A stretch of DNA of 64,000 bases from an uncultured bacterium (GTDB taxonomy: Bacteria; Cyanobacteriota; Vampirovibrionia; Gastranaerophilales; Gastranaerophilaceae). Both the position numbers and the translations under genes were made by a program. This document shows, one piece after another, positions 1 to 64,000 of the stretch. Position 1 is the first letter of the stretch, and every line of letters starts with the position of its first letter. The stretch lies in NCBI GenBank assembly GCA_949297715.1, contig CASFTJ010000002.1, positions 189,112-253,111 on the forward strand. The letters are read 5' to 3'. The notes below the pieces were generated by a model. That model was not told the origin of the DNA. It did no database searches and worked only from the letters and a program-made list of their open reading frames with translations.

Positions 1-5
1 GCAAT

Positions 6-1139
6 ATGAATTTTACTAATCTATTCAGTGGATTTAATTTAAAAGAAATATTAAAGCATCTGCCTGATGCCGTTTTATTACTGGACAGCAACGGTCGTAT
101 AACCTGGGCAAACAGGGAAGCCGAGTTTCTTTTTAATATAGACACTTCAGATGAAGCGGATTATTATTTTGATGATTTTGTGAATAAAGGATTTGAGCTT
201 GCAGGTCAGTCAGCATTAAAGCACGTTCCGGTAATCGCAGGCGCCTCAACTGATGAGAATAATGAATTTTTTATTGAATTAAATTCTTCACAATATGAAG
301 ATCAGTTTATTGTAACAATCCGTGATGTGACTGCAATGACAAAGGTGCTTGCTAATGCCGAAAAAACCGGCAAATTAAATAAAGATAAAAACTTAATGCT
401 TACAAGGCTTGCCAATGATTTTAAATCCCCGCTTCAGTCGATAATAGGTTTTTCTAATGCCTTAAGTGACGGATTAGGCGGTGAAATCTCCGAAAAACAA
501 GATAAATACGTTAAAATTATCGGTAAAAATGCTTCGGAACTCTTGTATTTTATGGATAAGTTTTTTGAATTTTCAAAAGCAGAGTCAAGACTTGTTAAAT
601 TTGACATAAAAACATTTAATGCTGTAAATGCGGTTCAGGAGGTTATAAGATCATTTGACAGTGCAGTTTTAGGGAAAAAAGTTGCTATAAATTTAGAATA
701 TGAAGAATTGGCATCAAAAACTGTTACAACAGATGACAGTGTGCTTAAAACCGCTGTAAAAAATATACTTGATGTCTCTTTAAAGATGACGGAAATAGGT
801 TCTGTTACGGTTACATTAATGAATCCCGATATGGAAAATGTTATAAAACGCGGGGTTGAGGTTATTAATCAATCAGATAACAGAGCTTATTTGCAAATTT
901 CAATTAAAGATACAGGAACGGGGCTTAAGGAAACTGATTTGGAAGATCTTTTTGAACCGTATTCTCAATTAGAAAAGGTAAATAAGAAGAATTTTATTCG
1001 TTCCATAGTTTTAAGTACAGTAAGGACTCTTGTCGATAAACTTCACGGAACAATCTGGGTTGAAACGGAAATAATGAAAGGAACTACATTCAACATAATT
1101 TTGCCTGTTGAAAAAGGAATTATTTTAGAAGATGAGTAG
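6..1139 (+). CDS. PAS-containing histidine kinase-like protein, probably inactive
   Basis: 377 residues, cytosolic, no membrane segment. An N-terminal PAS-like domain (about 17-110) is followed by a DHp-like helix and a HATPase-like domain. The H-box reads LANDFKSPLQSIIGF, so the phosphoacceptor His of the usual SHELRTPL is Asn137. The N-box Asn is also missing (ILDVSLKMTEIG). The G1 box survives as DTGTG and the F-box as LFEPYSQ, but the G2 glycines of GTGLGL are lost. I infer a pseudokinase that binds a partner or nucleotide and does not autophosphorylate. It overlaps the ABC ATPase start by 8 bases, so the two are probably co-translated. Only 5 bases lie upstream, so promoter and operon start are outside the window. 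Confidence 0.85.
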   Translation: MNFTNLFSGFNLKEILKHLPDAVLLLDSNGRITWANREAEFLFNIDTSDEADYYFDDFVNKGFELAGQSALKHVPVIAGASTDENNEFFIELNSSQYEDQFIVTIRDVTAMTKVLANAEKTGKLNKDKNLMLTRLANDFKSPLQSIIGFSNALSDGLGGEISEKQDKYVKIIGKNASELLYFMDKFFEFSKAESRLVKFDIKTFNAVNAVQEVIRSFDSAVLGKKVAINLEYEELASKTVTTDDSVLKTAVKNILDVSLKMTEIGSVTVTLMNPDMENVIKRGVEVINQSDNRAYLQISIKDTGTGLKETDLEDLFEPYSQLEKVNKKNFIRSIVLSTVRTLVDKLHGTIWVETEIMKGTTFNIILPVEKGIILEDE

Positions 1140-2172
1140 CGTAACATTAAAAAATGTCTGTAAAAAATACGACAGTAAAGTCGTAATAGACAATATTGAT
1201 TTGGAAATCAGAGATAAAGAGTTTATTGTTTTGGTAGGGGCTTCCGGGTGTGGAAAATCTACAATTTTGAGGATGATAGCAGGCTTAGAAGAAATTTCCG
1301 GCGGAGATATTTATATAGGAGATAAGAAGGTTAACGATATTCCGCCAAAAGATCGTGATATTGCCTTTGTATTTCAGAGTTATGCCCTATATCCTCATAT
1401 GACAGTCAGGGAAAATATTGCATTTGGGCTTAAGATGCGCAAAATTGATAAAACAACAATAGAAAAGAAGGTTCAGGAAGCTGCTGAAATATTGGATTTG
1501 ACGGAATATTTAGACAGAAAACCTAAACAGCTTTCAGGCGGACAGCGTCAGAGAGTTGCATTAGGACGTGCGATTGTCAGAAATCCGAAAGTGTTTTTAA
1601 TGGATGAACCGCTTTCAAATTTGGATGCAAAACTTCGAGTTCAGATGAGGGCTGAGATTAAGAAGCTTCACGAAAAACTTCAGACAACATTTATCTATGT
1701 AACTCACGACCAGACAGAGGCTCTCACTATGGGGGACAGAATTGTAGTTTTAGATAAAGGGAAAATTCAGCAGGTGGCGCCTCCCGAGGAAATTTATAAT
1801 AATCCTTCAAATACTTTTGTCGCAGGGTTTGTAGGTTCTCCGCAGATGAATTTTATAACAGCAGAAGTTGTTGATGGTTTTGCGGAATTTGACGGACATA
1901 GAGTGAAAATTAACAGGCTCCCCACGGCGGAAAAGGTTATTCTCGGAATACGCCCTGAAAAGATGGTTGGCTCAGGGGATGTGAAATTTAGCGCAAAAGT
2001 CGATATGTATGAGCTTTTGGGAAGCGAAAAAATAGTTTATTTTAATATCGGAAATTCAAAATGCAGTGCAAAGCTTTCGCCGGATTATGAAATCAGAGAA
2101 GAAATTGAATTGAGCATAAAAGAAGAAGATATTTATTTATTTGATTTTGAAAGCGGAAAAAGAATTTATTAA
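1132..2172 (+). CDS. ugpC: ABC transporter ATP-binding protein, MalK/UgpC type
   Basis: 346 residues. Walker A GASGCGKST (36-44), Q-loop VFQSYALYPHM, signature LSGGQ (134-138), Walker B VFLMDEP (154-160), switch His in YVTHDQTEA, then a C-terminal TOBE/MalK-like regulatory domain (about 235-340). This is the ATPase type that energises sugar or glycerol-3-phosphate importers (CUT1 class). No permease or binding-protein gene is adjacent, so it is an orphan ATPase that may serve several importers. The 8-base overlap with the kinase-like gene upstream is unusual and suggests coupled expression. The family is certain from the motifs; the substrate is not readable. Confidence 0.9.
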   Translation: MSSVTLKNVCKKYDSKVVIDNIDLEIRDKEFIVLVGASGCGKSTILRMIAGLEEISGGDIYIGDKKVNDIPPKDRDIAFVFQSYALYPHMTVRENIAFGLKMRKIDKTTIEKKVQEAAEILDLTEYLDRKPKQLSGGQRQRVALGRAIVRNPKVFLMDEPLSNLDAKLRVQMRAEIKKLHEKLQTTFIYVTHDQTEALTMGDRIVVLDKGKIQQVAPPEEIYNNPSNTFVAGFVGSPQMNFITAEVVDGFAEFDGHRVKINRLPTAEKVILGIRPEKMVGSGDVKFSAKVDMYELLGSEKIVYFNIGNSKCSAKLSPDYEIREEIELSIKEEDIYLFDFESGKRIY

Positions 2173-2202
2173 ATTTTTTGCGCACTTAAAAAGGTAATTA
2201 AT

Positions 2203-2290
2203 AAAGTCCTCCGGCAGGTCTTACGCAAGAAGGGCGGTTATTTAAATAAAACTTTGCTGACTTTGCTATTGTCGCAAAATTTTTTTTAAA
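2203..2290. repeat. Composite intergenic repeat, copy 1
   Basis: A non-coding block that begins near CCTCCGGCAGGTCTTACGCA, continues with GAAGGGCGGTTATTTAAAT and ends CTATTGTCGCAAAATTTT. Diverged copies of the parts recur at about 2348-2450, 30222-30300, 30411-30470 and 30566-30660. All copies lie in gaps next to pilin genes. Confidence 0.6.
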
Positions 2291-2315
2291 GAATTTTACG
2301 ACTATTTAAAATTGA

Positions 2316-2341
2316 AGGGTGCGTCGTTTCCGACGCACCCT
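2316..2341. repeat. REP-like palindrome, 11-base arms
   Basis: AGGGTGCGTCG and CGACGCACCCT separated by TTTC, a perfect inverted repeat. It is one of eight copies of the GGTGCGTC-N-GACGCACC family in the window. No T-run follows, so it is not an ordinary terminator. Confidence 0.85.
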
Positions 2342-2347
2342 ACTACT

Positions 2348-2450
2348 GTGAAACAAAACAATGCTTACTCACTTCGTGAAGGGCGGTTATATAAAATAAA
2401 AATTTGCTTATTTTGCTATTGTCGCAAAATTTTGTTTTGCTTTATTTTTG
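2348..2450. repeat. Composite intergenic repeat, copy 2
   Basis: Starts GTGAAACAAAACAATGCTTA, contains TTCGTGAAGGGCGGTTAT and ends TATTGTCGCAAAATTTTG. It is very close to the copy at about 30566-30660. I see no open reading frame with a ribosome-binding site. Together with the two palindromes it fills the 358-base gap 2173-2530. Confidence 0.6.
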
Positions 2451-2482
2451 TAGCTTGTAGGTTGTATATGAAATATTTGTAG

Positions 2483-2503
2483 GGTGCGTCGTTTTGACGC
2501 ACC
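2483..2503. repeat. REP-like palindrome
   Basis: GGTGCGTC and GACGCACC around GTTTT. It lies 28 bases past the stop codon of the frameshifted pilin on the minus strand and may also act as its 3' hairpin. Confidence 0.8.
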
Positions 2504-2530
2504 AAGATGATTGTTTGACATACCAAAAAT

Positions 2531-3216
2531 CTAACGCAATTTTGTGAAATAATCCTTTTCATTTATTGCTTTTATCGTGCATCCTGCCCCGTTTAGAGTA
2601 TTTGTTGATGATTCAGAGCAGTAGGCATTGGTTTCACTGTAATATTGAGTTCCTTTTGCACCCATTGGAAGTAAATTCCCTTTTCTGTCAATATGGAACA
2701 TAAACAGATCCCAACCTAATCTGTTTGGATTTTTTAAATATCCGTTTACGTCAACGGATATAAATAATTCTCCATTGGGTGCATTTTCTAATAAAATCAA
2801 GCTTCCGTCATTTAAAATAAATTGTCCGTCGTCAAATTTTCTTAAATTTATATAGTCTGTACCATTAAAATTTTTATATACTTTTGAATTTCTTTCGGAA
2901 TCTTCTAGATTTGGAATGCAGGCAGAGCCGCTTGCTTCTGTTCCAACCCCACAATCTTGGAGTACATTCATATATTTTATTAAAATGGATTTTAATTCGA
3001 GGCTGCCAACATAATCAAGGGATAATCTTTCGCCGTTCTGAGCATAATACATATTTAAAGCTTGACTTATTGCAGAATAATTTTTTTTAAAGCTGTTTCA
3101 AGGGCTTTGTTTCTGTTTTTATTTATAAGTGTCGGCAGTGTCATTGCGGCAACAAGTCCTATAATCCCTATGGTTATCAATACTTCCGCCATTGTAAACC
3201 CGTTTTTATATCTCAT
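2531..3216 (-). pseudogene. Prepilin-like protein, frameshifted in an A8 run
   Basis: An ATG at 3216, preceded by GGAGGG, opens a frame starting MRYKNGFTMAEVLIT and continuing IGIIGLVAAMTLPTLINK, a class III (type IV prepilin) signal peptide with cleavage expected after the Gly. The frame stops at 3067. The rest of the protein, from the NYSAISQALNMYYAQNGERL region to the C-terminal DYFTKLR, continues in another frame to 2531. The break is at an eight-A run near 3082-3089 (sense AAAAAAAATTATT): one extra A restores a 228-residue protein closely similar to the pilins at 28226 and 30879. It could be a pseudogene, a second phase-variable switch, a site of transcriptional slippage or a sequencing error. 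It is divergent from the XRE gene at 3294. Confidence 0.85.
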
Positions 3217-3241
3217 AAACCCTCCAACTTTTCTGTACTTT

Positions 3242-3260
3242 TGTAAGATGTTACCTTACA
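3242..3260. promoter_or_regulatory. Candidate operator between pilin and XRE gene
   Basis: Inverted repeat TGTAAG-N7-CTTACA followed by two direct TTACATA/TTTACATA motifs, in the 77-base gap between the divergent pilin (ATG 3216) and XRE gene (ATG 3294). The position fits autoregulation and control of the pilin. The role is inferred. Confidence 0.45.
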
Positions 3261-3293
3261 TATTTACATATATTATTGTAGCAAAATTGGTTT

Positions 3294-3503
3294 ATGTCAA
3301 GACTTGAGAATTTAGGTAAAAATATAAAATTTTACAGGAAAGATAAAAAACTTTCTCAAAATGCACTTGCAGAGATGGTTGATTTGTCCAGAGAACACTT
3401 GGCTTGTATTGAAACAGGAAAAGAATATATAAGTTTGAGAAAGCTTTTTTTAATAGCAGACGTTTTGGATGTTCCTGTTAAAAATTTTATAGATTTTGAT
3501 TAA
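3294..3503 (+). CDS. Small XRE-family HTH regulator
   Basis: 69 residues, almost entirely one Cro/CI-type helix-turn-helix domain: LGKNIKFYRKDKKLSQ, then ALAEMVDLSREHLACIETGK for the recognition helices, then a short third section. There is no other domain. No Shine-Dalgarno precedes the ATG; a weak -10-like CAAAAT ends 6 bases upstream, so it may be leaderless. It is divergent from a prepilin gene, the same arrangement as the XRE gene at 43866, so I infer a local repressor of that pilin. Its stop overlaps by 4 bases the end of the small gene at 3500 on the other strand. Confidence 0.85.
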   Translation: MSRLENLGKNIKFYRKDKKLSQNALAEMVDLSREHLACIETGKEYISLRKLFLIADVLDVPVKNFIDFD

Positions 3504-3667
3504 TTGTTATTATCTTTCTCATTACAATTTTCAACCCAGATTACGGTTTTTACAACCGGAACGGCAAACGGGTTCGACATGGAAAAGTTCTTTTTCGCTT
3601 CACGTGTCAGGTGGTCGTAATATGAAATTTTTTCGGAAAGTTTTTTTGTGTAATTAAATAAATTCAT
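3500..3667 (-). CDS. Small hypothetical protein, 55 residues
   Basis: An ATG at 3667 with AAGGGGTGA seven to eight bases upstream opens a 55-residue frame: MNLFNYTKKLSEKISYYDHL at the start, then KKNFSMSNPFAVPVVKTVIW, ending in a run of Asn. There is no signal peptide or membrane segment. Composition and codon use match neighbouring genes. I do not recognise a family. It is convergent with the XRE gene, overlapping it by 4 bases, and has its own gap upstream (3668-3826) shared with the divergent rubrerythrin gene. The good ribosome-binding site is the main reason to call it. Confidence 0.6.
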   Translation of the reverse strand: MNLFNYTKKLSEKISYYDHLTREAKKNFSMSNPFAVPVVKTVIWVENCNEKDNNN

Positions 3668-3826
3668 ATAAAATCACCCCTTGTATAATTCATTATGTTT
3701 TTTTTACCCGCCGTTATAATCCCGAAAAAGTGTAATATTTTTATCTAAAAATTACCCTGCCGTCTAATCCTGTTTGTGAATTGTCGAAATTTTCCCTGAA
3801 AATTATTATAAAAGCGGGAGGTAATT

Positions 3827-4405
3827 ATGAATACAGAAAAATTAAAAGGAACAAAAACAGAACAAAATTTAATCAACTCATTTGCCGGAGAATCTCAGGC
3901 CAGAAATCGTTATACTTATTTCGCAAAACAAGCCAAAGAAGAAGGTTACGAGCAGATTGCGGAAATCTTTTTGATGACTGCAGAAAACGAAAGAGAACAT
4001 GCAAAACTTTTTTATCAACATATAGGAAATACTTCAGGTACAGTTACAGGAACCTACCCGTTTGAGATGGGTACAACGGAAGAAAACCTTGAAAGTGCAA
4101 TAAAAGGTGAGCATGAGGAATGGTCAAAATTATACGTAGAAGCCGAAGAAATTGCAAAAGTTGAAGGTTTTGATGAAATAGCAAATACGTTCAGGAATGT
4201 CAGAAATTGCGAAGAACATCACGAAAACAGGTATAGAAAATTACTTGAAAATATAAAAAATGATCTGGTGTTTAAAAAAGACAGCGAAACCGAATGGGTA
4301 TGCCGAAAATGTGCGTATATTTATAAAGGCACAAAAGCTCCCGAAGTTTGTCCGAATTGTCATCACCCGAGAGCCTATTTCGAAGTTTTATGTGAAAAAT
4401 ATTAA
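3827..4405 (+). CDS. rbr: Rubrerythrin
   Basis: 192 residues. An N-terminal ferritin-like di-iron domain (about 8-145; glutamates in SFAGESQARNRY, AENEREHAK and NCEEHHENRY) is joined to a C-terminal rubredoxin-like Fe(SCys)4 domain with C159/C162 and C175/C178. It reduces hydrogen peroxide in the cytosol of anaerobes, which fits a strictly anaerobic host. The start is the ATG after GGGAGG. It appears monocistronic, with a terminator just downstream. Full family length. Confidence 0.97.
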   Translation: MNTEKLKGTKTEQNLINSFAGESQARNRYTYFAKQAKEEGYEQIAEIFLMTAENEREHAKLFYQHIGNTSGTVTGTYPFEMGTTEENLESAIKGEHEEWSKLYVEAEEIAKVEGFDEIANTFRNVRNCEEHHENRYRKLLENIKNDLVFKKDSETEWVCRKCAYIYKGTKAPEVCPNCHHPRAYFEVLCEKY

Positions 4406-4415
4406 TAAAAAAGAA

Positions 4416-4462
4416 AAACAGGAGTTTTTTAAGTAAAAATAAAAGCTTCTGTTTTTTTTTTT
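4416..4462 (+). terminator. Rho-independent terminator after rubrerythrin
   Basis: AAACAGGAG pairs with CTTCTGTTT (one G-U pair) across a long AT-rich loop, followed by a run of T. Confidence 0.7.
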
Positions 4463-4487
4463 AATAAAATTTTAAGCCTGTCTGTAC

Positions 4488-4516
4488 TATACAAAAAGCC
4501 TAATTTGTCGTATAAT
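4488..4516 (+). promoter_or_regulatory. Promoter of the AsmA-like gene
   Basis: TATACA, 17 bases, TATAAT (4511-4516). The ATG follows 11 bases later with no Shine-Dalgarno, giving a very short or absent leader. Confidence 0.55.
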
Positions 4517-4527
4517 GCAAACAGCAA

Positions 4528-7500
4528 ATGAGAAATAATAAGAAAATTTTCATAAGCCTTTTAATAGCATCAGTATTGTACGGGGGATATTATTTTGGCA
4601 TTCCTGCGATTTTAAATCGCCCCGATAGTGTTGATTTTCTAAAATCTTATATAAAAAAGGAGTATGGATTTGAAACCCTGATAAAAAATCCGAAGGTTAA
4701 AATGGGTTATCTGCCGGCGGTTTGGGTTAAAGCTGATAATTTTGCGATTTTAAATAATGACGGGTCTGAAGCGTTGAGTTTTGAGGGAGTTAAGACTAGA
4801 ATAAAGCTTCTTCCTTTAGTTTTGAATAAAGCTGAATTGAGCCATTTCAGTGCGGATTTGCTGAATGTAAATCTCATATTTGATAAAAATTCCTGTTTAA
4901 AATTAGGGCAATATCCAATACTAGGAATGTCAAAGTCAAAGGTTACATTGAATAAAGCAGTATTGAATTTGAAAAAATACAGTATTAACTTGAAAGATGA
5001 AACAGTTAATAAAAATATAGTTCTTAACGGTCAGGATTTTGTTTTATATGATTTTACAAATAATGAGCGAGTAAAGTTCACAACAAAAAGCGGACTTCTT
5101 GTCGGAGATAAATCGGCTTTAATAGATGCTGATATAGATGTAAAACTTCCTATTGAAAAAATTACGGAAGACAAAATTTTCGTGAACGGCAAAATTGAAA
5201 ACCTTAATCTTGCAGATTTTTCAACTTATGCTAAATATCTTTCCGGCAATAAAATTGAAAAGCTTACAGGAATTGTCAATTTAGATGTCGCAACAGTTCA
5301 AAATCAAGACGGGCATAAAAATATTACAGGTAAAATCTCGATTGATAATTTGGGATTAATGCAGAAAGATATTGCATCTTCAATATATTGCAAGGACAAA
5401 ATAGATATTAATACTTCTTTGAATATTGTAAAAAACGGAATTTTGATAAATGAATTAAAGATTTTATCAAAAGGCATAGACAGCTATATAACAGGAAGTG
5501 TTTTAAAATTAAATACTAAAAAACCTCAAACGGATTTAAAAATTTCTCTAAATAAATCAAGAATGGAGAGCTTAATACCTTTACTGCCCGGAGAAGAATC
5601 ACTTGTACCTGATGTAAATCTTTATAAATTAAAGAAGTATCCTTATTATGGTGATATTCTCGGAAATTTGGAAGTTAAAGGCAATATTCAAGCTCCTTAT
5701 GTTACTGGCAACATTCTTTCAACGGAAGGTTATTTGATAGAACCGATTTCAGGTGAAACACCAAAGGCAACCGTAAAACTTCAGTTTAAAGGAACAAAAG
5801 CCGCACTTGATGCAACAGTTCCGGCAAGTAAATCTCAAACTGTTTTTGTAAATGGTGATGTAAATTTATATAATGAAAGGTCTGCAGATTTAAAAATTAC
5901 AAGTACCAAGAATGTTGACCTTAAAACTGCGCAGAAAGTCTTGAATCCGCTTCATGAAATTTTAAAGTTTGATTTAGGGCCTGTTCCGATAATGGATATT
6001 AGGGGAAAAGGTAATATTGATCTTCACGTTGTCGGGACAGTTAAAGATCCGCATGTTTGGGGTGTTTTTAATTTTGAAAATACATCTGCATCATTTCTTG
6101 ATATTCATAATATGACGCTTACAGACGGTAAAGGTTCCTTAACTTTTGAAGATCAAAATACTCATTTTAAAACAGATACGGCATTACTTTACGGTCAGCC
6201 TGTTTCAATTGATGGAAATTGTACGCTTTTAGGTGTTTTAAATTATAATGTAGCCGGGCTTAATCAAAATTCCGCTAATTTATTAAAAATAATAAAAACT
6301 TCACCAATGCTAAAAGATATTCAATTGCTATTGCCTCCTATTAGCGAATCAAATGGGCTGACTAATGTTCAGTTAAATCTTACCGGACAAGTTAAAGATG
6401 TTAATGATGTTGTTTTCAACAAAAACATCTTTGCAAAAGGTAGAGTCGAGTTTATTGAAAATATAGTAAAAATTGCGGGGATATCGCCTGTTTTTAGCAG
6501 AGTAAACGGGTATGTAAATTTTGAAAATTTAAATGCTGATTTTAAAATTTCATCAAATGTAGGCAATTCAAATTTAAGATCATTTGGTGCATTAAAGGAT
6601 AATATCTTAAATATAAGTGTTATGTCAGATAAATTCACTCTGGCAGATGGCGTAAGGCTTGTTCAAAAAAACAATAAAAAAATACCATTTTTAAAAGATT
6701 TTTCGACAATCAGCACAAGTTTCATTGCGGATTACAAAGGGCCCGCAGATATAATTGATATAGGCAAGCTTGATGTTAAAGGCAAGATTTATCCGAACAA
6801 GGGCAGCAAAAGTTCCATAATAACTGAGGGTGGTTCTTTTACACTTAAAAATTCTCATTTAAAGCTATCCCCCCTGCAAGGAACATTTAGGAAAAATCCT
6901 TATATTTTAACTGCGGATATAACAAATGTAATGAATAAAAAGCAAGATATAAACGGATATTTTTCAATGTCAAATTTTGATCTTGCAGCTTTATATAATT
7001 TGAGAGCTATGGATATTTTTCCACCGAATATTAATCCTGACGATTTTCAAGGAATGAAAGGGATTATGGATATAACCGCAAGAATGAGGCATAATAATCT
7101 TTCTTGTTTTACTAAATTGGATGATACGGAATTTATTTATGTTCCAAAGCATTTAAAGGTGAAATTTAACAGCGGGAATGTTCTGATAAGAAATAATGTT
7201 TTAGCGCTGAATAAAATAAACGCTTTTGTAGGAGAGATGCCGGTTTTTGTAGACGGCAAAGTCTTAAATTTCTATACAAATCCCGATGTCGATTTGTATG
7301 TAAATGCAAAGCCGACACAGGAATTTTTTGATCAGTTTTTCAATAACAAAGCTGTTTACCCGATAAAAATTAAGGGTGATTTGAATATGACTTCAAAACT
7401 CAGCGGCACCCAAAATAAATTACACGCTAAGTCAGAAGTTAAAATTGAGGAAAACTCGAATATTTATTACATGGGAGCCACAATCGGCGATGCGGCAAAT

Positions 7501-8973
7501 GCTGTTGAACTTTATTTTGACGGTATTTATACCCCTTCAGGCATAAAAGTAAATGATTTTAAATATGATAGAGTTATAGCCTCACAAAATAACAAGAAAT
7601 TTTCAAATACTCAGCTTAAATCTAATGGTACAGTGGAATTTCTAGCAAATAATAATGTAAGATTTAAAGACTTCCGTGTAAAAACCGAAAACCCGACAGA
7701 TGCAAAGATTTTCAATATAATTTTCAGAAAGCCGTTTATGAAACAAGGAATTTTCACTTCAGACCTTCTGATTAACGGAACCGCTTTTGCTCCGAAGATT
7801 TACGGGAAATTGGATATAAACAGTATAGATATTCCGTTTTTTGATTCAAAAATTAACGATATAAGTCTAGATTTTAAACCGGATAAAATCAATATAAAAT
7901 CTAAAGGTGTAGTTTTGACAAACCGTGTTGATTTAACGGCAGAAATGAAAAACAATCTTACACCTCCTTACCGTGTTGATAACATAAAAGTAAAACTTAA
8001 TGAGTTAAATATAAATAAAATAACAGATGCAATAAGAGATTACGAAAGTGATATTTATCACTCGAAATTATCGACAGTTCCTGCAGAAAGCTTTGATTTG
8101 TCACAAATAATTATCAAAAATGCGCAAATTAATGCGGATAACGTAAAGATTAAAAATATTAATGCAGAAGATTTTTCGACAAATTTAAGTTTGAATGAAA
8201 AAATGCTTTTAGATATTAAAGATTTTGGTTTCAAACTTGCAGAAGGTCTGGTTACCGGTTCAATAAAATACGATTTCCCGACAGGTAAAGCAAGTATGTT
8301 AATGCATATGAAAGACGCAAACGCTCAAATTATGGCAGAAACTTTGTTTGATCTTCATAATCAGGTCTTTGGATCAGTTACCGGAGATGTTGAATTGAAC
8401 TGTAATGCCAAAACGGCCGAATCTTGTACAAATACGCTTGCAGGTAATGCTTCTTTCAATATAGCAAACGGGAAAATGCCAAAACTCGGTTCTTTGGAAT
8501 ATCTTTTAAAAGCTGGTAATCTTCTAAAAGGAGGGCTTGCCGGGCTTTCGATTAACAGCATCGTGGATCTTATAACGCCTTTAAAAACCGGTGAATTTGA
8601 CAGTATAAACGGAAATATGACAATATTGAACGGTATTGCCCAAAGTATTAATGTATATTCAAGCGGAAAAGATTTGAATATGTACTTAAGCGGAACCTAT
8701 AATATTTCAAACGCAAATGCCGATATGGATGTTTACGGTACACTTTCAAACAATATAACAAGCGTATTCGGTAAACTTAAAAATATGTCTTTGAACACAC
8801 TTTTAAATACAATTCCGGGAGTTAACAGGAATGAACTTGATCCGATGGAAATGGACGGAATTAATAAAATTCCGAACATAGAAAACCAAAATATTTATCG
8901 TATTTTCCAAGCCGAAATCTTCGGTAATATTGACGGAAATAATTATGTAAGAAGCTTTAAATGGATAAAATAA
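4528..8973 (+). CDS. Giant AsmA-like envelope protein
   Basis: 1481 residues. One N-terminal membrane anchor (about 7-24) is followed by a long, presumably periplasmic, beta-rich repetitive region. The C-terminal part (about 1290-1440; GNASFNIANGKMPKLGSLEY, later LKNMSLNTLLNTIPG) matches the AsmA-like C-terminal module. Proteins of the AsmA/YhdP/TamB group form a hydrophobic groove that carries phospholipid between inner and outer membranes. That role is taken from the family and fits the MlaE permease elsewhere in the window. The size is like YhdP. No operon partner: folE2 is convergent. A TATAAT box 11 bases before the ATG and no Shine-Dalgarno suggest a near-leaderless mRNA. Sure of the superfamily, less sure of the subfamily. 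Confidence 0.85.
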   Translation: MRNNKKIFISLLIASVLYGGYYFGIPAILNRPDSVDFLKSYIKKEYGFETLIKNPKVKMGYLPAVWVKADNFAILNNDGSEALSFEGVKTRIKLLPLVLNKAELSHFSADLLNVNLIFDKNSCLKLGQYPILGMSKSKVTLNKAVLNLKKYSINLKDETVNKNIVLNGQDFVLYDFTNNERVKFTTKSGLLVGDKSALIDADIDVKLPIEKITEDKIFVNGKIENLNLADFSTYAKYLSGNKIEKLTGIVNLDVATVQNQDGHKNITGKISIDNLGLMQKDIASSIYCKDKIDINTSLNIVKNGILINELKILSKGIDSYITGSVLKLNTKKPQTDLKISLNKSRMESLIPLLPGEESLVPDVNLYKLKKYPYYGDILGNLEVKGNIQAPYVTGNILSTEGYLIEPISGETPKATVKLQFKGTKAALDATVPASKSQTVFVNGDVNLYNERSADLKITSTKNVDLKTAQKVLNPLHEILKFDLGPVPIMDIRGKGNIDLHVVGTVKDPHVWGVFNFENTSASFLDIHNMTLTDGKGSLTFEDQNTHFKTDTALLYGQPVSIDGNCTLLGVLNYNVAGLNQNSANLLKIIKTSPMLKDIQLLLPPISESNGLTNVQLNLTGQVKDVNDVVFNKNIFAKGRVEFIENIVKIAGISPVFSRVNGYVNFENLNADFKISSNVGNSNLRSFGALKDNILNISVMSDKFTLADGVRLVQKNNKKIPFLKDFSTISTSFIADYKGPADIIDIGKLDVKGKIYPNKGSKSSIITEGGSFTLKNSHLKLSPLQGTFRKNPYILTADITNVMNKKQDINGYFSMSNFDLAALYNLRAMDIFPPNINPDDFQGMKGIMDITARMRHNNLSCFTKLDDTEFIYVPKHLKVKFNSGNVLIRNNVLALNKINAFVGEMPVFVDGKVLNFYTNPDVDLYVNAKPTQEFFDQFFNNKAVYPIKIKGDLNMTSKLSGTQNKLHAKSEVKIEENSNIYYMGATIGDAANAVELYFDGIYTPSGIKVNDFKYDRVIASQNNKKFSNTQLKSNGTVEFLANNNVRFKDFRVKTENPTDAKIFNIIFRKPFMKQGIFTSDLLINGTAFAPKIYGKLDINSIDIPFFDSKINDISLDFKPDKINIKSKGVVLTNRVDLTAEMKNNLTPPYRVDNIKVKLNELNINKITDAIRDYESDIYHSKLSTVPAESFDLSQIIIKNAQINADNVKIKNINAEDFSTNLSLNEKMLLDIKDFGFKLAEGLVTGSIKYDFPTGKASMLMHMKDANAQIMAETLFDLHNQVFGSVTGDVELNCNAKTAESCTNTLAGNASFNIANGKMPKLGSLEYLLKAGNLLKGGLAGLSINSIVDLITPLKTGEFDSINGNMTILNGIAQSINVYSSGKDLNMYLSGTYNISNANADMDVYGTLSNNITSVFGKLKNMSLNTLLNTIPGVNRNELDPMEMDGINKIPNIENQNIYRIFQAEIFGNIDGNNYVRSFKWIK

Positions 8974-9010
8974 AGTCTTTAATGTTAACGGTTTAAAAAA
9001 TAAAAAATGA

Positions 9011-9790
9011 TTATTTGCTTTCCTGCTGATAAGCCCAGGCAGAATGGTTATGAATACTTTCAAAAGCTTCGCATTCTACCTCAAAATCGTTTATAATTAT
9101 GTTTTGTCGAAGTTTAACAACCACATCTCTCAGAACATCTTCGACGAATTTGGGGTTAGAATAAGCTTTTTCCGTCACAAATTTTTCGTCATCACGTTTT
9201 AAAAGCGGATAAACAGGACAGCTTGCACAAGATTCAACCATATCAATCAAATCTTCCAGCCAAATGTGCTTATCCTCATCATAAGAAACTCGGATTCTAA
9301 TAAAGGCTCTTTGGTTATGCGCTCCGTTTTCGGAAATTTCTTTGGAACAAGGGCAAAGGGTTGTTACAGGCACCTCTGTACCTAAAATAAATTTATAATC
9401 CCCGTTTTCAATTCTGCCTTTAAAGATGCATTCATAACTCATAGGCGATGATAATTTTGTTACAGGTGATAATTTGTCAATAAAATATGTAAACTTAAAC
9501 TCTAATCCACCGCTTTTAGCATCCAGCCGGCGTACAATTTCTTCTAAACATCCTTTTATATCAACTCCGAGAAGGTTTTTATTTCTCCATTCGGTCAAAA
9601 CTTCTACAAACCTTGACATGTGGGTTCCCTTGTAATCTTTAGGAAGCGATACATTAACCTTAGCTCTTGCACAAACTACCTGATTGGAATTGTTTTTTCT
9701 TTGTATAATAAGCGGCAATTCAAGATGTTTAATGCCCACTTTTTGAATGTCTACGTTTCTTTCGTCTTTAAGGTTTTGAATGTCTTTCAT
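9011..9790 (-). CDS. folE2: GTP cyclohydrolase FolE2
   Basis: 259 residues. It makes 7,8-dihydroneopterin triphosphate from GTP, the first step of folate (and queuosine precursor) synthesis, with a metal other than obligate zinc. Family marks: DIQNLKDERNVDIQKVGIK at the N-terminus, the catalytic Cys in TTLCPCSKEIS, and ESCASCPVYPLLKRDDEKFV near the C-terminus. I use the ATG at 9790 because GGAAGAAA lies just upstream; an in-frame TTG at 9802 is less likely. folC at 44923 completes a later folate step. No folE1 is seen. Confidence 0.95.
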   Translation of the reverse strand: MKDIQNLKDERNVDIQKVGIKHLELPLIIQRKNNSNQVVCARAKVNVSLPKDYKGTHMSRFVEVLTEWRNKNLLGVDIKGCLEEIVRRLDAKSGGLEFKFTYFIDKLSPVTKLSSPMSYECIFKGRIENGDYKFILGTEVPVTTLCPCSKEISENGAHNQRAFIRIRVSYDEDKHIWLEDLIDMVESCASCPVYPLLKRDDEKFVTEKAYSNPKFVEDVLRDVVVKLRQNIIINDFEVECEAFESIHNHSAWAYQQESK

Positions 9791-9864
9791 ATTTTCTTCC
9801 AAATGTTAATTTTTGTTAATTTAAACCACAAAAAATAGCAACTTTTTGGGAATAAGATACTTAT

Positions 9865-9932
9865 TATAAATATAAAGCTCTCTCTTCTTATTTAAACGGA
9901 TAGGCCTTGAAAAATCAAGGTCTTTTTTTTTT
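9865..9932 (+). ncRNA. Possible short RNA ending at an orphan terminator
   Basis: A strong plus-strand terminator (CCTTGA-AAAA-TCAAGG then ten T, 9905-9932) stands between two minus-strand genes and ends no plus-strand gene. TATAAA at 9865-9870 could start an RNA of about 55 bases. The -35 is weak. Confidence 0.3.
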
Positions 9933-9951
9933 GGCATTAAATTATAAAATA

Positions 9952-9974
9952 AGCGGACTTAATTTAAGCCCGCT
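9952..9974 (-). terminator. Hairpin after the thioredoxin-like gene
   Basis: AGCGG-A-CTTAA and TTAAG-C-CCGCT form a stem with one mismatch just past the stop at 9984; read on the minus strand it is followed by TTATTTTAT. Confidence 0.55.
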
Positions 9975-9983
9975 CAAAATAAA

Positions 9984-10454
9984 CTATTTTTTAGAAGCCT
10001 TATTAAGTAATCCTCTGATTCTCAAATATCTGTCAAGTTCGACTCTGAATTTTGGTGTATTTTGATAGATAGCGTTGTTAATAAGAATTCTGTTATCATA
10101 TTTGGGATCCATAATGTAAACAGTCGGAAATCCTGTTAATGCAACATCTTCAACCAATTCTTTATTAGCTGGATCTTCGACGTTAAGCATAACAAAATTA
10201 TACCTTCCAAGGTACATCATGCTCAAAACTTTAAACTTAGGCATAAATCTTAAACAATAGCCACACCAATCAACATAGAATAAGGCAAGCATAGGTTTGT
10301 CACTTTCAAGAGCTTGTTCATAAGGGATACCGACTTTATAATCAGACGGTTTTTCTTTCTTTTCAAGCGCCTTTGCTGCCACTGCAAATCCTGCAGCTGA
10401 AGTTAATATAACGGCGAATAAAATTGCTAATGTGATTATAATCTTCTTTTTCAT
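9984..10454 (-). CDS. Membrane-anchored thioredoxin-like protein
   Basis: 156 residues. An N-terminal signal or anchor (KKKIIITLAILFAVILTSAA) is followed by a thioredoxin fold with active site WCGYC (63-67) and the cis-Pro segment GFPTVYIMD. It should face the periplasm and act in thiol-disulfide exchange on envelope proteins; direction of transfer is not readable. Start ATG with GGAGGA upstream. It stands alone with its own terminator. Smaller than DsbD or ResA partners, which are absent here. Confidence 0.85.
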   Translation of the reverse strand: MKKKIIITLAILFAVILTSAAGFAVAAKALEKKEKPSDYKVGIPYEQALESDKPMLALFYVDWCGYCLRFMPKFKVLSMMYLGRYNFVMLNVEDPANKELVEDVALTGFPTVYIMDPKYDNRILINNAIYQNTPKFRVELDRYLRIRGLLNKASKK

Positions 10455-10529
10455 GAAATCCTCCTCTTATGTAAACATTATACAACAAATATCAAAACAT
10501 TCGCAAATACATAAAACTTAACAAAAGAC

Positions 10530-10558
10530 TTGAAAAAGTATATACTATAGTATATACT
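10530..10558 (+). promoter_or_regulatory. Promoter with a perfect 22-base palindrome between -35 and -10
   Basis: TTGAAA (10530-10535), 17 bases, TATACT (10553-10558). A perfect palindrome, arms AGTATATAC and GTATATACT around TATA (10537-10558), fills the spacer and covers the -10. A dimeric regulator bound here would block RNA polymerase. Confidence 0.65.
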
Positions 10559-10628
10559 AAATATATAATAAAACAATTAAGTGTAAGTTGTTCTCGTGTA
10601 TCAATTAAATAAGGAGTTTAAGCAGAGT

Positions 10629-11534
10629 ATGAGTAAAAATGTACCTGTCAAAATGAAGAAGGCAAAGTCAAATCCTGCCAAGAATGAGGTTTTGCTATGT
10701 AGTAGCGATGAACTGACTGATTATTTAAAAGAGATTTCGAATTACCCCGTTTTAACATTTGCAGAAGAAAAGCAACTTGCCAAGTGCGCAAAAGAGGGTG
10801 ATGCAGAGGCTAAAAAGCAGTTAGTACAGTCGAATTTAAGGGTTGTCGTAACTATAGCGAAGAAGATAATTCACAATTCTCACCTTCCGCTTGTTGATTT
10901 AATTCAAGAAGGGAATCTGGGCTTAATGATAGCAGCAGATAAGTTCAACTACAAATTAGGCTACAAATTTTCGACATATGCAAGCTGGTGGATAAAGCAG
11001 TCAATGTTCAAGGCGATATCGGAGCAATCGCATTGTATGAAGATACCTGTATATATACAAGAAACCCTGTCAAAATTTTCAAAAGTTAAGTCAGAGATGG
11101 AAAAGCAGTATAATTGTCAGGTTAAGAACAGTGATGTTGCGAAGAAAATGAACATAGAGCCAGATAAGATAGAAAGCTTTTTGTCAGCATACACAAAAAC
11201 GATATCAATAGAAAGCGGATTAGAAAGAGCAGACGGCAACGAGCTGAATGTAGCGGACATATTGGAAGATAAAAAAGCGCTTGTCGGAGAGGATGCCGAG
11301 TATGAAAATTTAAAAAGTGATATTGCGATAGTAATATCAACCTTAAAAGAAAGAGAGCAAGATGTTGTAAAGATGCGATACGGTCTGGGTAATGCGGCAA
11401 GATTAACTTTGGAAGAAATCGGAAATATTTACGGAGTGACCAAAGAGTGCATACGTCAGACTGAGTTAAGGGCATTACAAAAGATGCGAATGTCGGCGTT
11501 ATCGCAGGAACTGCTATCAGGCTATATCGGGTAA
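10629..11534 (+). CDS. Group 2 (RpoD-like) sigma factor
   Basis: About 301 residues. Region 1.2 (DELTDYLKEISNYPVLTFAE), region 2 (LVQSNLRVVVTIAKK, DLIQEGNLGLMIAADKF, FSTYASWWIKQSM), region 3 and region 4 (ERDVVKMRYG-like, LTLEEIGNIYGVTKECIRQ) are all present. There is no long region 1.1, which marks a non-essential group 2 factor as found in multiple copies in cyanobacteria. Start: AAGGAG precedes the ATG at 10629 at a rather long 12 bases; a GTG at 10596 is in frame but has no Shine-Dalgarno. The promoter carries a striking palindrome, so expression is probably gated by a dimeric repressor. A terminator follows. Confidence 0.92.
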   Translation: MSKNVPVKMKKAKSNPAKNEVLLCSSDELTDYLKEISNYPVLTFAEEKQLAKCAKEGDAEAKKQLVQSNLRVVVTIAKKIIHNSHLPLVDLIQEGNLGLMIAADKFNYKLGYKFSTYASWWIKQSMFKAISEQSHCMKIPVYIQETLSKFSKVKSEMEKQYNCQVKNSDVAKKMNIEPDKIESFLSAYTKTISIESGLERADGNELNVADILEDKKALVGEDAEYENLKSDIAIVISTLKEREQDVVKMRYGLGNAARLTLEEIGNIYGVTKECIRQTELRALQKMRMSALSQELLSGYIG

Positions 11535-11577
11535 TTAGTCGTGTGTTTATATATATCTCGTGTTTAGTAACAGTTTT

Positions 11578-11609
11578 ACCGCTCTTAAAAAAGGGCGGTT
11601 TTGTTTTGT
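11578..11609 (+). terminator. Terminator after the sigma factor gene
   Basis: ACCGCTC pairs with GGGCGGT (one G-U), loop TTAAAAAA, then TTTGTTTTG. Confidence 0.75.
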
Positions 11610-11665
11610 ACACGTTAAGATCTTTTAATCCTATAAAAAGAGGTTTACTTTTTTTTAGAAACCCT

Positions 11666-11671
11666 TAAAAT
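11666..11671 (+). promoter_or_regulatory. -10 box of a leaderless gene
   Basis: TAAAAT ends 6 bases before the ATG at 11678; TTTACT lies 16 bases upstream as a -35. No Shine-Dalgarno is present. Confidence 0.5.
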
Positions 11672-11677
11672 AAACGT

Positions 11678-12223
11678 ATGAAGAAAGTATTGGTATTATT
11701 TTTTATAGCACTTTTACTGCCTGCAAATTTAGCACTGGCCGAAGGTGATTTGTGGGACAATTTCGGCGATCAAAATATCTACGGTCAAACTCCGGTTACG
11801 GATGAGGATTTTGAGAAAGCATTAGAAAGCAAAAAGGGTAAACAAAAGGATAAAAAGCCGAAAGATAAGCTTTTAAGAGATGGTGAAGCTTTTCAGGAAA
11901 GCAACGAAACCCAAACTTTGACAAAGATGACGGAAGAATTGCCGATACTTCTTGTGCCGTTAAATTTGGAGTTGAAAGAAGGAGTGATTTTGCCTGTTGG
12001 TCATTATCAATTAAAAGGGGTTAAAAAAGGTGATAAGTTTTATCTTCAGTTATTTCAATCAAATGAGCTTTTTGCAAACATAGAAGCAGTTGAAACGAGA
12101 GATGATTTTGGGGAAGAAAAAATTAATTTTGCAAGATTAATTGACGATAGCGGTCAGCAGGCAAAAATAATTTTTGGTTCAATAGATTTTAATGCTTATG
12201 CAGTTGTAAAAATTGCACAGTAA
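11678..12223 (+). CDS. Secreted hypothetical protein
   Basis: 181 residues with a clear Sec signal peptide (KKVLVLFFIALLLPANLALA, cut after ALA). A charged, probably disordered stretch (about 48-75, rich in Lys/Asp) follows, then a compact beta-rich C-terminal domain from about 88 (LPILLVPLNLELKEGVILPV). I do not recognise the family. It should be periplasmic. It appears to be transcribed alone from a leaderless promoter, with deoB 78 bases downstream carrying its own ribosome-binding site. Confidence 0.75.
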   Translation: MKKVLVLFFIALLLPANLALAEGDLWDNFGDQNIYGQTPVTDEDFEKALESKKGKQKDKKPKDKLLRDGEAFQESNETQTLTKMTEELPILLVPLNLELKEGVILPVGHYQLKGVKKGDKFYLQLFQSNELFANIEAVETRDDFGEEKINFARLIDDSGQQAKIIFGSIDFNAYAVVKIAQ

Positions 12224-12301
12224 TTTTATAAATTAATCTGAAAAAATGTTTTGTGATAAAATCAGATTACGAAAGTAAGGAAGTTTACAAGGAGTGGAAT
12301 T

Positions 12302-13477
12302 TTGAAAAGAGCAATAATAATGGTTATAGACAGTATGGGAATAGGAGCGATGCCTGATTGTGGAGATTTTGGCGACATTCCCGAATGTAATACTTTAAAA
12401 AACGTATGTGAATATAACGGCGGGTTAAAAGTTCCTGTAATGGAAAGTATGGGATTAGGGAATATTCAGAATTTTAAAGGGATAAAGCCGACAGAAAACC
12501 CTACGGCTCAATACGGAACAATGACCGAGAAGTCCAAAGGTAAGGATACAACAACCGGTCACTGGGAAATTGCTGGGTTAGTAAGCGAAAAGCCTTTTGC
12601 CACATTTCCTGAAGGGTTTCCTGATGAATTAATAGAAAAATTTGTAAAAGAAACAGGTTGCGGCGGAGTTCTTGCAAATTGCCCCGCAAGCGGAACCGCA
12701 ATAATCGAGAAATTAAACGACGAGCATCACAGAACGAAATTTCCGATAGTATATACAAGTGCTGACAGTGTATTTCAGATTGCTCTCGATACGGATATGA
12801 TACCGTTGGAAACTCTTTATGAATGGTGTTTGACCGCCCGCAGAATTTTGGATGAAGGCGGATATAATGTTTCACGTGTAATAGCCCGTCCATATAAAAT
12901 AATAGACGGAAAGCCGACAAGAATTTCAAAAGACAGAAGGGATTACTCAGTGGTACCTTCAAGAACTGTATTGAATGAAATAAAAGAGCAAGGCGGAAGG
13001 GTTATCGGAATCGGGAAAATAGAAGATATTTTTTCAAAATCAGGTATAACCCACGCAATCCATACAGGTTCAAACAAAGAAGGGCTGGAGCTTACTTTAC
13101 AAGCTGTAAAAGGCGAACTTGAACTTGATAAAATAGCTTATTCGGATTACGAAAAGAAAGAATCTGAGTTTGATTTAATATTCACAAACCTTGTCGATAC
13201 AGATATGCTTTACGGTCACAGAAATGATGCAAGTGGTTACGGTAAAGCTATAGAGGAAGTTGATGAGTATTTGGCAAAGATTTTGCCTGAAATGCAAGAT
13301 GAAGATGTTTTATTTGTAACTGCAGACCATGGCTGTGATCCGACTGTTCCGGGAACTGATCATACAAGAGAAATGGTGCCGTTGCTTATTTACGGCAAGT
13401 CAGTCCCCCCGAAAGACCTCGGTAAAATAATCGGATTTGATTATATAGCGGATTACGTCAGAACTCTTGCAAAGTAA
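12302..13477 (+). CDS. deoB: Phosphopentomutase
   Basis: 391 residues, alkaline-phosphatase superfamily. It interconverts (deoxy)ribose 1- and 5-phosphate in nucleoside salvage, using two Mn ions. Metal-site motifs: VIDSMGIGAMPD near the N-terminus, GKDTTTGHWE with the phosphorylated Thr, FTNLVDTDMLYGHRND and TADHGCDPTVPGTDHTRE near the C-terminus. The start is a TTG after AAGGAG; no ATG fits the conserved RAIIMVIDS start. No nucleoside phosphorylase gene is adjacent. Confidence 0.96.
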   Translation: MKRAIIMVIDSMGIGAMPDCGDFGDIPECNTLKNVCEYNGGLKVPVMESMGLGNIQNFKGIKPTENPTAQYGTMTEKSKGKDTTTGHWEIAGLVSEKPFATFPEGFPDELIEKFVKETGCGGVLANCPASGTAIIEKLNDEHHRTKFPIVYTSADSVFQIALDTDMIPLETLYEWCLTARRILDEGGYNVSRVIARPYKIIDGKPTRISKDRRDYSVVPSRTVLNEIKEQGGRVIGIGKIEDIFSKSGITHAIHTGSNKEGLELTLQAVKGELELDKIAYSDYEKKESEFDLIFTNLVDTDMLYGHRNDASGYGKAIEEVDEYLAKILPEMQDEDVLFVTADHGCDPTVPGTDHTREMVPLLIYGKSVPPKDLGKIIGFDYIADYVRTLAK

Positions 13478-13544
13478 TTTTTTTGATTATATAATTGAGA
13501 TGTGAAATTTATTTCACAAAGTTGAATAATATAAGGAGAAAGAA

Positions 13545-13721
13545 ATGAACGTAAAAGTTAATGATTCATGTATAGCATGCGGCGCTTGCGAATCAATTTG
13601 CGACGCAGTATTTTCAGTAGAAGATGTAGCTAAGGTTAACGAATCAGCAGTAGCAGATAACGAAGATTGCGTTAAAGAAGCAGCAGATGCTTGCCCTGTT
13701 GGCGCTATTGAAATTGAATAG
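13545..13721 (+). CDS. Small 4Fe-4S ferredoxin
   Basis: 58 residues. C9, C12 and C15 (CIACGAC) and C50 (followed by Pro) bind one [4Fe-4S] cluster. C19 and C42 replace the second cluster and probably form a disulfide, as in the Thermotoga-type single-cluster ferredoxins. It is a soluble low-potential electron carrier. ATG with AAGGAGAAAG upstream. A strong terminator follows, so the gene is a single transcription unit. Its partners are not in the window. Confidence 0.93.
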   Translation: MNVKVNDSCIACGACESICDAVFSVEDVAKVNESAVADNEDCVKEAADACPVGAIEIE

Positions 13722-13755
13722 TAATTATATCTAAATTGAATTAATAGTAAATAAC

Positions 13756-13790
13756 AAAAAAGACTTTGCAAAATTAGCAAGGTCTTTTTT
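13756..13790 (+). terminator. Terminator after ferredoxin
   Basis: AAAGACTTTGC and GCAAGGTCTTT (one G-U) around AAAATTA, then a T-run. Confidence 0.85.
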
Positions 13791-13879
13791 GTATGCAAAA
13801 GGGTAATTCAAAGTAAATTGCATATGGGTTATTTTTTTGATAGGATAAAAATTGTAGAAGGTATAAGGAGTTTAAAATT

Positions 13880-14158
13880 ATGGCAACAGAAGTAAAAGCA
13901 AGCCACATATTAGTAAAAACAAAAGAACAGATTGATACATTAAAGGAGCGTTTGGCACAGGGAGAAACCTTTGAAGATTTGGCAAAGAAATGTTCATTAT
14001 GTCCGTCGGGTCAAAAAGGCGGGGAACTTGGATATTTTGGCAGAGGCGAGATGGTAAAAGAATTTGAAGATGCTTGCTTTGACACGGATGTTGATGAAAT
14101 GGCAGTTGTAGAAACAGAATTTGGCTGGCATTTAATAAAGGTTACAGGTAAATTTTAA
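13880..14158 (+). CDS. Parvulin-type peptidyl-prolyl isomerase
   Basis: 92 residues, a single stand-alone parvulin domain without signal peptide, so cytosolic. Marks: KASHILVKT at the start, GGELGYFGRGEMVKEFE in the middle and ETEFGWHLIKV at the end. It catalyses cis-trans isomerisation of prolyl bonds. ATG with AAGGAG upstream. The stop TAATG shares its last base with the ATG of the peptidase gene, so the two are translationally coupled, followed by the TrmH-like gene in the same operon. Confidence 0.92.
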   Translation: MATEVKASHILVKTKEQIDTLKERLAQGETFEDLAKKCSLCPSGQKGGELGYFGRGEMVKEFEDACFDTDVDEMAVVETEFGWHLIKVTGKF

Positions 14159-15714
14159 TGAATGATATAATTCAAAAGACACGAGAATTTATGAAAGCGG
14201 AAAAAGTAGATTTTCTGCTTGTAAATTCTACAAATGAGTTTCTTGTTGAATATAACAGATTAGAGGAAAATGCCAGATACAAATTGTGCGGATTTTCAGG
14301 TTCAACCGGAGATGTTTTATTAAGTCAGGACAAGCTTTATTTGTTTGTGGACGGAAGATATCATATTCAGGCAGATCAGGAAACTGATTCTTCAGCAGTA
14401 ACTGTTGTGAAGCTTCAGACAGGTCAAAGCCAGCTTGGGGAAATGTCAAAAATAATTCCTTCCGAAGCGTTGGTTGGAGTTTGCGCGAAAAAAAATTCGC
14501 AGAAGCGTGTTGAAGAAATGGAAAAACAATTCAAAATAAAGCTTCTGGATACAGACGGAATAGAAACAGACGAGCCTGATTTCGGAGAAATAGAAGATAT
14601 AGATGAAAAATATTGCGGAAAATCTTCGGAAGAAAAAATAAAAGAGATTAAAAAAACGCTTTCATATAACGAAGCAATTTTGTTTACAAATCCTGAGGAT
14701 GTTTCATATTTATATAACAAAAGAGATTTTTCAAAGCCATATTCTTCTAAAATTCTGGCGAAAGCTCTTATTACAAATTCTCAAGACATTTTATTTACGG
14801 GCGAAAAACTTAAACATTTTGATAAATACATAGTTTCAGATGTTGTATATGTGGATTCAGCAACAATCACAGCTTACGACTTTGGGCTTATGGGCAAAAA
14901 AGTCCGCCAGATTAAAGAGAATCCGATTTTAAGAATGCGCACAGTAAAAACAGATGAAGAAATCGAACATTTGAAAACGGCATTTGAAAGAACAGACAAA
15001 GCGGTTTTTGCAATAAGAGATTTTATAGAAAAAAACGATGATATTTCCGAATATGATATTGATAAAAAATTAGAGGAATATTTTAAAAAGTTTGGCGCAA
15101 AGAGTTTAAGTTTCAAAACAATAGTGGCGCATAATAAAAATTCCGCATTAGCTCATTATTCAAAATCCTCAAAAGATGAAATTTTAAAAGACGGAAGTTT
15201 GGTATTGATAGATTGCGGAGCCTATTATGAAGGTGGTTTGGCAACAGATATAACAAGAGTATTTGTAAAAGGCAAGCCGTCAGAGTTACAGAAAAAAGTT
15301 TACACAACAGTATTGAGGGCTTTTTTGAATGCGTTTAATTATAAAACGACATCAGAAACTATGGGGTATGAAATTGACTCTTTTGTGAGAAGCTTTTTTG
15401 AAGATAATAAAATTGACGGATTTGTATTTAACCATGGTTTAGGTCACGGAATCGGAATAAATGTCCACGAAGCGCCTCCGAATTTAGGCTGCGGAGAAAT
15501 TGCCAAAACTATAATAAAAGATAATATGTGTTTTACAATAGAGCCGGGGCTTTATAATAAAGAAAATTTCGGTGTAAGGCTTGAAAATTCCTGCTATCTG
15601 AAAGATAGTAAAATAAATTCATTTTCAAAAATGTGTTATGAAAAAAAGCTTATAGATTATTCTCTTTTGACCGACGAAGAAAGAGATTGGCTGGCAAATT
15701 TTGAGGTAAGATAA
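14158..15714 (+). CDS. pepP: Xaa-Pro aminopeptidase (M24)
   Basis: 518 residues. Two creatinase-like N-terminal domains (about 1-130 and 140-265) precede a pita-bread M24 domain. Metal ligands are visible: Asp pair in LVLIDCGAYYEGGLATDITR (about 351 and 362), His in HGLGHGIGINVHE (about 425), and Glu in TIEPGLY and VRLENS. It removes an N-terminal residue before proline in the cytosol. The three-domain length fits the eukaryote-like/long bacterial APP group. Coupled to the parvulin gene upstream and the methyltransferase gene downstream by one-base overlaps, an operon with a possible proline theme. Confidence 0.93.
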   Translation: MNDIIQKTREFMKAEKVDFLLVNSTNEFLVEYNRLEENARYKLCGFSGSTGDVLLSQDKLYLFVDGRYHIQADQETDSSAVTVVKLQTGQSQLGEMSKIIPSEALVGVCAKKNSQKRVEEMEKQFKIKLLDTDGIETDEPDFGEIEDIDEKYCGKSSEEKIKEIKKTLSYNEAILFTNPEDVSYLYNKRDFSKPYSSKILAKALITNSQDILFTGEKLKHFDKYIVSDVVYVDSATITAYDFGLMGKKVRQIKENPILRMRTVKTDEEIEHLKTAFERTDKAVFAIRDFIEKNDDISEYDIDKKLEEYFKKFGAKSLSFKTIVAHNKNSALAHYSKSSKDEILKDGSLVLIDCGAYYEGGLATDITRVFVKGKPSELQKKVYTTVLRAFLNAFNYKTTSETMGYEIDSFVRSFFEDNKIDGFVFNHGLGHGIGINVHEAPPNLGCGEIAKTIIKDNMCFTIEPGLYNKENFGVRLENSCYLKDSKINSFSKMCYEKKLIDYSLLTDEERDWLANFEVR

Positions 15715-16466
15715 TGGAAAAAATAACAAGCCTCTCAAATTCTCTGGTAAAAGAAACAGCAAAGCTTTCACAAAAAAAATACCGTGATGCGGAGGGTAAA
15801 ATTCTTCTGGAAGGTTATAAGCCGATATATGAAGCTTATTTATGCGGATTGGATATAGAATATGTATTTGTAAATGAAACTAAAGCCGCAGAATATGAAT
15901 TTATAAAAGAAAAGCTTATAATAACGACCGATGCGGTATTGAAAAAAATATCAACGACCGAGAGTGTTCCGGAATCCGTCGGGGTTTGCAGGAGAAAGAA
16001 TTACGACCTGAAAAATGCCGGAAAATTTCAGAAAGTTGTGCTTCTTGAAAATATAAAGGATGCCGGAAATTTAGGCACAATTTTAAGAACCTCTTGTGCT
16101 TTAGGTGCGGATTTAGTAATTTTATTTGGCGATTGTGTTGATTTATACAATCCGAAAGTCGTAAGATCAGCAGTAGGAGCTTTGTGGAAAATTCCGATTA
16201 TTCACACAACTGATATAGAATTTATAAAAACACAATTTAAAAATCACAATAAAATCGCAACACTACCGCGTTCAAAAAATATACTTTCAAAATTCAATTC
16301 TGAAGTTCCGTTTGTTGTAATGTTTGGGAGTGAAGCGGACGGTTTAAGCGGAAAGCTCATTGCAGCTTGTGATAAAGATGTTAAAATAGAGATGAAGGAT
16401 AATGTGGAATCTTTAAATCTGAGTATTTCTTGCGGAATAATTTTATACAAATTATTAATAAACTAG
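15714..16466 (+). CDS. TrmH/SpoU-family RNA 2'-O-methyltransferase
   Basis: 250 residues. An N-terminal substrate-binding domain (ITSLSNSLVKETAKLSQKKY) is followed by the SpoU knot with motif 1 LLENIKDAGNLGTILRT, motif 2 VVMFGSEADGLSGKL and motif 3 VESLNLSISCGIILY. It methylates ribose in rRNA or tRNA with S-adenosylmethionine. Similar to RlmB/TsnR-like enzymes; the target base cannot be read. Last gene of the ppi-pepP operon (one-base overlap). Confidence 0.92.
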   Translation: MEKITSLSNSLVKETAKLSQKKYRDAEGKILLEGYKPIYEAYLCGLDIEYVFVNETKAAEYEFIKEKLIITTDAVLKKISTTESVPESVGVCRRKNYDLKNAGKFQKVVLLENIKDAGNLGTILRTSCALGADLVILFGDCVDLYNPKVVRSAVGALWKIPIIHTTDIEFIKTQFKNHNKIATLPRSKNILSKFNSEVPFVVMFGSEADGLSGKLIAACDKDVKIEMKDNVESLNLSISCGIILYKLLIN

Positions 16467-16519
16467 CAAAAAAAAAAATGTTTAGATTTTAGAATAAATG
16501 TAAAAATTGAGGAAAAATT

Positions 16520-17326
16520 TTGGCAAATAATGGAATACAAGGCATTATAGGTTTTCCGCGTCTGACGAACAATCAGACAGGCATGTTCATGCCTATAAAA
16601 ACTCCGGTACAAGTGAGAAGAGGTGTACCGGAATCTCCACCGGCGATAAAAGAACCGGAACTTCCGCCGCCTCCTAAGAATGAAAACAATTATAAATACT
16701 GGATAGGTGCAGCATGTCTTGCAGCCTCGGCTGTGGCCGGAATTATAATGTATAACGGACGATTGAGAGAAATGCCGATTAAAGTAATAGAAGAAGAAGA
16801 AGAACCGATTATGCATTATTCTTTTAAGCTTGTAAAACATACAAAAGATAAAGTTTTTGAGCTTTTTAATAAATGTCCAGATTTAGGATTGGAAAACAAA
16901 ATAGAAACAACATACCAAAAACGCGTAAGGGTTGACGAAAACGGAAAGTCAATATTAAAAAATGCAGAAGAAGTATTTGTTAATCGCGGTCTGAAACGTT
17001 ATGATACGCTTTCGCGACCTGCAGGAACCGCACAAACAACTTTTGTTCAGGATGACGGCAAAGTAAGAGCTTTGATTGACTGGGATGATGAAGGAAATAT
17101 TTACAGATATTGGATAAAAAATGAAAATGGTCAGGTTATAAGAGATTTCAATTTTACAACCCCTAACGTTTCTTCAAAATATTATTATACAAAGGGCGGG
17201 ATTATGATAAAAGAGGTTCATTATGATAGTAAAGGCTGGACTTTTGAGCGTAATTACGACAGAAATGGTTTCTTTGTAAATGAACATAAGATTGATCCTG
17301 AGGAAGTTATTAAGTCAGAAGAATAA
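16520..17326 (+). CDS. Hypothetical protein with one membrane segment
   Basis: 268 residues, TTG start after GAGGAAAA. A Pro-rich cytosolic N-terminus (VPESPPAIKEPELPPPP) leads to a single membrane helix (about 60-78, WIGAACLAASAVAGIIMYNG), then a soluble domain from about 95 with several YD/WD-repeat-like strands (KVRALIDWDDEGNIYRYWI, HYDSKGWTFERNYDRNGFF). I do not recognise it; such short repeats occur in YD- or MORN-like beta structures. It precedes dnaA by 53 bases but dnaA has its own promoter. Confidence 0.7.
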   Translation: MANNGIQGIIGFPRLTNNQTGMFMPIKTPVQVRRGVPESPPAIKEPELPPPPKNENNYKYWIGAACLAASAVAGIIMYNGRLREMPIKVIEEEEEPIMHYSFKLVKHTKDKVFELFNKCPDLGLENKIETTYQKRVRVDENGKSILKNAEEVFVNRGLKRYDTLSRPAGTAQTTFVQDDGKVRALIDWDDEGNIYRYWIKNENGQVIRDFNFTTPNVSSKYYYTKGGIMIKEVHYDSKGWTFERNYDRNGFFVNEHKIDPEEVIKSEE

Positions 17327-17367
17327 AAATTTACAAATTTAACGATTTTACCTTTACTCTTTTGTAG

Positions 17368-17373
17368 TAGAAT
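17368..17373 (+). promoter_or_regulatory. -10 box of dnaA
   Basis: TAGAAT ends 6 bases before the dnaA ATG; TTTTAC lies 16 bases upstream. No Shine-Dalgarno, so a leaderless mRNA is likely. Confidence 0.5.
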
Positions 17374-17379
17374 ATTTTT

Positions 17380-18777
17380 ATGGACATTTTGGAAGTAAAA
17401 AAAATATGGAGTGAAGTAAAGGCAGAGCTTAGAGATGTAATTCCGGCACATGCTTATTATTCTTGGGTTGAGGCAATTGAACCTGCAGGGTTTGATAATA
17501 ATATTTTTTCTTTAATAACCGTTCATCAATTGGCACCTCAAATAGTAAGACAAAATTATTATAGGCAAATTAGTGAAGCTTTTAAAAAACATTTAGGATA
17601 TGAAGTTGATTTTGATGTGCAATATGATGCTTCACTTGCAGAGAAATACGTAAAAGAGAAGAAAAAAGAGAGTTCCAAAATTAAACCTGTTCATGCAGAT
17701 GAAGATGAAGAACAGAAAAAAGTTTTGGATAATCTTTCGAAAATGCAATCTTTTTCAAATTTGAATTTAAAATATAAGTTTGAGAATTATGTAGTTGGAG
17801 AAAATAACAGATTTGCATATGCGGTTGCGATGGCGGTTGCGAAGAATCCCGCTAAAAAATACAATCCACTTTTTATATACGGCGCGTCAGGTTTAGGCAA
17901 AACTCACCTTATGCAGGCAATCGGACATTATATTATATTTAACAAGCCAAAATTGAAGGTGCGTTATATAAAAACGGAAGATTATTTTAACGAAGTTATA
18001 AAAAACATTCAATGCAGTGACAGAGTTTCAAGAATGGACAAGTTTCGCCAGAAATACAGAAACATTGATGTTTTGTTAATAGATGACATTCAGTTTTTGG
18101 AGTCTAAGAAAGCGACGATGGAAGAAATTTTCCATACATTTGACAGTTTGCACAACAACAACAAGCAGATTGTAATAACATCAGACCGTCAGCCCAAAGA
18201 TATTCCAACCCTTCCTGACAGGTTAAGAACGAGATTTGAAATGGGAATTATGGTTGATATAACCCCTCCGGATTTTGAAACAAGGGTTGCAATTTTGAAA
18301 AATCTTGCGGAACAGTCGGGATTAAATATTCCGTTTGAGGTTTTTGAATATATAGCAAATAATTTTATTTCAAATGTCAGAGAGCTTGAGGGGGCGTATA
18401 ACAGGGTAAGTGCTTTTGCTGATATTGAGGGAATTCCGATAACATTAGAGTTTGCCAAAAAAGTTTTAAATTGTGAAGCTTCTAAAAAAGAACTTTCAAT
18501 TGAAGATATAGCAAAAGCGACGGCGAAATATTATTCGGTTTCGGTAGAAGATTTTAAAAGCTCATCAAGAAACCAAAAGGTTTCCGGCTCTCGTCAAGTC
18601 GCTGTATATTTGTCAAGAATAATGACTGAAAACAGTTTTGAAAGTATAGCTGAGTTTTTTAATAAAAAGCACACAACAATGCTTTATTCTTTTGAAAAAG
18701 TCAGAGATGAATTAAAGACCGATAAAAAACTTGAAAAAGATTTAGCAGAAATAAAAGCCGTACTAAAGGACGCATAA
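17380..18777 (+). CDS. dnaA: Chromosomal replication initiator DnaA
   Basis: 465 residues. Domain I (about 1-85), a charged linker (about 86-115), the AAA+ domain with Walker A GASGLGKTH (about 169-177) and Walker B VLLIDDIQFL, sensor RTRFEMG, and a C-terminal DnaA-box binding domain (SSRNQKVSGSRQVAVYLSR, KKHTTMLYSFEKV). It opens the origin. dnaN, rpmH and recF are not adjacent, and I found no cluster of TTATCCACA-like boxes in the 53-base gap upstream, so oriC is probably elsewhere, as is common in cyanobacteria. ruvA follows after 3 bases. Confidence 0.97.
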   Translation: MDILEVKKIWSEVKAELRDVIPAHAYYSWVEAIEPAGFDNNIFSLITVHQLAPQIVRQNYYRQISEAFKKHLGYEVDFDVQYDASLAEKYVKEKKKESSKIKPVHADEDEEQKKVLDNLSKMQSFSNLNLKYKFENYVVGENNRFAYAVAMAVAKNPAKKYNPLFIYGASGLGKTHLMQAIGHYIIFNKPKLKVRYIKTEDYFNEVIKNIQCSDRVSRMDKFRQKYRNIDVLLIDDIQFLESKKATMEEIFHTFDSLHNNNKQIVITSDRQPKDIPTLPDRLRTRFEMGIMVDITPPDFETRVAILKNLAEQSGLNIPFEVFEYIANNFISNVRELEGAYNRVSAFADIEGIPITLEFAKKVLNCEASKKELSIEDIAKATAKYYSVSVEDFKSSSRNQKVSGSRQVAVYLSRIMTENSFESIAEFFNKKHTTMLYSFEKVRDELKTDKKLEKDLAEIKAVLKDA

Positions 18778-18780
18778 ATT

Positions 18781-19398
18781 ATGTATGATTATATAAAAGG
18801 AATATTTACATATAAAAACAGCACTTCCAAAGAGAGCTTTTTAACAATTGAAAACAACGGCATTGGATATTTGGCGGAAGTTACTGCAAGGGATTGTGCC
18901 GAAATCGAAAAGACCGGAATTGAGGGGAAATTATATATAGTTTTGCTTCATCGTGAAGACAAGATGTCATTGTGTGGTTTTTTAAGAAAGGAAGACCGAG
19001 ACATATTTTCGATATTGACGTCTGTTTCAGGAGTTGGAAGCAAGATGGCTTTGACTTTGCTGGATGAATTTCAGACTTCTGAGTTAATCGGTTTTGTAAT
19101 CGGGGGAAACCATAAAGAACTTACAAGAGCAAAAGGTGTCGGGCCTAAGCTTGCTCAAAAAATCATTTTAGAATTAAAAGATAAATTAATGAATTATAAT
19201 ACAACAGCCCCAATTGAGGTTAAGACTTCTGCAAATCAAAATTCGCAGGATATGGAAGATGCGCAAATGGTGCTAATGTCATTAGGTTACGAGCGTGATG
19301 AAATAAAAAATGCATTTTCAAAAGTTGCGCAGACATTGAACGAGAATGCGACAGCAGAAGACATTTTGAAAGAAACCCTCAAAATTTTGTCGGTATAA
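18781..19398 (+). CDS. ruvA: Holliday junction helicase subunit RuvA
   Basis: 205 residues. OB-fold N-terminal domain (MYDYIKGIFTYKN), tandem helix-hairpin-helix motifs (SVSGVGSKMALTLLDEF, KGVGPKLAQKIILELKDKL), and the C-terminal domain III (about 158-205) that touches RuvB. It binds four-way junctions during recombination repair. Starts 3 bases after dnaA and must share its transcript. ruvB is not in the window. Confidence 0.96.
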   Translation: MYDYIKGIFTYKNSTSKESFLTIENNGIGYLAEVTARDCAEIEKTGIEGKLYIVLLHREDKMSLCGFLRKEDRDIFSILTSVSGVGSKMALTLLDEFQTSELIGFVIGGNHKELTRAKGVGPKLAQKIILELKDKLMNYNTTAPIEVKTSANQNSQDMEDAQMVLMSLGYERDEIKNAFSKVAQTLNENATAEDILKETLKILSV

Positions 19399-19414
19399 AT
19401 TTTTTGTAATTTTT

Positions 19415-20398
19415 TTAATATGCGATAGCAAACAGATATATAAATGCTGCAATAGCCATTGCCGGCCCAAACGGAAGTACCATTATATCTCCGTCCTCTT
19501 TAATGCCTCTAATAACTCTCCAGCAGGTATAAAGTCCGATTAAAAGTAAGATTACGGAAGCTGCTATGCATAAAGCGAAATTATCAAACAAATCTGTTCT
19601 GCTTCCCAGATAAAATCCTGCAGCTCCAATAATAAATAAAACAAATGCAATAATAGTATTAAAATCTTTTTTCAATGCAAGTTTTTTGAAGAAATTCGGA
19701 ATTATAATACCGACTTGAATCGCAACGCTAATGGCAAGAATAATAAGAAAGTTCATAAATCCAAAACAAGCCCCAAGCGCCCCAGCAATAAAAGTATCTC
19801 CAACCCCGAAAGCTCTTTTTCCGACAAACAAGTTTCCGGAAAGAGCAAGAAGTTCCATCACAATTGCAGATCCTATTATTCCAAGAATAGAAATTGTAAT
19901 CGGCAAAGCCATAATATTTTCAAAATTTAACGGAAAATCTCCGTAAGTTTTAAATACATTAAAAGTTAAATAGCTGTTGTAAATAATACCGATAATTATA
20001 AGAAAAACAGCGTGCCCTGCACAAATAACTCTTTCTTTGAAATCAGTCGCCGACATAACAATAAGCACACAGCAGCAGATGAATATAAATATTGAAGAAA
20101 TAGCAGGTCCGAATTTTAATAAAATTCCAACCATAGTAAGTGCTGTCAGAAGTTCTACAATCGGATACTGAATGCTGATTGGAGCGTTGCAGTAAGCACA
20201 TTTCCCTCTTAAGAACAGGTAAGATAAAATCGGAATATTATGCCAAGGCTTAATTCTGTTTCCGCAATGCGGGCATTTTGACGGCGGAAAAACAATCGAC
20301 TCGCCGCTTAGACCTCTTAACGCCACAACATTTAGAAAACTTCCGATTATTGCACCTATAATAAAAGCGAACACAACCATAAAAATCAGAACTTCCAT
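19415..20398 (-). CDS. pilD: Prepilin peptidase (A24)
   Basis: 327 residues, about eight membrane helices. The N-terminal methyltransferase domain has both zinc-site Cys pairs, C42/C45 and C67/C70 (CPHCGN and CAYCN). The aspartyl protease residues are D119 in SATDFKERVI and D201 in FGVGDTF (GxGD motif). It cleaves the class III signal peptides of prepilins before the FTLAEV stretch and methylates the new N-terminus. The pilins in this window are its obvious substrates. It begins 2 bases after the sigF stop, with GGAG inside sigF, so it is the second gene of a sigF-pilD operon. Length is on the long side because of extra C-terminal helices. Confidence 0.94.
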   Translation of the reverse strand: MEVLIFMVVFAFIIGAIIGSFLNVVALRGLSGESIVFPPSKCPHCGNRIKPWHNIPILSYLFLRGKCAYCNAPISIQYPIVELLTALTMVGILLKFGPAISSIFIFICCCVLIVMSATDFKERVICAGHAVFLIIIGIIYNSYLTFNVFKTYGDFPLNFENIMALPITISILGIIGSAIVMELLALSGNLFVGKRAFGVGDTFIAGALGACFGFMNFLIILAISVAIQVGIIIPNFFKKLALKKDFNTIIAFVLFIIGAAGFYLGSRTDLFDNFALCIAASVILLLIGLYTCWRVIRGIKEDGDIMVLPFGPAMAIAAFIYLFAIAY

Positions 20399-20400
20399 AT

Positions 20401-21177
20401 CTATTCTCCGCTGTTTTTAATCATTTCATACATTTTGCTTAAAGCTTTTTTAAGTCTTCTGGAAACCTGCATCTGCGACATATTCATTTTTTCGGAAATT
20501 TCTCTTTGGTTCAAGTCCTGATAATAGCTTAATTCAATAATTTCTCTAAGTTCCGGCGGAAGCTTTTGAATAGTGCTGGAAAGCATAATCTTATTTTCAT
20601 AAGCGTTCATAAATTCCTGATAATCATTTGCCGGAATTTTATCGAGAAGCGAAATATCCTCATCATCCTGAACTAATGATTGGTCAAGAGAAAGTGTGCT
20701 TTTGCATCTTTCAATTTCCGTAACTTCATTAATCTTTGCAACAGGTAATGACAAATAATCTGCGATTTGATCGTTTGTCGGATCTTCAATGCCGGATTCG
20801 TTTAATTTCTTTTTTGCATTGTTTATCTTAAACATTAATTCCTGAAGTTCTCTCGGAGCCTTAATTATAGAGGCCTTATCCCTCAAGTAATGTTTGATTT
20901 CACCCTTAATAAAATACGTTGCGTAAGTCCTGAATTTTGTATTCATATCGAGCCGGTAAAATTCAATAGCTTTAATAAGCCCCAAAGAGCCGACCTGAAT
21001 TAAATCTTCATTAGATATTCCCGATTGAAGCGCAATAGTATTTGCAATTTTTTTTACAAGATCCATTGCTTCTTCAACTATTTTAAGATGCAGCATTCTC
21101 TTTTTCTTTTCGTCTTTTGCGTTTTTAAACGAAATAAGCAATATATCTAATTCTTCGTATTGTTTTTCCTGTGCCAC
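20401..21177 (-). CDS. sigF: SigF/SigB-type (group 3) sigma factor
   Basis: 258 residues. Region 2 (IALQSGISNEDLIQVGSLGL, FRTYATYFIKGEI), region 3 and region 4 (LPPELREIIELSYYQDLNQR, MSQMQVSRRLKKAL) are present and match the SigF/SigB/FliA group. I take the GTG at 21177, because TTGGAG lies 6 bases upstream; a TTG at 21189 has no Shine-Dalgarno. In Synechocystis SigF controls type IV pilin genes and motility, so co-transcription with pilD suggests the same role here. No anti-sigma gene is adjacent. Confidence 0.93.
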   Translation of the reverse strand: MAQEKQYEELDILLISFKNAKDEKKKRMLHLKIVEEAMDLVKKIANTIALQSGISNEDLIQVGSLGLIKAIEFYRLDMNTKFRTYATYFIKGEIKHYLRDKASIIKAPRELQELMFKINNAKKKLNESGIEDPTNDQIADYLSLPVAKINEVTEIERCKSTLSLDQSLVQDDEDISLLDKIPANDYQEFMNAYENKIMLSSTIQKLPPELREIIELSYYQDLNQREISEKMNMSQMQVSRRLKKALSKMYEMIKNSGE

Positions 21178-21199
21178 CGAAATCTCCAATTCTCTGTAT

Positions 21200-21205
21200 A
21201 TTATA
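21200..21205 (-). promoter_or_regulatory. -10 box of the sigF-pilD operon
   Basis: TATAAT on the minus strand inside GCTATAATATAC, 22 bases before the GTG start. The -35 is not clear, which could mean an alternative sigma factor. Confidence 0.5.
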
Positions 21206-21317
21206 GCATAATTTTTTTTAAATGGAAAATTTTAATTTAATTTAATATATGTGTATTCTAAAAATATATTTATGTTACTATTTAAGAATAGGAAAAGATT
21301 TTTACGGGAGCAGAATT

Positions 21318-23259
<1,942 letters not shown>

Positions 23260-23395
23260 AAAAATTATTGATTTAATTCAATAATGCTGAATATTTTTTG
23301 TACGGATATTAGTTTGTAATCACAGTGTTGATATTGACTAAGGCTTATGTTCATTGTATTTTTATAAGGCAAAGAATTTATTTGGGGAGATATGA

Positions 23396-24784
23396 ATGGA
23401 AGAAAATAATCTTAAAAAATTTACGGCAGTTCAGTTTTTGAACTTTGCACTCGGCTTTTTCGGACTTCAGTTTGCTTGGCAGATGAGAATAATTTTGTCG
23501 GGGCCTGTTACTGAAAGTTTGGGAGCTTCGCCATTTTTATACGGGTTAATCTGGCTTGCAGGGCCTTTTACGGGAATGGTTGTTCAGCCTTTAATCGGTG
23601 CAATTTCAGATAAAACAATTTCTCCGTTCGGAAGAAGAAGACCTTATCTTTTAGGCGGCGCTTTAATTGCTTCTATTGCATTATGGATTTTCCCGAATTC
23701 TGCAAATGTAGCTGATTTCTTTGCAAAAATAACTGGAGCTCATTTGCCTGAGCTTACGGCATTATTAATCGCTGCAATTATGATCTGGGTTATTGATGCT
23801 TGTATTAATATTGCTCAAGGTCCTTATAGAGCTTTGATTCCGGATGTCCTTCCGCCGGAACAGCATTCGATTGCAAATTCTTTTATATCTCTTGCAATAG
23901 GTTTGGGTTCTGTTGTGGCTGCAGGTACGGCACCTTTCTTAAAGCTGGTGTTTGATTATCAAATGTCTATCCCCGCTCAGTTTGTGATGGCGGCTTTGGC
24001 ATTTACTCTTGCGATGCTTTGGACTTGCATTACAATTAAAGAACATTCAATGAGAAAAGAAGTTGAATTGGCGCATACTGCTGAAAAACAAGAAGATTCA
24101 TTTATTGATTCGGTTAAAGATTTCTTTGCGCTTTCGCCTGAGGTTTCAAAGATTTGTCTTATGCAATTCTTTACTTGGATTGGTACAATGTGTCTGCTGA
24201 TTAATTTTACCCAGTTTGCCGTTCACACGATTTATCAGGTGCCTGATTTGTCGGCTGCTGAAGATGCTGTTAAGGCTATGTTTGCGCAGGCTGTAACTGA
24301 CGGTACTAATTTTTCATCAATTTGTTTTGCAATATTTAATCTTATTTGTTTTCTTGTGGCTATTCCTATCGGAATTTTGTCGGCTAAGTTCGGAAACAAA
24401 AAAGTTCATGTAATTTCTTTAATTTCAATGATTTTTGCATATTTAGGGCTTGCATTTGTTAAGTCTTCTATTGCGGTTGCTGTTTTTATGGGAATTGCGG
24501 GAATCGGCTGGGCAAGTATTTGTGCGTTGCCTTTTGCTATGCTTTCGCAGTTTATCAAAAAAGGAACCGAAGGTTCTGTAATGGGTATATTTAACATCTT
24601 TATTGCAGGGCCGCAAGTGTTTGTTTGTACGCTTGTTGCGTGGATTATTTCTAAGTGTTCTTTCGTTGTTGACGGAAACTTAAACCACCACTGGGAATAT
24701 GTTTTTGTAATCGGCGCAATTTGTCTTGCGGCGGCTGTTGCTATTGCGGCTAATGTTAAAGAAATATCCAAAATTGAGGAATAA
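23396..24784 (+). CDS. MFS sugar transporter, SLC45/SUT-like
   Basis: 462 residues, twelve predicted helices. The loop motif GAISDKTISPFGRRRPYLL and the NIAQGPYRALIPD segment match the sucrose/maltose-proton symporter (SLC45/GPH-like) branch. It should import a di- or monosaccharide across the inner membrane, useful to a fermenting gut organism. ATG after GGGGAGATATGA. Transcribed alone, ending at the hairpin near 24847-24878. The exact sugar is not readable. Confidence 0.85.
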   Translation: MEENNLKKFTAVQFLNFALGFFGLQFAWQMRIILSGPVTESLGASPFLYGLIWLAGPFTGMVVQPLIGAISDKTISPFGRRRPYLLGGALIASIALWIFPNSANVADFFAKITGAHLPELTALLIAAIMIWVIDACINIAQGPYRALIPDVLPPEQHSIANSFISLAIGLGSVVAAGTAPFLKLVFDYQMSIPAQFVMAALAFTLAMLWTCITIKEHSMRKEVELAHTAEKQEDSFIDSVKDFFALSPEVSKICLMQFFTWIGTMCLLINFTQFAVHTIYQVPDLSAAEDAVKAMFAQAVTDGTNFSSICFAIFNLICFLVAIPIGILSAKFGNKKVHVISLISMIFAYLGLAFVKSSIAVAVFMGIAGIGWASICALPFAMLSQFIKKGTEGSVMGIFNIFIAGPQVFVCTLVAWIISKCSFVVDGNLNHHWEYVFVIGAICLAAAVAIAANVKEISKIEE

Positions 24785-24846
24785 AATTCTTTATCAGAGT
24801 TTTGTATAAGTTGGATTTTATTTGTTTAAATTTTTTATTGCATACA

Positions 24847-24878
24847 AAAAAAACAGGATTTTTTAATCCTGCTTTTTT
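24847..24878. terminator. Bidirectional terminator
   Basis: CAGGATT and AATCCTG stem, flanked by an A-run and a T-run, between the convergent MFS gene and the winged-helix gene. Confidence 0.85.
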
Positions 24879-24898
24879 GTGTTTTATATTGGAGTTAT

Positions 24899-25615
24899 TT
24901 ACACATGCAAAACAAATCCGCCTTTATCAGCGTTGTTGAGTTTATCTCCGTCAATTTTTGCACGAAGATTTTTAATGTATTTGTAAACATAATCTCTCGG
25001 CAATTCTAAAAGAGATGCCAAGTCTTTTGCGTATACGATTTTGTTACTGTTTTCTAAGAAATAATCGAAAACTTTTTGCTCTCTGTCTGTTAAGGCTTTT
25101 TTAAACACTATTCTTACTTCTTCTCTTAAACTGTCAGCCTTTGTTGAGGTAGTTTTAGAAGATGTTTTTAATGTTTTTGCTGCCTTCTCAGTTTTTGTTT
25201 GTTTAGCAGCTTTGGTTGTTTTTGCAGCTTTTGTTTTCTTTTCAGGCTTGACTGTTTTTGTTATTTTTGCTGCGGCTGCTTTTTTCGCTGTATGAGCTTT
25301 TGCTGCCTTCTCAACTTCTTCTTTTACATCAGCATCAATTTTTATGTTAGAAATAGAAAATGGCGACGGAGCAATTTCTCTTTCTCTTTCAAATGCTCGG
25401 TCTGCTATTGTGCTTAGCCTTTCTGCTTTTGAGGGCATCCAGTCGTCTGATGTTGAAACTACAGGTTTGCCCTTTAAAACTATATCAACCAAATCGTTTG
25501 TCGGTTTTGCTTCTTCAATCTTTTTTCCCAACCTTGCCGCAAATTCTTCTAATGTAATCTTTTCTAATGAGCTTCTCCATTGTTTTATCTCTTCTTTGCT
25601 CAGGTATTCAGACAT
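24899..25615 (-). CDS. Winged-helix protein with a histone H1-like Ala/Lys/Thr tail
   Basis: 238 residues in three parts: an acidic N-terminal region (about 1-105) with no known fold; an Ala/Lys/Thr-rich stretch (about 106-162, repeats of the KAAKTTKAAK kind) like the tails of histone H1 or bacterial HU-linker proteins; and a C-terminal winged-helix domain (LTDREQKVFDYFLENSNKIV, then LELPRDYVYKYIKNLRAKI) close to OmpR/PhoB effector domains. There is no receiver domain. I infer a DNA-binding, perhaps nucleoid-shaping regulator. ATG after AAGGAG. Confidence 0.75.
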   Translation of the reverse strand: MSEYLSKEEIKQWRSSLEKITLEEFAARLGKKIEEAKPTNDLVDIVLKGKPVVSTSDDWMPSKAERLSTIADRAFEREREIAPSPFSISNIKIDADVKEEVEKAAKAHTAKKAAAAKITKTVKPEKKTKAAKTTKAAKQTKTEKAAKTLKTSSKTTSTKADSLREEVRIVFKKALTDREQKVFDYFLENSNKIVYAKDLASLLELPRDYVYKYIKNLRAKIDGDKLNNADKGGFVLHV

Positions 25616-25769
25616 TAACTAATCTCCTTTTACTACACTATAATTCGTTCACTAACTATTCTTAATGTACCATAAATTCTGTGTTGTGGCGCAAAATGTT
25701 TCGGTACGTAAATTTTTATGTTTATTAGTTTACAAAGTATTGAAAAACTCTTTGTAAAGTAGTTCTTAT

Positions 25770-26441
25770 TTAGTACATAACTCCTGAATCAAGGATTTTC
25801 TGCACTTCAGACTGCATAATTATATGAATTTCAGCTATCGGTTTTGTTCCGTCTATGCTTATGAAGTTGTAAGTGTTTTTCATATTGTTATATTCTTCAA
25901 GACATTTTTTCTGATAGATTTCAAAACTTTTGTAAAAGTCTGTTGAAAATCCGACATCTCTGCCGCTTTCGTAAAAATCCAGTCCTGTTGTTCCGATTAT
26001 GCGTTTCAGAAGAACGTCAACCGGCATATCAAGGTAAAAGATTAAATCAGGTTCAGGCGCATATTCGTACAAGTTTTTAACCCATTCTATATCCTGCCCT
26101 CTTACGACATCTCGGGCAAGCGCCGTATAATAATATCTGTCCAGAAGTACGATAAATCCTGATTTTAAGGCGGGTATTATTGTGTTTTCAAGTCTGTCTG
26201 CAAAATCTGCGGCATATAGAAGGCTGTAAGTTGTTGCATTCAATAAATTCCTGTCTTTTGCATCATCTATAACTTTTGCAATCAACCTTGAAGTCTTCCA
26301 TTCTGAAACCATTACACCGTAAGATTGATCTTCGATTGAGCGCTTTAAAAGTTCAAGCTGAGTTGATTTTCCGCTTCCGTCCGTTCCTTCTATTACTATT
26401 AAAAGCCCGTCGTAGTTATGTTTTTTCTTGAATTTTTCCAT
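25770..26441 (-). CDS. Thymidylate kinase-like protein, paralogue 1
   Basis: 223 residues. P-loop EGTDGSGKSTQ (about 19-29) and the DRYYYTALARD motif identify the TMP-kinase family, which phosphorylates dTMP to dTDP. The usual EPGGT substrate loop after strand 2 is replaced by SEWKTSRLI, and the FYESGRD region stands where family members have the LID. The substrate may therefore differ. Its ATG overlaps the stop of the neighbouring paralogue by one base (TAATG). The inverted repeat TTTACAAAG/CTTTGTAAA at 25729-25758 lies just past its stop. Confidence 0.85.
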   Translation of the reverse strand: MEKFKKKHNYDGLLIVIEGTDGSGKSTQLELLKRSIEDQSYGVMVSEWKTSRLIAKVIDDAKDRNLLNATTYSLLYAADFADRLENTIIPALKSGFIVLLDRYYYTALARDVVRGQDIEWVKNLYEYAPEPDLIFYLDMPVDVLLKRIIGTTGLDFYESGRDVGFSTDFYKSFEIYQKKCLEEYNNMKNTYNFISIDGTKPIAEIHIIMQSEVQKILDSGVMY

Positions 26442-27115
26442 TAAATCTCAACTCCTTTTGCTTTTAAAACTTCTCTCAAAAGTTCTCTGATTTTGGTTTG
26501 TTTTTTGTGGATTGATTCTGTTGCATCTATTTTTACAAGCCCGAATTCGTCGACCATTTTTTGGTATTCTTTTATAACCCTGCTTTGAAAAATCATATAG
26601 CTTTCATAGGGGTCGTTGCTGAGTTTAAGATCCATTCCGGCTTCGTAAAATTTGGGCGCTCGATTTGAGCAAATCCTTTCCATTGAAGTTTTCGGATTGA
26701 TGTCAAAATATACTGCCAAATCCGGTTTAATTGCAAAATCATAAACCTTTCTAACCCATTGAGAATCAACCCCTCTTGCTACATCTCTTGCAAATGCGGT
26801 ATAGGCATATCTGTCTGCAAGAACTATAAAACCTGCCTTCAATGCCGGATCTATAACTTGTTTTAATCTGTCCGCAAAATCCACTGCGTGAAGAAGTGAA
26901 AAGGTTCTTGGGGATAGCATATTTTTTTTCTTTGCTAATTTTGTCGTCTTGCTTATTAATTCCGACGAATTCCACTCCGTGAATATGACATCTTGCCCGA
27001 TTGATTTCAGCCAGTCGCGAAGAAGCGCAAGCTGGGTTGATTTTCCGCTTCCGTCAATTCCTTCTACACATATCAGTGTCCCTTTTAAATTGTGTTTTTC
27101 TTTTAGTTTAGACAA
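26441..27115 (-). CDS. Thymidylate kinase-like protein, paralogue 2
   Basis: 224 residues, TTG start after AAGGAG. P-loop EGIDGSGKSTQ, DRYAYTAFARD, and FYEAGMDLKLSNDPYESY mirror the downstream paralogue; the substrate loop reads TEWNSSELI, again not EPGGT. The two proteins are alike over their whole length, so this is a tandem duplication that has had time to diverge. One may be the housekeeping Tmk and the other specialised, but the sequence does not say which. It lies between the YhaM-like gene and paralogue 1 in one operon. Confidence 0.85.
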   Translation of the reverse strand: MSKLKEKHNLKGTLICVEGIDGSGKSTQLALLRDWLKSIGQDVIFTEWNSSELISKTTKLAKKKNMLSPRTFSLLHAVDFADRLKQVIDPALKAGFIVLADRYAYTAFARDVARGVDSQWVRKVYDFAIKPDLAVYFDINPKTSMERICSNRAPKFYEAGMDLKLSNDPYESYMIFQSRVIKEYQKMVDEFGLVKIDATESIHKKQTKIRELLREVLKAKGVEI

Positions 27116-27138
27116 ATTAATAACTCCTTATTCTTTCA

Positions 27139-27972
27139 TTATGCCTCAAGCATAGACGCATTTATTTTGCCGAACTTGGCAGACATATTGTCTATTAGAT
27201 GTATCAGATAAAGTTCCGGTTCAAGATCTTTTTCATCCAAGTCTATTATTGCACCCCATTCTGATCTTCCGTGATGTGCTGCAATCATTTTGGCTATTTC
27301 TTTAAAGCCTTTGGTCATACATATTGAAAATCCGTACTGCGAATGCGTCAACCATTCGTTGCGGAAATTTTCATCATAATCTATCAGTCCTGTTTCAAGA
27401 TCAATTGTGTATTCAAAAATTTTTCCTATATCGTGAAGTATGCAGGCTGCAAGTATGTTATCCCGATTAGGTTTGTATGACATCATATTTAGATTGATTT
27501 CAGCAAACTGCAGGCACTCTAACGTATGAACCATAAGACCGCCTATATAATTGTGGTGCATAAGCTTTGCCGCAGGTGCAATTTTTATCTGTTCTTGGTG
27601 TTCGGCAAAATAATCACTTATGAATTTTTTCAGTTCAGAATTTTGAATTTTTTCAAAATAAGCCGTTAAATTTTTATAATATTCTTCCCGCTCATTTTCA
27701 TCAAGTCCCATCTTTGCTTCTTTTACAAGCTCAAGCGAAGTTACAAGACAATTGTTGAATTTTTCATTAAACGAGCCTGATACTATTCTTAACTGATTCC
27801 CGCATCTGAAAAGCTTGCTGTCCATTCTGTTTAAGGCTTCTTCCCATAGTATGCAATTTAATAAAGAGCCGTCTTCAGTGCTTTTTAATTGGAGTTTGCC
27901 CATTTTTGTACCGGCTTTGGTGTCGCCTATTGAAAATATTACTACCTCATATATTATATCTCTGCTGAACAT
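27139..27972 (-). CDS. YhaM-like 3'-5' exoribonuclease (OB + HD)
   Basis: 277 residues. An N-terminal OB-fold-like region (about 1-90, GKLQLKSTEDGSLLNCILWE) precedes an HD phosphohydrolase domain with HHNYIGGLMVHTLE, ILHDIGK and AAHHGRSEWG. This is the YhaM/Cbf1 layout, a metal-dependent exonuclease acting on RNA or single-stranded DNA. It is slightly shorter than Bacillus YhaM. First gene of an operon with the two TMP-kinase paralogues; ATG after AAGAAGGA. Confidence 0.85.
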   Translation of the reverse strand: MFSRDIIYEVVIFSIGDTKAGTKMGKLQLKSTEDGSLLNCILWEEALNRMDSKLFRCGNQLRIVSGSFNEKFNNCLVTSLELVKEAKMGLDENEREEYYKNLTAYFEKIQNSELKKFISDYFAEHQEQIKIAPAAKLMHHNYIGGLMVHTLECLQFAEINLNMMSYKPNRDNILAACILHDIGKIFEYTIDLETGLIDYDENFRNEWLTHSQYGFSICMTKGFKEIAKMIAAHHGRSEWGAIIDLDEKDLEPELYLIHLIDNMSAKFGKINASMLEA

Positions 27973-28082
27973 AAAAAATCCTTCTTAAATACTTTTATAT
28001 CTAATTCTATCATAAAGAATTAATATTAATAGATGATATTAAATTTTATATAGTATTAAATTATAATTTAGTTTAAACTAAG

Positions 28083-28104
28083 CGGTGTGTCGTTTGACGC
28101 ACCG
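28083..28104. repeat. REP-like palindrome upstream of pilin 1
   Basis: CGGTGTGTC and GACGCACCG around GTTT, one arm base changed. The 50 bases after it (GCAAG..TTGGTTAGTGCTTTTGTG) are shared with the copy at 36066. Confidence 0.75.
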
Positions 28105-28148
28105 CAAGTTTGGTTAGTGCTTTTGTGTGGCGCATAAAATCTAAATAC

Positions 28149-28177
28149 TTGTCAAAAATAAAAAGGATTGTTATAAT
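28149..28177 (+). promoter_or_regulatory. Shared pilin promoter, copy 1
   Basis: TTGTCA, 17 bases, TATAAT. The same -35, spacer length and -10 recur at 30815 and 36132, with nearly identical spacers and the same downstream GTAGCATAGAAAA leader. Confidence 0.8.
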
Positions 28178-28212
28178 AAAAGAGTAGCATAGAAAAAGAT
28201 AAGGAGCTGGAA

Positions 28213-28260
28213 ATGCTTGATATGATTGAATTACAGGGGGGGGGGGGCACCCGAGAATAG
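28213..28260 (+). promoter_or_regulatory. Phase-variable leader of pilin 1, G12, ATG out of frame
   Basis: AAGGAG at 28201 is 6 bases before the ATG at 28213, which reads MLDMIELQGGGGTRE and stops at TAG 28258-28260. The run of 12 G is 28236-28247. Removing one G would join this start to the pilin frame. Confidence 0.75.
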
Positions 28261-28951
28261 CTCCTTAAGAGGGAAAGAAACCGGTTTTACATTAGCAGAA
28301 GTCTTAATAACTATTGGAATTATCGGACTTGTTGCGGCAATGACATTGCCTGCGTTAATCAACAATAACAGAAATAAAGCACTTGAAACAGCATTTAAGA
28401 AGAATTATTCGGCAATAAGTCAGGCTTTAAATATGTATTACGCTCAAAACGGCGAACGACTTACACCTGAATACGTCGGTGCACAAGAACTCAAACCTAT
28501 ATTAATCAAGTATATGAATGTATTGCATGATTGTGGATTTGGGTATCTAGATTCTGCTTGTATTCCAAACTCTTCAGATGAAACAAAAATTTCAAAAGTA
28601 TATAAAAATTTTAATGGAACTAATACAATAGATTTGAATCCGATGGATGATGGGCAATTTATTTTGAATGATGGCAGTCTTATTTTATTAGAAAATCCTT
28701 CCGCAGGTGGTAGCCTTTATATTTCTGTAGATGTAAACGGATATTTAAAAAATCCAAATAGATTAGGACAGGATTTGTTTATGTTTCAGATTGATGCTAA
28801 AGGGAATTTACTTCCTATGGGTGCAAAGGGAACACAATTTTACAATGCAAATGACGCATTTTGCTCTAAAACATCAACAAGTGATATGAACGGAGCGGGA
28901 TGTACGATAAAAGCAATAAATGAAAAAGATTATTTCACAAAATTGCATTAA
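28226..28951 (+). CDS. Prepilin-like protein 1, G-run gene, apparently OFF
   Basis: About 241 residues in the pilin frame, counted from a TTG at 28226 that has no Shine-Dalgarno. A leader of about 21 residues ending KETG precedes FTLAEVLITIGIIGLVAAMT, the class III signal and N-terminal helix. The body has a variable middle and conserved blocks: MYYAQNGERL, DDGQFILNDGSLILLE, ISVDVNGYLKNPNRLG and a C-terminal GAGCTIKAINEKDYFTKL. Such proteins assemble as major or minor pilins or pseudopilins after cutting by PilD. The likely true start is the ATG at 28213, out of frame by one G. Convergent with ilvC. Confidence 0.85.
   Translation: MNYRGGGAPENSSLRGKETGFTLAEVLITIGIIGLVAAMTLPALINNNRNKALETAFKKNYSAISQALNMYYAQNGERLTPEYVGAQELKPILIKYMNVLHDCGFGYLDSACIPNSSDETKISKVYKNFNGTNTIDLNPMDDGQFILNDGSLILLENPSAGGSLYISVDVNGYLKNPNRLGQDLFMFQIDAKGNLLPMGAKGTQFYNANDAFCSKTSTSDMNGAGCTIKAINEKDYFTKLH
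28236..28247. repeat. Poly-G run, 12 bases
   Basis: Homopolymer inside the coding leader; length decides the frame between ATG 28213 and pilin 1. Confidence 0.95.
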
Positions 28952-28971
28952 GAAAATTGGTTTGTGTATAA

Positions 28972-29003
28972 AACAAGGGCGCGTTATTTGACGCACCCTT
29001 GTT
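28972..29003. terminator. Hairpin between pilin 1 and ilvC, built from the REP-like motif
   Basis: AACAAGGG and CCCTTGTT enclose GCGT-N-ACGC. It contains the GACGCACC half of the repeat family and lies between convergent genes, so it may serve as their terminator. Confidence 0.6.
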
Positions 29004-29042
29004 AATTATGAATTTAAAATTTTTACTTTAAAATTCTCTCTT

Positions 29043-30068
29043 TTAATTTCTTGTTCTGTCAACGATTTTTTTGTCTTTACCCCAGACAAATGATGAGCGG
29101 ATTTCTTCACCGACTTTTTCAAGAGAGTGTTCGCGGTTTACTCTGCGAAGTTCATCAAAAACAGCGCATCCGCTTTTCATTTCTGCCATAAATTCATCTG
29201 AAAATTTACCGCTTTGGATATCTTCCAAGATTTTTTTCATTGCATCTTTAGATTCTTTACCGATAACTCTCGGGCCTCTTGTCATATCGCCGTATTCTGC
29301 TGTGTTAGATATTGAATAGCGCATATTGCCCAAGCCGCCTTCACAAATTAAATCTACTATAAGTTTCATTTCGTGCAAAGTTTCAAAATATGCCATATAT
29401 GGTGAATACCCTGCCTCTACAAGTGTTTCGTATCCTGCTTTAATAAGTGCGCTAACTCCGCCACAGATTACAGCCTGTTCGCCGAAAAGATCCGTTTCTG
29501 TTTCTTCGCGGAAGGTTGTTTCAATAATTCCTGCACGTCCTGCGCCTATTGCTGAAGCGTAAGAAAGAGCAACTTCTTTTGAATCACCTGAACCATCCTG
29601 ATAAACTGCAATTAATGACGGAACCCCTTTGCCTAATTCATATTCGCTTCTAACTGTGTGTCCGGGGCCTTTTGGGGCAACCATGATTACGTTAACATCT
29701 TCAGGTGCCACAATTTTCTTGAAGTGGATGTTAAATCCGTGTGAAAACATTAAATACTGACCTTTGTGCATATTTGGTTTAATCTGGCGTTCAAAAACTT
29801 CTGCCTGAATTTCATCAGGGATTAGGATTTGTACAACATCAGCTTCTTTTACGGCATCTTCAATGTTCATTACTTTAAAACCGTATTTTCTGGCTTTTTC
29901 AGCACTCTTGCCGTCTTCTCTAAGCCCAAGAATAACATCGCAGCCGGAATCTTTTAAATTCATTGACTGACCGTAACCTTGTGAACCAAATCCGATAATT
30001 GCGATTTTTTTTGTTTTAATCAAATCCCTGTTGATATCTTTGTCAAGATAAATTTTTAATTCGCTCAT
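29043..30068 (-). CDS. ilvC: Ketol-acid reductoisomerase
   Basis: 341 residues, class I length. Rossmann motif [19 protein letters not shown] near the N-terminus; the metal and substrate residues lie in [12 protein letters not shown] and in the C-terminal knotted domain ([16 protein letters not shown]). It makes 2,3-dihydroxy acids for valine, isoleucine and pantothenate with NAD(P)H. ATG after AAAGAGG. ilvB/ilvN are not adjacent; ilvE lies 21 kb away, so the pathway genes are scattered. Confidence 0.97.
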
Positions 30069-30186
30069 TTTATACCTCTTTCTTTTTACACTCCTCAGAT
30101 TAATTCTAGCACAAAGAGAAAAAGAAACAAAAAATTATAAACAAAAAATTGAAAGCGAATTCTATTTGCAAAAGAAAGTTTTTTCA

Positions 30187-30205
30187 GTGCGTCGGAACGA
30201 CGCAC
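30187..30205. repeat. REP-like palindrome
   Basis: GTGCGTCG and CGACGCAC around GAA. Confidence 0.8.
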
Positions 30206-30368
30206 CAAAATAGATTTTTATAAAGCCTTCGGCGAGTCTTGCGCAAGAAGGGCGGTCGCTTTAAAATATATTTAAAAAGTCCTCAGGACGGGGGCACTTT
30301 TTGTGGAAAAAGTGCCTCAAAACCATCGCTACGCTTACGTTCGCTAATAATCCGCAAAGCTCAAGTAG

Positions 30369-30389
30369 GGTGTGTCGTTCCGACGCACC
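30369..30389. repeat. REP-like palindrome
   Basis: GGTGTGTCG and CGACGCACC around TTC, one arm base changed. Confidence 0.75.
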
Positions 30390-30662
30390 GAAATTATAAA
30401 ACGAAGATATTTAAAGCCTCCGGCAGGTCTTACGCAGACGGCGGTCGCTTTTGTGGAAAAGCGACGCAAACCACGCCCTGCACTCCGTTCGCTAATCATA
30501 TGTAAATGTTTCACCCAAAGCAAGCAAACTCGCTTCGCTCAGACAAAGCTTGCTTATGAAGCTGTGAAACAAAACAATGCTTGCTCACTCCGTGAAGGGC
30601 GGTTATTTAAATTAAAACTTTGCACACTCCGCTATTGTCGCAAAATTTTGTTTTTTAGTGTT

Positions 30663-30674
30663 GGGGGGGGGGGG
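30663..30674. repeat. Isolated poly-G run, 12 bases
   Basis: Twelve G in a non-coding context (after AGTGTT, before CTATTTAAAT). Same length as the pilin leader runs but no ATG or pilin frame beside it. Confidence 0.9.
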
Positions 30675-30696
30675 CTATTTAAATCTTTTAGTCGTA

Positions 30697-30718
30697 TGGT
30701 GCGTCGTTTGACGCACCA
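30697..30718. repeat. REP-like palindrome upstream of pilin 2
   Basis: TGGTGCGTC and GACGCACCA around GTTT. Confidence 0.8.
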
Positions 30719-30814
30719 AAAAATAGATATACGCACTGAATGATAGTTCTGGCGCAAAATATATCTGCGCACGGGAAGGCTTGGCGCATTGAAAGGCGTA
30801 TTAAATCTAAAGGC

Positions 30815-30843
30815 TTGTCAAAAGTAAAAAGGATTGATATAAT
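30815..30843 (+). promoter_or_regulatory. Shared pilin promoter, copy 2
   Basis: TTGTCA, 17 bases, TATAAT, followed by the common AGTAGCATAGAAAA leader and AAGGAG. Confidence 0.8.
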
Positions 30844-30878
30844 AAAAGAGTAGCATAGAAAAGTATAAGGAGCTGGAA

Positions 30879-31628
30879 ATGCAGGATATGATTGAATTAC
30901 AGGGGGGGGGGGCACCCAAGAATAGCTCCTTAAGAGGCAAAAAGGTAGGATTTACATTAGCGGAAGTCTTGATAACTTTGGGAGTTATCGGATTGGTTGC
31001 AGCGATGACGTTGCCGGCTTTGATTAACAACAACAGAAATAAAGCTCTTGAAACCGCTTTTAAAAAGAATTATTCAGTGATAAGTCAAGCACTGAATATG
31101 TATTATGCACAAAACGGCGAACGACTTACTCCTGAATCTGCAAGAAATCGCCAATTAAAACTTATTTTAACAAAATATATGAATGTTTTACATGATTGCG
31201 GATTTGGAACAGAAGCGGATGCTTCCGCTTGCATTCCAAATCCTAAAGATACAACAAAAAGTTCTAATGTATACAAAAATTTTACAGGGACTAATTCTAT
31301 TTCATTAAATTTATTTGATGACGGTCAATTTGTATTAAATGATGGTAGCCTTATCATGCTTGAAAACAGTACTAATTTATATAGTACTGAATTGTATATT
31401 TCCGTAGATGTAAATGGATATTTAAAAAATCCAAATAGGTTAGGATGGGATTTGTTTATGTTTCAAATAGATGATAAAGGTAACTTATTGCCAATGGGTG
31501 CAAAAGGTACAAGATACTATAATAAAGATGAATTATATTGTTCTAAAAACACAACATATACTACTAATGGCTCTGGATGTACGATAAAAGCAATAAATGA
31601 AAAAGATTATTTTACAAAATTGCGTTAA
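30879..31628 (+). CDS. Prepilin-like protein 2, G-run gene, ON
   Basis: 249 residues from an ATG with AAGGAG 6 bases upstream. The run is 11 G (30902-30912), so MQDMIELQGGGAPKNSSLRG reads straight into KKVG and the FTLAEVLITLGVIGLVAAMT helix. The mature protein shares the conserved blocks of pilin 1 (MYYAQNGERL, DDGQFVLNDGSLIMLE, ISVDVNGYLKNPNRLG, FQIDDKGNLLPMGAKGT, AINEKDYFTKL) with a different middle (about 85-130). This is the only G-run pilin of the four with start and body in one frame, so it should be the expressed one in the sequenced cell population. Convergent with the GNAT-like gene. Confidence 0.93.
   Translation: MQDMIELQGGGAPKNSSLRGKKVGFTLAEVLITLGVIGLVAAMTLPALINNNRNKALETAFKKNYSVISQALNMYYAQNGERLTPESARNRQLKLILTKYMNVLHDCGFGTEADASACIPNPKDTTKSSNVYKNFTGTNSISLNLFDDGQFVLNDGSLIMLENSTNLYSTELYISVDVNGYLKNPNRLGWDLFMFQIDDKGNLLPMGAKGTRYYNKDELYCSKNTTYTTNGSGCTIKAINEKDYFTKLR
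30902..30912. repeat. Poly-G run, 11 bases
   Basis: In-frame length; the other three leader runs have 12. Confidence 0.95.
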
Positions 31629-31684
31629 GTTTTTAGTTGTTAATTTAATGGAGCGTCGCTCAATGTACCCGAAAAATCAAGTTT

Positions 31685-32674
31685 TTAATTTGTCACAATT
31701 TTGCTGTTTTCGCCGAATAAAAATACCTGAAGTGCATTCTCAGCGGTTTTTACGGGTCTGTAAAAGTTTTTTACCAGAAGTACCTGATTTTGTATCGGCT
31801 GGTAGTTTTTATTTTTTAAATATTCTCCAAGCTTTTCTGCGGTTTTGGTGTAATTTTTCTGTTTTACAAAAGGATAAAAAACTGTTCTTCTGCGGCTGAT
31901 TTCAGATATTGCATAATTAAGAACATCATCATAAGAAATTTCATATCCGTCATTTGTAATAAAATCTATTATGAAATTTATGTTGTCGCTTGTTGTAATT
32001 GAAATGTATCCTATAATTTGTTTTTTTGCAGGTTCTTCTATTACATAACGGTTTTTATAAAATTGCGAATAACCTCCGAAAATCGGATCTTCAAATTCTT
32101 GTTTAATCCTTTCTAATGAAGATTTATAAATGGTTTCAATTTCGGAGTTATAGAGTTTGCAGACAGTTTTAGAGTCCCCGTTGCAAAAATGTCTGAAACC
32201 TAAGGGAACTTCAGGATTTTTGTTAAAATCTTCTATTTTCCATAAAGTTTCGCTTGCGCACTGGCGAAATCCGCAGCCGTCTGTGAATAGTTTTAAAAGT
32301 TCATCGTGGCATTCGTCAACCGAAACTATAAATGAAGTTGCGCCCTTTGCAGAATATCTTGAAGTTACAAAATCAATAAGCTGTTTGCCTGAATCGTAAA
32401 AATTATTCTGAAATACAAGTCGGGTAATGTTTATCTTGTAAGGATTACCGATAGTGGGTTCAATCGTAATCAAACCTAGTATTTCTTTGCCGTCAAGAAG
32501 GATGTAAGATTCTTTTAAAAATTTGTATTTTAAAGGCAAAACAGAACTGATGATTCCAAAGGGTTCATTCAGAAAAGCTTTATAGAAAAATTCACCCTCA
32601 GCAGAACCCAAATAAGAGATCATCTTTTTTAACTTCGGATAGTCAAAACAATTTAACTTTCGGATACGTGTCAT
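31685..32674 (-). CDS. GNAT-like acetyltransferase, two domains
   Basis: 329 residues. The first half (about 1-150) has an N-acetyltransferase-like order of strands with YILLDGKEILGLITIEPT and a helix around NFYDSGKQLIDFVTSRYSAK; the second half looks like a degenerate second GNAT domain (QIIGYISITTSDNINFIIDF). The pyrophosphate-binding Q/RxxGxG/A loop is not obvious, so activity is uncertain. TATAAT ends 6 bases before the ATG and no Shine-Dalgarno is present. Diverges from the alcohol dehydrogenase pair. Confidence 0.6.
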   Translation of the reverse strand: MTRIRKLNCFDYPKLKKMISYLGSAEGEFFYKAFLNEPFGIISSVLPLKYKFLKESYILLDGKEILGLITIEPTIGNPYKINITRLVFQNNFYDSGKQLIDFVTSRYSAKGATSFIVSVDECHDELLKLFTDGCGFRQCASETLWKIEDFNKNPEVPLGFRHFCNGDSKTVCKLYNSEIETIYKSSLERIKQEFEDPIFGGYSQFYKNRYVIEEPAKKQIIGYISITTSDNINFIIDFITNDGYEISYDDVLNYAISEISRRRTVFYPFVKQKNYTKTAEKLGEYLKNKNYQPIQNQVLLVKNFYRPVKTAENALQVFLFGENSKIVTN

Positions 32675-32680
32675 ATTATA

Positions 32681-32709
32681 ATTATATATTTTATTTAAAT
32701 GTTTCGCAA
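32681..32709 (-). promoter_or_regulatory. Leaderless promoter of the GNAT-like gene
   Basis: On the minus strand TTGCGA, 17 bases, TATAAT, 6 bases, ATG (32674). The start codon A should be the first transcribed base. Confidence 0.65.
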
Positions 32710-32750
32710 GTTTGTGTTAAAATTTTTGTAAAGAGGGAGATTGTATTATA

Positions 32751-33761
32751 ATGCGGACAGCCGTTATAAATCATAATAAAATTGAAATTAAAAGTTGTGA
32801 AAATTTAATATTAGGGGCGCAAAAAGGTGCGATTGTGAAAGTTTTGGGATGCGGACTTTGCGGATCTGATATTGTTAAATTCAGAGAAAAAATTTCTCCT
32901 GACGGAACGGTTTTAGGGCACGAAATTGTTGCAAGAATAGTTGAAATTAATTCTGATACAAATTTTAAATGCGGTGATACAATTGTAACTTCGCATCATA
33001 TTCCTTGCGGAAAGTGTGTATTTTGCAGATCCGGAAATGTTTCTATGTGCAAGCATTTTAAGAAAACAAATATTATTCCTGGCGGATTTAGTGAATTTGT
33101 GTATTTGTCAGAAGAACATTTGATGAATGTTGCACACCTTCTTCCTGAAAATTTAAGCGAAATAGAAGGCTCTTTTTATGAGCCGCTCGGATGCTGTGTT
33201 AGAGCTGTTCATAGAGCTGATTTAAAAGCAAATTCGACTGTTCTTGTAGTTGGTTTAGGTTCTATCGGAATTTTGATGGCTCAAGCTTTGAAAGCTCACG
33301 GAATGAATGTTATCGGGTGCGATTTAATAGATGAAAGAGTTGATTTGTTAAAGAGTTTTGGGATTAAGGCTGTAAATTCCTCAAATTTTGATGACACAAA
33401 GAAATATATATTTGAAAAGACTGAAAATTACGGAGTTGATGCTGTCTTTATGACATCAGGAGCCGATAAAGCGATTGAGTTTGCACTCAAAACGGTCAGA
33501 AATGGCGGTAAAATCCTTGTTTTTTCAAGCACCCCGAAAAATTTCGGCTATGCAAATAATGAAATTTATTACAGAGAATTAACTGTTCTTGGCAGTTATT
33601 CCCCTGCTCCTTCGGATTTAAGAGAATCGTTAGAGCTTTTAAAAAGCGGCAAGGTAAAGGTTAAAAATTTGTCAACGGTGTACGAGTTTGATAAAATAAA
33701 TGAGGCGTTTAAAGATACAATCGCAAATAAGATTTTGAAAGCTTACATAAAAATTTCATAA
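32751..33761 (+). CDS. Zinc-dependent medium-chain dehydrogenase A
   Basis: 336 residues. GroES-like domain with catalytic-zinc ligands Cys in GCGLCGSD and His-Glu in LGHEI, structural-zinc Cys cluster CGKCVFCRSGNVSMC, then a Rossmann domain with VVGLGSIGILMAQ. It oxidises or reduces a polyol, alcohol or amino-acid side chain with NAD(P). The ligand set resembles threonine/sorbitol dehydrogenases. ATG after GAGGGAGATTG. The next gene is a paralogue 37 bases downstream, so they form an operon and may act on successive or related sugars. Confidence 0.88.
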   Translation: MRTAVINHNKIEIKSCENLILGAQKGAIVKVLGCGLCGSDIVKFREKISPDGTVLGHEIVARIVEINSDTNFKCGDTIVTSHHIPCGKCVFCRSGNVSMCKHFKKTNIIPGGFSEFVYLSEEHLMNVAHLLPENLSEIEGSFYEPLGCCVRAVHRADLKANSTVLVVGLGSIGILMAQALKAHGMNVIGCDLIDERVDLLKSFGIKAVNSSNFDDTKKYIFEKTENYGVDAVFMTSGADKAIEFALKTVRNGGKILVFSSTPKNFGYANNEIYYRELTVLGSYSPAPSDLRESLELLKSGKVKVKNLSTVYEFDKINEAFKDTIANKILKAYIKIS

Positions 33762-33798
33762 TATCCAAAAGCTAAAAAATCCCGATAAAGGAAATAAG

Positions 33799-34845
33799 AT
33801 GAAATCAATACAGTATTACGGACCGCAAAATATAAAATACGAAGATGTTATGGTAAAACCGCCCGAAGAAGGCGAGATTGTCGTAAAAATAATGTCTGCT
33901 CTTACTTGCGGTACGGATGTTAAGACATATAGGAGAGGGCATCCTGTATTAATAAAAAATATTCCGTCAGGTTTCGGGCATGAGTTTTCCGGGATTGTGG
34001 AAAAAGTCGGTTTTGGGGTTACAAAATTTAAGCCCGGTGACAGGGTTGTCTGTGCAAATTCTGCTCCTTGCGGACACTGTTTCTATTGCAGGCGCAAAGA
34101 ATACAATTTGTGTGAAAATCTTGATTTGTTAAACGGTGCTTACTCTCAGTTTATAACGGTTCCTGCAAGAATAGTCGAAAAAAATACTTATATTTTGCCT
34201 GACAACTTAAGCTTCGACAGAGCTGCGTTTTGTGAACCTTTGGCAAATGTAGTTCACGGGGTTGAAAGAACAGGAATTAAGGAAGGCGATACTGTCGGAA
34301 TTATCGGTATAGGGCCAATCGGGCTTATGTTTGCACGTCTTGCAAAGCTTAAAGGGGCAAGAGTTATTGCTGCTGGCAGAAACCCGATTAAACTTAAACT
34401 TGCTGAAGAATTTGCTTATGCCGATGAAGTCGTGGATTTAAATAAGTATCCTAATCCTGAGAAAATCTTTATGGATTTTACGGAAGAAAATAAAGGGCTT
34501 GATGTTGCGGTTGAGTGCGTCGGATTGCCGGAAATTTGGGAAAGAATTTTTACATTTGTCCGCCCTGGCGGAACTGTTCATTTTTTTGGCGGTTGTAAGT
34601 CAGGTTCTACCGTAACTTTTGACACTACCAAAATGCATTACGGCGATATAAGGTTAATGAGCGTTTTCCATCATACGCCCGAGTATTTTAAAAAAGCTCT
34701 TGATTATATTGCTTCAGGTGAAGTTGAGGTAGAAAAGCTGATTACAAAAACATTAGAACTTAAAGATGTTGAGTATGCTATGCAAGAACATATTGCAGGT
34801 CGGGCTGTGAAATTTTTGATAAAACCGTGGGGTATTAGTAAATAA
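33799..34845 (+). CDS. Zinc-dependent medium-chain dehydrogenase B
   Basis: 348 residues. Catalytic zinc site TCGTDVKTYRRG and GFGHEFSG, structural cluster CGHCFYCRRKEYNLC, Rossmann motif IIGIGPIGLMFARLAKLKGA. Similar in plan to its upstream neighbour but clearly diverged. Resembles L-threonine 3- or sugar-alcohol dehydrogenases; substrate unknown. ATG after AAAGGAAATAAG. Pilin 3 starts 20 bases past its stop and lacks the promoter seen at the other G-run pilins, so that pilin depends on this operon's transcript. Confidence 0.88.
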   Translation: MKSIQYYGPQNIKYEDVMVKPPEEGEIVVKIMSALTCGTDVKTYRRGHPVLIKNIPSGFGHEFSGIVEKVGFGVTKFKPGDRVVCANSAPCGHCFYCRRKEYNLCENLDLLNGAYSQFITVPARIVEKNTYILPDNLSFDRAAFCEPLANVVHGVERTGIKEGDTVGIIGIGPIGLMFARLAKLKGARVIAAGRNPIKLKLAEEFAYADEVVDLNKYPNPEKIFMDFTEENKGLDVAVECVGLPEIWERIFTFVRPGGTVHFFGGCKSGSTVTFDTTKMHYGDIRLMSVFHHTPEYFKKALDYIASGEVEVEKLITKTLELKDVEYAMQEHIAGRAVKFLIKPWGISK

Positions 34846-34865
34846 GGAAAGGAGAAGTGTTGGAA

Positions 34866-34914
34866 ATGCTTGATATGATTGAATTACAGGGGGGGGGGGG
34901 CACCCGAGAATAGC
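34866..34914 (+). promoter_or_regulatory. Phase-variable leader of pilin 3, G12, ATG out of frame
   Basis: TGGAAATGCTTGATATG begins a leader identical to those of pilins 1 and 4; upstream the sequence is unrelated. The run is 34889-34900 (12 G) and the ATG frame ends at the TAG just after CGAGAA. Confidence 0.7.
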
Positions 34915-35688
34915 TCCTTAAAAGGGAAAACAAGAGGTTTTACATTAGCAGAAGTTTTGATAACGATAGGTATTATTGGGCTTGTGGCAGCAATGACAAT
35001 GCCAATGTTAATAGCTAACCATCGTAAGCAGGTTATGCTAACAAAGGTTAAACGTACATATAATGTATTGAATAATGCATTAGAACGAGCAAAGGTTGAT
35101 TATGGTACAGATGTAAATGGTTGGTATCTCCCAAAATCAGGAAGCCAATTGGAAAAAAGTATATTTTTTGTAGAAACATATATGCTGCCATATTTAAATA
35201 CTGTTTATTATTGCAAAAATAAATTTGAGGTCTCTTATTGTACTGAGAAGAAATATAACATAAGAGGTGATGACTGGGCTTATATTGGACCTGTTAGTGA
35301 AGATTTCGGAACATCTTTTGTCTTGAATGATGGTGTGTATGTTTATGTTACGGTTGGTGAATTCGCATATACACCTAGTGCTGGTGGTTATGATGAAACT
35401 ATAAATCGAGTAGTTATTCAATTTGATATAGATAATTATAAAGGATATAACAAATTAGGATATGATATATTTATGTTGGAGCTTGGTGGAGCAGAAGGTC
35501 TTTCAAAGAGAAACGATGCTGATAAAAATAAGTTTTTGCCTTATGGCCATAATTCCTCTAAAAGTTGCGATTACTATGTATCAAATATAAATCACGCTTG
35601 TAATCCAGAGGTAACATACCCTGGTTCATATTGTTTAGCGTATATAGTATGTAACGGATGGAGTTTTGGAGATAAATATCCTTGGTAA
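34879..35688 (+). CDS. Prepilin-like protein 3, G-run gene, apparently OFF, different body
   Basis: About 269 residues in the pilin frame. After the shared G-rich leader and FTLAEVLITIGIIGLVAAMT the body belongs to another subfamily: MPMLIANHRKQVMLTKVKRT, then NNALERAKVDYGTDVNGWYL, a long variable part with paired Cys (CKNKFEVSYC) and DNYKGYNKLGYDIFMLELGG. The Gx(x)GxDxF region corresponds to NRLGWDLFMF of the other pilins. The likely start is the ATG at 34866, put out of frame by the twelfth G. A perfect terminator follows. Confidence 0.82.
   Translation: MNYRGGGAPENSSLKGKTRGFTLAEVLITIGIIGLVAAMTMPMLIANHRKQVMLTKVKRTYNVLNNALERAKVDYGTDVNGWYLPKSGSQLEKSIFFVETYMLPYLNTVYYCKNKFEVSYCTEKKYNIRGDDWAYIGPVSEDFGTSFVLNDGVYVYVTVGEFAYTPSAGGYDETINRVVIQFDIDNYKGYNKLGYDIFMLELGGAEGLSKRNDADKNKFLPYGHNSSKSCDYYVSNINHACNPEVTYPGSYCLAYIVCNGWSFGDKYPW
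34889..34900. repeat. Poly-G run, 12 bases
   Basis: Homopolymer in the leader of pilin 3. Confidence 0.95.
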
Positions 35689-35690
35689 AT

Positions 35691-35720
35691 AAAAAGACCG
35701 ACAAATTTGTCGGTCTTTTT
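35691..35720. terminator. Bidirectional terminator, perfect 30-base palindrome
   Basis: AAAAAGACCGACAAA followed directly by its reverse complement. It serves pilin 3 and the convergent small gene at 35757. Confidence 0.92.
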
Positions 35721-35756
35721 AAGCTCTCAACTTCTTTAAATCTTGCTGCAACACAC

Positions 35757-35912
35757 TTACTTAATGACAGCAAGTTTCGGCTTTATGCCTGATTCCATGT
35801 TGATGTTTCTGGCATTAGCCACCGCCATAGAACGGCGTTTTCTCGCTCCTCTTAATATGTATTCAACACTGCCGCTAACATTACACGCAGGTTTTACTAT
35901 CTTTTTGAGCAT
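35757..35912 (-). CDS. Small basic hypothetical protein, 51 residues
   Basis: ATG at 35912 with TTGGAGAA upstream opens a 51-residue frame: MLKKIVKPACNVSGSVEYIL, then RGARKRRSMAVANARNINME, ending KPKLAVIK. It is strongly basic, with an Arg/Lys cluster in the middle, so nucleic acid binding is possible. The sequence is not repetitive and a terminator follows in the right place. I do not recognise a family. It lies between pilins 3 and 4, with about 150 bases of AT-rich upstream sequence. Confidence 0.6.
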   Translation of the reverse strand: MLKKIVKPACNVSGSVEYILRGARKRRSMAVANARNINMESGIKPKLAVIK

Positions 35913-36065
35913 ATATCTTGTTCTCCAATTTGTCTAGTTACACTTTTGTTATCGACAAGCTTTTGACAAAACTTTAAAAAATTTTTGGAATTTGTTAACA
36001 TTGTTTAACATATTTGGGAGAGGTGGATTTTTAATAATTTTTTAAGTTTTGGTTATTTTAAGTAT

Positions 36066-36085
36066 GGTGCGTCTTTTGACGCACC
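36066..36085. repeat. REP-like palindrome upstream of pilin 4
   Basis: GGTGCGTC and GACGCACC around TTTT. The rest of the gap 35913-36131 is AT-rich, without an open frame. Confidence 0.8.
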
Positions 36086-36131
36086 GCAAGGATTGGTTAG
36101 TGCTTTTGTGTGGCGCATTAACTCTAAATAC

Positions 36132-36160
36132 TTGTCAAAAATAAAAAGGGTTGGTATAAT
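36132..36160 (+). promoter_or_regulatory. Shared pilin promoter, copy 3
   Basis: TTGTCA, 17 bases, TATAAT, followed by the common GTAGCATAGAAAAGATAAGG leader. Confidence 0.8.
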
Positions 36161-36194
36161 AAAATAGTAGCATAGAAAAGATAAGGAGCTGGAA

Positions 36195-36242
36195 ATGCTT
36201 GATATGATTGAATTACAGGGGGGGGGGGGCACCCGAGAATAG
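36195..36242 (+). promoter_or_regulatory. Phase-variable leader of pilin 4, G12, ATG out of frame
   Basis: AAGGAG, 6 bases, ATG 36195, then the common MLDMIELQGGGG reading and TAG at 36240-36242. The run is 36218-36229. Confidence 0.75.
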
Positions 36243-36870
36243 CTCCTTAAAAGGAAAAGAAAAGGGTTTTACATTAGCGGAAGTTTTAATTACGATTGGA
36301 ATTATAGGACTTGTGGCGGCTTTGACTTTGCCTGCTTTAATTAACAATAACAGAAATAAAGCACTCGAAACGGCTTTTAAAAAGAATTATTCGGCAATAA
36401 GTCAGGTTTTAAATATGTATTATGCTCAAAATGGTGAAAGGCTTACACCTGAATATGTCGGTCCGCATGAACTTAAACCAATTTTAATAAAATATATGAA
36501 TGTATTACATGATTGTGGTTGGGGAGCTGAGCATACTGACGAAGAATTAAAAAAGGCATGTATTCCATATTCTCCAGATGCAACAAAAAGGTCACAAGTA
36601 TATAAAAATTTTAATGGTACTAATACTATTTATTTAACTTTATTTGATGATGGTCAATTTATTTTGAATGATGGCAGTCTTATTTTATTAGAAAATGTTT
36701 CCGCAGGTGGTAGACTTTATATTTCTGTAGATGTAAACGGGTATTTAAAAAATCCGAACAGATTAGCAAATAATTTATATTGCTCTAAAACATCAACAAG
36801 TACACTGAACGGAGCTGGATGCACAATAAAAGCTATAAATGAAAAAGATTATTTCACAAAATTACATTAA
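36208..36870 (+). CDS. Prepilin-like protein 4, G-run gene, apparently OFF, internal deletion
   Basis: About 220 residues in the pilin frame. Leader, FTLAEVLITIGIIGLVAALT helix and conserved blocks match pilin 1 closely, but GYLKNPNRL joins directly to ANNLYCSKTSTS. Against pilin 1 this removes 27 residues in frame (GQDLFMFQI through the KGT-x-x-Y-N stretch), including the conserved FMFQIDxKGNLLPMGAKG block. The likely start is the ATG at 36195, out of frame by one G. Either a decayed silent copy or a donor of sequence for other pilins. A strong terminator separates it from rpmA. Confidence 0.82.
   Translation: MNYRGGGAPENSSLKGKEKGFTLAEVLITIGIIGLVAALTLPALINNNRNKALETAFKKNYSAISQVLNMYYAQNGERLTPEYVGPHELKPILIKYMNVLHDCGWGAEHTDEELKKACIPYSPDATKRSQVYKNFNGTNTIYLTLFDDGQFILNDGSLILLENVSAGGRLYISVDVNGYLKNPNRLANNLYCSKTSTSTLNGAGCTIKAINEKDYFTKLH
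36218..36229. repeat. Poly-G run, 12 bases
   Basis: Homopolymer in the leader of pilin 4. Confidence 0.95.
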
Positions 36871-36939
36871 GATATTCTGAATCATCGTGCGGATTTACCT
36901 AAATAATTGTTAAGCGCATTAAAGCAATTCGTAAGTTAC

Positions 36940-36973
36940 AAAGAGCCTTGCATTTTTTTATGCAAGGCTCTTT
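36940..36973. terminator. Bidirectional terminator between pilin 4 and rpmA
   Basis: AAAGAGCCTTGCA and TGCAAGGCTCTTT, a 13-base perfect stem with an eight-base loop. Confidence 0.92.
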
Positions 36974-36998
36974 TAAATATTTTTATATTTTTTTTATT

Positions 36999-37253
36999 TT
37001 ACACAGCGTAAACGCTAACTTGTTTTCTGTCACGTCTGTGAGGTTCAAATTTTACCTGACCGTCAATCAATGCAAACAAAGTATCATCAGATCCGATGCC
37101 TACATTGTTTCCGGGGTGGATTTTAGTTCCGCGCTGACGAACAAGAATATTTCCGGCTTTAACAGCTTCGCCGCCGAATTTCTTAACGCCGAGTCGTTTC
37201 GCTTCTGAATCGCGTCCGTTACGGGTTGATCCCATACCTTTTTTATGTGCCAT
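36999..37253 (-). CDS. rpmA: Ribosomal protein L27
   Basis: 84 residues starting [20 protein letters not shown]; the first residues reach the peptidyl-transferase centre. I use the ATG at 37253 after AGGAGATATAATC; the longer frame upstream is not part of the family. There is no Firmicutes-type N-terminal cleavage extension. Second gene of the rplU-rpmA operon, with no ysxB-like gene between. Confidence 0.97.
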
Positions 37254-37335
37254 GATTATATCTCCTATTGGTTCGAACTCTTTTGTGTTCGATTGTTGTA
37301 TCACTTAGTGCCTTTTATTTTCGGCTTTTGGTTGG

Positions 37336-37692
37336 TTAAGCTTCTTCGGTTGTTTCAGTTTCTGAAGATTTTTTCTGAGCTGAAGTTCTGATTTTGTTAA
37401 TCATTACTCTTGTGAAGCCTTGTCTGTGTCCCTGTTTTTTTCTGTAACCTTTTTTAGGTCTTTGTTTGAATACGATAATTTTCTTAGCTTTGTCTTCCTT
37501 AACAACGGTTCCTTCTACAGAAGCGCCTGCAACATAAGGTTGACCTACTTTTGATTTCTTACCGTTTACTATCATAACGATGTTGTCAAAAACAACTTTT
37601 GAATCAGCTTCCTGATTAAGAAGTTCGATATCTACATAACGTCCTTCTTCTACTTGGTACTGTTTTCCGCCTGTTTCTACAATTGCGTACAT
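37336..37692 (-). CDS. rplU: Ribosomal protein L21
   Basis: 118 residues: MYAIVETGGKQYQVEEGRYV at the start, KIIVFKQRPKKGYRKKQGHR and FTRVMI in the conserved second half, then an acidic tail (SSETETTEEA) beyond the usual 103 residues. Binds 23S rRNA near L20. ATG after AAAGGACAAAC. Starts the rplU-rpmA operon from a good promoter and a structured leader. Confidence 0.97.
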   Translation of the reverse strand: MYAIVETGGKQYQVEEGRYVDIELLNQEADSKVVFDNIVMIVNGKKSKVGQPYVAGASVEGTVVKEDKAKKIIVFKQRPKKGYRKKQGHRQGFTRVMINKIRTSAQKKSSETETTEEA

Positions 37693-37721
37693 TTGTTTGT
37701 CCTTTCTAATTGAGGTGTCGT

Positions 37722-37752
37722 AACCCCTTTCTGCATACGGCTAGTCGGGGTT
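37722..37752 (-). promoter_or_regulatory. Structured leader of rplU
   Basis: AACCCC and GGGGTT pair in the 5' untranslated region about 30-60 bases before the rplU start. L21 mRNA leaders in other bacteria are autoregulated; this could be an equivalent. Confidence 0.35.
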
Positions 37753-37786
37753 TTGTCAACGATTTACCTATAATACACGTATAATT

Positions 37787-37815
37787 ATTATCAAATACTC
37801 AAAGCCCGATGTCAA
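37787..37815 (-). promoter_or_regulatory. Promoter of rplU-rpmA
   Basis: On the minus strand TTGACA, 17 bases, GATAAT. Start of transcription would be near 37780, giving a leader of about 88 bases. Confidence 0.7.
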
Positions 37816-37862
37816 GCAGTATTAATATTTATTAACTTTTTACTCTCCTGTTTTGTTTGAAG

Positions 37863-37868
37863 TAAAAT
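37863..37868 (+). promoter_or_regulatory. -10 box of murF
   Basis: TAAAAT ends 7 bases before the ATG; no Shine-Dalgarno, so probably leaderless. TTTACT 18 bases upstream is a possible -35. Confidence 0.45.
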
Positions 37869-37875
37869 TATAAGT

Positions 37876-39231
37876 ATGAAGTTTAATGAGAAAGAAATTC
37901 TTACCGCTTGCAATGCGGAAGTGTTAAAAAATAGTGATAAAAGTTTATTGTTTGAGATTTCGACAGATACCAGAACGATAAAAGAGGGGCAGATTTACCT
38001 TCCGTTAAAGGGCGAAACTTTTGACGGTGAAAAATTTATATCTCAAGCTTTAGAAAAAGGTGCAATCGGATATTTTACAACAGGCAGCGAGGTTTTTGAA
38101 GGTGCCGAAGTTGTTTTTAAAGTTCAGAATACTTTGACTGCTTATTTGGAGCTTGCAAGGTATTTAAGGCGAAAATATAACCCTAAAACCGTTGCAATTA
38201 CAGGAAGTTCAGGCAAAACCACCACTAAGGAAATGGTTTATGCGGTATTAAGCGAAAAATTTAATACGCAAAAAACTTTGTCAAATCATAACAATGAAAT
38301 CGGGTTATGTCAGACGATTTTCGGAATTAATGAAGATACTGAAGCGCTTATAGTTGAGATGGGCATGAGGGGGTTAGGCGAAATTGAGCTTTTGTCGAAA
38401 TATTCCGAACCGGATTTTGCAATTATCACGAATGCCGGATCTGCGCATTTGGGGCGTCTTGGAAGCCTCGATAATATCGCAAAAGCAAAGTCTGAAATCG
38501 TAAATCATTTAAATATGAATGGAGCATTGATTGCAAATGACAATCCCCGTTTGCACAAGTTTACCGAAAATTATAAAGGTGAGAGGGTTTGGTTCTCAAT
38601 TTCTGATGTCGAAATTTTAGAGCAAAGACAAGGGTATTCAAAATATTTGTATAAAGAAAGAGAATATGAACTTAATGTTGAAGGTTCTTATAATATAGAG
38701 AATTCGCTTTCTGCAATAGAAGTTGCTTTAAAAATGGGAATGTCTTATGAAGAAATTAAATCAGGGCTTTTGAGGTATCATCCGATTGAAAAACGATGGG
38801 AGGCTGAAACAATTGGTGGATTCAGCGTTATTAATGACAGTTACAACGCAAATCCCGAGTCTATGAAGGCTTCTGTTTCGACATTTTTGGCTTTGTACAA
38901 AAATCCTGTAGTAATTCTGGGTAATATGGGGGAGCTTGGCTCACAGGAAGAAGAATTGCACAGTGAAGTCGGGAAATTTTTAGCGGATATGATTTCGAAA
39001 AATTCTGCGTTAAACGAAGTTAAGTTTTTGACGGTGGGGCATTTAGCCGAAAAAATTGGTGAAAATCTTAAAAAACAAGGAGTTTTTGCCAGAAATTTTG
39101 AAAATAATATTGATGCGGCGCGTTACGTACTTGAGAATATCAAGATTGGAAGTACAATATTTCTGAAGGCATCAAGAGCAATGAAATTTGAAGAAATAAT
39201 TGAATATTTAAGGGAGAATAAGAAGTCATGA
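37876..39231 (+). CDS. murF: UDP-MurNAc-tripeptide:D-Ala-D-Ala ligase
   Basis: 451 residues. N-terminal UDP-binding domain (STDTRTIKEGQIYLPLKGE), central ATPase with GSSGKTTTKEM (about 112-122), LSNHNNEIGLC, and a C-terminal domain with NDSYNANPESMKAS. Adds D-Ala-D-Ala to complete the pentapeptide precursor in the cytosol. First gene of the murF-mraY-murD-ftsW-murG cluster; its stop overlaps the mraY start (ATGA). Confidence 0.97.
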   Translation: MKFNEKEILTACNAEVLKNSDKSLLFEISTDTRTIKEGQIYLPLKGETFDGEKFISQALEKGAIGYFTTGSEVFEGAEVVFKVQNTLTAYLELARYLRRKYNPKTVAITGSSGKTTTKEMVYAVLSEKFNTQKTLSNHNNEIGLCQTIFGINEDTEALIVEMGMRGLGEIELLSKYSEPDFAIITNAGSAHLGRLGSLDNIAKAKSEIVNHLNMNGALIANDNPRLHKFTENYKGERVWFSISDVEILEQRQGYSKYLYKEREYELNVEGSYNIENSLSAIEVALKMGMSYEEIKSGLLRYHPIEKRWEAETIGGFSVINDSYNANPESMKASVSTFLALYKNPVVILGNMGELGSQEEELHSEVGKFLADMISKNSALNEVKFLTVGHLAEKIGENLKKQGVFARNFENNIDAARYVLENIKIGSTIFLKASRAMKFEEIIEYLRENKKS

Positions 39232-40208
39232 TAATGGTAGCAGTGGCATTTTTGCTTGGAATGATATTATGCCTGTTATTTGGAGTTCCGTATATTTCTT
39301 TTTTGAAAAAGAAAATGATAGGACAATATGTAAAGGATTTAGCGCCAGAGGCTCATCAAAAAAAAGAGGGGACACCTACAACCGGCGGCGTGTTTATAAT
39401 TGTTGCTGCGATTATTGCTTCAATTATTGCCCTGATGCTTGCGCAAAGATTTTCGGAAGAAGTTTTTATAATTTTGATAACATTTATTTTCTATGCATTT
39501 GCAGGATTTCAGGACGATTATCTGAAACTCAAAGGCAAGCATAATGACGGATTAAGTGCTAAAGGTAAATTGTTAAGACAGATTGCTATTGCACTATTGC
39601 CTACGGCATTTGTCATGATGACAAATAATGAAGGTACTTATTTTTCGATAGGTAGTATAGCTTTTGATTTAAAATGGCTTTATCCGATATTTTCGGTTAT
39701 CGTAATTACGGGAGCTTCAAATGCTTACAATTTAACTGACGGTTTGGACGGACTTGCGTCTTCCACCGGAGTTTTTGCGTTTGCTGCTTGTGCTGTAATC
39801 CTTTTATTAAACGGACATCCGGGGGCTGCTATTATATCAGCATCAGTTGCAGGTGCATTGTTTGGATTTTTGAAATATAACAAGCCTAAAGCTGAAGTTT
39901 TTATGGGCGATACAGGTTCACTTGCTATCGGCGGCTTGCTCGGTACTCTTGCTGTTATCGGGAAATTTGAATTTCTGCTTATTTTTATCGGCGGAATTTT
40001 CGTCGTTGAAGCGCTTTCGGTTATTTTACAGGTTGCAAGTTTTAAAACGACCGGAAAAAGAATTTTTAAAATGGCACCAATCCATCATCATTTTGAACTT
40101 TGCGGATGGAGTGAAAAAAGAATTGTTGTTACTTTTGCGCTTATTTCCGCTTTGTTAGGTGCGTTTGCATTGACGTTGTTTTATTTAACTCTGAAAGGAA
40201 TAATTTAA
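39228..40208 (+). CDS. mraY: Phospho-MurNAc-pentapeptide transferase
   Basis: 326 residues, about ten membrane helices. Conserved loops: HQKKEGTPTTGGVF, FQDDYLKL, NAYNLTDGLDGLA, EVFMGDTGSLAIGG and MAPIHHHFELCGWSE. Attaches the pentapeptide to undecaprenyl phosphate to form lipid I. Overlaps murF by 4 bases. Confidence 0.97.
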   Translation: MIMVAVAFLLGMILCLLFGVPYISFLKKKMIGQYVKDLAPEAHQKKEGTPTTGGVFIIVAAIIASIIALMLAQRFSEEVFIILITFIFYAFAGFQDDYLKLKGKHNDGLSAKGKLLRQIAIALLPTAFVMMTNNEGTYFSIGSIAFDLKWLYPIFSVIVITGASNAYNLTDGLDGLASSTGVFAFAACAVILLLNGHPGAAIISASVAGALFGFLKYNKPKAEVFMGDTGSLAIGGLLGTLAVIGKFEFLLIFIGGIFVVEALSVILQVASFKTTGKRIFKMAPIHHHFELCGWSEKRIVVTFALISALLGAFALTLFYLTLKGII

Positions 40209-40210
40209 TT

Positions 40211-41560
40211 ATGAAAACAGGCTGGCATGAAAGAAAAGTTCTGGTATTGGGATTGTCAAAAAGCGGAATTTCTGCGGCTAAATATCTGAATAAACACGGG
40301 GCTGACGTTTATATTACAGAAAGCCGTGAGAGAAAAGATGAAGATAATAAAACGATTGCGGAATTGGAGCTTTTAGGAATTAAGGTCGAAATGGGCTCTC
40401 ATTCGGATGAGTTCATCAAAGATTCTTATACCGCCGTAACAAGCCCGGGTATTCCGCCTGAAGCTGAAATTATGAAGCGGTTGAAGGAGGAACATATTCC
40501 TGTTATATCCGAAATTGAACTTGCATATACTCAGACACAAAAACCTTTTGTCGCAATAACAGGTACAAACGGCAAAACAACTACAACAGCTTTGACTGCA
40601 CACATTTTGAGTAAGGAATTTAAGGCATATCCTTGCGGAAATTATGGGGTTCCGCCTTGTGATCTTCTGGATGGGGATGTAGAGATTTTTGTTTGTGAAG
40701 TAAGTTCATTCCAGCTTGAATACAGCAACGCTTTTCAGCCGCAAATTTCAATTTGGACTAATTTTACTCCTGATCACATTAGCTGGCACGGATCGCTTGA
40801 AAATTACTTTAAAGCAAAAGCAAAAATCTTTAAAATGCCTCAAGAGCCCGCATTTTCGGTTTTAAATGCAAAAGATCCAAAGCTTTTGGAATTTTCAAAA
40901 GAATGCGGTGGCACTGTATTTATGTTTGACGGTGAAATAGGAGATAATTGCTGTTATCAAAAGAATGAAGCAATTTATTTTAAGCGTGACGGTAAAGAGG
41001 AGCATATAATAGATCTTAAAGATTGTCCGCTGATTGGAGAACATAATTATCAAAACGTAATGTGCGCAGTAATTGCCGCAAAATTGGAAGGTGTTTCTAA
41101 TGAAAACATAAAAGATGCGATTATGTCGTTCAAGGTTCCGGAACACAGACTTGAAAAATTTGCACAGAAAGACGGGATTGAATTTTATAATGATTCAAAA
41201 GCCACAAATCCTGAGGCTTCGCTTGTTGCGATAAGATCTTTTAACAATGAAGATGTAGTTTTAATTGCGGGCGGAAGAGATAAGAACACTGATTTGAAAG
41301 AGTTTGACGAAGCTTGTAAAAAACACATTAAAACAATAATTTTAATAGGCGAGGCGGCAGACAGGTTTGAAGAAAATTTGAAATCTGACGGGTTTGAAAA
41401 TATTATAAGAGAAAGTTCGCTTCAGAATGCAGTTGACAGAGCCGTTGAATTAAAACCCGATGTGGTACTTTTGTCGCCTGCGTGTGCAAGTTTCGATATG
41501 TTTAGCGGATACGAGGAAAGAGGAAAGGTCTTTAAAGATTATGTCTTATCGAGATTATGA
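40211..41560 (+). CDS. murD: UDP-MurNAc-L-Ala:D-Glu ligase
   Basis: 449 residues. N-terminal Rossmann-like domain (VLVLGLSKSGISAAKYL), P-loop AITGTNGKTTTTALTAHIL, EVSSFQLEY, and C-terminal domain with YNDSKATNPEASLVAI and LLSPACASFDMF. Adds D-glutamate to UDP-MurNAc-L-Ala. Starts 2 bases after mraY. Confidence 0.97.
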   Translation: MKTGWHERKVLVLGLSKSGISAAKYLNKHGADVYITESRERKDEDNKTIAELELLGIKVEMGSHSDEFIKDSYTAVTSPGIPPEAEIMKRLKEEHIPVISEIELAYTQTQKPFVAITGTNGKTTTTALTAHILSKEFKAYPCGNYGVPPCDLLDGDVEIFVCEVSSFQLEYSNAFQPQISIWTNFTPDHISWHGSLENYFKAKAKIFKMPQEPAFSVLNAKDPKLLEFSKECGGTVFMFDGEIGDNCCYQKNEAIYFKRDGKEEHIIDLKDCPLIGEHNYQNVMCAVIAAKLEGVSNENIKDAIMSFKVPEHRLEKFAQKDGIEFYNDSKATNPEASLVAIRSFNNEDVVLIAGGRDKNTDLKEFDEACKKHIKTIILIGEAADRFEENLKSDGFENIIRESSLQNAVDRAVELKPDVVLLSPACASFDMFSGYEERGKVFKDYVLSRL

Positions 41561-42755
41561 TAGAGGTAATTACGATGCGGAAAGAACCCGCAGCAGCAGA
41601 TCTTCAGTTCAAAGGGTTATAATATCTTCACCTGACAGAACCCTTTTAATTGTCGTGACTTTCCTTGTTATGATTGGCTTTATGATGATATTTTCGGCAT
41701 CTGCGCCGAAGTGTCTGGATGAGGGGGTTAATCCTGCTCAATTTTTGATTAAACAGATAATATGTTTTATTGTCGGGTTTATCGGGCTTAAGTTTTTTAC
41801 GAATTACGACTACAAAAAACTGGCACAATGGAATACTATACTTGCGGCGGGTATAATTATCGCTCTGATGCTGGTGGATTTCACGCCTTTAGGAGTTACG
41901 GTAAACGGTGCAAAAAGGTGGATAAACCTTTTCGGATTTCAGCTTCAGCCTTCAGAATTTGCTAAACCTGCTGTAGTATTGTTGATGGCTTCAGCTTTTA
42001 AAGATAACCCGAATTTGTTTGATGAAACAAAGTGGTTTAAATATTTTATACCGATACTTGTGATGCTGGCATTTATTTTTATGCAGCCGAATTTAAGTAT
42101 GGTAATTTTGCTTTTGTCGGTTTGTGTTGTGATGTTTTTGTGCGGTGGTGGTTCGTTAAAACTATTTTTTAGTTGTTTAGCAGCAGGAGTTACGACAGTG
42201 ATTTTGGCTTTAACAACGATTATTAAACCATATCAGCTTCAGAGATTAAGAATTTGGCGTCATCCTGAGACTGATCCTCAAGGTGCAGGGTATAATATAA
42301 TCCAGTCTTTAATTGCTTTTGCATCAGGCGGGTTTAACGGGGTCGGATATGGCGGATCTATCCAGAAACTTGCGTATTTACCCGAATGTCATACTGACTT
42401 TATTTTTGCAATTTTGGCGGAAGAATTGGGATTTATAGGCTGCGTGCTTGTAATCGGGCTTTTCTGGACTCTTGTACACAGAGGATTTATTATCGCTTCT
42501 CGCTGTCCTGATTTGTATGGAAGGCTTTTGGCGGTCGGAATTACTTTTGCGATAGGTTTTCAGGCATTTTTGAATATAAGTGTCGCAAGTTCTTTCTTGC
42601 CGACAACGGGTGTGCCGCTTCCGTTTATAAGTTACGGCGGATCGTCATTAATTGTTTCACTGTGGATGGTCGGAATTTTGTTGAATATATCTAAAAAAAG
42701 AATTAAAAAAATAAGGAATCAGGATGAAGAAAGAGAAAGAGCAGAAAGAAGATAA
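41541..42755 (+). CDS. ftsW: FtsW lipid II polymerase
   Basis: 404 residues from the ATG at 41541, which lies 20 bases inside murD. A basic cytosolic N-terminus (about 30 residues) precedes about ten helices. SEDS marks: GAKRWINLFGFQLQPSEFAK, ETDPQGAGYNIIQS, GFNGVGYGGSIQKLAYLPE, HTDFIFAILAEELGFIG and PFISYGGSSLIVSLWM. It polymerises septal glycan with a class B penicillin-binding protein. Overlaps on both sides mark tight coupling. Confidence 0.95.
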   Translation: MSYRDYDRGNYDAERTRSSRSSVQRVIISSPDRTLLIVVTFLVMIGFMMIFSASAPKCLDEGVNPAQFLIKQIICFIVGFIGLKFFTNYDYKKLAQWNTILAAGIIIALMLVDFTPLGVTVNGAKRWINLFGFQLQPSEFAKPAVVLLMASAFKDNPNLFDETKWFKYFIPILVMLAFIFMQPNLSMVILLLSVCVVMFLCGGGSLKLFFSCLAAGVTTVILALTTIIKPYQLQRLRIWRHPETDPQGAGYNIIQSLIAFASGGFNGVGYGGSIQKLAYLPECHTDFIFAILAEELGFIGCVLVIGLFWTLVHRGFIIASRCPDLYGRLLAVGITFAIGFQAFLNISVASSFLPTTGVPLPFISYGGSSLIVSLWMVGILLNISKKRIKKIRNQDEERERAERR

Positions 42756-43854
42756 TTATACATTTTTCGTAACTGGAGGCGGAACAGGAGGGCATATTTA
42801 CCCTGCGGTTGCGATTGCGGATGCTTTAATTGAAAAAAGCGAAAAAGTTTTTTATGTCGGCAATCCTAAGAATCTTGAGTTTGATATTGTGAAAGCCAAA
42901 GGTTATAAGTTTTTGCCTGTTAATGTTCACGGAATGCCGAGAAAAAAGGATTTTGGGATTATTAAATGGTGTATAGAATTATCTTTTGCAATTATGAAAA
43001 GCTGCTTTTATATTCTAAAATATAAGCCAGATGCTGTTTTTGGAACGGGCGGTTATGTTTCGGCACCTGCTTTAATTGCGGCTAAAATCTTAAAAATTCC
43101 TTATATGATGCACGATTGCGATGCAAAACCAGGGCTTGTGACAAGAAAGTTAGCATCAGGTGCTTCGGCGGTTTCGTTAGCGTTTGATTGTGCAAAAAAT
43201 GAAATAGCAAATGACAATTGCCTTATAAATGGGAATCCTATCAGAAAAGCTTTTAAGACTTTATCAAAAACGGAAGCCCGCAAAAATCTAGGAATTTCAG
43301 ATAAAACAACACTTTGTATAATGGGCGGCTCTCAAGGTGCAAGAGCAATTAATGATGCGGCAGTTGAAATAATTAAAAAACTTTCAAAAGAATTTGATTT
43401 GCAGATAATTTTCCAGACAGGGAAGAAGAATTTCGAGCGTGTAATTGAGCAGTTGATAAAAATTTATCCTGAATACGAGTGTGATAAGAATTTAATCGTA
43501 AAACCTTATTTTGATGATATGGTAACTGTCTTAAAAGTTTCGGATATTGCGGTATCAAGAGCAGGATCTTTAAGCATTTCGGAACTTTGCGCATCAGGTA
43601 TTGCTTCAATTCTTGTACCGTATCCGCACGCGGCGGCGGATCACCAGCGTAAAAATGCTAAATATATGCAGGAAAAAGGCGCTTCTCTTTATTTAGAGGA
43701 CGATGAATTGAATGCCGATACCTTGTTAGAAAATATTTTATCCCTAATCAATTCTTCTCAAAAACTTTCTGAACTTCAAAACAAAGCGCTTTCTCTTGCA
43801 AAGTACGATGCTGTTGATGAGATTTGCAAAAAATTAATTGAAATTGCAGATTAA
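42724..43854 (+). CDS. murG: Lipid II synthase MurG
   Basis: 376 residues. GT-B fold: FVTGGGTGGHIYPAVAIADA near the N-terminus, GTGGYVSAPALIAAKIL, then MGGSQGARAINDA and SRAGSLSISELCASGIASILVPYPHAAADHQ in the C-terminal half. Transfers GlcNAc to lipid I on the inner face of the membrane. Overlaps ftsW by 32 bases, with ATAAGGAATC as ribosome-binding site. Last gene of the cluster; murC and murB do not follow. Confidence 0.97.
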   Translation: MKKEKEQKEDNYTFFVTGGGTGGHIYPAVAIADALIEKSEKVFYVGNPKNLEFDIVKAKGYKFLPVNVHGMPRKKDFGIIKWCIELSFAIMKSCFYILKYKPDAVFGTGGYVSAPALIAAKILKIPYMMHDCDAKPGLVTRKLASGASAVSLAFDCAKNEIANDNCLINGNPIRKAFKTLSKTEARKNLGISDKTTLCIMGGSQGARAINDAAVEIIKKLSKEFDLQIIFQTGKKNFERVIEQLIKIYPEYECDKNLIVKPYFDDMVTVLKVSDIAVSRAGSLSISELCASGIASILVPYPHAAADHQRKNAKYMQEKGASLYLEDDELNADTLLENILSLINSSQKLSELQNKALSLAKYDAVDEICKKLIEIAD

Positions 43855-43865
43855 ATCTATAAATA

Positions 43866-44087
43866 TTATTTATTAATTTTCAGTAAAGTATTAATATCAG
43901 TTTCCAAATAATTTGCAAAATCTACAATTTTACCTATGGAAAGGTTAAGAACTCCTGATTCTATTTTAGCAACATAACTCCAAGATACGTTCATTAATTC
44001 GGAAAAAGTTTCTTGGGTATAACCTTTTTCTTTCCTTGCATATTGGATGTTTTTGCCTATTTGTTTAAAAATTTCTTTTTTGTTCAT
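43866..44087 (-). CDS. XRE-family HTH regulator, partner of pilin 5
   Basis: 73 residues from MNKKEIFKQIGKNIQYARKE. Helix-turn-helix in KGYTQETFSELMNVSWSYVA-KIESG, no other domain. I prefer the ATG at 44087: CATAAT ends exactly 6 bases upstream, which fits a leaderless mRNA; the frame is open to 44144 but that part would contain the promoter. Divergent from pilin 5 across a 90-base gap holding an inverted repeat over the pilin -10, so it is probably the repressor of that pilin. Same plan as the gene at 3294. Confidence 0.85.
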   Translation of the reverse strand: MNKKEIFKQIGKNIQYARKEKGYTQETFSELMNVSWSYVAKIESGVLNLSIGKIVDFANYLETDINTLLKINK

Positions 44088-44093
44088 AAAAAC

Positions 44094-44099
44094 ATTATG
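44094..44099 (-). promoter_or_regulatory. -10 box of the XRE gene
   Basis: CATAAT on the minus strand, 6 bases before ATG 44087, no Shine-Dalgarno. Confidence 0.45.
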
Positions 44100-44123
44100 A
44101 ACTATTATTGACTTATTTTTGTA

Positions 44124-44157
44124 TTGACATATAATTATATTCAAATATAATTGAATA
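44124..44157 (+). promoter_or_regulatory. Promoter and candidate operator of pilin 5
   Basis: TTGACA (44124-44129), 16 bases, TATAAT (44146-44151). Inverted repeat TATTCAA (44138-44144) and TTGAATA (44151-44157) around ATATAA covers the -10 exactly. AGGAGG follows before the ATG at 44177. Confidence 0.75.
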
Positions 44158-44176
44158 TACAGGAGGATAGTTAAGT

Positions 44177-44878
44177 ATGCAAAAAGGGTTTACGATGGCG
44201 GAAGTATTGATAACACTAGGGATTATCGGAGTGGTTGCGGCAATGACACTGCCAACGGTTATGAATAACAGTCGAAATAAGGCGCTGGAAACGGCATTAA
44301 AGAAAAATTATTCGGTAATTGAGCAGGCTTTGAATATGTATTATGCTCAAACCGGAGAAAGACTTTTGCCGGAAATAGTAGGTGCTTCAAGGTTAAAATT
44401 AACAATTAAACCGTATTTTCAGGTTATAAGAGATTGTGGCCAGGGGTCTGAAGGGAACGAAGAACTTATCAAAAAAACTTGTATTCCTAATTATCATAAT
44501 GTTGGAACTCCTGATAAAAATTCGACTAATTATAAAACATTTAATGGGGTGTCAAATATAGATTTGACGTATTTTGATGATGGGCAGTTTGTTATTAGTG
44601 ATGGAAGCTTAATTTTAATAGAAAATAGAGTTCCCGAAAGATGTTTTATTTCTGTGGATGTGAATGGGTATAATAAAAATCCTAACCGGCTTGGGCAAGA
44701 TTTGTTTATGTTTCAAATTAGCGAAAAGGGAAAACTTCTCCCAATGGGGGCGGAAGGGACAACTTATTACAGTGCAAATGATGAGTATTGTTCCAAGACT
44801 TCAACAAATGCAATGAATGGTGCCGGTTGTACTTATAAGGCACTGACTGACGATAAATATTTTAGTAAGTTAAAATAA
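44177..44878 (+). CDS. Prepilin-like protein 5, XRE-linked, no G run
   Basis: 233 residues. Very short leader MQKG, then FTMAEVLITLGIIGVVAAMT. Body blocks match the other pilins: MYYAQTGERL, FDDGQFVISDGSLILIE, ISVDVNGYNKNPNRLG, FMFQISEKGKLLPMGAEGTT, and a C-terminal GAGCTYKALTDDKYFSKLK. Four Cys are conserved with them (DCGQG, KKTCIP, EYCSK, GAGC). ATG after AGGAGGATAG. It has consensus promoter boxes with an operator-like repeat, so it should be strong but repressible, in contrast to the G-run genes. Confidence 0.93.
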   Translation: MQKGFTMAEVLITLGIIGVVAAMTLPTVMNNSRNKALETALKKNYSVIEQALNMYYAQTGERLLPEIVGASRLKLTIKPYFQVIRDCGQGSEGNEELIKKTCIPNYHNVGTPDKNSTNYKTFNGVSNIDLTYFDDGQFVISDGSLILIENRVPERCFISVDVNGYNKNPNRLGQDLFMFQISEKGKLLPMGAEGTTYYSANDEYCSKTSTNAMNGAGCTYKALTDDKYFSKLK

Positions 44879-44887
44879 AATTTTCTC

Positions 44888-44916
44888 TTGCTATCAATTT
44901 GGTTTTGATTTACTTT
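44888..44916 (+). promoter_or_regulatory. Leaderless promoter of folC
   Basis: TTGCTA, 17 bases, TACTTT, 6 bases, ATG 44923. No Shine-Dalgarno. Confidence 0.5.
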
Positions 44917-44922
44917 AAGTAT

Positions 44923-46095
44923 ATGGAAAAGAAAACTTATGATGAGGCAAAAGAGCTTTTAACTTCAAGCGGGAAGTTTTATATAAAACTCGGGTTAGAA
45001 AGAATTTCAGCAATTCTTGAGCTTTTAGGAAATCCTCAGGATAAACTTAAATGTATCCATGTTGCCGGAACCAACGGTAAAGGAAGCGTTTGCGCGATTC
45101 TTAACAGCGTTTTACAAGAAGCAGGCAAAAAAACAGGGCTTTATACAAGTCCGCATATTTTTAAATATACCGAGCGTATAAAAATAAACGGAATTGATAT
45201 TTCTGATGAAGATTTTGCAAAGCTTGTTTTTGATATTTGTAAAAAGGCGGATGAGCATGAAATTCATTTGACGGAATTTGAAATTTTAACGGCGCTTGCT
45301 TTTAAGTATTTTGCTGACAATAATGTTGATGTTGTTGTTTTGGAAACAGGTTTAGGCGGAAGATTTGATGCTACAAATGTTATCAAAAGCAACCTTTGCT
45401 CAATTATCACGCATATTGATCTTGACCATACCGAGCGGCTTGGGGATACAAAAGATAAAATCGCATTTGAAAAAGCCGGAATAATCAAAAAAGGCTGTCC
45501 TGTTGTGACGTCTGAAGGGTATGAGGCTATTCGGGATGCGGCTGATAATAATGATTCGTTATTACTGATGACTGCACCTTTTGAAGATACAACAAATCTT
45601 TCCTTAAAAGGGCTTTACCAGCAGGAGAATCTTTCGCTTGCGCTTGCTGCAATAAGGCTTGTTTTCCCTGAAATTTCCGAGTGTGTAATTCAGGTAGCAC
45701 TTTCAAAAGTTAAGCATCCTGCAAGATTTCAGTTTGTAGAAAGTAAAAATCTTATAATTGACGGTGCTCACAACCCTAACGGAATTTTAGCGTTAAGAGA
45801 AAGCTTGGATTTCTATTTCCCGAATAAAAAACGCCGATTTGTCTTTGGCTGTTTAAGAAATAAAGATTACAAAAAAATGATGAATTTATTGTTGGACAAA
45901 AATGATGAGATTTATTTTAATCATTTTAGCAATCCTAATTCTTGCACCGTAGAAGAACTTCAATCGGTCTGCGAATTTCCTTCCCAAAAATTCAAATCAC
46001 TTGCAGATTTTGAATTTAGGGAAGATACTTTGACAATAATCTGCGGGTCATTTTATATGATTAACGAAGTTGTTAGTCCTGATTGCTTTCTTTAA
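44923..46095 (+). CDS. folC: Dihydrofolate/folylpolyglutamate synthase
   Basis: 390 residues. Mur-ligase fold with P-loop HVAGTNGKGSVCAILNSVL (about 45-63), LYTSPHIFKYTERIKING, ETGLGGRFDATNVI and the C-terminal IDGAHNPNGILALRESL. Joins glutamate to dihydropteroate and folates. The ATG at 44923 fits the family start (KKTYDEAKELL); an upstream TTG does not. The 3' end overlaps the convergent glycosyltransferase gene by 23 bases. Confidence 0.94.
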   Translation: MEKKTYDEAKELLTSSGKFYIKLGLERISAILELLGNPQDKLKCIHVAGTNGKGSVCAILNSVLQEAGKKTGLYTSPHIFKYTERIKINGIDISDEDFAKLVFDICKKADEHEIHLTEFEILTALAFKYFADNNVDVVVLETGLGGRFDATNVIKSNLCSIITHIDLDHTERLGDTKDKIAFEKAGIIKKGCPVVTSEGYEAIRDAADNNDSLLLMTAPFEDTTNLSLKGLYQQENLSLALAAIRLVFPEISECVIQVALSKVKHPARFQFVESKNLIIDGAHNPNGILALRESLDFYFPNKKRRFVFGCLRNKDYKKMMNLLLDKNDEIYFNHFSNPNSCTVEELQSVCEFPSQKFKSLADFEFREDTLTIICGSFYMINEVVSPDCFL

Positions 46096-47632
46096 CCATT
46101 TCGGTAATTATATTGTTTAATTCGGCAGGACAAAAGTCGTTGCAGGTATTCCAAATCAATGTCGGCTTTGGCTCTTTAATCGAAGGTGACGGATAATCGC
46201 TGTTACAGAAACCTTTAAGCATATTAGTTGAGCCGTCAACATTAGGCGTAAAATGCGTGCAGCAGTTGCAAATTCTTAGCACGAACCCGTAATCGTCAAG
46301 CTTTGTTTTTAATTCCTGCAATGCGTCAATCATTCTTAAATGAGTGCCTGTTGTGAATTTTTTGTTCTTATAGAAAAATCTGATTTTAGCAAGCCCATGG
46401 TCTGAAATAAATTGCATTTTGCAGTTCAGGTTGCTTCTGTTTGTCGAAACAACAACATCAACGTCAAATTTTTGTGTGTTTTCCGATAAATCTTCCTTAT
46501 TTGTGATTTTGTTTATGAGTTTTCTAACAGGCGGCAGGTTTTTGATAATGTGTCCGAAAGAATAAATCGGGTACATGAAAAGTCTTAAGATTTCAACTTT
46601 ATTAAGCTTTGATTCAACAAGGCTTAATGCAAAACCTACTGCCAAAAGAATAAAAGTAAATAAAACAAATTTAAAATCAAGGAAGAAATAAGAGTTGTAA
46701 GAGTGTTTAAGTACAATTGCATAGATAATTAAAAGTGTCCAGATGTTCGGGTAAATAAGCGAAAGTACATGTTCATTGAATACAAAATTCTTTGAAAATA
46801 TTTGCAAAATCCCGTTTCTGAAAAGATTTATTCTTGCAGAAAGTCTGGGTTTCTTAAATTCATAATTTGCGCTGTCGACAATGGTCTGAATGTTTGGGTT
46901 GTAAGTGCATTTGAAGCCTATTTTTGAAAGCAGAAGACTGTATTTAAGTTCTGAATTTATATCCTTAAAATCAACATCGCCGATTTCATTAACAATATCT
47001 TTTTTGATTATAAAAACTCCGCTGTCAGCTTGAGATGCGAGTCCGAAAAGAGAACGTGCGCGTCGAATAAAGTTCATGTGATACTTTTGATAAGCGGCTT
47101 TAATTTTATCAATAGGTCCGAAGTTTTCAATATCAATAATAGTTTCGCCGCTAAGCACACTGTTTTTTGTAAGTGCAGCGTTAACCGTTGTCAAAAAGTC
47201 GGGTGCAATGCTTCTGTCTGCATCAATGAAAACAAAAGAATCAATAAAATCATCATGAGTCAGTTGTTCCAAAAGAATCGAAATGGCTTGATCTTTCCCG
47301 ATAGTTCCGACATCCTGAATGTTTATTGTATGAATAAATTCATCATTATTGTACATATTTTGCGAACCGTCTGTACAATTATCGAGAATTAAAAATACTT
47401 TGAAATTTCCAATCGGATAATCCTGCGATTTAATTTCGTTAATTAAATTTTCAAGAGTATTGGCGTTGTTATGAGCATAAATTACAACAGCAAGATTGTC
47501 TTTGTCTTCATATTGAGAATATTTTTTTTCACGTTTAAATTTTTTATCGCTGAGGTTGCGAATTGCAAGCGCAAGAAAAAACACTGTATAAATCGCTGCG
47601 TAAATGTATAAAATATCTAAAATCAGTTCCAT
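46073..47632 (-). CDS. Membrane glycosyltransferase, family 2
   Basis: 519 residues. One N-terminal helix (about 4-22), a GT-A domain (about 45-270) with LAVVIYAHNNANTLENLINE, ILDNCTDGS and the DxD motif FIDADRSIAP, two or three helices (about 285-345), and a soluble C-terminal domain (about 385-519) rich in Cys (CNCCTHF, CNDFCPAEL). The QxxRW motif of processive synthases is not seen. Likely makes a surface glycan or glycolipid. The Cys-rich end is unusual for GT2 and may bind metal. ATG after AAGAGGGATATT. Confidence 0.85.
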   Translation of the reverse strand: MELILDILYIYAAIYTVFFLALAIRNLSDKKFKREKKYSQYEDKDNLAVVIYAHNNANTLENLINEIKSQDYPIGNFKVFLILDNCTDGSQNMYNNDEFIHTINIQDVGTIGKDQAISILLEQLTHDDFIDSFVFIDADRSIAPDFLTTVNAALTKNSVLSGETIIDIENFGPIDKIKAAYQKYHMNFIRRARSLFGLASQADSGVFIIKKDIVNEIGDVDFKDINSELKYSLLLSKIGFKCTYNPNIQTIVDSANYEFKKPRLSARINLFRNGILQIFSKNFVFNEHVLSLIYPNIWTLLIIYAIVLKHSYNSYFFLDFKFVLFTFILLAVGFALSLVESKLNKVEILRLFMYPIYSFGHIIKNLPPVRKLINKITNKEDLSENTQKFDVDVVVSTNRSNLNCKMQFISDHGLAKIRFFYKNKKFTTGTHLRMIDALQELKTKLDDYGFVLRICNCCTHFTPNVDGSTNMLKGFCNSDYPSPSIKEPKPTLIWNTCNDFCPAELNNIITEMVKESNQD

Positions 47633-47740
47633 AATATCCCTCTTAATTCTACAGAAATATTGTAGTTAAAACCCGATAAAATTTCCATTTAATGTAAATA
47701 ATTGTGAAATGTTCAGATTTATTTATTTTTTGATATTAAA

Positions 47741-47774
47741 AAACGCCGCTATGAATATTAATTCTGCGGCGTTT
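47741..47774 (-). terminator. Terminator after ycf23
   Basis: AAACGCCGC and GCGGCGTTT, followed on the minus strand by TTTAATATC. Confidence 0.85.
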
Positions 47775-47795
47775 CCAAGTTTATTAAAAAATTAC

Positions 47796-48554
47796 TTAAA
47801 CAAGTTCAGCAACTTTTTCAGCATTGCGAGAAGCGATTTCAACAAGTTGTTGAGAAGTTGCAATCATAGCAATTTCAGAAGACAATTTGTTAATGCAGGA
47901 ACCGCATCCGATAGCGCTAGCACCAGCAGTAAATGCAAACGGTGCAGTTGTCGGGTTGATTCCGGTTGCTGTCATAACAGGTATATCAACATTTCTTACA
48001 AGTTCAATAGTATTGGAAATAGTAAGTTCAACTCTTTCCATTAATCCTCTTACGCCGTTAGCCTGTTCTGCTTTAGAGAAGTGGCCTTCAGTTTGGATTA
48101 AGTCGATTCCCAAATCTTCAAGTTCGCGAGCTAACGCAATTTGTTCGGAAATTTCGATTTCACCGGGGATAGTAACACAGAAAAATACGTGTTGTCCTTT
48201 TAAAAGTGAAAGAGTTTCTTTTGTAAGTTCAAGAACTTCGCCAGCTGTAAAAGTTTTACCGCTTTTGTAAAGAACATCAAAGTTGCCAAGTTCAATAGCA
48301 TCAGCGCCAAGCTCAACCGCTCTTGCAAGTCTTGCAGGAATAATTGATGATACGAATATCGGCATATCAGTCATTTCTCTGACTGCTTTAATAATATCTT
48401 CATCAGCACAGATATCAACAGCGCTTGCACCTGTTTTGTCAGCTGCTGTAACAACTCTTTTTACGCTTTCCATATCAAAGTTGTCGATACCTGCAATAAT
48501 TTTTACTGCTCTTTTTTCTTCCAAGTGTTTTTTGAATAAGTTAATTCTTTCCAT
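47796..48554 (-). CDS. ycf23: Ycf23/DUF561 family TIM-barrel protein
   Basis: 252 residues. A TIM-barrel-like alternation with KIIAGIDNFDMESVKRVVTA, GASAVDICADEDII, PIFVSSIIPARLARAVELGA, DAIELGNFDVLYKSGKTF and IDLIQTEGHFSKAEQANG. This is the Ycf23 family, encoded in cyanobacteria and algal plastids, of unclear biochemical role (proposed link to nitrogen regulation). Finding it here is strong support for a cyanobacterial relative. ATG after AAGGAGATTACAC; single gene with terminator. Confidence 0.92.
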   Translation of the reverse strand: MERINLFKKHLEEKRAVKIIAGIDNFDMESVKRVVTAADKTGASAVDICADEDIIKAVREMTDMPIFVSSIIPARLARAVELGADAIELGNFDVLYKSGKTFTAGEVLELTKETLSLLKGQHVFFCVTIPGEIEISEQIALARELEDLGIDLIQTEGHFSKAEQANGVRGLMERVELTISNTIELVRNVDIPVMTATGINPTTAPFAFTAGASAIGCGSCINKLSSEIAMIATSQQLVEIASRNAEKVAELV

Positions 48555-48705
48555 ATGTGTAATCTCCTTAACTGATAAAAATTGTTAAATCTTTTCTGAA
48601 TTATACATTAAAATTTTAATAATTTCAATAACTAACCGCTACAAATCACGTAAATATAATGAAAATAATCGGTTTTAATTCATAATAAAATTGAAAGGTG
48701 TTGTT

Positions 48706-49386
48706 ATGAAAAGAAGGATATTATTTTTATTTATATTGTTATTAATGTCATTTGGTTGTGTAAATGAAGTAATTGCGAAAACTTACGAGCCGGATGAGGA
48801 GATTAATATAACCGTTTATGAAAGAATAAATCCTGCAATAGTTGCAATAGATGCTCAAACTTCGGACGGAATATCAGCCGGTACCGGTTGTATAGTAAGT
48901 TCAGACGGACTTATATTAACAGGTTCGCATGTAGTCGATGATTCAAAAAGTATAGAAGTTACAATGTCTAACGGGCAGGTCTATAAAGCTGAACTTATTT
49001 CCAAAATGGGTAAAAATAAGGATTTGGCACTGATTAAAATTTCTCCGAAAGTAAAGCTTCAGACAATAAAATTTGGGGATTCGCAAGATATCAAAGTAGG
49101 GCAGAAAGTTCTTGCAATAGGTAATCCTTTCGGTTTTTCAGGAACATTAACGCAGGGGATAATATCAAGAATAGACTATACAAAAAATAAAATTCAAACG
49201 GATGCTGCAATAAATCCCGGCTGTTCAGGCGGGCCGTTGTTGAATTCCTCAGGTGAAGTTATCGGCATAAACCAGTCTATTTACAACCCCGATAACAACA
49301 TTTCCAATATCGGAATAGGATTTGCAATCCCGATTAATGATGCGAAAAAATTCATAGAAACTGTAAAAGTGAGTCAAAAACAGTAA
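48706..49386 (+). CDS. Exported HtrA-like serine protease without PDZ domain
   Basis: 226 residues from the ATG after GAAAGGTG. Signal peptide (RRILFLFILLLMSFGC; cut probably at the AK bond of EVIAK, or a weak lipobox at Cys). Trypsin-like DegP fold with the catalytic His in GSHVVDD, Asp in KNKDLALI and Ser in NPGCSGGPLLN, where the usual GNSGG is GCSGG. It ends right after the protease domain, so no PDZ: shorter than DegP (about 450). Periplasmic protein quality control or pilin-related processing are possible. Confidence 0.88.
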   Translation: MKRRILFLFILLLMSFGCVNEVIAKTYEPDEEINITVYERINPAIVAIDAQTSDGISAGTGCIVSSDGLILTGSHVVDDSKSIEVTMSNGQVYKAELISKMGKNKDLALIKISPKVKLQTIKFGDSQDIKVGQKVLAIGNPFGFSGTLTQGIISRIDYTKNKIQTDAAINPGCSGGPLLNSSGEVIGINQSIYNPDNNISNIGIGFAIPINDAKKFIETVKVSQKQ

Positions 49387-49558
49387 TTGTTACGAAATGT
49401 AAATATAAGTTAAAATGCTCTCTAATTCTATAATACAGCTAAATTTTATGAAAAATAAAAGGTTGTCATAGGCAACTCCAAGCAAATAAAAAACTTTATC
49501 TAAATATAAGTGGAAACACTAAGGGGAAAATTATAGTTTAGGAAAAAGGAGTTAAGAA

Positions 49559-51001
49559 ATGGGATTAGAAGTTTCTAAAGTTTCTGATGCAGAAGTGCAG
49601 AAGAAAGATCTAAAACTTGCGACAAAAAGACCGGATGATAAATCCGAATTATCAAAAGCATTGTCAAGTGGACAAACATCAAGTGCATCCGGCAAAAAAT
49701 CTAAAGAACTGCCGACTGAGCTTAAAAAGAAAGAAGGATTATCAACCGGAGCAAAGGTAGGAATCGGGGCCGCAATTGTCGGTGCCGCAGGGGCAGCATT
49801 ATACATGTTGAAACCGTCATTAGGTAAAGCAGTTAAAACAGCTGCAAAACTTGCAACACATACAAATCAAGCTCAAAAAGGATTAAAGGCTTCACACGCT
49901 TTTGGTGCGGTAGGTCTTTTAGCCGGAGGTTCGTTAGCAGTTGGTTGTGCGGATCAGCTTGAAGAAATTCACAATCATTTGGTTCCTCTACCGACAGATA
50001 CAATAACAGAAACCGAATATGTAGAGAAAATTATTGAAAAACCAATATACATAACCGAAACAGATACAGTATATAAAACTGATACACTTAAAATACCTGA
50101 GTATATAGAAAAGACTGATACGCTCTGGCAAACTGATACAATTAAAGTTCCGGAATATATAGAAAAGACTGATACGCTCTGGAGAACTGATACAATTAAA
50201 GTTCCGGAAATAATTCACGATACAGATACAATTTGGAAAACGGATACAATTAAAGTACCTGAATATATAGAGAAGACTGATACGCTCTGGAAAACGGATA
50301 CAATTAAAGTACCTGAATATATAACCAAATGGGATACAATATGGCAAACCAAGACTGATACACAATATATAGAAAAACCAATATATGTAGAAGTTCCTGG
50401 CGAAACGATATACGTAAAAGAAGACTTTGAATCGGAAGTACCGGAAAAAATGAAAGAAATGCTTCAGGATTTAGGCATTGATACAACCGGAGTCGGCAAG
50501 TTTGTATACGGTTTGGATTGGCAAGATAATAAAAATAACCAGGTTCACAGAACTCTATGGGATGGCGGAAGAACAAGCCGTGATGGTGATGTATACATAA
50601 TGAACGATATTGGAACAAAATGGTCAAATCCTGACGAAACTTATGTATTTGGTAAAAACGAAGAATTCAGACGCCACGAATTATATGTAAATGATAGTGA
50701 GCAATTAAGCAACTGTGTTAACCTTCCGGCAAAAGACATAAATGTTTCAAACGGAAATGGAGCACCAAACTGGTTTATCTTTGATCCAAGCCAGTCAACC
50801 GCAGAACCCGGAAACTGGTTGCGTCAAGCACCTGTATCCTTCAAGAAAGTTGCAGACGGAGTTTGGGAATCAAGTGACGGCTTCAGATATGAAAGAGGGC
50901 CGGAACCAAATTCAATCAGAAAAATTAACCAATACGGATCAGAATGGCTGCTTAAAAACATTTCAGTAATAGGTGGTAACGACGCAAAAGATCCTAAATA
51001 A
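49559..51001 (+). CDS. Repeat protein with TDT-x-K-V-P-E repeats
   Basis: 480 residues. Ser/Lys-rich disordered N-terminus (1-62), a Gly/Ala-rich membrane segment (about 65-84), a second hydrophobic stretch (about 113-131, ending AVGC), then five tandem 18-residue repeats (about 165-254: IEKTDTLWKTDTIKVPEY type) plus a partial sixth, and a C-terminal domain (about 290-480) rich in aromatic residues and ending DAKDPK. I do not recognise it. The repeat has strict Thr-Asp-Thr spacing that would suit an extended beta stalk carrying the C-terminal domain to the surface. ATG after AAAAAGGAG. A hairpin (GTTGTC/GGCAAC) lies in its leader. Terminator downstream. Confidence 0.8.
   Translation: MGLEVSKVSDAEVQKKDLKLATKRPDDKSELSKALSSGQTSSASGKKSKELPTELKKKEGLSTGAKVGIGAAIVGAAGAALYMLKPSLGKAVKTAAKLATHTNQAQKGLKASHAFGAVGLLAGGSLAVGCADQLEEIHNHLVPLPTDTITETEYVEKIIEKPIYITETDTVYKTDTLKIPEYIEKTDTLWQTDTIKVPEYIEKTDTLWRTDTIKVPEIIHDTDTIWKTDTIKVPEYIEKTDTLWKTDTIKVPEYITKWDTIWQTKTDTQYIEKPIYVEVPGETIYVKEDFESEVPEKMKEMLQDLGIDTTGVGKFVYGLDWQDNKNNQVHRTLWDGGRTSRDGDVYIMNDIGTKWSNPDETYVFGKNEEFRRHELYVNDSEQLSNCVNLPAKDINVSNGNGAPNWFIFDPSQSTAEPGNWLRQAPVSFKKVADGVWESSDGFRYERGPEPNSIRKINQYGSEWLLKNISVIGGNDAKDPK
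50051..50374 (+). repeat. 54-base tandem coding repeats
   Basis: Units begin at 50051, 50105, 50159, 50213 and 50267, with a partial unit from 50321. Units 2, 3 and 5 are nearly identical at the DNA level, so copy number is likely to vary. Confidence 0.9.
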
Positions 51002-51025
51002 AAGAATTTTCCATAATATCCTCAA

Positions 51026-51060
51026 AACGGGGTTCTGAAAACAGAATCCCGTTTTTTTTT
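51026..51060 (+). terminator. Terminator after the repeat protein
   Basis: AACGGGGTTCTG and CAGAATCCCGTT (one G-U), four-A loop, then nine T. Confidence 0.92.
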
Positions 51061-51163
51061 ATTTTTATAATAAACTTTATTTGTATTTTTATGACACATA
51101 ATGAATAAACTTGTATTTTCGTGTTATACTCAAGAGTGTAGGTTAGGAAATAAGGAGGGTTAA

Positions 51164-52078
51164 ATGACTGAGTACGTTTACTTAAACGGTGAATACGTCG
51201 ATATAGCGAAGGCATCCATTCCGGTTCGTACGCATGCTTTTTTATATGGTACAGCGGTTTTTGAAGGTATCAGAGCATATTGGAATGAAGACGAAAAACA
51301 GCTTTACGTTTTCAGAGCAAAAGAACATTATGAAAGACTTCAGCGCAGTGCAAAGATTATGTATATGGAAAGCCCTTATACAGTCGAAGAATACTGCAAA
51401 ATTACGGTTGATTTAATGAAAAAGAACAATTACAAAGAAGATGCCTATATGCGTCCGACTTTGTATAAGTCTGCTCAGCAAGTAGGCCCCGGACTTTTTA
51501 ACAATCCTGATTCATTTATGATTATTTCAAACAAAATGGGCGATTATATTGATACTTCAAAAGGTTTAAGCGTATGTATTTCGAGCTGGAGAAGAAACAG
51601 TGATAATGCAATTCCTCCAAGAGCGAAAGTTGCGGGAGGATACGCTAATGCAGCTTTGATTAAGACAGATGCGCACAACGCAGGTTTTGATGACGCTATT
51701 GTTTTGGATGAGCAAGGAAAAGTTACAGAAGGTTCTGCAATGAACTTGTTTATTATTCAGAACGGAAAGCTTGTCACAACGATGAAAACAGACGATATTC
51801 TTGTCGGAGTTACAAGAAATACCATTATGGAACTTGCAAAAGACGTTTTAGGCCTAGAAGTTGAAGAAAGAGCAATAGACAGAACAGAACTTTATATTTC
51901 GGATGAAGCATTTTATTGTGGAACAGGAGCGCAGGTCAGCCCGATTGTCAAGATTGATAATAGAAAACTTGGCGACGGAAATGTCGGCCCGATTGCAAAA
52001 GATTTGCAAAAACTTTACTTTGAAGTTGTTAAAGGTAAAGTTCCGAAATACAAAAAATGGTGTATGCCGGTTTACTAA
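51164..52078 (+). CDS. ilvE: Branched-chain amino acid aminotransferase
   Basis: 304 residues, fold-type IV PLP enzyme. Marks: LYGTAVFEGIRAYW, the catalytic Lys in AKVAGGYANAALIKTDA, DEQGKVTEGSAMNLFII and YCGTGAQVSPIVKID. Transfers amino groups to the keto acids of Val, Leu and Ile. ATG after AAGGAGGGTTAA. Works with ilvC at 29043 although the genes are far apart. Confidence 0.96.
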   Translation: MTEYVYLNGEYVDIAKASIPVRTHAFLYGTAVFEGIRAYWNEDEKQLYVFRAKEHYERLQRSAKIMYMESPYTVEEYCKITVDLMKKNNYKEDAYMRPTLYKSAQQVGPGLFNNPDSFMIISNKMGDYIDTSKGLSVCISSWRRNSDNAIPPRAKVAGGYANAALIKTDAHNAGFDDAIVLDEQGKVTEGSAMNLFIIQNGKLVTTMKTDDILVGVTRNTIMELAKDVLGLEVEERAIDRTELYISDEAFYCGTGAQVSPIVKIDNRKLGDGNVGPIAKDLQKLYFEVVKGKVPKYKKWCMPVY

Positions 52079-52088
52079 AATTGATTTT

Positions 52089-52113
52089 CAGCCTCTCACT
52101 GAATGGGAGGCTG
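52089..52113 (+). terminator. Hairpin between ilvE and the MlaE gene
   Basis: CAGCCTC and GAGGCTG with an 11-base loop, followed by ATTTTAAAA; a weak or attenuating terminator. Confidence 0.55.
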
Positions 52114-52138
52114 ATTTTAAAAAAGTTTGGTGGAATAA

Positions 52139-52873
52139 TTGATTGAATTTTTAGGGCTTTGTGTTCAAAATTTAATAAAGAGTATAAAGTATCTTCTGAG
52201 TGGACAATTAAGGTTTTCTGAGGTTATAAATAAAGCTGCTTTAATAAGTTATGATTCACTTTCGATTTCTTTAATAATAGCGTTTATATCGGCAGCCGTT
52301 ATAACGATACAGGTTTCGAAGCAGTTTTTAATGAGTGGTGCGGAAGCTTATATAGGCGGAACTATTGTAATTGTATTGATAAGAGAAATAGCGCCGGGTT
52401 TTGTGGCATTGGCGATAGGCGCAAGGGCAGGGACTGCGATTTCGGCTGAAATTGCCAACATGCAGGTTACAAGTCAGGTTGATGCAATGAAAACGTTAAA
52501 AGTTGATCCTGTCGGGTATTATTTTACTCCGAGAATTATAGCGGCTGCAATTACTGTTCCGATGGTTGTTTTGCTTGCGGAATTTATCGGAACGGCAGGC
52601 GGAATGCTTGTTTCTTATTTGACTATTGACTTACATCCTGCACGTTATATGTATTCTGTTTGGGCGTGGTTAAGTACGAAAGATATTTATATAAGTCTTT
52701 TAAAAGCTTCAATTTTTGGGGCCTTGATAGCTTTAGTTTGTGCAACACAGGGGTATGAAACCAGAGGCGGGGCAAAAGAGGTCGGAATTTCAACGACACA
52801 GGCTGCTATTTTGTCGACGGTTTATATGCTTATTGCGGATTTCCTTATTAATCTTGTTTTTTATATTAAATAA
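52139..52873 (+). CDS. mlaE: MlaE-family ABC permease
   Basis: 244 residues, about five or six helices. Family segments: IREIAPGFVALAIGARAGTA, ISAEIANMQVTSQVDAMKTL, YYFTPRIIAAAITVPM and a C-terminal GVGLSTT-like KEVGISTTQAAILS. In Mla systems it moves phospholipid between the membranes with an MlaF ATPase and an MCE protein (MlaD), neither of which is adjacent. TTG start with GGTGGAATAA upstream. Supports a diderm envelope, together with the AsmA-like protein. Confidence 0.92.
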   Translation: MIEFLGLCVQNLIKSIKYLLSGQLRFSEVINKAALISYDSLSISLIIAFISAAVITIQVSKQFLMSGAEAYIGGTIVIVLIREIAPGFVALAIGARAGTAISAEIANMQVTSQVDAMKTLKVDPVGYYFTPRIIAAAITVPMVVLLAEFIGTAGGMLVSYLTIDLHPARYMYSVWAWLSTKDIYISLLKASIFGALIALVCATQGYETRGGAKEVGISTTQAAILSTVYMLIADFLINLVFYIK

Positions 52874-52911
52874 TAATCCTAATATTGGATGTCAAAAAAA
52901 TATAACTAATT

Positions 52912-54300
52912 CTAAGCCAAATATTTTTGGGCGGTTCTTTTGTCAAAGACTTCAATGCTGTTTTTGGAGTGAATGAAAATGATGCAGCCGATTATGGATT
53001 TGAGAGTTTCAAAGTCTGAGATTGCCATTTTGTTTCTCAAGTCTTCCATATTATTTGCAAGAAATTCCATAATTATAGTTTTGTTGTCGTAGACAAGGTT
53101 CGAAAAATAGTCGAAGGATTCTTTGTTTTTAATCCCTTCAAGATAAATAATATCAGGAGATTGAAATTCAATAAAGCGTGAAGCCTTATCCATATTAAAG
53201 CCTATATTCTCGTTCAACTCGCACTGGTTAATATTTGGAAGATTGTATTTTGCAAGGCTTTCAAGTGTCATAATGTTTTTATTTTTGTTTTTAGTTGCAC
53301 ATTCTGTTAAAAGCGAGTAAATAACGTGAGTTTTTCCGCTTAATGGTGAACCGCAAACAAGAATTACGCCGGGGGTATCAAGGGCGTTTTTGACGATGTT
53401 AAGCTGAGATTCATTAGTTATAATTTTATTTAAAGCCTTAGGCGGTTTGTAGATTTTCAGGAAAATTCTCTCGCCCATAATTGTCGGGAAAGTTGAAATA
53501 CTTGTTACAATAGAAATGTCATCGACTTTAAAATTTAGTTTACCAAGCTGCGGCACTTCACTGACGGAAGGATCAAGTTCAGCAAGGGTTTTAAGCTTTG
53601 CTGTAAAAGAAAGCGTTAATACTTGCGGAATTGTTCCTTTGTTTATAACTTCTCCATTCTTTTTAAAGTTAACACCAAGTCCGGCGTCTTCTTTTTGGAA
53701 CAGAACTTCATGGACATCTTCAGTAATTGCTTGTTTTAATATTGCTCTGACAATTTTTTGGATATGTGTGTCGGACAAGTCTTCGCTGTGAAGTTCTTCT
53801 CTCCAGTCAAAATTCTCTCCGTCAGAGCCGGTATAAATATCACCTACGTTTATGTTGTTGGGGTAATATTCATCAATTTTTTTTATAATTACGGATTCTG
53901 AAGCCAAAACAGGTTCAATAGAGCATTCTGCAGATTCTACAATTCTGTCTATCGCAAAAAGATCCAGAGGATCTGCCATTGCAACGGTTAAAGTATCTTC
54001 AATTTTAAATAAAGGCAGAATCCTGAAACGCTTTGCATCTGAATAGTTGATGTATTTCAAGCATTTAGGATCAATTGTGTAATCTTCAAGATTAACAAAA
54101 GGTGTATGCAGTTTGGTTTCAAGGAATTTTACAAGGCTGTCTTCCGTAAGCATTCCTGAATTAATAAGCGCTTGACCGATATTAATATTTTGAGCAGCCG
54201 CAATTTCTTGGGCTTGTTCAAGGGTTTCGTATTGAATAAGACCTGATCTTACAAGGTCATATTTAAGTTTTTCTAAAGTTTTGTTAGTTACGGTTTCCAT
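52912..54300 (-). CDS. PilB/GspE-like ATPase, degenerate
   Basis: 462 residues. An N-terminal MshEN/GspE-N domain (about 8-145; GQALINSGMLTEDSLVKFLE, RILPLFKIEDTLTVAMADPL) is joined to a secretion-ATPase domain. Walker A is CGSPLSGKTH (about 316-325), not GPTGSGKTT; the Walker B/His-box region reads PDIIYLEGIKNKESF where PilB has DPDIILVGEIRDxET; the zinc tetra-Cys motif is absent and the domain ends about 80 residues early. I infer a weakly active or regulatory relative of the pilus extension motor. Starts one base inside the response-regulator stop (TGATG). Confidence 0.85.
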   Translation of the reverse strand: METVTNKTLEKLKYDLVRSGLIQYETLEQAQEIAAAQNINIGQALINSGMLTEDSLVKFLETKLHTPFVNLEDYTIDPKCLKYINYSDAKRFRILPLFKIEDTLTVAMADPLDLFAIDRIVESAECSIEPVLASESVIIKKIDEYYPNNINVGDIYTGSDGENFDWREELHSEDLSDTHIQKIVRAILKQAITEDVHEVLFQKEDAGLGVNFKKNGEVINKGTIPQVLTLSFTAKLKTLAELDPSVSEVPQLGKLNFKVDDISIVTSISTFPTIMGERIFLKIYKPPKALNKIITNESQLNIVKNALDTPGVILVCGSPLSGKTHVIYSLLTECATKNKNKNIMTLESLAKYNLPNINQCELNENIGFNMDKASRFIEFQSPDIIYLEGIKNKESFDYFSNLVYDNKTIIMEFLANNMEDLRNKMAISDFETLKSIIGCIIFIHSKNSIEVFDKRTAQKYLA

Positions 54301-54671
54301 CAATTTTGTTTACCTAAGTATTTTTCGACCTGTTTTAAAACATCATCAAGGTCGAAGGGTTTTGTAATGTACTCATTCGCTCCGGTTTCTTCGCCGATAA
54401 GTTTGTCTTCTTCCTGAGAACGAGCCGTTATCATTAAAATCGGAATTTCTTTATATTTGCTGTCATATTTTAAAAGTCTGCTGATTTTGTATCCGTTAAT
54501 TTTTGGCATCATAACGTCTAGTATCATTAAATCAGGAATAATTTCTTTCGCCAGCCGAAGCCCTTCTTCTCCATCAAATGCTGTGTAGCAGTTAAATCCT
54601 GCAGTTTCAAGCACGAATTTCAAACTTTCAACTATATCTTGTTCATCGTCAACAATAAGAATATTTTTCAT
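54300..54671 (-). CDS. Stand-alone response regulator receiver
   Basis: 123 residues, a single CheY-like receiver: acidic pair in VDDEQD, phosphoacceptor Asp in LMILDVMMPKINGY (about 52), Thr in LMITARS and Lys in EYITKPFD. There is no output domain, so it acts by protein contact. It is translationally coupled to the PilB-like ATPase, its likely partner. The kinase may be the intact one at 56563 on the same strand. ATG preceded by GGGGAAATT. Confidence 0.93.
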   Translation of the reverse strand: MKNILIVDDEQDIVESLKFVLETAGFNCYTAFDGEEGLRLAKEIIPDLMILDVMMPKINGYKISRLLKYDSKYKEIPILMITARSQEEDKLIGEETGANEYITKPFDLDDVLKQVEKYLGKQN

Positions 54672-54825
54672 AATTTCCCCTAGTCAAAATCTTTTATAAA
54701 AGTATTATAGCACACTAAAATCCTTGTCAGGTATTGTTAAAATTTGTAAATTGTTTTTTCCGTTTTTTAGTTTTTGCCGGTTATTTTTCAAGTAACATTG
54801 ATATAAAAAATAACGGAGGTTAAAA

Positions 54826-55707
54826 ATGATAAAATTACTGCATCCCAAATTGAGATTTGAAGGCTGGGAGCCTATGGGATTATATAAAAGACCGGCAGAT
54901 ACAAGGACTGTTGATGAATTAAAAGGAACAATTGAGGCTTGGTCAAGACGAGTAGGTGATGTAAAAGCAATTTTGCCTGAGTTAGATAGTATGAATCCAA
55001 AGCATTTGGGGCTTGTCGCAGACACCATCGAGCTTTCACAAAAGCCTGCAAATCAATTTGAAGATGTAGATATGTTAAATCCGGAGGAGCAATTTGGACC
55101 TTTTAATCCTTTAGAAAAATTAATGGCAATTTTTCCGATAATATCTTATAAAAATCCTCATGCTATGGATTTTTCGCAAGGGGTTGTCGATACTACCGGA
55201 AAAATGATGTCGAAGTTTTATCTTAAAGCCGCAGCAGATACGGAATTTTTATTAGATGACGGCGTTGATAAGCATTTTCAAAATGCAATTCCTATAGTTG
55301 AAAATATTGCAAAAGAGGCGATGACAGTTCCCGCCGAAGATTTTGGGCGTGAAGCAGAATTTATGGGTTCAGTGCTTACAATAATAGAAGAGGATTCTGA
55401 TCCAGAGAAAATAGCATTACTTAAAGATGTTTATGAAGTTATGAACCATAAATGCCTAAAAGAATTTGATTTTGGTGCTCTTATAAAAAGTGAAGTTTCA
55501 CCTGATGTTATAAAGGAAAATTTAAAGACAATAAAGGATGATTTTGGTTTAGCTTATGGCTATGGCAAGATAGTTAATGTGAATGAATATTTGACGAAGA
55601 ATCCGGAAGATAAAAGAATTCCTTTTCGTAATTGGAATGATAATGTATTACACCGGATTACACCGGATGAATTAACCGAAAGATTCAGAACAGGAAATTA
55701 CATTTAA
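54826..55707 (+). CDS. Hypothetical protein, lineage-specific paralogue A
   Basis: 293 residues, no signal peptide or membrane helix, mostly helical. Shares with the next gene the segments RPADTRTVDELKGTIEAW, VKAILPELDS and HLGLVADTIELS. I do not recognise a family. ATG after ACGGAGGTTAAAA. The C-terminal part (about 245-293) is not shared with the paralogue. Confidence 0.75.
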   Translation: MIKLLHPKLRFEGWEPMGLYKRPADTRTVDELKGTIEAWSRRVGDVKAILPELDSMNPKHLGLVADTIELSQKPANQFEDVDMLNPEEQFGPFNPLEKLMAIFPIISYKNPHAMDFSQGVVDTTGKMMSKFYLKAAADTEFLLDDGVDKHFQNAIPIVENIAKEAMTVPAEDFGREAEFMGSVLTIIEEDSDPEKIALLKDVYEVMNHKCLKEFDFGALIKSEVSPDVIKENLKTIKDDFGLAYGYGKIVNVNEYLTKNPEDKRIPFRNWNDNVLHRITPDELTERFRTGNYI

Positions 55708-55785
55708 TTTGAAAGTTACTGACAAAAAGGTAAAAAATATTTTGTTTGAATTTAAAATAAAAGTAAGAAATAAAAAGGAGACATT

Positions 55786-56571
55786 ATGGCAATAAAATTA
55801 ACTGCACCTTTAACAAGGTTTGGCGGCTGGCAGACTATGGGTGCTGTAAAACATCCGGCAGATACAAGAACGGCCGAAGAATTAAAAGAAACAATCAGAT
55901 TATGGGCACTTGCAAATAAGGAAGTAAAAGCTTTTCTTCCGCAGTTAGAAAAAATTAAGGAGAAACATTTAGGCTTAGTTGCTGATACAATAGAGCTTTC
56001 AATGAGGCGTGCAATGCTTTCTGAGGATATAAATTTGATAGAGCCTGTAGAACAAAACGGGAAAAGTATTTTAGGTTTAATGCTTGATTCTTACAGTGTT
56101 GCTTCAAAAGAAAATCCTGAAGCTTTAGACTTTGTGCAGGAAGTTATAAATAACACGGATACACGGACAGCAAAGGTATTTTTTCTTGAATCAGCAGGCG
56201 GAGTTTTAGAAAATAAAGATCTTGCACCGCAGTTTAAGGCAACAACTCCTCTGGTAGAATTTTTTGCCAAACAAACTCTTGATCCGCCAAATCCGATAAG
56301 TTTTGCCCCGCAAAGAAACTTTATGACACTTGTTAAGTCTGCGGTGAATGAACATGCAAATCCGGAAAAAATTTCGCTTGTAAAAGAGCTTTTTGATAAA
56401 ATTGGTAATAAAGCTTATTTTAAATTGTTTGATTTTGTTGTAGCTGAAGCACCAGTATCCAAAGTTAAAGACAACATCAATTCAGTAGAACAAGTTGCAG
56501 ATATGTTTGTTAGAGATAGAAAAATTCTTGATGCCGTTAAATTTTTGAACAGAAATACCAATTTATACTAA
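55786..56571 (+). CDS. Hypothetical protein, lineage-specific paralogue B
   Basis: 261 residues. HPADTRTAEELKETIRLW, VKAFLPQLEK and HLGLVADTIELSMRR align with paralogue A, and the middle parts (PEALDFVQEVI; PEKISLVKELFDKI) align more loosely. Soluble, helical, no known motif. ATG after AAAAAGGAGACATT. 78 bases separate the two genes; they may share a transcript. Its end overlaps the convergent histidine kinase gene by 9 bases. Confidence 0.75.
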   Translation: MAIKLTAPLTRFGGWQTMGAVKHPADTRTAEELKETIRLWALANKEVKAFLPQLEKIKEKHLGLVADTIELSMRRAMLSEDINLIEPVEQNGKSILGLMLDSYSVASKENPEALDFVQEVINNTDTRTAKVFFLESAGGVLENKDLAPQFKATTPLVEFFAKQTLDPPNPISFAPQRNFMTLVKSAVNEHANPEKISLVKELFDKIGNKAYFKLFDFVVAEAPVSKVKDNINSVEQVADMFVRDRKILDAVKFLNRNTNLY

Positions 56572-58272
56572 AATTTCTTCGGATTTAATATTCGCTGAAT
56601 CAACTGGTATTGCAAAGTGAAAATTAGAACCTTTGTTAAGGACACTATCGCACCAAATAGCGCCGTTATGGGCTTCCAGAAGCTGTCTTGCAATCGGAAG
56701 CCCAAGACCTGTTCCGCCGGCTTTGCGCGAAAGTGAATTTTCAATTTGCGCAAATTTGTCAAATGCGTGCAAGTATTCGTTTTCAGCAATTCCGATTCCT
56801 TCATCCTCGACTGATACTATCACGTAATCACCTTTTAAATTCTTCATATATTCCGCAAAACAGGGATGATACTCTATGTCATCGGCATTTTTAAGTTCCG
56901 ATTTAAGGGTAATATTTTTACCTTCGGGGGTGAATTTTATGGCATTAGAAAGAAGGTTTGTTAAAACCTGCTCCAATCTTTGAGAATCTCCCATAATATT
57001 TGGAAGATTTTCTTCCGTTTTAATTATAAGATTAAGCGATTTTTCTTTAGCAAGTCCTGATAGTGCGGATTTTACATAATCCATGACCGTATTAATAGAA
57101 ACCGGTTTGAATTGAAAATCCATTTTACCTGCTTCAATTTTAGAAAGATCCAGAAGGTCGTTTATAATTCCGGAAAGTCTTGTGACATTACGCTTCGCCA
57201 TAGATAAGAACTTTTCGGAATTTTCCGTAACTTCTCCGCAGCGCCCGCTTAAAAGTATATCAAGAGAATTTTTAATTGAAGTTAATGGGGTTCTAAGTTC
57301 GTGCGAAACTATCGAAATAAATTCCGATTTAAGCTTCTCAAGCCGTTCAAGTTTTTGGTTTGTTTCAATAATTTCCTGATACAAAGAAGCGTTTTTTAAA
57401 GGTAAAGTTACCTGCTGTACAATAGTTTGAAAACATTTTGAATCCTCAGGTGAAAAATGATTTTCTTTGAATACTTCAACACATCCGTAAAAAGTATCAC
57501 CCAACGCAATCCGCGCAAACATATTATCAAATCTGAAAAGCGTAAAGTTGAATCTGTTTGCCGGAAATTTTATGTATTTGAGAACTTTTAATTTGTTTTC
57601 GTCAATTTTAAAAGGAATGTCCCCGTTTTCAAAAAGTGAGTTGTAATTGTAAATTGTACGAACTTTAATCGCATTTAACAATTCATCAGAAATTTCATAT
57701 AAAGAATTCAATATTAAAACAGGTTCTTCACCGGAGCAGAAGGAAAGCGTGCAGGCAAGCGAAAAACTAAGGGTTTTATCTAACCCCTCAATCATAAATT
57801 CAAGCAGTTTTTCACTATTAAGAGTGCTTGCAAATTGTGAGCTTATGCCATAAAGCGTGTTTTGTCTGTAAAGGCTTGCCGCAAGATCTTTGTTTGTATC
57901 AGCAAGTTTTTTCAGTGAACTTTGCGCACGGATATTTATGCTTAATGCCGCAAGTATCATTGAATCCGAAAAATCATCTGAAATAATTGCATTTATTGAT
58001 TTTGAGATGTCTTTATCTGGATTTTTGTTACCCGTAATAAGTATAACAATTGAATTTTCGACTAAACTCCTTATATTTTTCAGAACTTCTTTTACGTTAA
58101 AAGAGGATGTTTCATTATCAAAAAGGACAATATCCTGAGCTTCTGCGCTAAGAATATCATCAATAATCTTTAAGTCAGCAGAATTTTTAAAATCATAAGA
58201 ATTTTCGCGACAAAGTTTGTCGTATTTTTCAATAACATTTATCCTGTCTGAAATGAGAAAAATTCTAGTCAT
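56563..58272 (-). CDS. Sensor histidine kinase with pseudo-receiver and GAF-like domains
   Basis: 569 residues, cytosolic. N-terminal receiver-like domain (about 1-115) in which the usual Asp/Lys sites are altered (VLFDNETSSF in place of LLDLxMP), a GAF-like domain (about 150-295), a coiled coil, then DHp with H324 in VSHELRTPL and a complete HATPase (NLLSNAIKFTPEGKN, VEDEGIGIAENEY, GTGLGLPIARQLLEAHNG). It is an active-looking kinase, in contrast to the one at the window start. A likely partner is the receiver at 54300. Confidence 0.92.
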   Translation of the reverse strand: MTRIFLISDRINVIEKYDKLCRENSYDFKNSADLKIIDDILSAEAQDIVLFDNETSSFNVKEVLKNIRSLVENSIVILITGNKNPDKDISKSINAIISDDFSDSMILAALSINIRAQSSLKKLADTNKDLAASLYRQNTLYGISSQFASTLNSEKLLEFMIEGLDKTLSFSLACTLSFCSGEEPVLILNSLYEISDELLNAIKVRTIYNYNSLFENGDIPFKIDENKLKVLKYIKFPANRFNFTLFRFDNMFARIALGDTFYGCVEVFKENHFSPEDSKCFQTIVQQVTLPLKNASLYQEIIETNQKLERLEKLKSEFISIVSHELRTPLTSIKNSLDILLSGRCGEVTENSEKFLSMAKRNVTRLSGIINDLLDLSKIEAGKMDFQFKPVSINTVMDYVKSALSGLAKEKSLNLIIKTEENLPNIMGDSQRLEQVLTNLLSNAIKFTPEGKNITLKSELKNADDIEYHPCFAEYMKNLKGDYVIVSVEDEGIGIAENEYLHAFDKFAQIENSLSRKAGGTGLGLPIARQLLEAHNGAIWCDSVLNKGSNFHFAIPVDSANIKSEEILV

Positions 58273-58402
58273 ACTTTCATGGTAGCAGTGAATTAAGTAA
58301 TGGCAAATATGTTAAGACATCCGCAATTTTGAAAAACAGAAATGTAAATAATTGTAAAGAAAATAAAATAGATATCAAAAAAATTAAAGAACAGTAAAGT
58401 AA

Positions 58403-58442
58403 AGTCCGTATTAGAAGATAAGAAATACTATAGGAAAGGACT
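58403..58442 (+). promoter_or_regulatory. Hairpin that can mask a ribosome-binding site
   Basis: AGTCC-GTATT and AATAC-(9 bases)-GGACT pair, and the GGA of the right arm is the Shine-Dalgarno AAAGGA before ATG 58448. It may throttle translation. Confidence 0.35.
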
Positions 58443-58447
58443 CATAA

Positions 58448-60157
58448 ATGGGTTTAGCGGCATCACAAGCGAGATTGTTAAGTATAACCTCAAGACTGTC
58501 AGACAATGAATTGCGCAGTCAAACGATTACTAATGCCAAAACATCACTTGCAAATGAAACAACAGCAGCAAGTTCAGCTTACATGGATGCTTTGAATGCA
58601 ACGGAATTATTGTATACAACCTATGACGGCGGTGGAAACAAAGTAACAGAAAAATTGACTGGAGTTTCATTAAGCCAATACGGCGAATTGAAAAACCAAT
58701 ACGGAATAATTAACCAACACGGTCAAATTTTAGTGTCAGAACTTGATGCAACGAATTATGAAACAAGTTCAGATATGTATGACTTTTTGGATAAATATGG
58801 TGTATTAGCTCCGGAAGGCGAGTGGGAGACTATACAGGTAGAAAATCCCGAATGGCAAGTAGCTTGGGACGAATACAACAAAGAATATGATGAATGGAAA
58901 GCAAAAGAACCTCAAAAAACAAATGAAATATATTGGATATCCGGTACAAATAACGAATTGTATTTAAAATTTAAATCAGCATCTGCAGCATGTTATAACA
59001 ATGCAACTGCAGGCAGTTATGGTGCAAGTTGTTATTTACATGTTCTTGCACATTTGATAGATTTGGAAATAGTAGACAATACGGGTCATTCATATGCTTC
59101 TCGCGGCGATTATGCAGCAGATCCTAATGCATACCCTAAAACTTTCCAGACAATAACAGGTAAAGAGGTAAAAATTTCTGGAAGTAATATAAACGGTTCA
59201 AATATTCAGTCAAATAGTTATAGTGATGATATGAAGGAAGTGTCGGATATAGTTTGCAATCCGAACAAAATAATTTATGCAGCAGAAAATGAAACAATGA
59301 AGCAGGAACTTATTGATGCGATGAATGATCCATCATTGACTCAGGAGCAAAAAGATCTTATTACCTTGATGAATAACTATTATATGGATTCAAACGGTAA
59401 TGTGCAGTTAAAAACGTTGAAACAAAAATGTATTGATATGTTCTATGTAGTAGATAAAAGAAATACGTTAGGCATTAATTATGATCCTGATTTATTAAAT
59501 CTGTTGTATTCATTTCAGGAAGATATGGTACAAGCATTTAAAGAATTTGATGAAAATGCATATAATCGTGACTACAATGATTGGTTAGCCGAGGAACCGG
59601 ATAAACCGGAAGTACCATATTACATAGAAGAAAAGGTTCCTACAATTGAGAACAAAGACATGGGACAGTGGTATGTCAATTTGTGGCACAGAATGAACGG
59701 TCCAAGCCAAGATAAAGCCGGAACTGTATTGGAAGACGGAACAGTTGTTGAGGGCGGTAAAACCTCAGGTGGACGTCCGTTATATAAAGTATTAGAAGAC
59801 GGATTGATGGATAATCCGGAATGGCTTCAGTCTGCACTAGCAAACGGTACTGTAACTTTAGAACAGGTTCAGTTTGTAGAAGAAGCTGAAGTTGGTACCG
59901 GTCTTGCAGATTGCGAGTGGGCTTCAATAATCTGGACAAATGCTGCCGATATTACAGAAAGCCAGAATGAAACGGCAATAACTTTAGCTGAAATTCAGTA
60001 TGAACAGGCCTTGAATGATATTCAAGCAAAAGACAAACAATTTGATAATCAATTGAAAATTCTTGATACAGAACATAATGCTCTACAGACAGAATATGAC
60101 AGTGTAAAATCAATAATAGAAAAAACTGTTGAACGAAACTTAAAATTATATTCATAA
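58448..60157 (+). CDS. Large hypothetical protein with coiled-coil ends
   Basis: 569 residues. The N-terminus MGLAASQARLLSITSRLSDN and the following helix (ITNAKTSLANE) are laid out like the first helix of flagellar-hook or type III secretion tip proteins; a matching helix closes the protein (NALQTEYDSVKSIIEKTVER). Between them lies a large insert (about 110-510) rich in Tyr, Asn, Trp and Glu, with two similar Tyr/Trp/Pro-rich stretches (EWQVAWDEYNKEYDEWKAKE and NRDYNDWLAEEPDKPEVPYY). No signal peptide. I do not recognise the family; coiled-coil ends suggest self-assembly, by analogy only. Confidence 0.75.
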   Translation: MGLAASQARLLSITSRLSDNELRSQTITNAKTSLANETTAASSAYMDALNATELLYTTYDGGGNKVTEKLTGVSLSQYGELKNQYGIINQHGQILVSELDATNYETSSDMYDFLDKYGVLAPEGEWETIQVENPEWQVAWDEYNKEYDEWKAKEPQKTNEIYWISGTNNELYLKFKSASAACYNNATAGSYGASCYLHVLAHLIDLEIVDNTGHSYASRGDYAADPNAYPKTFQTITGKEVKISGSNINGSNIQSNSYSDDMKEVSDIVCNPNKIIYAAENETMKQELIDAMNDPSLTQEQKDLITLMNNYYMDSNGNVQLKTLKQKCIDMFYVVDKRNTLGINYDPDLLNLLYSFQEDMVQAFKEFDENAYNRDYNDWLAEEPDKPEVPYYIEEKVPTIENKDMGQWYVNLWHRMNGPSQDKAGTVLEDGTVVEGGKTSGGRPLYKVLEDGLMDNPEWLQSALANGTVTLEQVQFVEEAEVGTGLADCEWASIIWTNAADITESQNETAITLAEIQYEQALNDIQAKDKQFDNQLKILDTEHNALQTEYDSVKSIIEKTVERNLKLYS

Positions 60158-60196
60158 AGGAGGCAGTGTGAAGCGGTGTGGATAAAATAAATTTAT

Positions 60197-60249
60197 ATAA
60201 CAGTTAGTGCAAAACGGTATATCATATTTTGTTTTGTAATAACTGTTAT
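60197..60249 (+). terminator. Hairpin between two hypothetical genes
   Basis: ATAACAGTTA and TAACTGTTAT, 10-base perfect arms with a 33-base loop, then TTTC. Confidence 0.4.
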
Positions 60250-60305
60250 TTTCAAAATTATAAAAAATTAAAGTGAATGTGCAGTGTAATAAAAGGAGAA
60301 AACAA

Positions 60306-61316
60306 ATGGACAAATTTACCATCAAAGGACTAATGGATTATTATTTAAGGACGAATAGTACAGGTACACCTTTCCGGGATTTGACACAAGAAGATTTGGC
60401 AAGTTTGGCAGTTCTTTCAATTTTTGATAAGAAAGGTCAAACAGTTCAAACCAGCAATTATACATATGAAAGGCCTGACGGGGTTATAGATACATCGGAG
60501 TTTAATGTAACACGAGAAGAATATGAAAAAGCCGTAAAAAATATTAGCAAACAAATTAAAAAAGAAATCGGAAAAGACTTTACAGGCGTAAACATCCCGT
60601 CATACGACGATATGCAGGCAATGCTGAAAGAGGATAATAAGATTACTTTTTCCGAGATAAATTTGTTTGTTCGTGAAAAAATTATAAGAAAATCAGAAAC
60701 CGATAGACCGCAGCCGATTTTAATACCTGAAAAAACAGCAAGTAATGAAAAAACACCTGAGCAGATGCGTCAATTTTTAGCGGAAATTGAAAACAGTCCT
60801 TTAAGTATTGAGGCTATGGAAAGAATTGATGCAAAACTTGCGGAAGCTAAAGCTAACGGAACTACAGCATTTGATTTTACCGGCTTAGCAGATGATGCTC
60901 AGAAGGAAATTGATGCTTTTGTTCCTGATAATGATGCTTCTTACAATGTTCAGGACGGGATTGACGGCCGCCAGTATAATGACTGCGGGCAAGTTGTTAC
61001 CCGTATAAATAATACCGCAGGCTTTTATGAAAAATATAAATACGAGAGCGATAAATCAGATGAAAATTATCATGAAATGATGCGATATAACGGTAATGGT
61101 TATAAAACAGAGTATTTCCGCCGTGAGACTTTAAAAGATAAAGACGGTAAATCTTTTACGGGTGTTGTAATTTATGTGTTGGATGAAAATGAAAAAGTTG
61201 TAAGAATTACTTATCCTGAGGGTGCTGTTTATGATAAAAGAGTTGACGATTTCAATGACTACAATATGTTTATGCAATGGCTTAAATATGATGAGGCGAT
61301 TAACGGTGCAGAATAA
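60306..61316 (+). CDS. Hypothetical protein
   Basis: 336 residues from the ATG after AAAAGGAG. The first half has several Asp/Glu-rich helical segments that resemble degenerate EF-hand loops (SIFDKKGQTVQTSNY, DGVIDTSEFNVTREEYEKAV). A spacer (about 130-165) leads to a second domain ending in YVLDENEKVVRITYPEGAVY. No signal peptide or membrane helix. It follows the MGLAASQ gene and may belong with it. Family not recognised. Confidence 0.72.
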   Translation: MDKFTIKGLMDYYLRTNSTGTPFRDLTQEDLASLAVLSIFDKKGQTVQTSNYTYERPDGVIDTSEFNVTREEYEKAVKNISKQIKKEIGKDFTGVNIPSYDDMQAMLKEDNKITFSEINLFVREKIIRKSETDRPQPILIPEKTASNEKTPEQMRQFLAEIENSPLSIEAMERIDAKLAEAKANGTTAFDFTGLADDAQKEIDAFVPDNDASYNVQDGIDGRQYNDCGQVVTRINNTAGFYEKYKYESDKSDENYHEMMRYNGNGYKTEYFRRETLKDKDGKSFTGVVIYVLDENEKVVRITYPEGAVYDKRVDDFNDYNMFMQWLKYDEAINGAE

Positions 61317-61345
61317 ATAAGCTTTCCCTGCCATTCAAAACTGAT

Positions 61346-61380
61346 AAATCCCTGCTTATAAAAGGCGGGGATTTTAATTT
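61346..61380. terminator. Terminator between the hypothetical gene and rel
   Basis: AAATCCCTGC and GCGGGGATTT (one G-U), then TTAATTTTT. It overlaps the last codons of rel on the other strand. Confidence 0.75.
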
Positions 61381-63596
61381 TTCTTATGTTGTTTTGAGTT
61401 TCGTTGTTTATTATTTTGTTTGTTATTTTTGGGGTTTCTAGGCTGATTTGAATGAGCGTGGGAGGTTTGGATACGTTTTACGCTGTAAACATCTGGGATA
61501 GATTGAATACTGTTTATAACTTTTTTTAGGGTATCAATATTATTTAATTCAATACCGAGTTCAATAATCCCTATTTTATTGTTTTTGGATTTAACATTTG
61601 CATAATTTATGTTGGTATTGTTGTCGGAAACAGCTGAAATAATATCTTTAAGAAGCCCCATTTTTTCTGCAGTTTCAACTCTTATGGTAGTGCTGTAAGT
61701 TTTAGTTGTATGATCGCCTGACCATCTTATATCCATCATTCTTTCGGGCGGAACATTTTCTAATGTTTTGCAGTCAATTCTATGGACAGAAACTCCTTTT
61801 GATTTGGTCACTACCCCCACAATAGGCTCTCCGGGAATTGGAGAACAGCATCTTGCAAATGAGTACATAAGACCTTCAAGTCCTATAATATCCTTTTCTG
61901 ATTTTTTCTTTTTAGTAGTGTGAAAACTGGTTTCAGGCGTTTTCTTTTCCGGTTTTTTAAGTTTATTTATGATTTTATTTAAAGTAGTTTCCCCGTACCC
62001 GAGTGCTGCGAAAAGGTCGTCGGCGGATTGGTAATTCATTGCAACTGCAACCTTGTCGAACTCGCCTGATTTTACGTAATCGTCAAAAACGGCTTTAGTA
62101 AGTTCGTGTTCAAGGTTTGCTTTACCGACTTCAATATGGTCTTCGCGGTTATTTTTCTTGAACCATTGCTTAATTTTTGATGAAGCTTGCTTTGTAACAA
62201 CGAAATTAAGCCAATCAAGACGCGGGGCTTGGGTTTTTGAAGTCAAAATTTCTACAATATCACCGTTGTTTAATTTGGTATCAAGCTGTGCAATACGTCC
62301 GTTTATTAAGGCTCCGACTGTTCTATGTCCGACATCGGAGTGGATTCTGTATGCAAAATCGACAGGGGTTGCGTTTATCGGTAAATCAAGAACGTCGCCG
62401 TTAGGGGTGAATGCAAAAACCTGATCGGAAAATAGATCCAGTTTAACAGAATTTACATAATCTTCGGCATTTGTCATATCCTTGCCGTATTCTGCCATTT
62501 TGCGCATCCAACTGAATTGCATATCGGTCGGATTGTTGGCCTTTTGTGAGCCTTTTTCTTTGTATCTCCAGTGTGCGGCAACACCATATTCCGCTACTTC
62601 GTGCATTTCCCAAGTTCGGATTTGAACTTCAAGGGGTTTGGATCTGGGGCCTATGACTGAGGTGTGCAAGGATTGATACATATTGCCTTTTGGCATTGCG
62701 ATGTAATCTTTAAATCTTCCGGGGATTGGTTTGAATTGTGAATGAATAAGTCCTAAAACTTCGTAGCATTCTTTTTCCGTATCGACAATTACGCGGACTG
62801 CAGTTATGTCATATAGATCGTGAAATGCAATGTTTAAGCGTTTCATTTTGCTGTAAATACTGTAATAATGCTTTGCACGTCCCGTAATCTGTGCGTTAAT
62901 TCCGTTTTTTTTAACGTCTTGAGAAATTTTGTCGATAAGCAGATTAACAGTCATTTCTCTTTCGGCTTTAGTTTGGGATACAAGCTGCGCAATTTCAAAA
63001 TATTTATCAGGTTCAAGATATCTTAAAGAAAGATCTTCCAATTCGGCTTTAATACGCCCGATACCCAGTCGGTTAGCCAGAGGTGCAAAAATATCAAGAG
63101 TTTCTCGTGCAATTTTCTGTTGTTTATTGGGTGCCATAAAATTCAGGGTTCGCATGTTATGAAGCCGGTCTGCAAGTTTAAGGAAAATTATTCTGATATC
63201 GTTTGCCATAGCGATAAAAAGTCTTCTGAAATTTTCCGCCTGACGTTCTTCGTTGGACTTAAACTGCAATTTTCCTAGCTTTGTAACCCCTTGAACAAGC
63301 GTTAAAACATCATCTCCGAACAATTCTTTAATTTCTTCGGGTTTGGTGTCGGTATCTTCAAGAATGTCGTGCAAAAAAGCCGCAATAAGGGTGTGAGTGT
63401 CGACTTTCAAGTCAACAAGAATCTTTGCAACTTCAACGGGATGAATAATATAAGGTTCTTCCGAAATTCTGTACTGGTCTTCGTGAAGTTTTTTGGCAAA
63501 AAGGTATGCTTTTTCGATTTGCTTTATATCTTCATCATCTCTGTTTTGAGCGATTAACTTTTCTTTTATTTCATCAAAAAGCGGTTTTTCAGACAT
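61374..63596 (-). CDS. rel: Bifunctional (p)ppGpp synthase/hydrolase
   Basis: 740 residues, complete Rel. HD hydrolase domain (EPYIIHPVEVAKIL, FLHDILEDT, ADRLHNMRTL), synthetase domain (GRAKHYYSIYSKM, YDITAVRVIVDT, GNMYQSLHTSVIG), TGS (VFAFTPNGDVLDLP), a conserved-Cys/helical region (ARCCSPIPGEPIVG) and a C-terminal ACT domain. Controls the stringent response. The Asn/Lys/Gln-rich tail after ACT is an unusual extension. TATAAT ends 6 bases before the ATG and there is no Shine-Dalgarno. Confidence 0.97.
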   Translation of the reverse strand: MSEKPLFDEIKEKLIAQNRDDEDIKQIEKAYLFAKKLHEDQYRISEEPYIIHPVEVAKILVDLKVDTHTLIAAFLHDILEDTDTKPEEIKELFGDDVLTLVQGVTKLGKLQFKSNEERQAENFRRLFIAMANDIRIIFLKLADRLHNMRTLNFMAPNKQQKIARETLDIFAPLANRLGIGRIKAELEDLSLRYLEPDKYFEIAQLVSQTKAEREMTVNLLIDKISQDVKKNGINAQITGRAKHYYSIYSKMKRLNIAFHDLYDITAVRVIVDTEKECYEVLGLIHSQFKPIPGRFKDYIAMPKGNMYQSLHTSVIGPRSKPLEVQIRTWEMHEVAEYGVAAHWRYKEKGSQKANNPTDMQFSWMRKMAEYGKDMTNAEDYVNSVKLDLFSDQVFAFTPNGDVLDLPINATPVDFAYRIHSDVGHRTVGALINGRIAQLDTKLNNGDIVEILTSKTQAPRLDWLNFVVTKQASSKIKQWFKKNNREDHIEVGKANLEHELTKAVFDDYVKSGEFDKVAVAMNYQSADDLFAALGYGETTLNKIINKLKKPEKKTPETSFHTTKKKKSEKDIIGLEGLMYSFARCCSPIPGEPIVGVVTKSKGVSVHRIDCKTLENVPPERMMDIRWSGDHTTKTYSTTIRVETAEKMGLLKDIISAVSDNNTNINYANVKSKNNKIGIIELGIELNNIDTLKKVINSIQSIPDVYSVKRIQTSHAHSNQPRNPKNNKQNNKQRNSKQHKKN

Positions 63597-63602
63597 GGTA
63601 TA

Positions 63603-63608
63603 ATTATA
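63603..63608 (-). promoter_or_regulatory. -10 box of rel
   Basis: TATAAT on the minus strand, 6 bases before ATG 63596; leaderless. The -35 is not clear. Confidence 0.5.
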
Positions 63609-63684
63609 ATACAGATTTTATCGGTAATTTTCAAGTAAAATCGACAAATTTCATCCATATAAGCGACATGCGGAAGGGAAAATC

Positions 63685-63975
63685 ATGATGGCGGAAAATG
63701 AAAATAAAAATCAAATAATTTTTAATCTAAGAATTTTGCCGAATTCTTCAAAAAACGAAATTATAAAATCGGAGGATATGATAAAAGTTAAGATAACAGC
63801 TCCTCCTGTTGACGGAAAGGCCAATAAAGCGCTTATTGAATTTTTGTCAAAGACTTTCAAAATTCCGAAAACATCTTTTAAGATAATAAAAGGAGAAACA
63901 TCAAAGGATAAAACTTTGTCGGTATGTGCTGCGGATGAAGAAAAGTTACAAAATTTGAAAAATTTTTTGAAATAG
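63685..63975 (+). CDS. DUF167/YggU family protein
   Basis: 96 residues. LRILPNSSKNEI at the start, KVKITAPPVDGKANKALIEF and SFKIIKGETSKDKTLSV match the YggU/DUF167 family of small alpha/beta proteins of unknown role. ATG at 63685 after GGAAGGGAAAATC; a second ATG follows directly. Divergent from rel. Confidence 0.92.
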   Translation: MMAENENKNQIIFNLRILPNSSKNEIIKSEDMIKVKITAPPVDGKANKALIEFLSKTFKIPKTSFKIIKGETSKDKTLSVCAADEEKLQNLKNFLK

Positions 63976-64000
63976 TGCAAAAAAAATTTTTACGGTATTT

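Follow-up and report, generated by a model that had tools for sequence, protein, structure and literature searches.

Poly-G leaders with an early out-of-frame stop on pilin-like genes of Gastranaerophilaceae: a probable, mostly OFF phase-variable repertoire

Intragenic poly-G contingency genes are known from Neisseria, where pilC, pglA and lgtA are ON or OFF according to tract length modulo 3 and where meningococcus, gonococcus and N. lactamica hold about 15–19 poly-G tracts per genome (PMC5953494). In Helicobacter, a variable run of about 12 G in the 5' UTR of the tlpB mRNA brings about graded control by the small RNA RepG (PMC8295292). Here we analyzed G-run leaders of pilin-like genes in a 64,000-nucleotide stretch (hereafter, the window) of contig CASFTJ010000002.1, from the 2.02-Mb genome of an uncultured member of the Gastranaerophilaceae; the named relatives of its genus are MAGs of Candidatus Gastranaerophilales. 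Leader hairpins are a further point of comparison, as in RNA thermometers and translational attenuators the Shine-Dalgarno sequence (SD) pairs with a downstream complement and the start codon lies in the loop. A literature search on phase variation or pilins in this bacterial order returned nothing relevant.

The window contains four pilin-like genes, at 28, 31, 35 and 36 kb (Table 1). All four leaders have the form ATG-CTTGATATGATTGAATTACA-G(11–12)-CACCCRAGAATAGCTCCTTAA with minor changes between copies, are near-identical over their whole length, and continue past the run with CACCC(G/A)AGAATAGCTCCTTAA. The ON length counted from the SD-preceded ATG is 11 (mod 3), in agreement with the initial annotation (11 plus or minus 3); as assembled, pilin 2 (11 G) is ON and the other three copies (12 G) are OFF. 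A TAG and a TAA, one per wrong frame, occur at equivalent positions in 4/4 copies, as had been claimed; in pilin 1 they lie 3 and 6 codons past the run rather than the reported 4–5 and 7, a difference of about one that depends on how the last codon of the run is counted. Another 12-G run is found upstream of pilin 2 (30663–30674), outside any pilin leader.

Table 1. Coordinates of leader elements and pilin-like open frames in the window.
Feature	Position	Strand	Basis or remark
SD arm of hairpin TAAGGAGCTG, pilin 1	28200-28209	+	sequence, fold prediction, covariation
ATG start, pilin 1 leader	28213-28215	+	
12-G run, pilin 1, OFF	28236-28247	+	
TAG, stop of frame occupied at 12 G, pilin 1	28258-28260	+	
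Anti-SD arm TAGCTCCTTA, pilin 1	28258-28267	+	fold prediction, covariation
TAA, stop of other wrong frame, pilin 1	28266-28268	+	position not conserved in relatives
Pilin-like open frame 1	28250-28951	+	
SD arm, pilin 2	30866-30875	+	
Pilin 2, in frame from ATG, 11 G, ON	30879-31628	+	
11-G run, pilin 2	30902-30912	+	
TAG / CTCC arm / TAA block, pilin 2	30923-30933	+	
SD arm AAGGAG, pilin 3	34849-34854	+	upstream DNA different
12-G run, pilin 3, OFF	34889-34900	+	
TAG / CTCC arm / TAA block, pilin 3	34911-34921	+	
Pilin-like open frame 3	34903-35688	+	
SD arm, pilin 4	36182-36191	+	
12-G run, pilin 4, OFF	36218-36229	+	
TAG / CTCC arm / TAA block, pilin 4	36240-36250	+	
Pilin-like open frame 4	36232-36870	+	

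The proteins downstream of these leaders carry the prepilin N-terminal methylation motif G|FTLAEVL. Pfam N_methyl scored above its cut-off in three of the four (the fourth reached 19.9 vs 21.2 bits) and TIGR02532 in two. N_methyl matches number 79 in the window's genome, in itself a large number for 2 Mb. The run-less pilins of the same genome have short MKKG-type leaders, and the run leader is therefore an added module, with the order SD, ATG, about 23 nt, G(10–13), immediate stop of the occupied frame, anti-SD arm and prepilin body. The stop block belongs to this module, which some but not all of the pilin-like genes carry.

Because the four window copies are near-identical close paralogues, their agreement alone is no evidence of selection, and relatives were therefore gathered, one assembly per species throughout. 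Of 14 genomes examined from the genus, 13 contain the pattern G8+CACC, which has 18 sites in the window's genome, and a reversed control gave nearly none; 135 distinct sites were read, of which 115 had an open frame. Runs of at least 10 G with other flanks were also common (e.g., 43 in G003), and 60 such sites yielded 51 usable genes, so that the main set holds 166 leaders (115 + 51) in which a run precedes an open gene, drawn from 13 species within the window's genus. A second comparison comprised 23 run-leader pilin genes from other genera. The exact pattern G8-CACCCGNNAATA is restricted to one genus, and a genus-specific feature was rejected, as runs with different flanks are present in other genera. 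An assembly artefact was likewise rejected, given that, in independent assemblies, single-base differences in run length offset those in leader length. Several contigs of the window's genome (C14, C15, C19, C20, C29, C34) end within 250 bases of a leader (L012, L013, L014, L015, L016, L018); the repeat thus seems to break assembly, and copy number may be underestimated. A search of viral contigs for same-species strain variation returned no records.

Across 49–81 sequence clusters, stops in both wrong frames within 11 codons were observed in 80–83%, against 48–50% after synonymous recoding, and the ON+1 frame had a stop within 3 codons in 86–89%, against 65–66%. Among codon positions picked at random from the first 115 genes, 39% had both stops within 11 codons. 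The excess over the synonymous-recoding expectation supports selection on early stops, in line with what the initial annotation had expected of related genomes, although that expectation held only in part, since the second stop is not conserved and the first one moves. Among OFF genes, 91% have the occupied-frame stop no more than 4 codons past the run, and in 11% a stop of the other wrong frame is that close. The function of the first, occupied-frame stop is fixed while its sequence and position shift (AATAG, AATAA, CCGTAA, AAGTAA). At the second stop, TTAA turns into TGA or disappears in relatives, where the next stop follows 6–15 codons on; its distance is scattered, chiefly 6, 7, 10 or 11 codons. 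The kept feature is thus the immediate stop in the frame that the gene normally occupies, i.e., OFF.

Counted from the SD-preceded ATG, with start codons assigned by rule and a few possibly wrong, 123 of the 166 genes carry one G in excess of the ON length, 29 are ON and the remaining 14 occupy the other wrong frame. Run length compensates for leader length: ON lengths of 2, 0 and 1 (mod 3) go with modes of 12, 13 and 11 G, respectively. When run lengths were permuted among cluster representatives, far fewer genes were ON+1 (p ≤ 0.0005, an approximate value, as are the p-values below, because clusters lessen relatedness without removing it). The OFF genes are under purifying selection, with a dN/dS of 0.18 (median) for OFF–OFF pairs and of 0.16 for pairs with an ON copy. 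The earlier claim of a selected switch and not a random homopolymer accordingly gains from the early-stop excess in the 49–81 clusters, the purifying selection and the tracking of leader frame by G number, and loses in that the two stops are unequal. No SD-preceded start in the pilin frame was found among the OFF genes, and 59 of them lack any ATG, GTG or TTG start in that frame. The leader TTG as the true start at 12 G was rejected; it is in frame in 73 OFF genes, never with an SD.

ON copies are present in most species, and ON and OFF tract lengths both occur among related copies, which are paralogues and orthologues rather than strains; the state differs between the close relatives L013/L016, L018/L077 and L052/L088. 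Individual leaders varied in other ways. Two genes that are 99.8% identical (L286, L288) have a leader of 29 + 12 G and of 30 + 11 G, leaving the frame total unchanged with a shorter run. One copy has its run interrupted by T (GGGGGGGGGGTGG; L022) and is probably locked, one run is reduced to 7 (L271), and in one leader the codons ATGCAGAGTATGATTGAATTG are duplicated in tandem before the run (L080).

Three other genera of the same family (g2, g4 and g8) have runs with different leaders. In the second comparison, which covers runs of at least 10 G, 21 of 23 pilin genes were OFF, and 86% had the stop no more than 4 codons away. By default, genes of the window's genus and most of those in g4 are in the ON+1 frame, and those of g2 and most of those in g8 are in ON-1/+2. 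Since the default frame is opposite between genera, the rule is a usual OFF state with an immediate stop, not a particular frame. One g2 genome (G055; L372, L378, L396) has 176 runs of at least 10 G, nearly all on one strand per contig. Poly-C (C10–11) pilin leaders also occur in related genera (L348, L369, L372, L373, L374, L388), five of the six being OFF; clear SD/anti-SD pairing was not seen in these six.

The stop block contains a further element that the initial annotation had missed, an anti-SD arm pairing with the ribosome-binding site (RBS), and this accounts in part for the conservation of the block. Specifically, the SD block TAAGGAGCT has its reverse complement, AGCTCCTTA, 3' of the run. 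Folding of the window leader is predicted to produce the SD/anti-SD stem, with an unremarkable energy z-score (-0.94); against Rfam, the leader gave two sub-threshold matches and no match to a leader family at the gathering score. Over 67 clusters, an SD matched the anti-SD of its own gene better than one taken from another gene (z -4.06, p 5e-5), with control windows not significant, and covariation was also detected in other genera (p 0.007). Arms that have changed and still pair include AGGAGA/TCTCCT (L279), AGAGGA/TCCTCT (L329), GAAGG/CCTTC (L320), GGAAG/CTTCC (L301) and GGGAGAG/CTCTCCT (L083), and tolerated wobble pairs suggest that any such pairing takes place in RNA rather than DNA. CTCC occurs within 34 nt 3' of the run in 81% of leaders, compared with 3.7% of ORF-body windows, and its position is constant while the reading frame and residues change (NKLL vs NNAP). 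The occupied-frame stop lies 0–7 nt 5' of CTCC in 104 of 112 OFF genes; a stop of the other wrong frame does so in 11 of 112. A minority of leaders lack the anti-SD (L011, L078 and many of G012), and early stops are still kept there.

Judged from the sequences, these genes probably form a large, mostly OFF repertoire of poly-G phase-variable pilins whose RBS hairpin would be gated by the reading frame. On our analysis, the most likely mechanism is translational phase variation through slippage of the G run, and intragenic poly-G genes provide an established basis for the slippage part (PMC5953494). Slippage would switch individual cells from ON (11 G here) to OFF and back, and we infer that the run slips in living populations and that expression follows the frame. 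In OFF cells, translation from the SD-preceded ATG would terminate within 4 codons past the run, the ribosomes would leave at the stop before the CTCC arm, and the hairpin over the SD would re-form. In ON cells, in-frame ribosomes would pass through the CTCC arm and so hold the RBS open. Gating of translation by the hairpin is suggested by the conserved order of parts (stop, then CTCC). A fuller version, in which the frame of the G run decides between stopping before the start-site-locking arm and melting it, giving a self-reinforcing ON and a tight OFF state across the family, we put forward tentatively as a possibility. Counting against the favoured reading, the excess of one particular wrong frame exceeds the needs of plain stochastic switching.

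The main rival to phase variation is recoding on the run, in which RNA polymerase or the ribosome slips, the 12-G genes are constantly expressed at a low level and the stop ends the unshifted ribosomes. It would suit both the one wrong frame that holds most genes and purifying selection that is as strong on OFF genes as in pairs with an ON copy. We nevertheless consider recoding unlikely, as it is weakened by the opposite default frames between genera, which no single shift direction fits, and by a variable run-to-stop spacing (CAAG, CAACCCG, CACCCGNNAA; 4, 7 or 10 nt); the ON copies of most species also speak against it. Frameshifting of the prfB type depends on a fixed spacing of SD-like element, slip codon and stop, and a prfB-like programmed +1 shift was rejected on this spacing, as was programmed frameshifting in general for want of one shift direction across the family. 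The stops might instead be by-products of the anti-SD arm, recent duplication and AT-rich codons (AAT followed by A or G gives TAA or TAG). A covarying CTCC arm does lie inside the block, and synonymous recoding alone already yields 65% early stops in the ON+1 frame. This explanation is nonetheless improbable: the excess over recoding persists in clusters, a lost stop reappears elsewhere (AATAA to CCGTAA), CTCC supplies no stop itself, and leaders without CTCC (L011, L078) retain early stops.

Two further explanations concern the short default-frame product and the run itself. In several genera the ATG frame commonly terminates just past the run, as it would if the resulting peptide of 15–17 residues (M...GGGGTRE) were a functional product or a leader-peptide regulator. 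Such peptides vary widely between leaders and genera, only the position of the stop being kept, and no separate start serves the pilin frame past the stop, which makes a functional short upstream ORF very improbable. Control by a C-rich small RNA, with run length tuning expression gradually, has a model in H. pylori RepG/tlpB, and the targets of RepG are known to be of this type, with 12 G in an mRNA leader (PMC8295292). The run here lies past the SD-preceded ATG rather than in a 5' UTR, and its length compensates for the frame inside a coding leader, which graded control would not need; we give this explanation scarcely any credence.

If the phase-variation reading is right, these gut-dwelling, non-photosynthetic cyanobacterial relatives would possess a repertoire of poly-G switches that ranks among the larger ones recorded, placed on pilus subunits. 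The fixed OFF default, the immediate stop and the covarying RBS lock would make a tight OFF state out of an otherwise simple slippage tract, which bears on how bacteria silence most members of a surface-protein family. As in SD-sequestering leader hairpins, the SD is predicted to pair with a downstream complement, with the start codon in the loop, and the arms covary; unlike in those hairpins, the complement lies within the coding sequence, behind the G run and directly behind an out-of-frame stop. We know of no SD/anti-SD leader in the Campylobacter poly-G phasome. That phasome resembles the present case in comprising many poly-G surface-structure genes in an AT-rich gut bacterium and differs in its gene families (PMC6321876, PMC8355987). 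As in RepG/tlpB, a variable run of about 12 G in the mRNA leader would act as a regulator, but the present run belongs to the coding leader and determines the reading frame. Like the intragenic poly-G genes of Neisseria, they have a homopolymeric G/C tract (at least 9, near the 5' end) within the reading frame of pilus-related or surface genes, and past the tract the frame is open and shows selection, whether the copy is ON or OFF. In contrast to Neisseria, the switched genes are the prepilin-like proteins themselves, several genomes of the window's genus have 26–63 runs of at least 10 G and the g2 genome has 176 (vs about 15–19), and most copies are OFF in one particular frame and carry a predicted RBS hairpin in addition.
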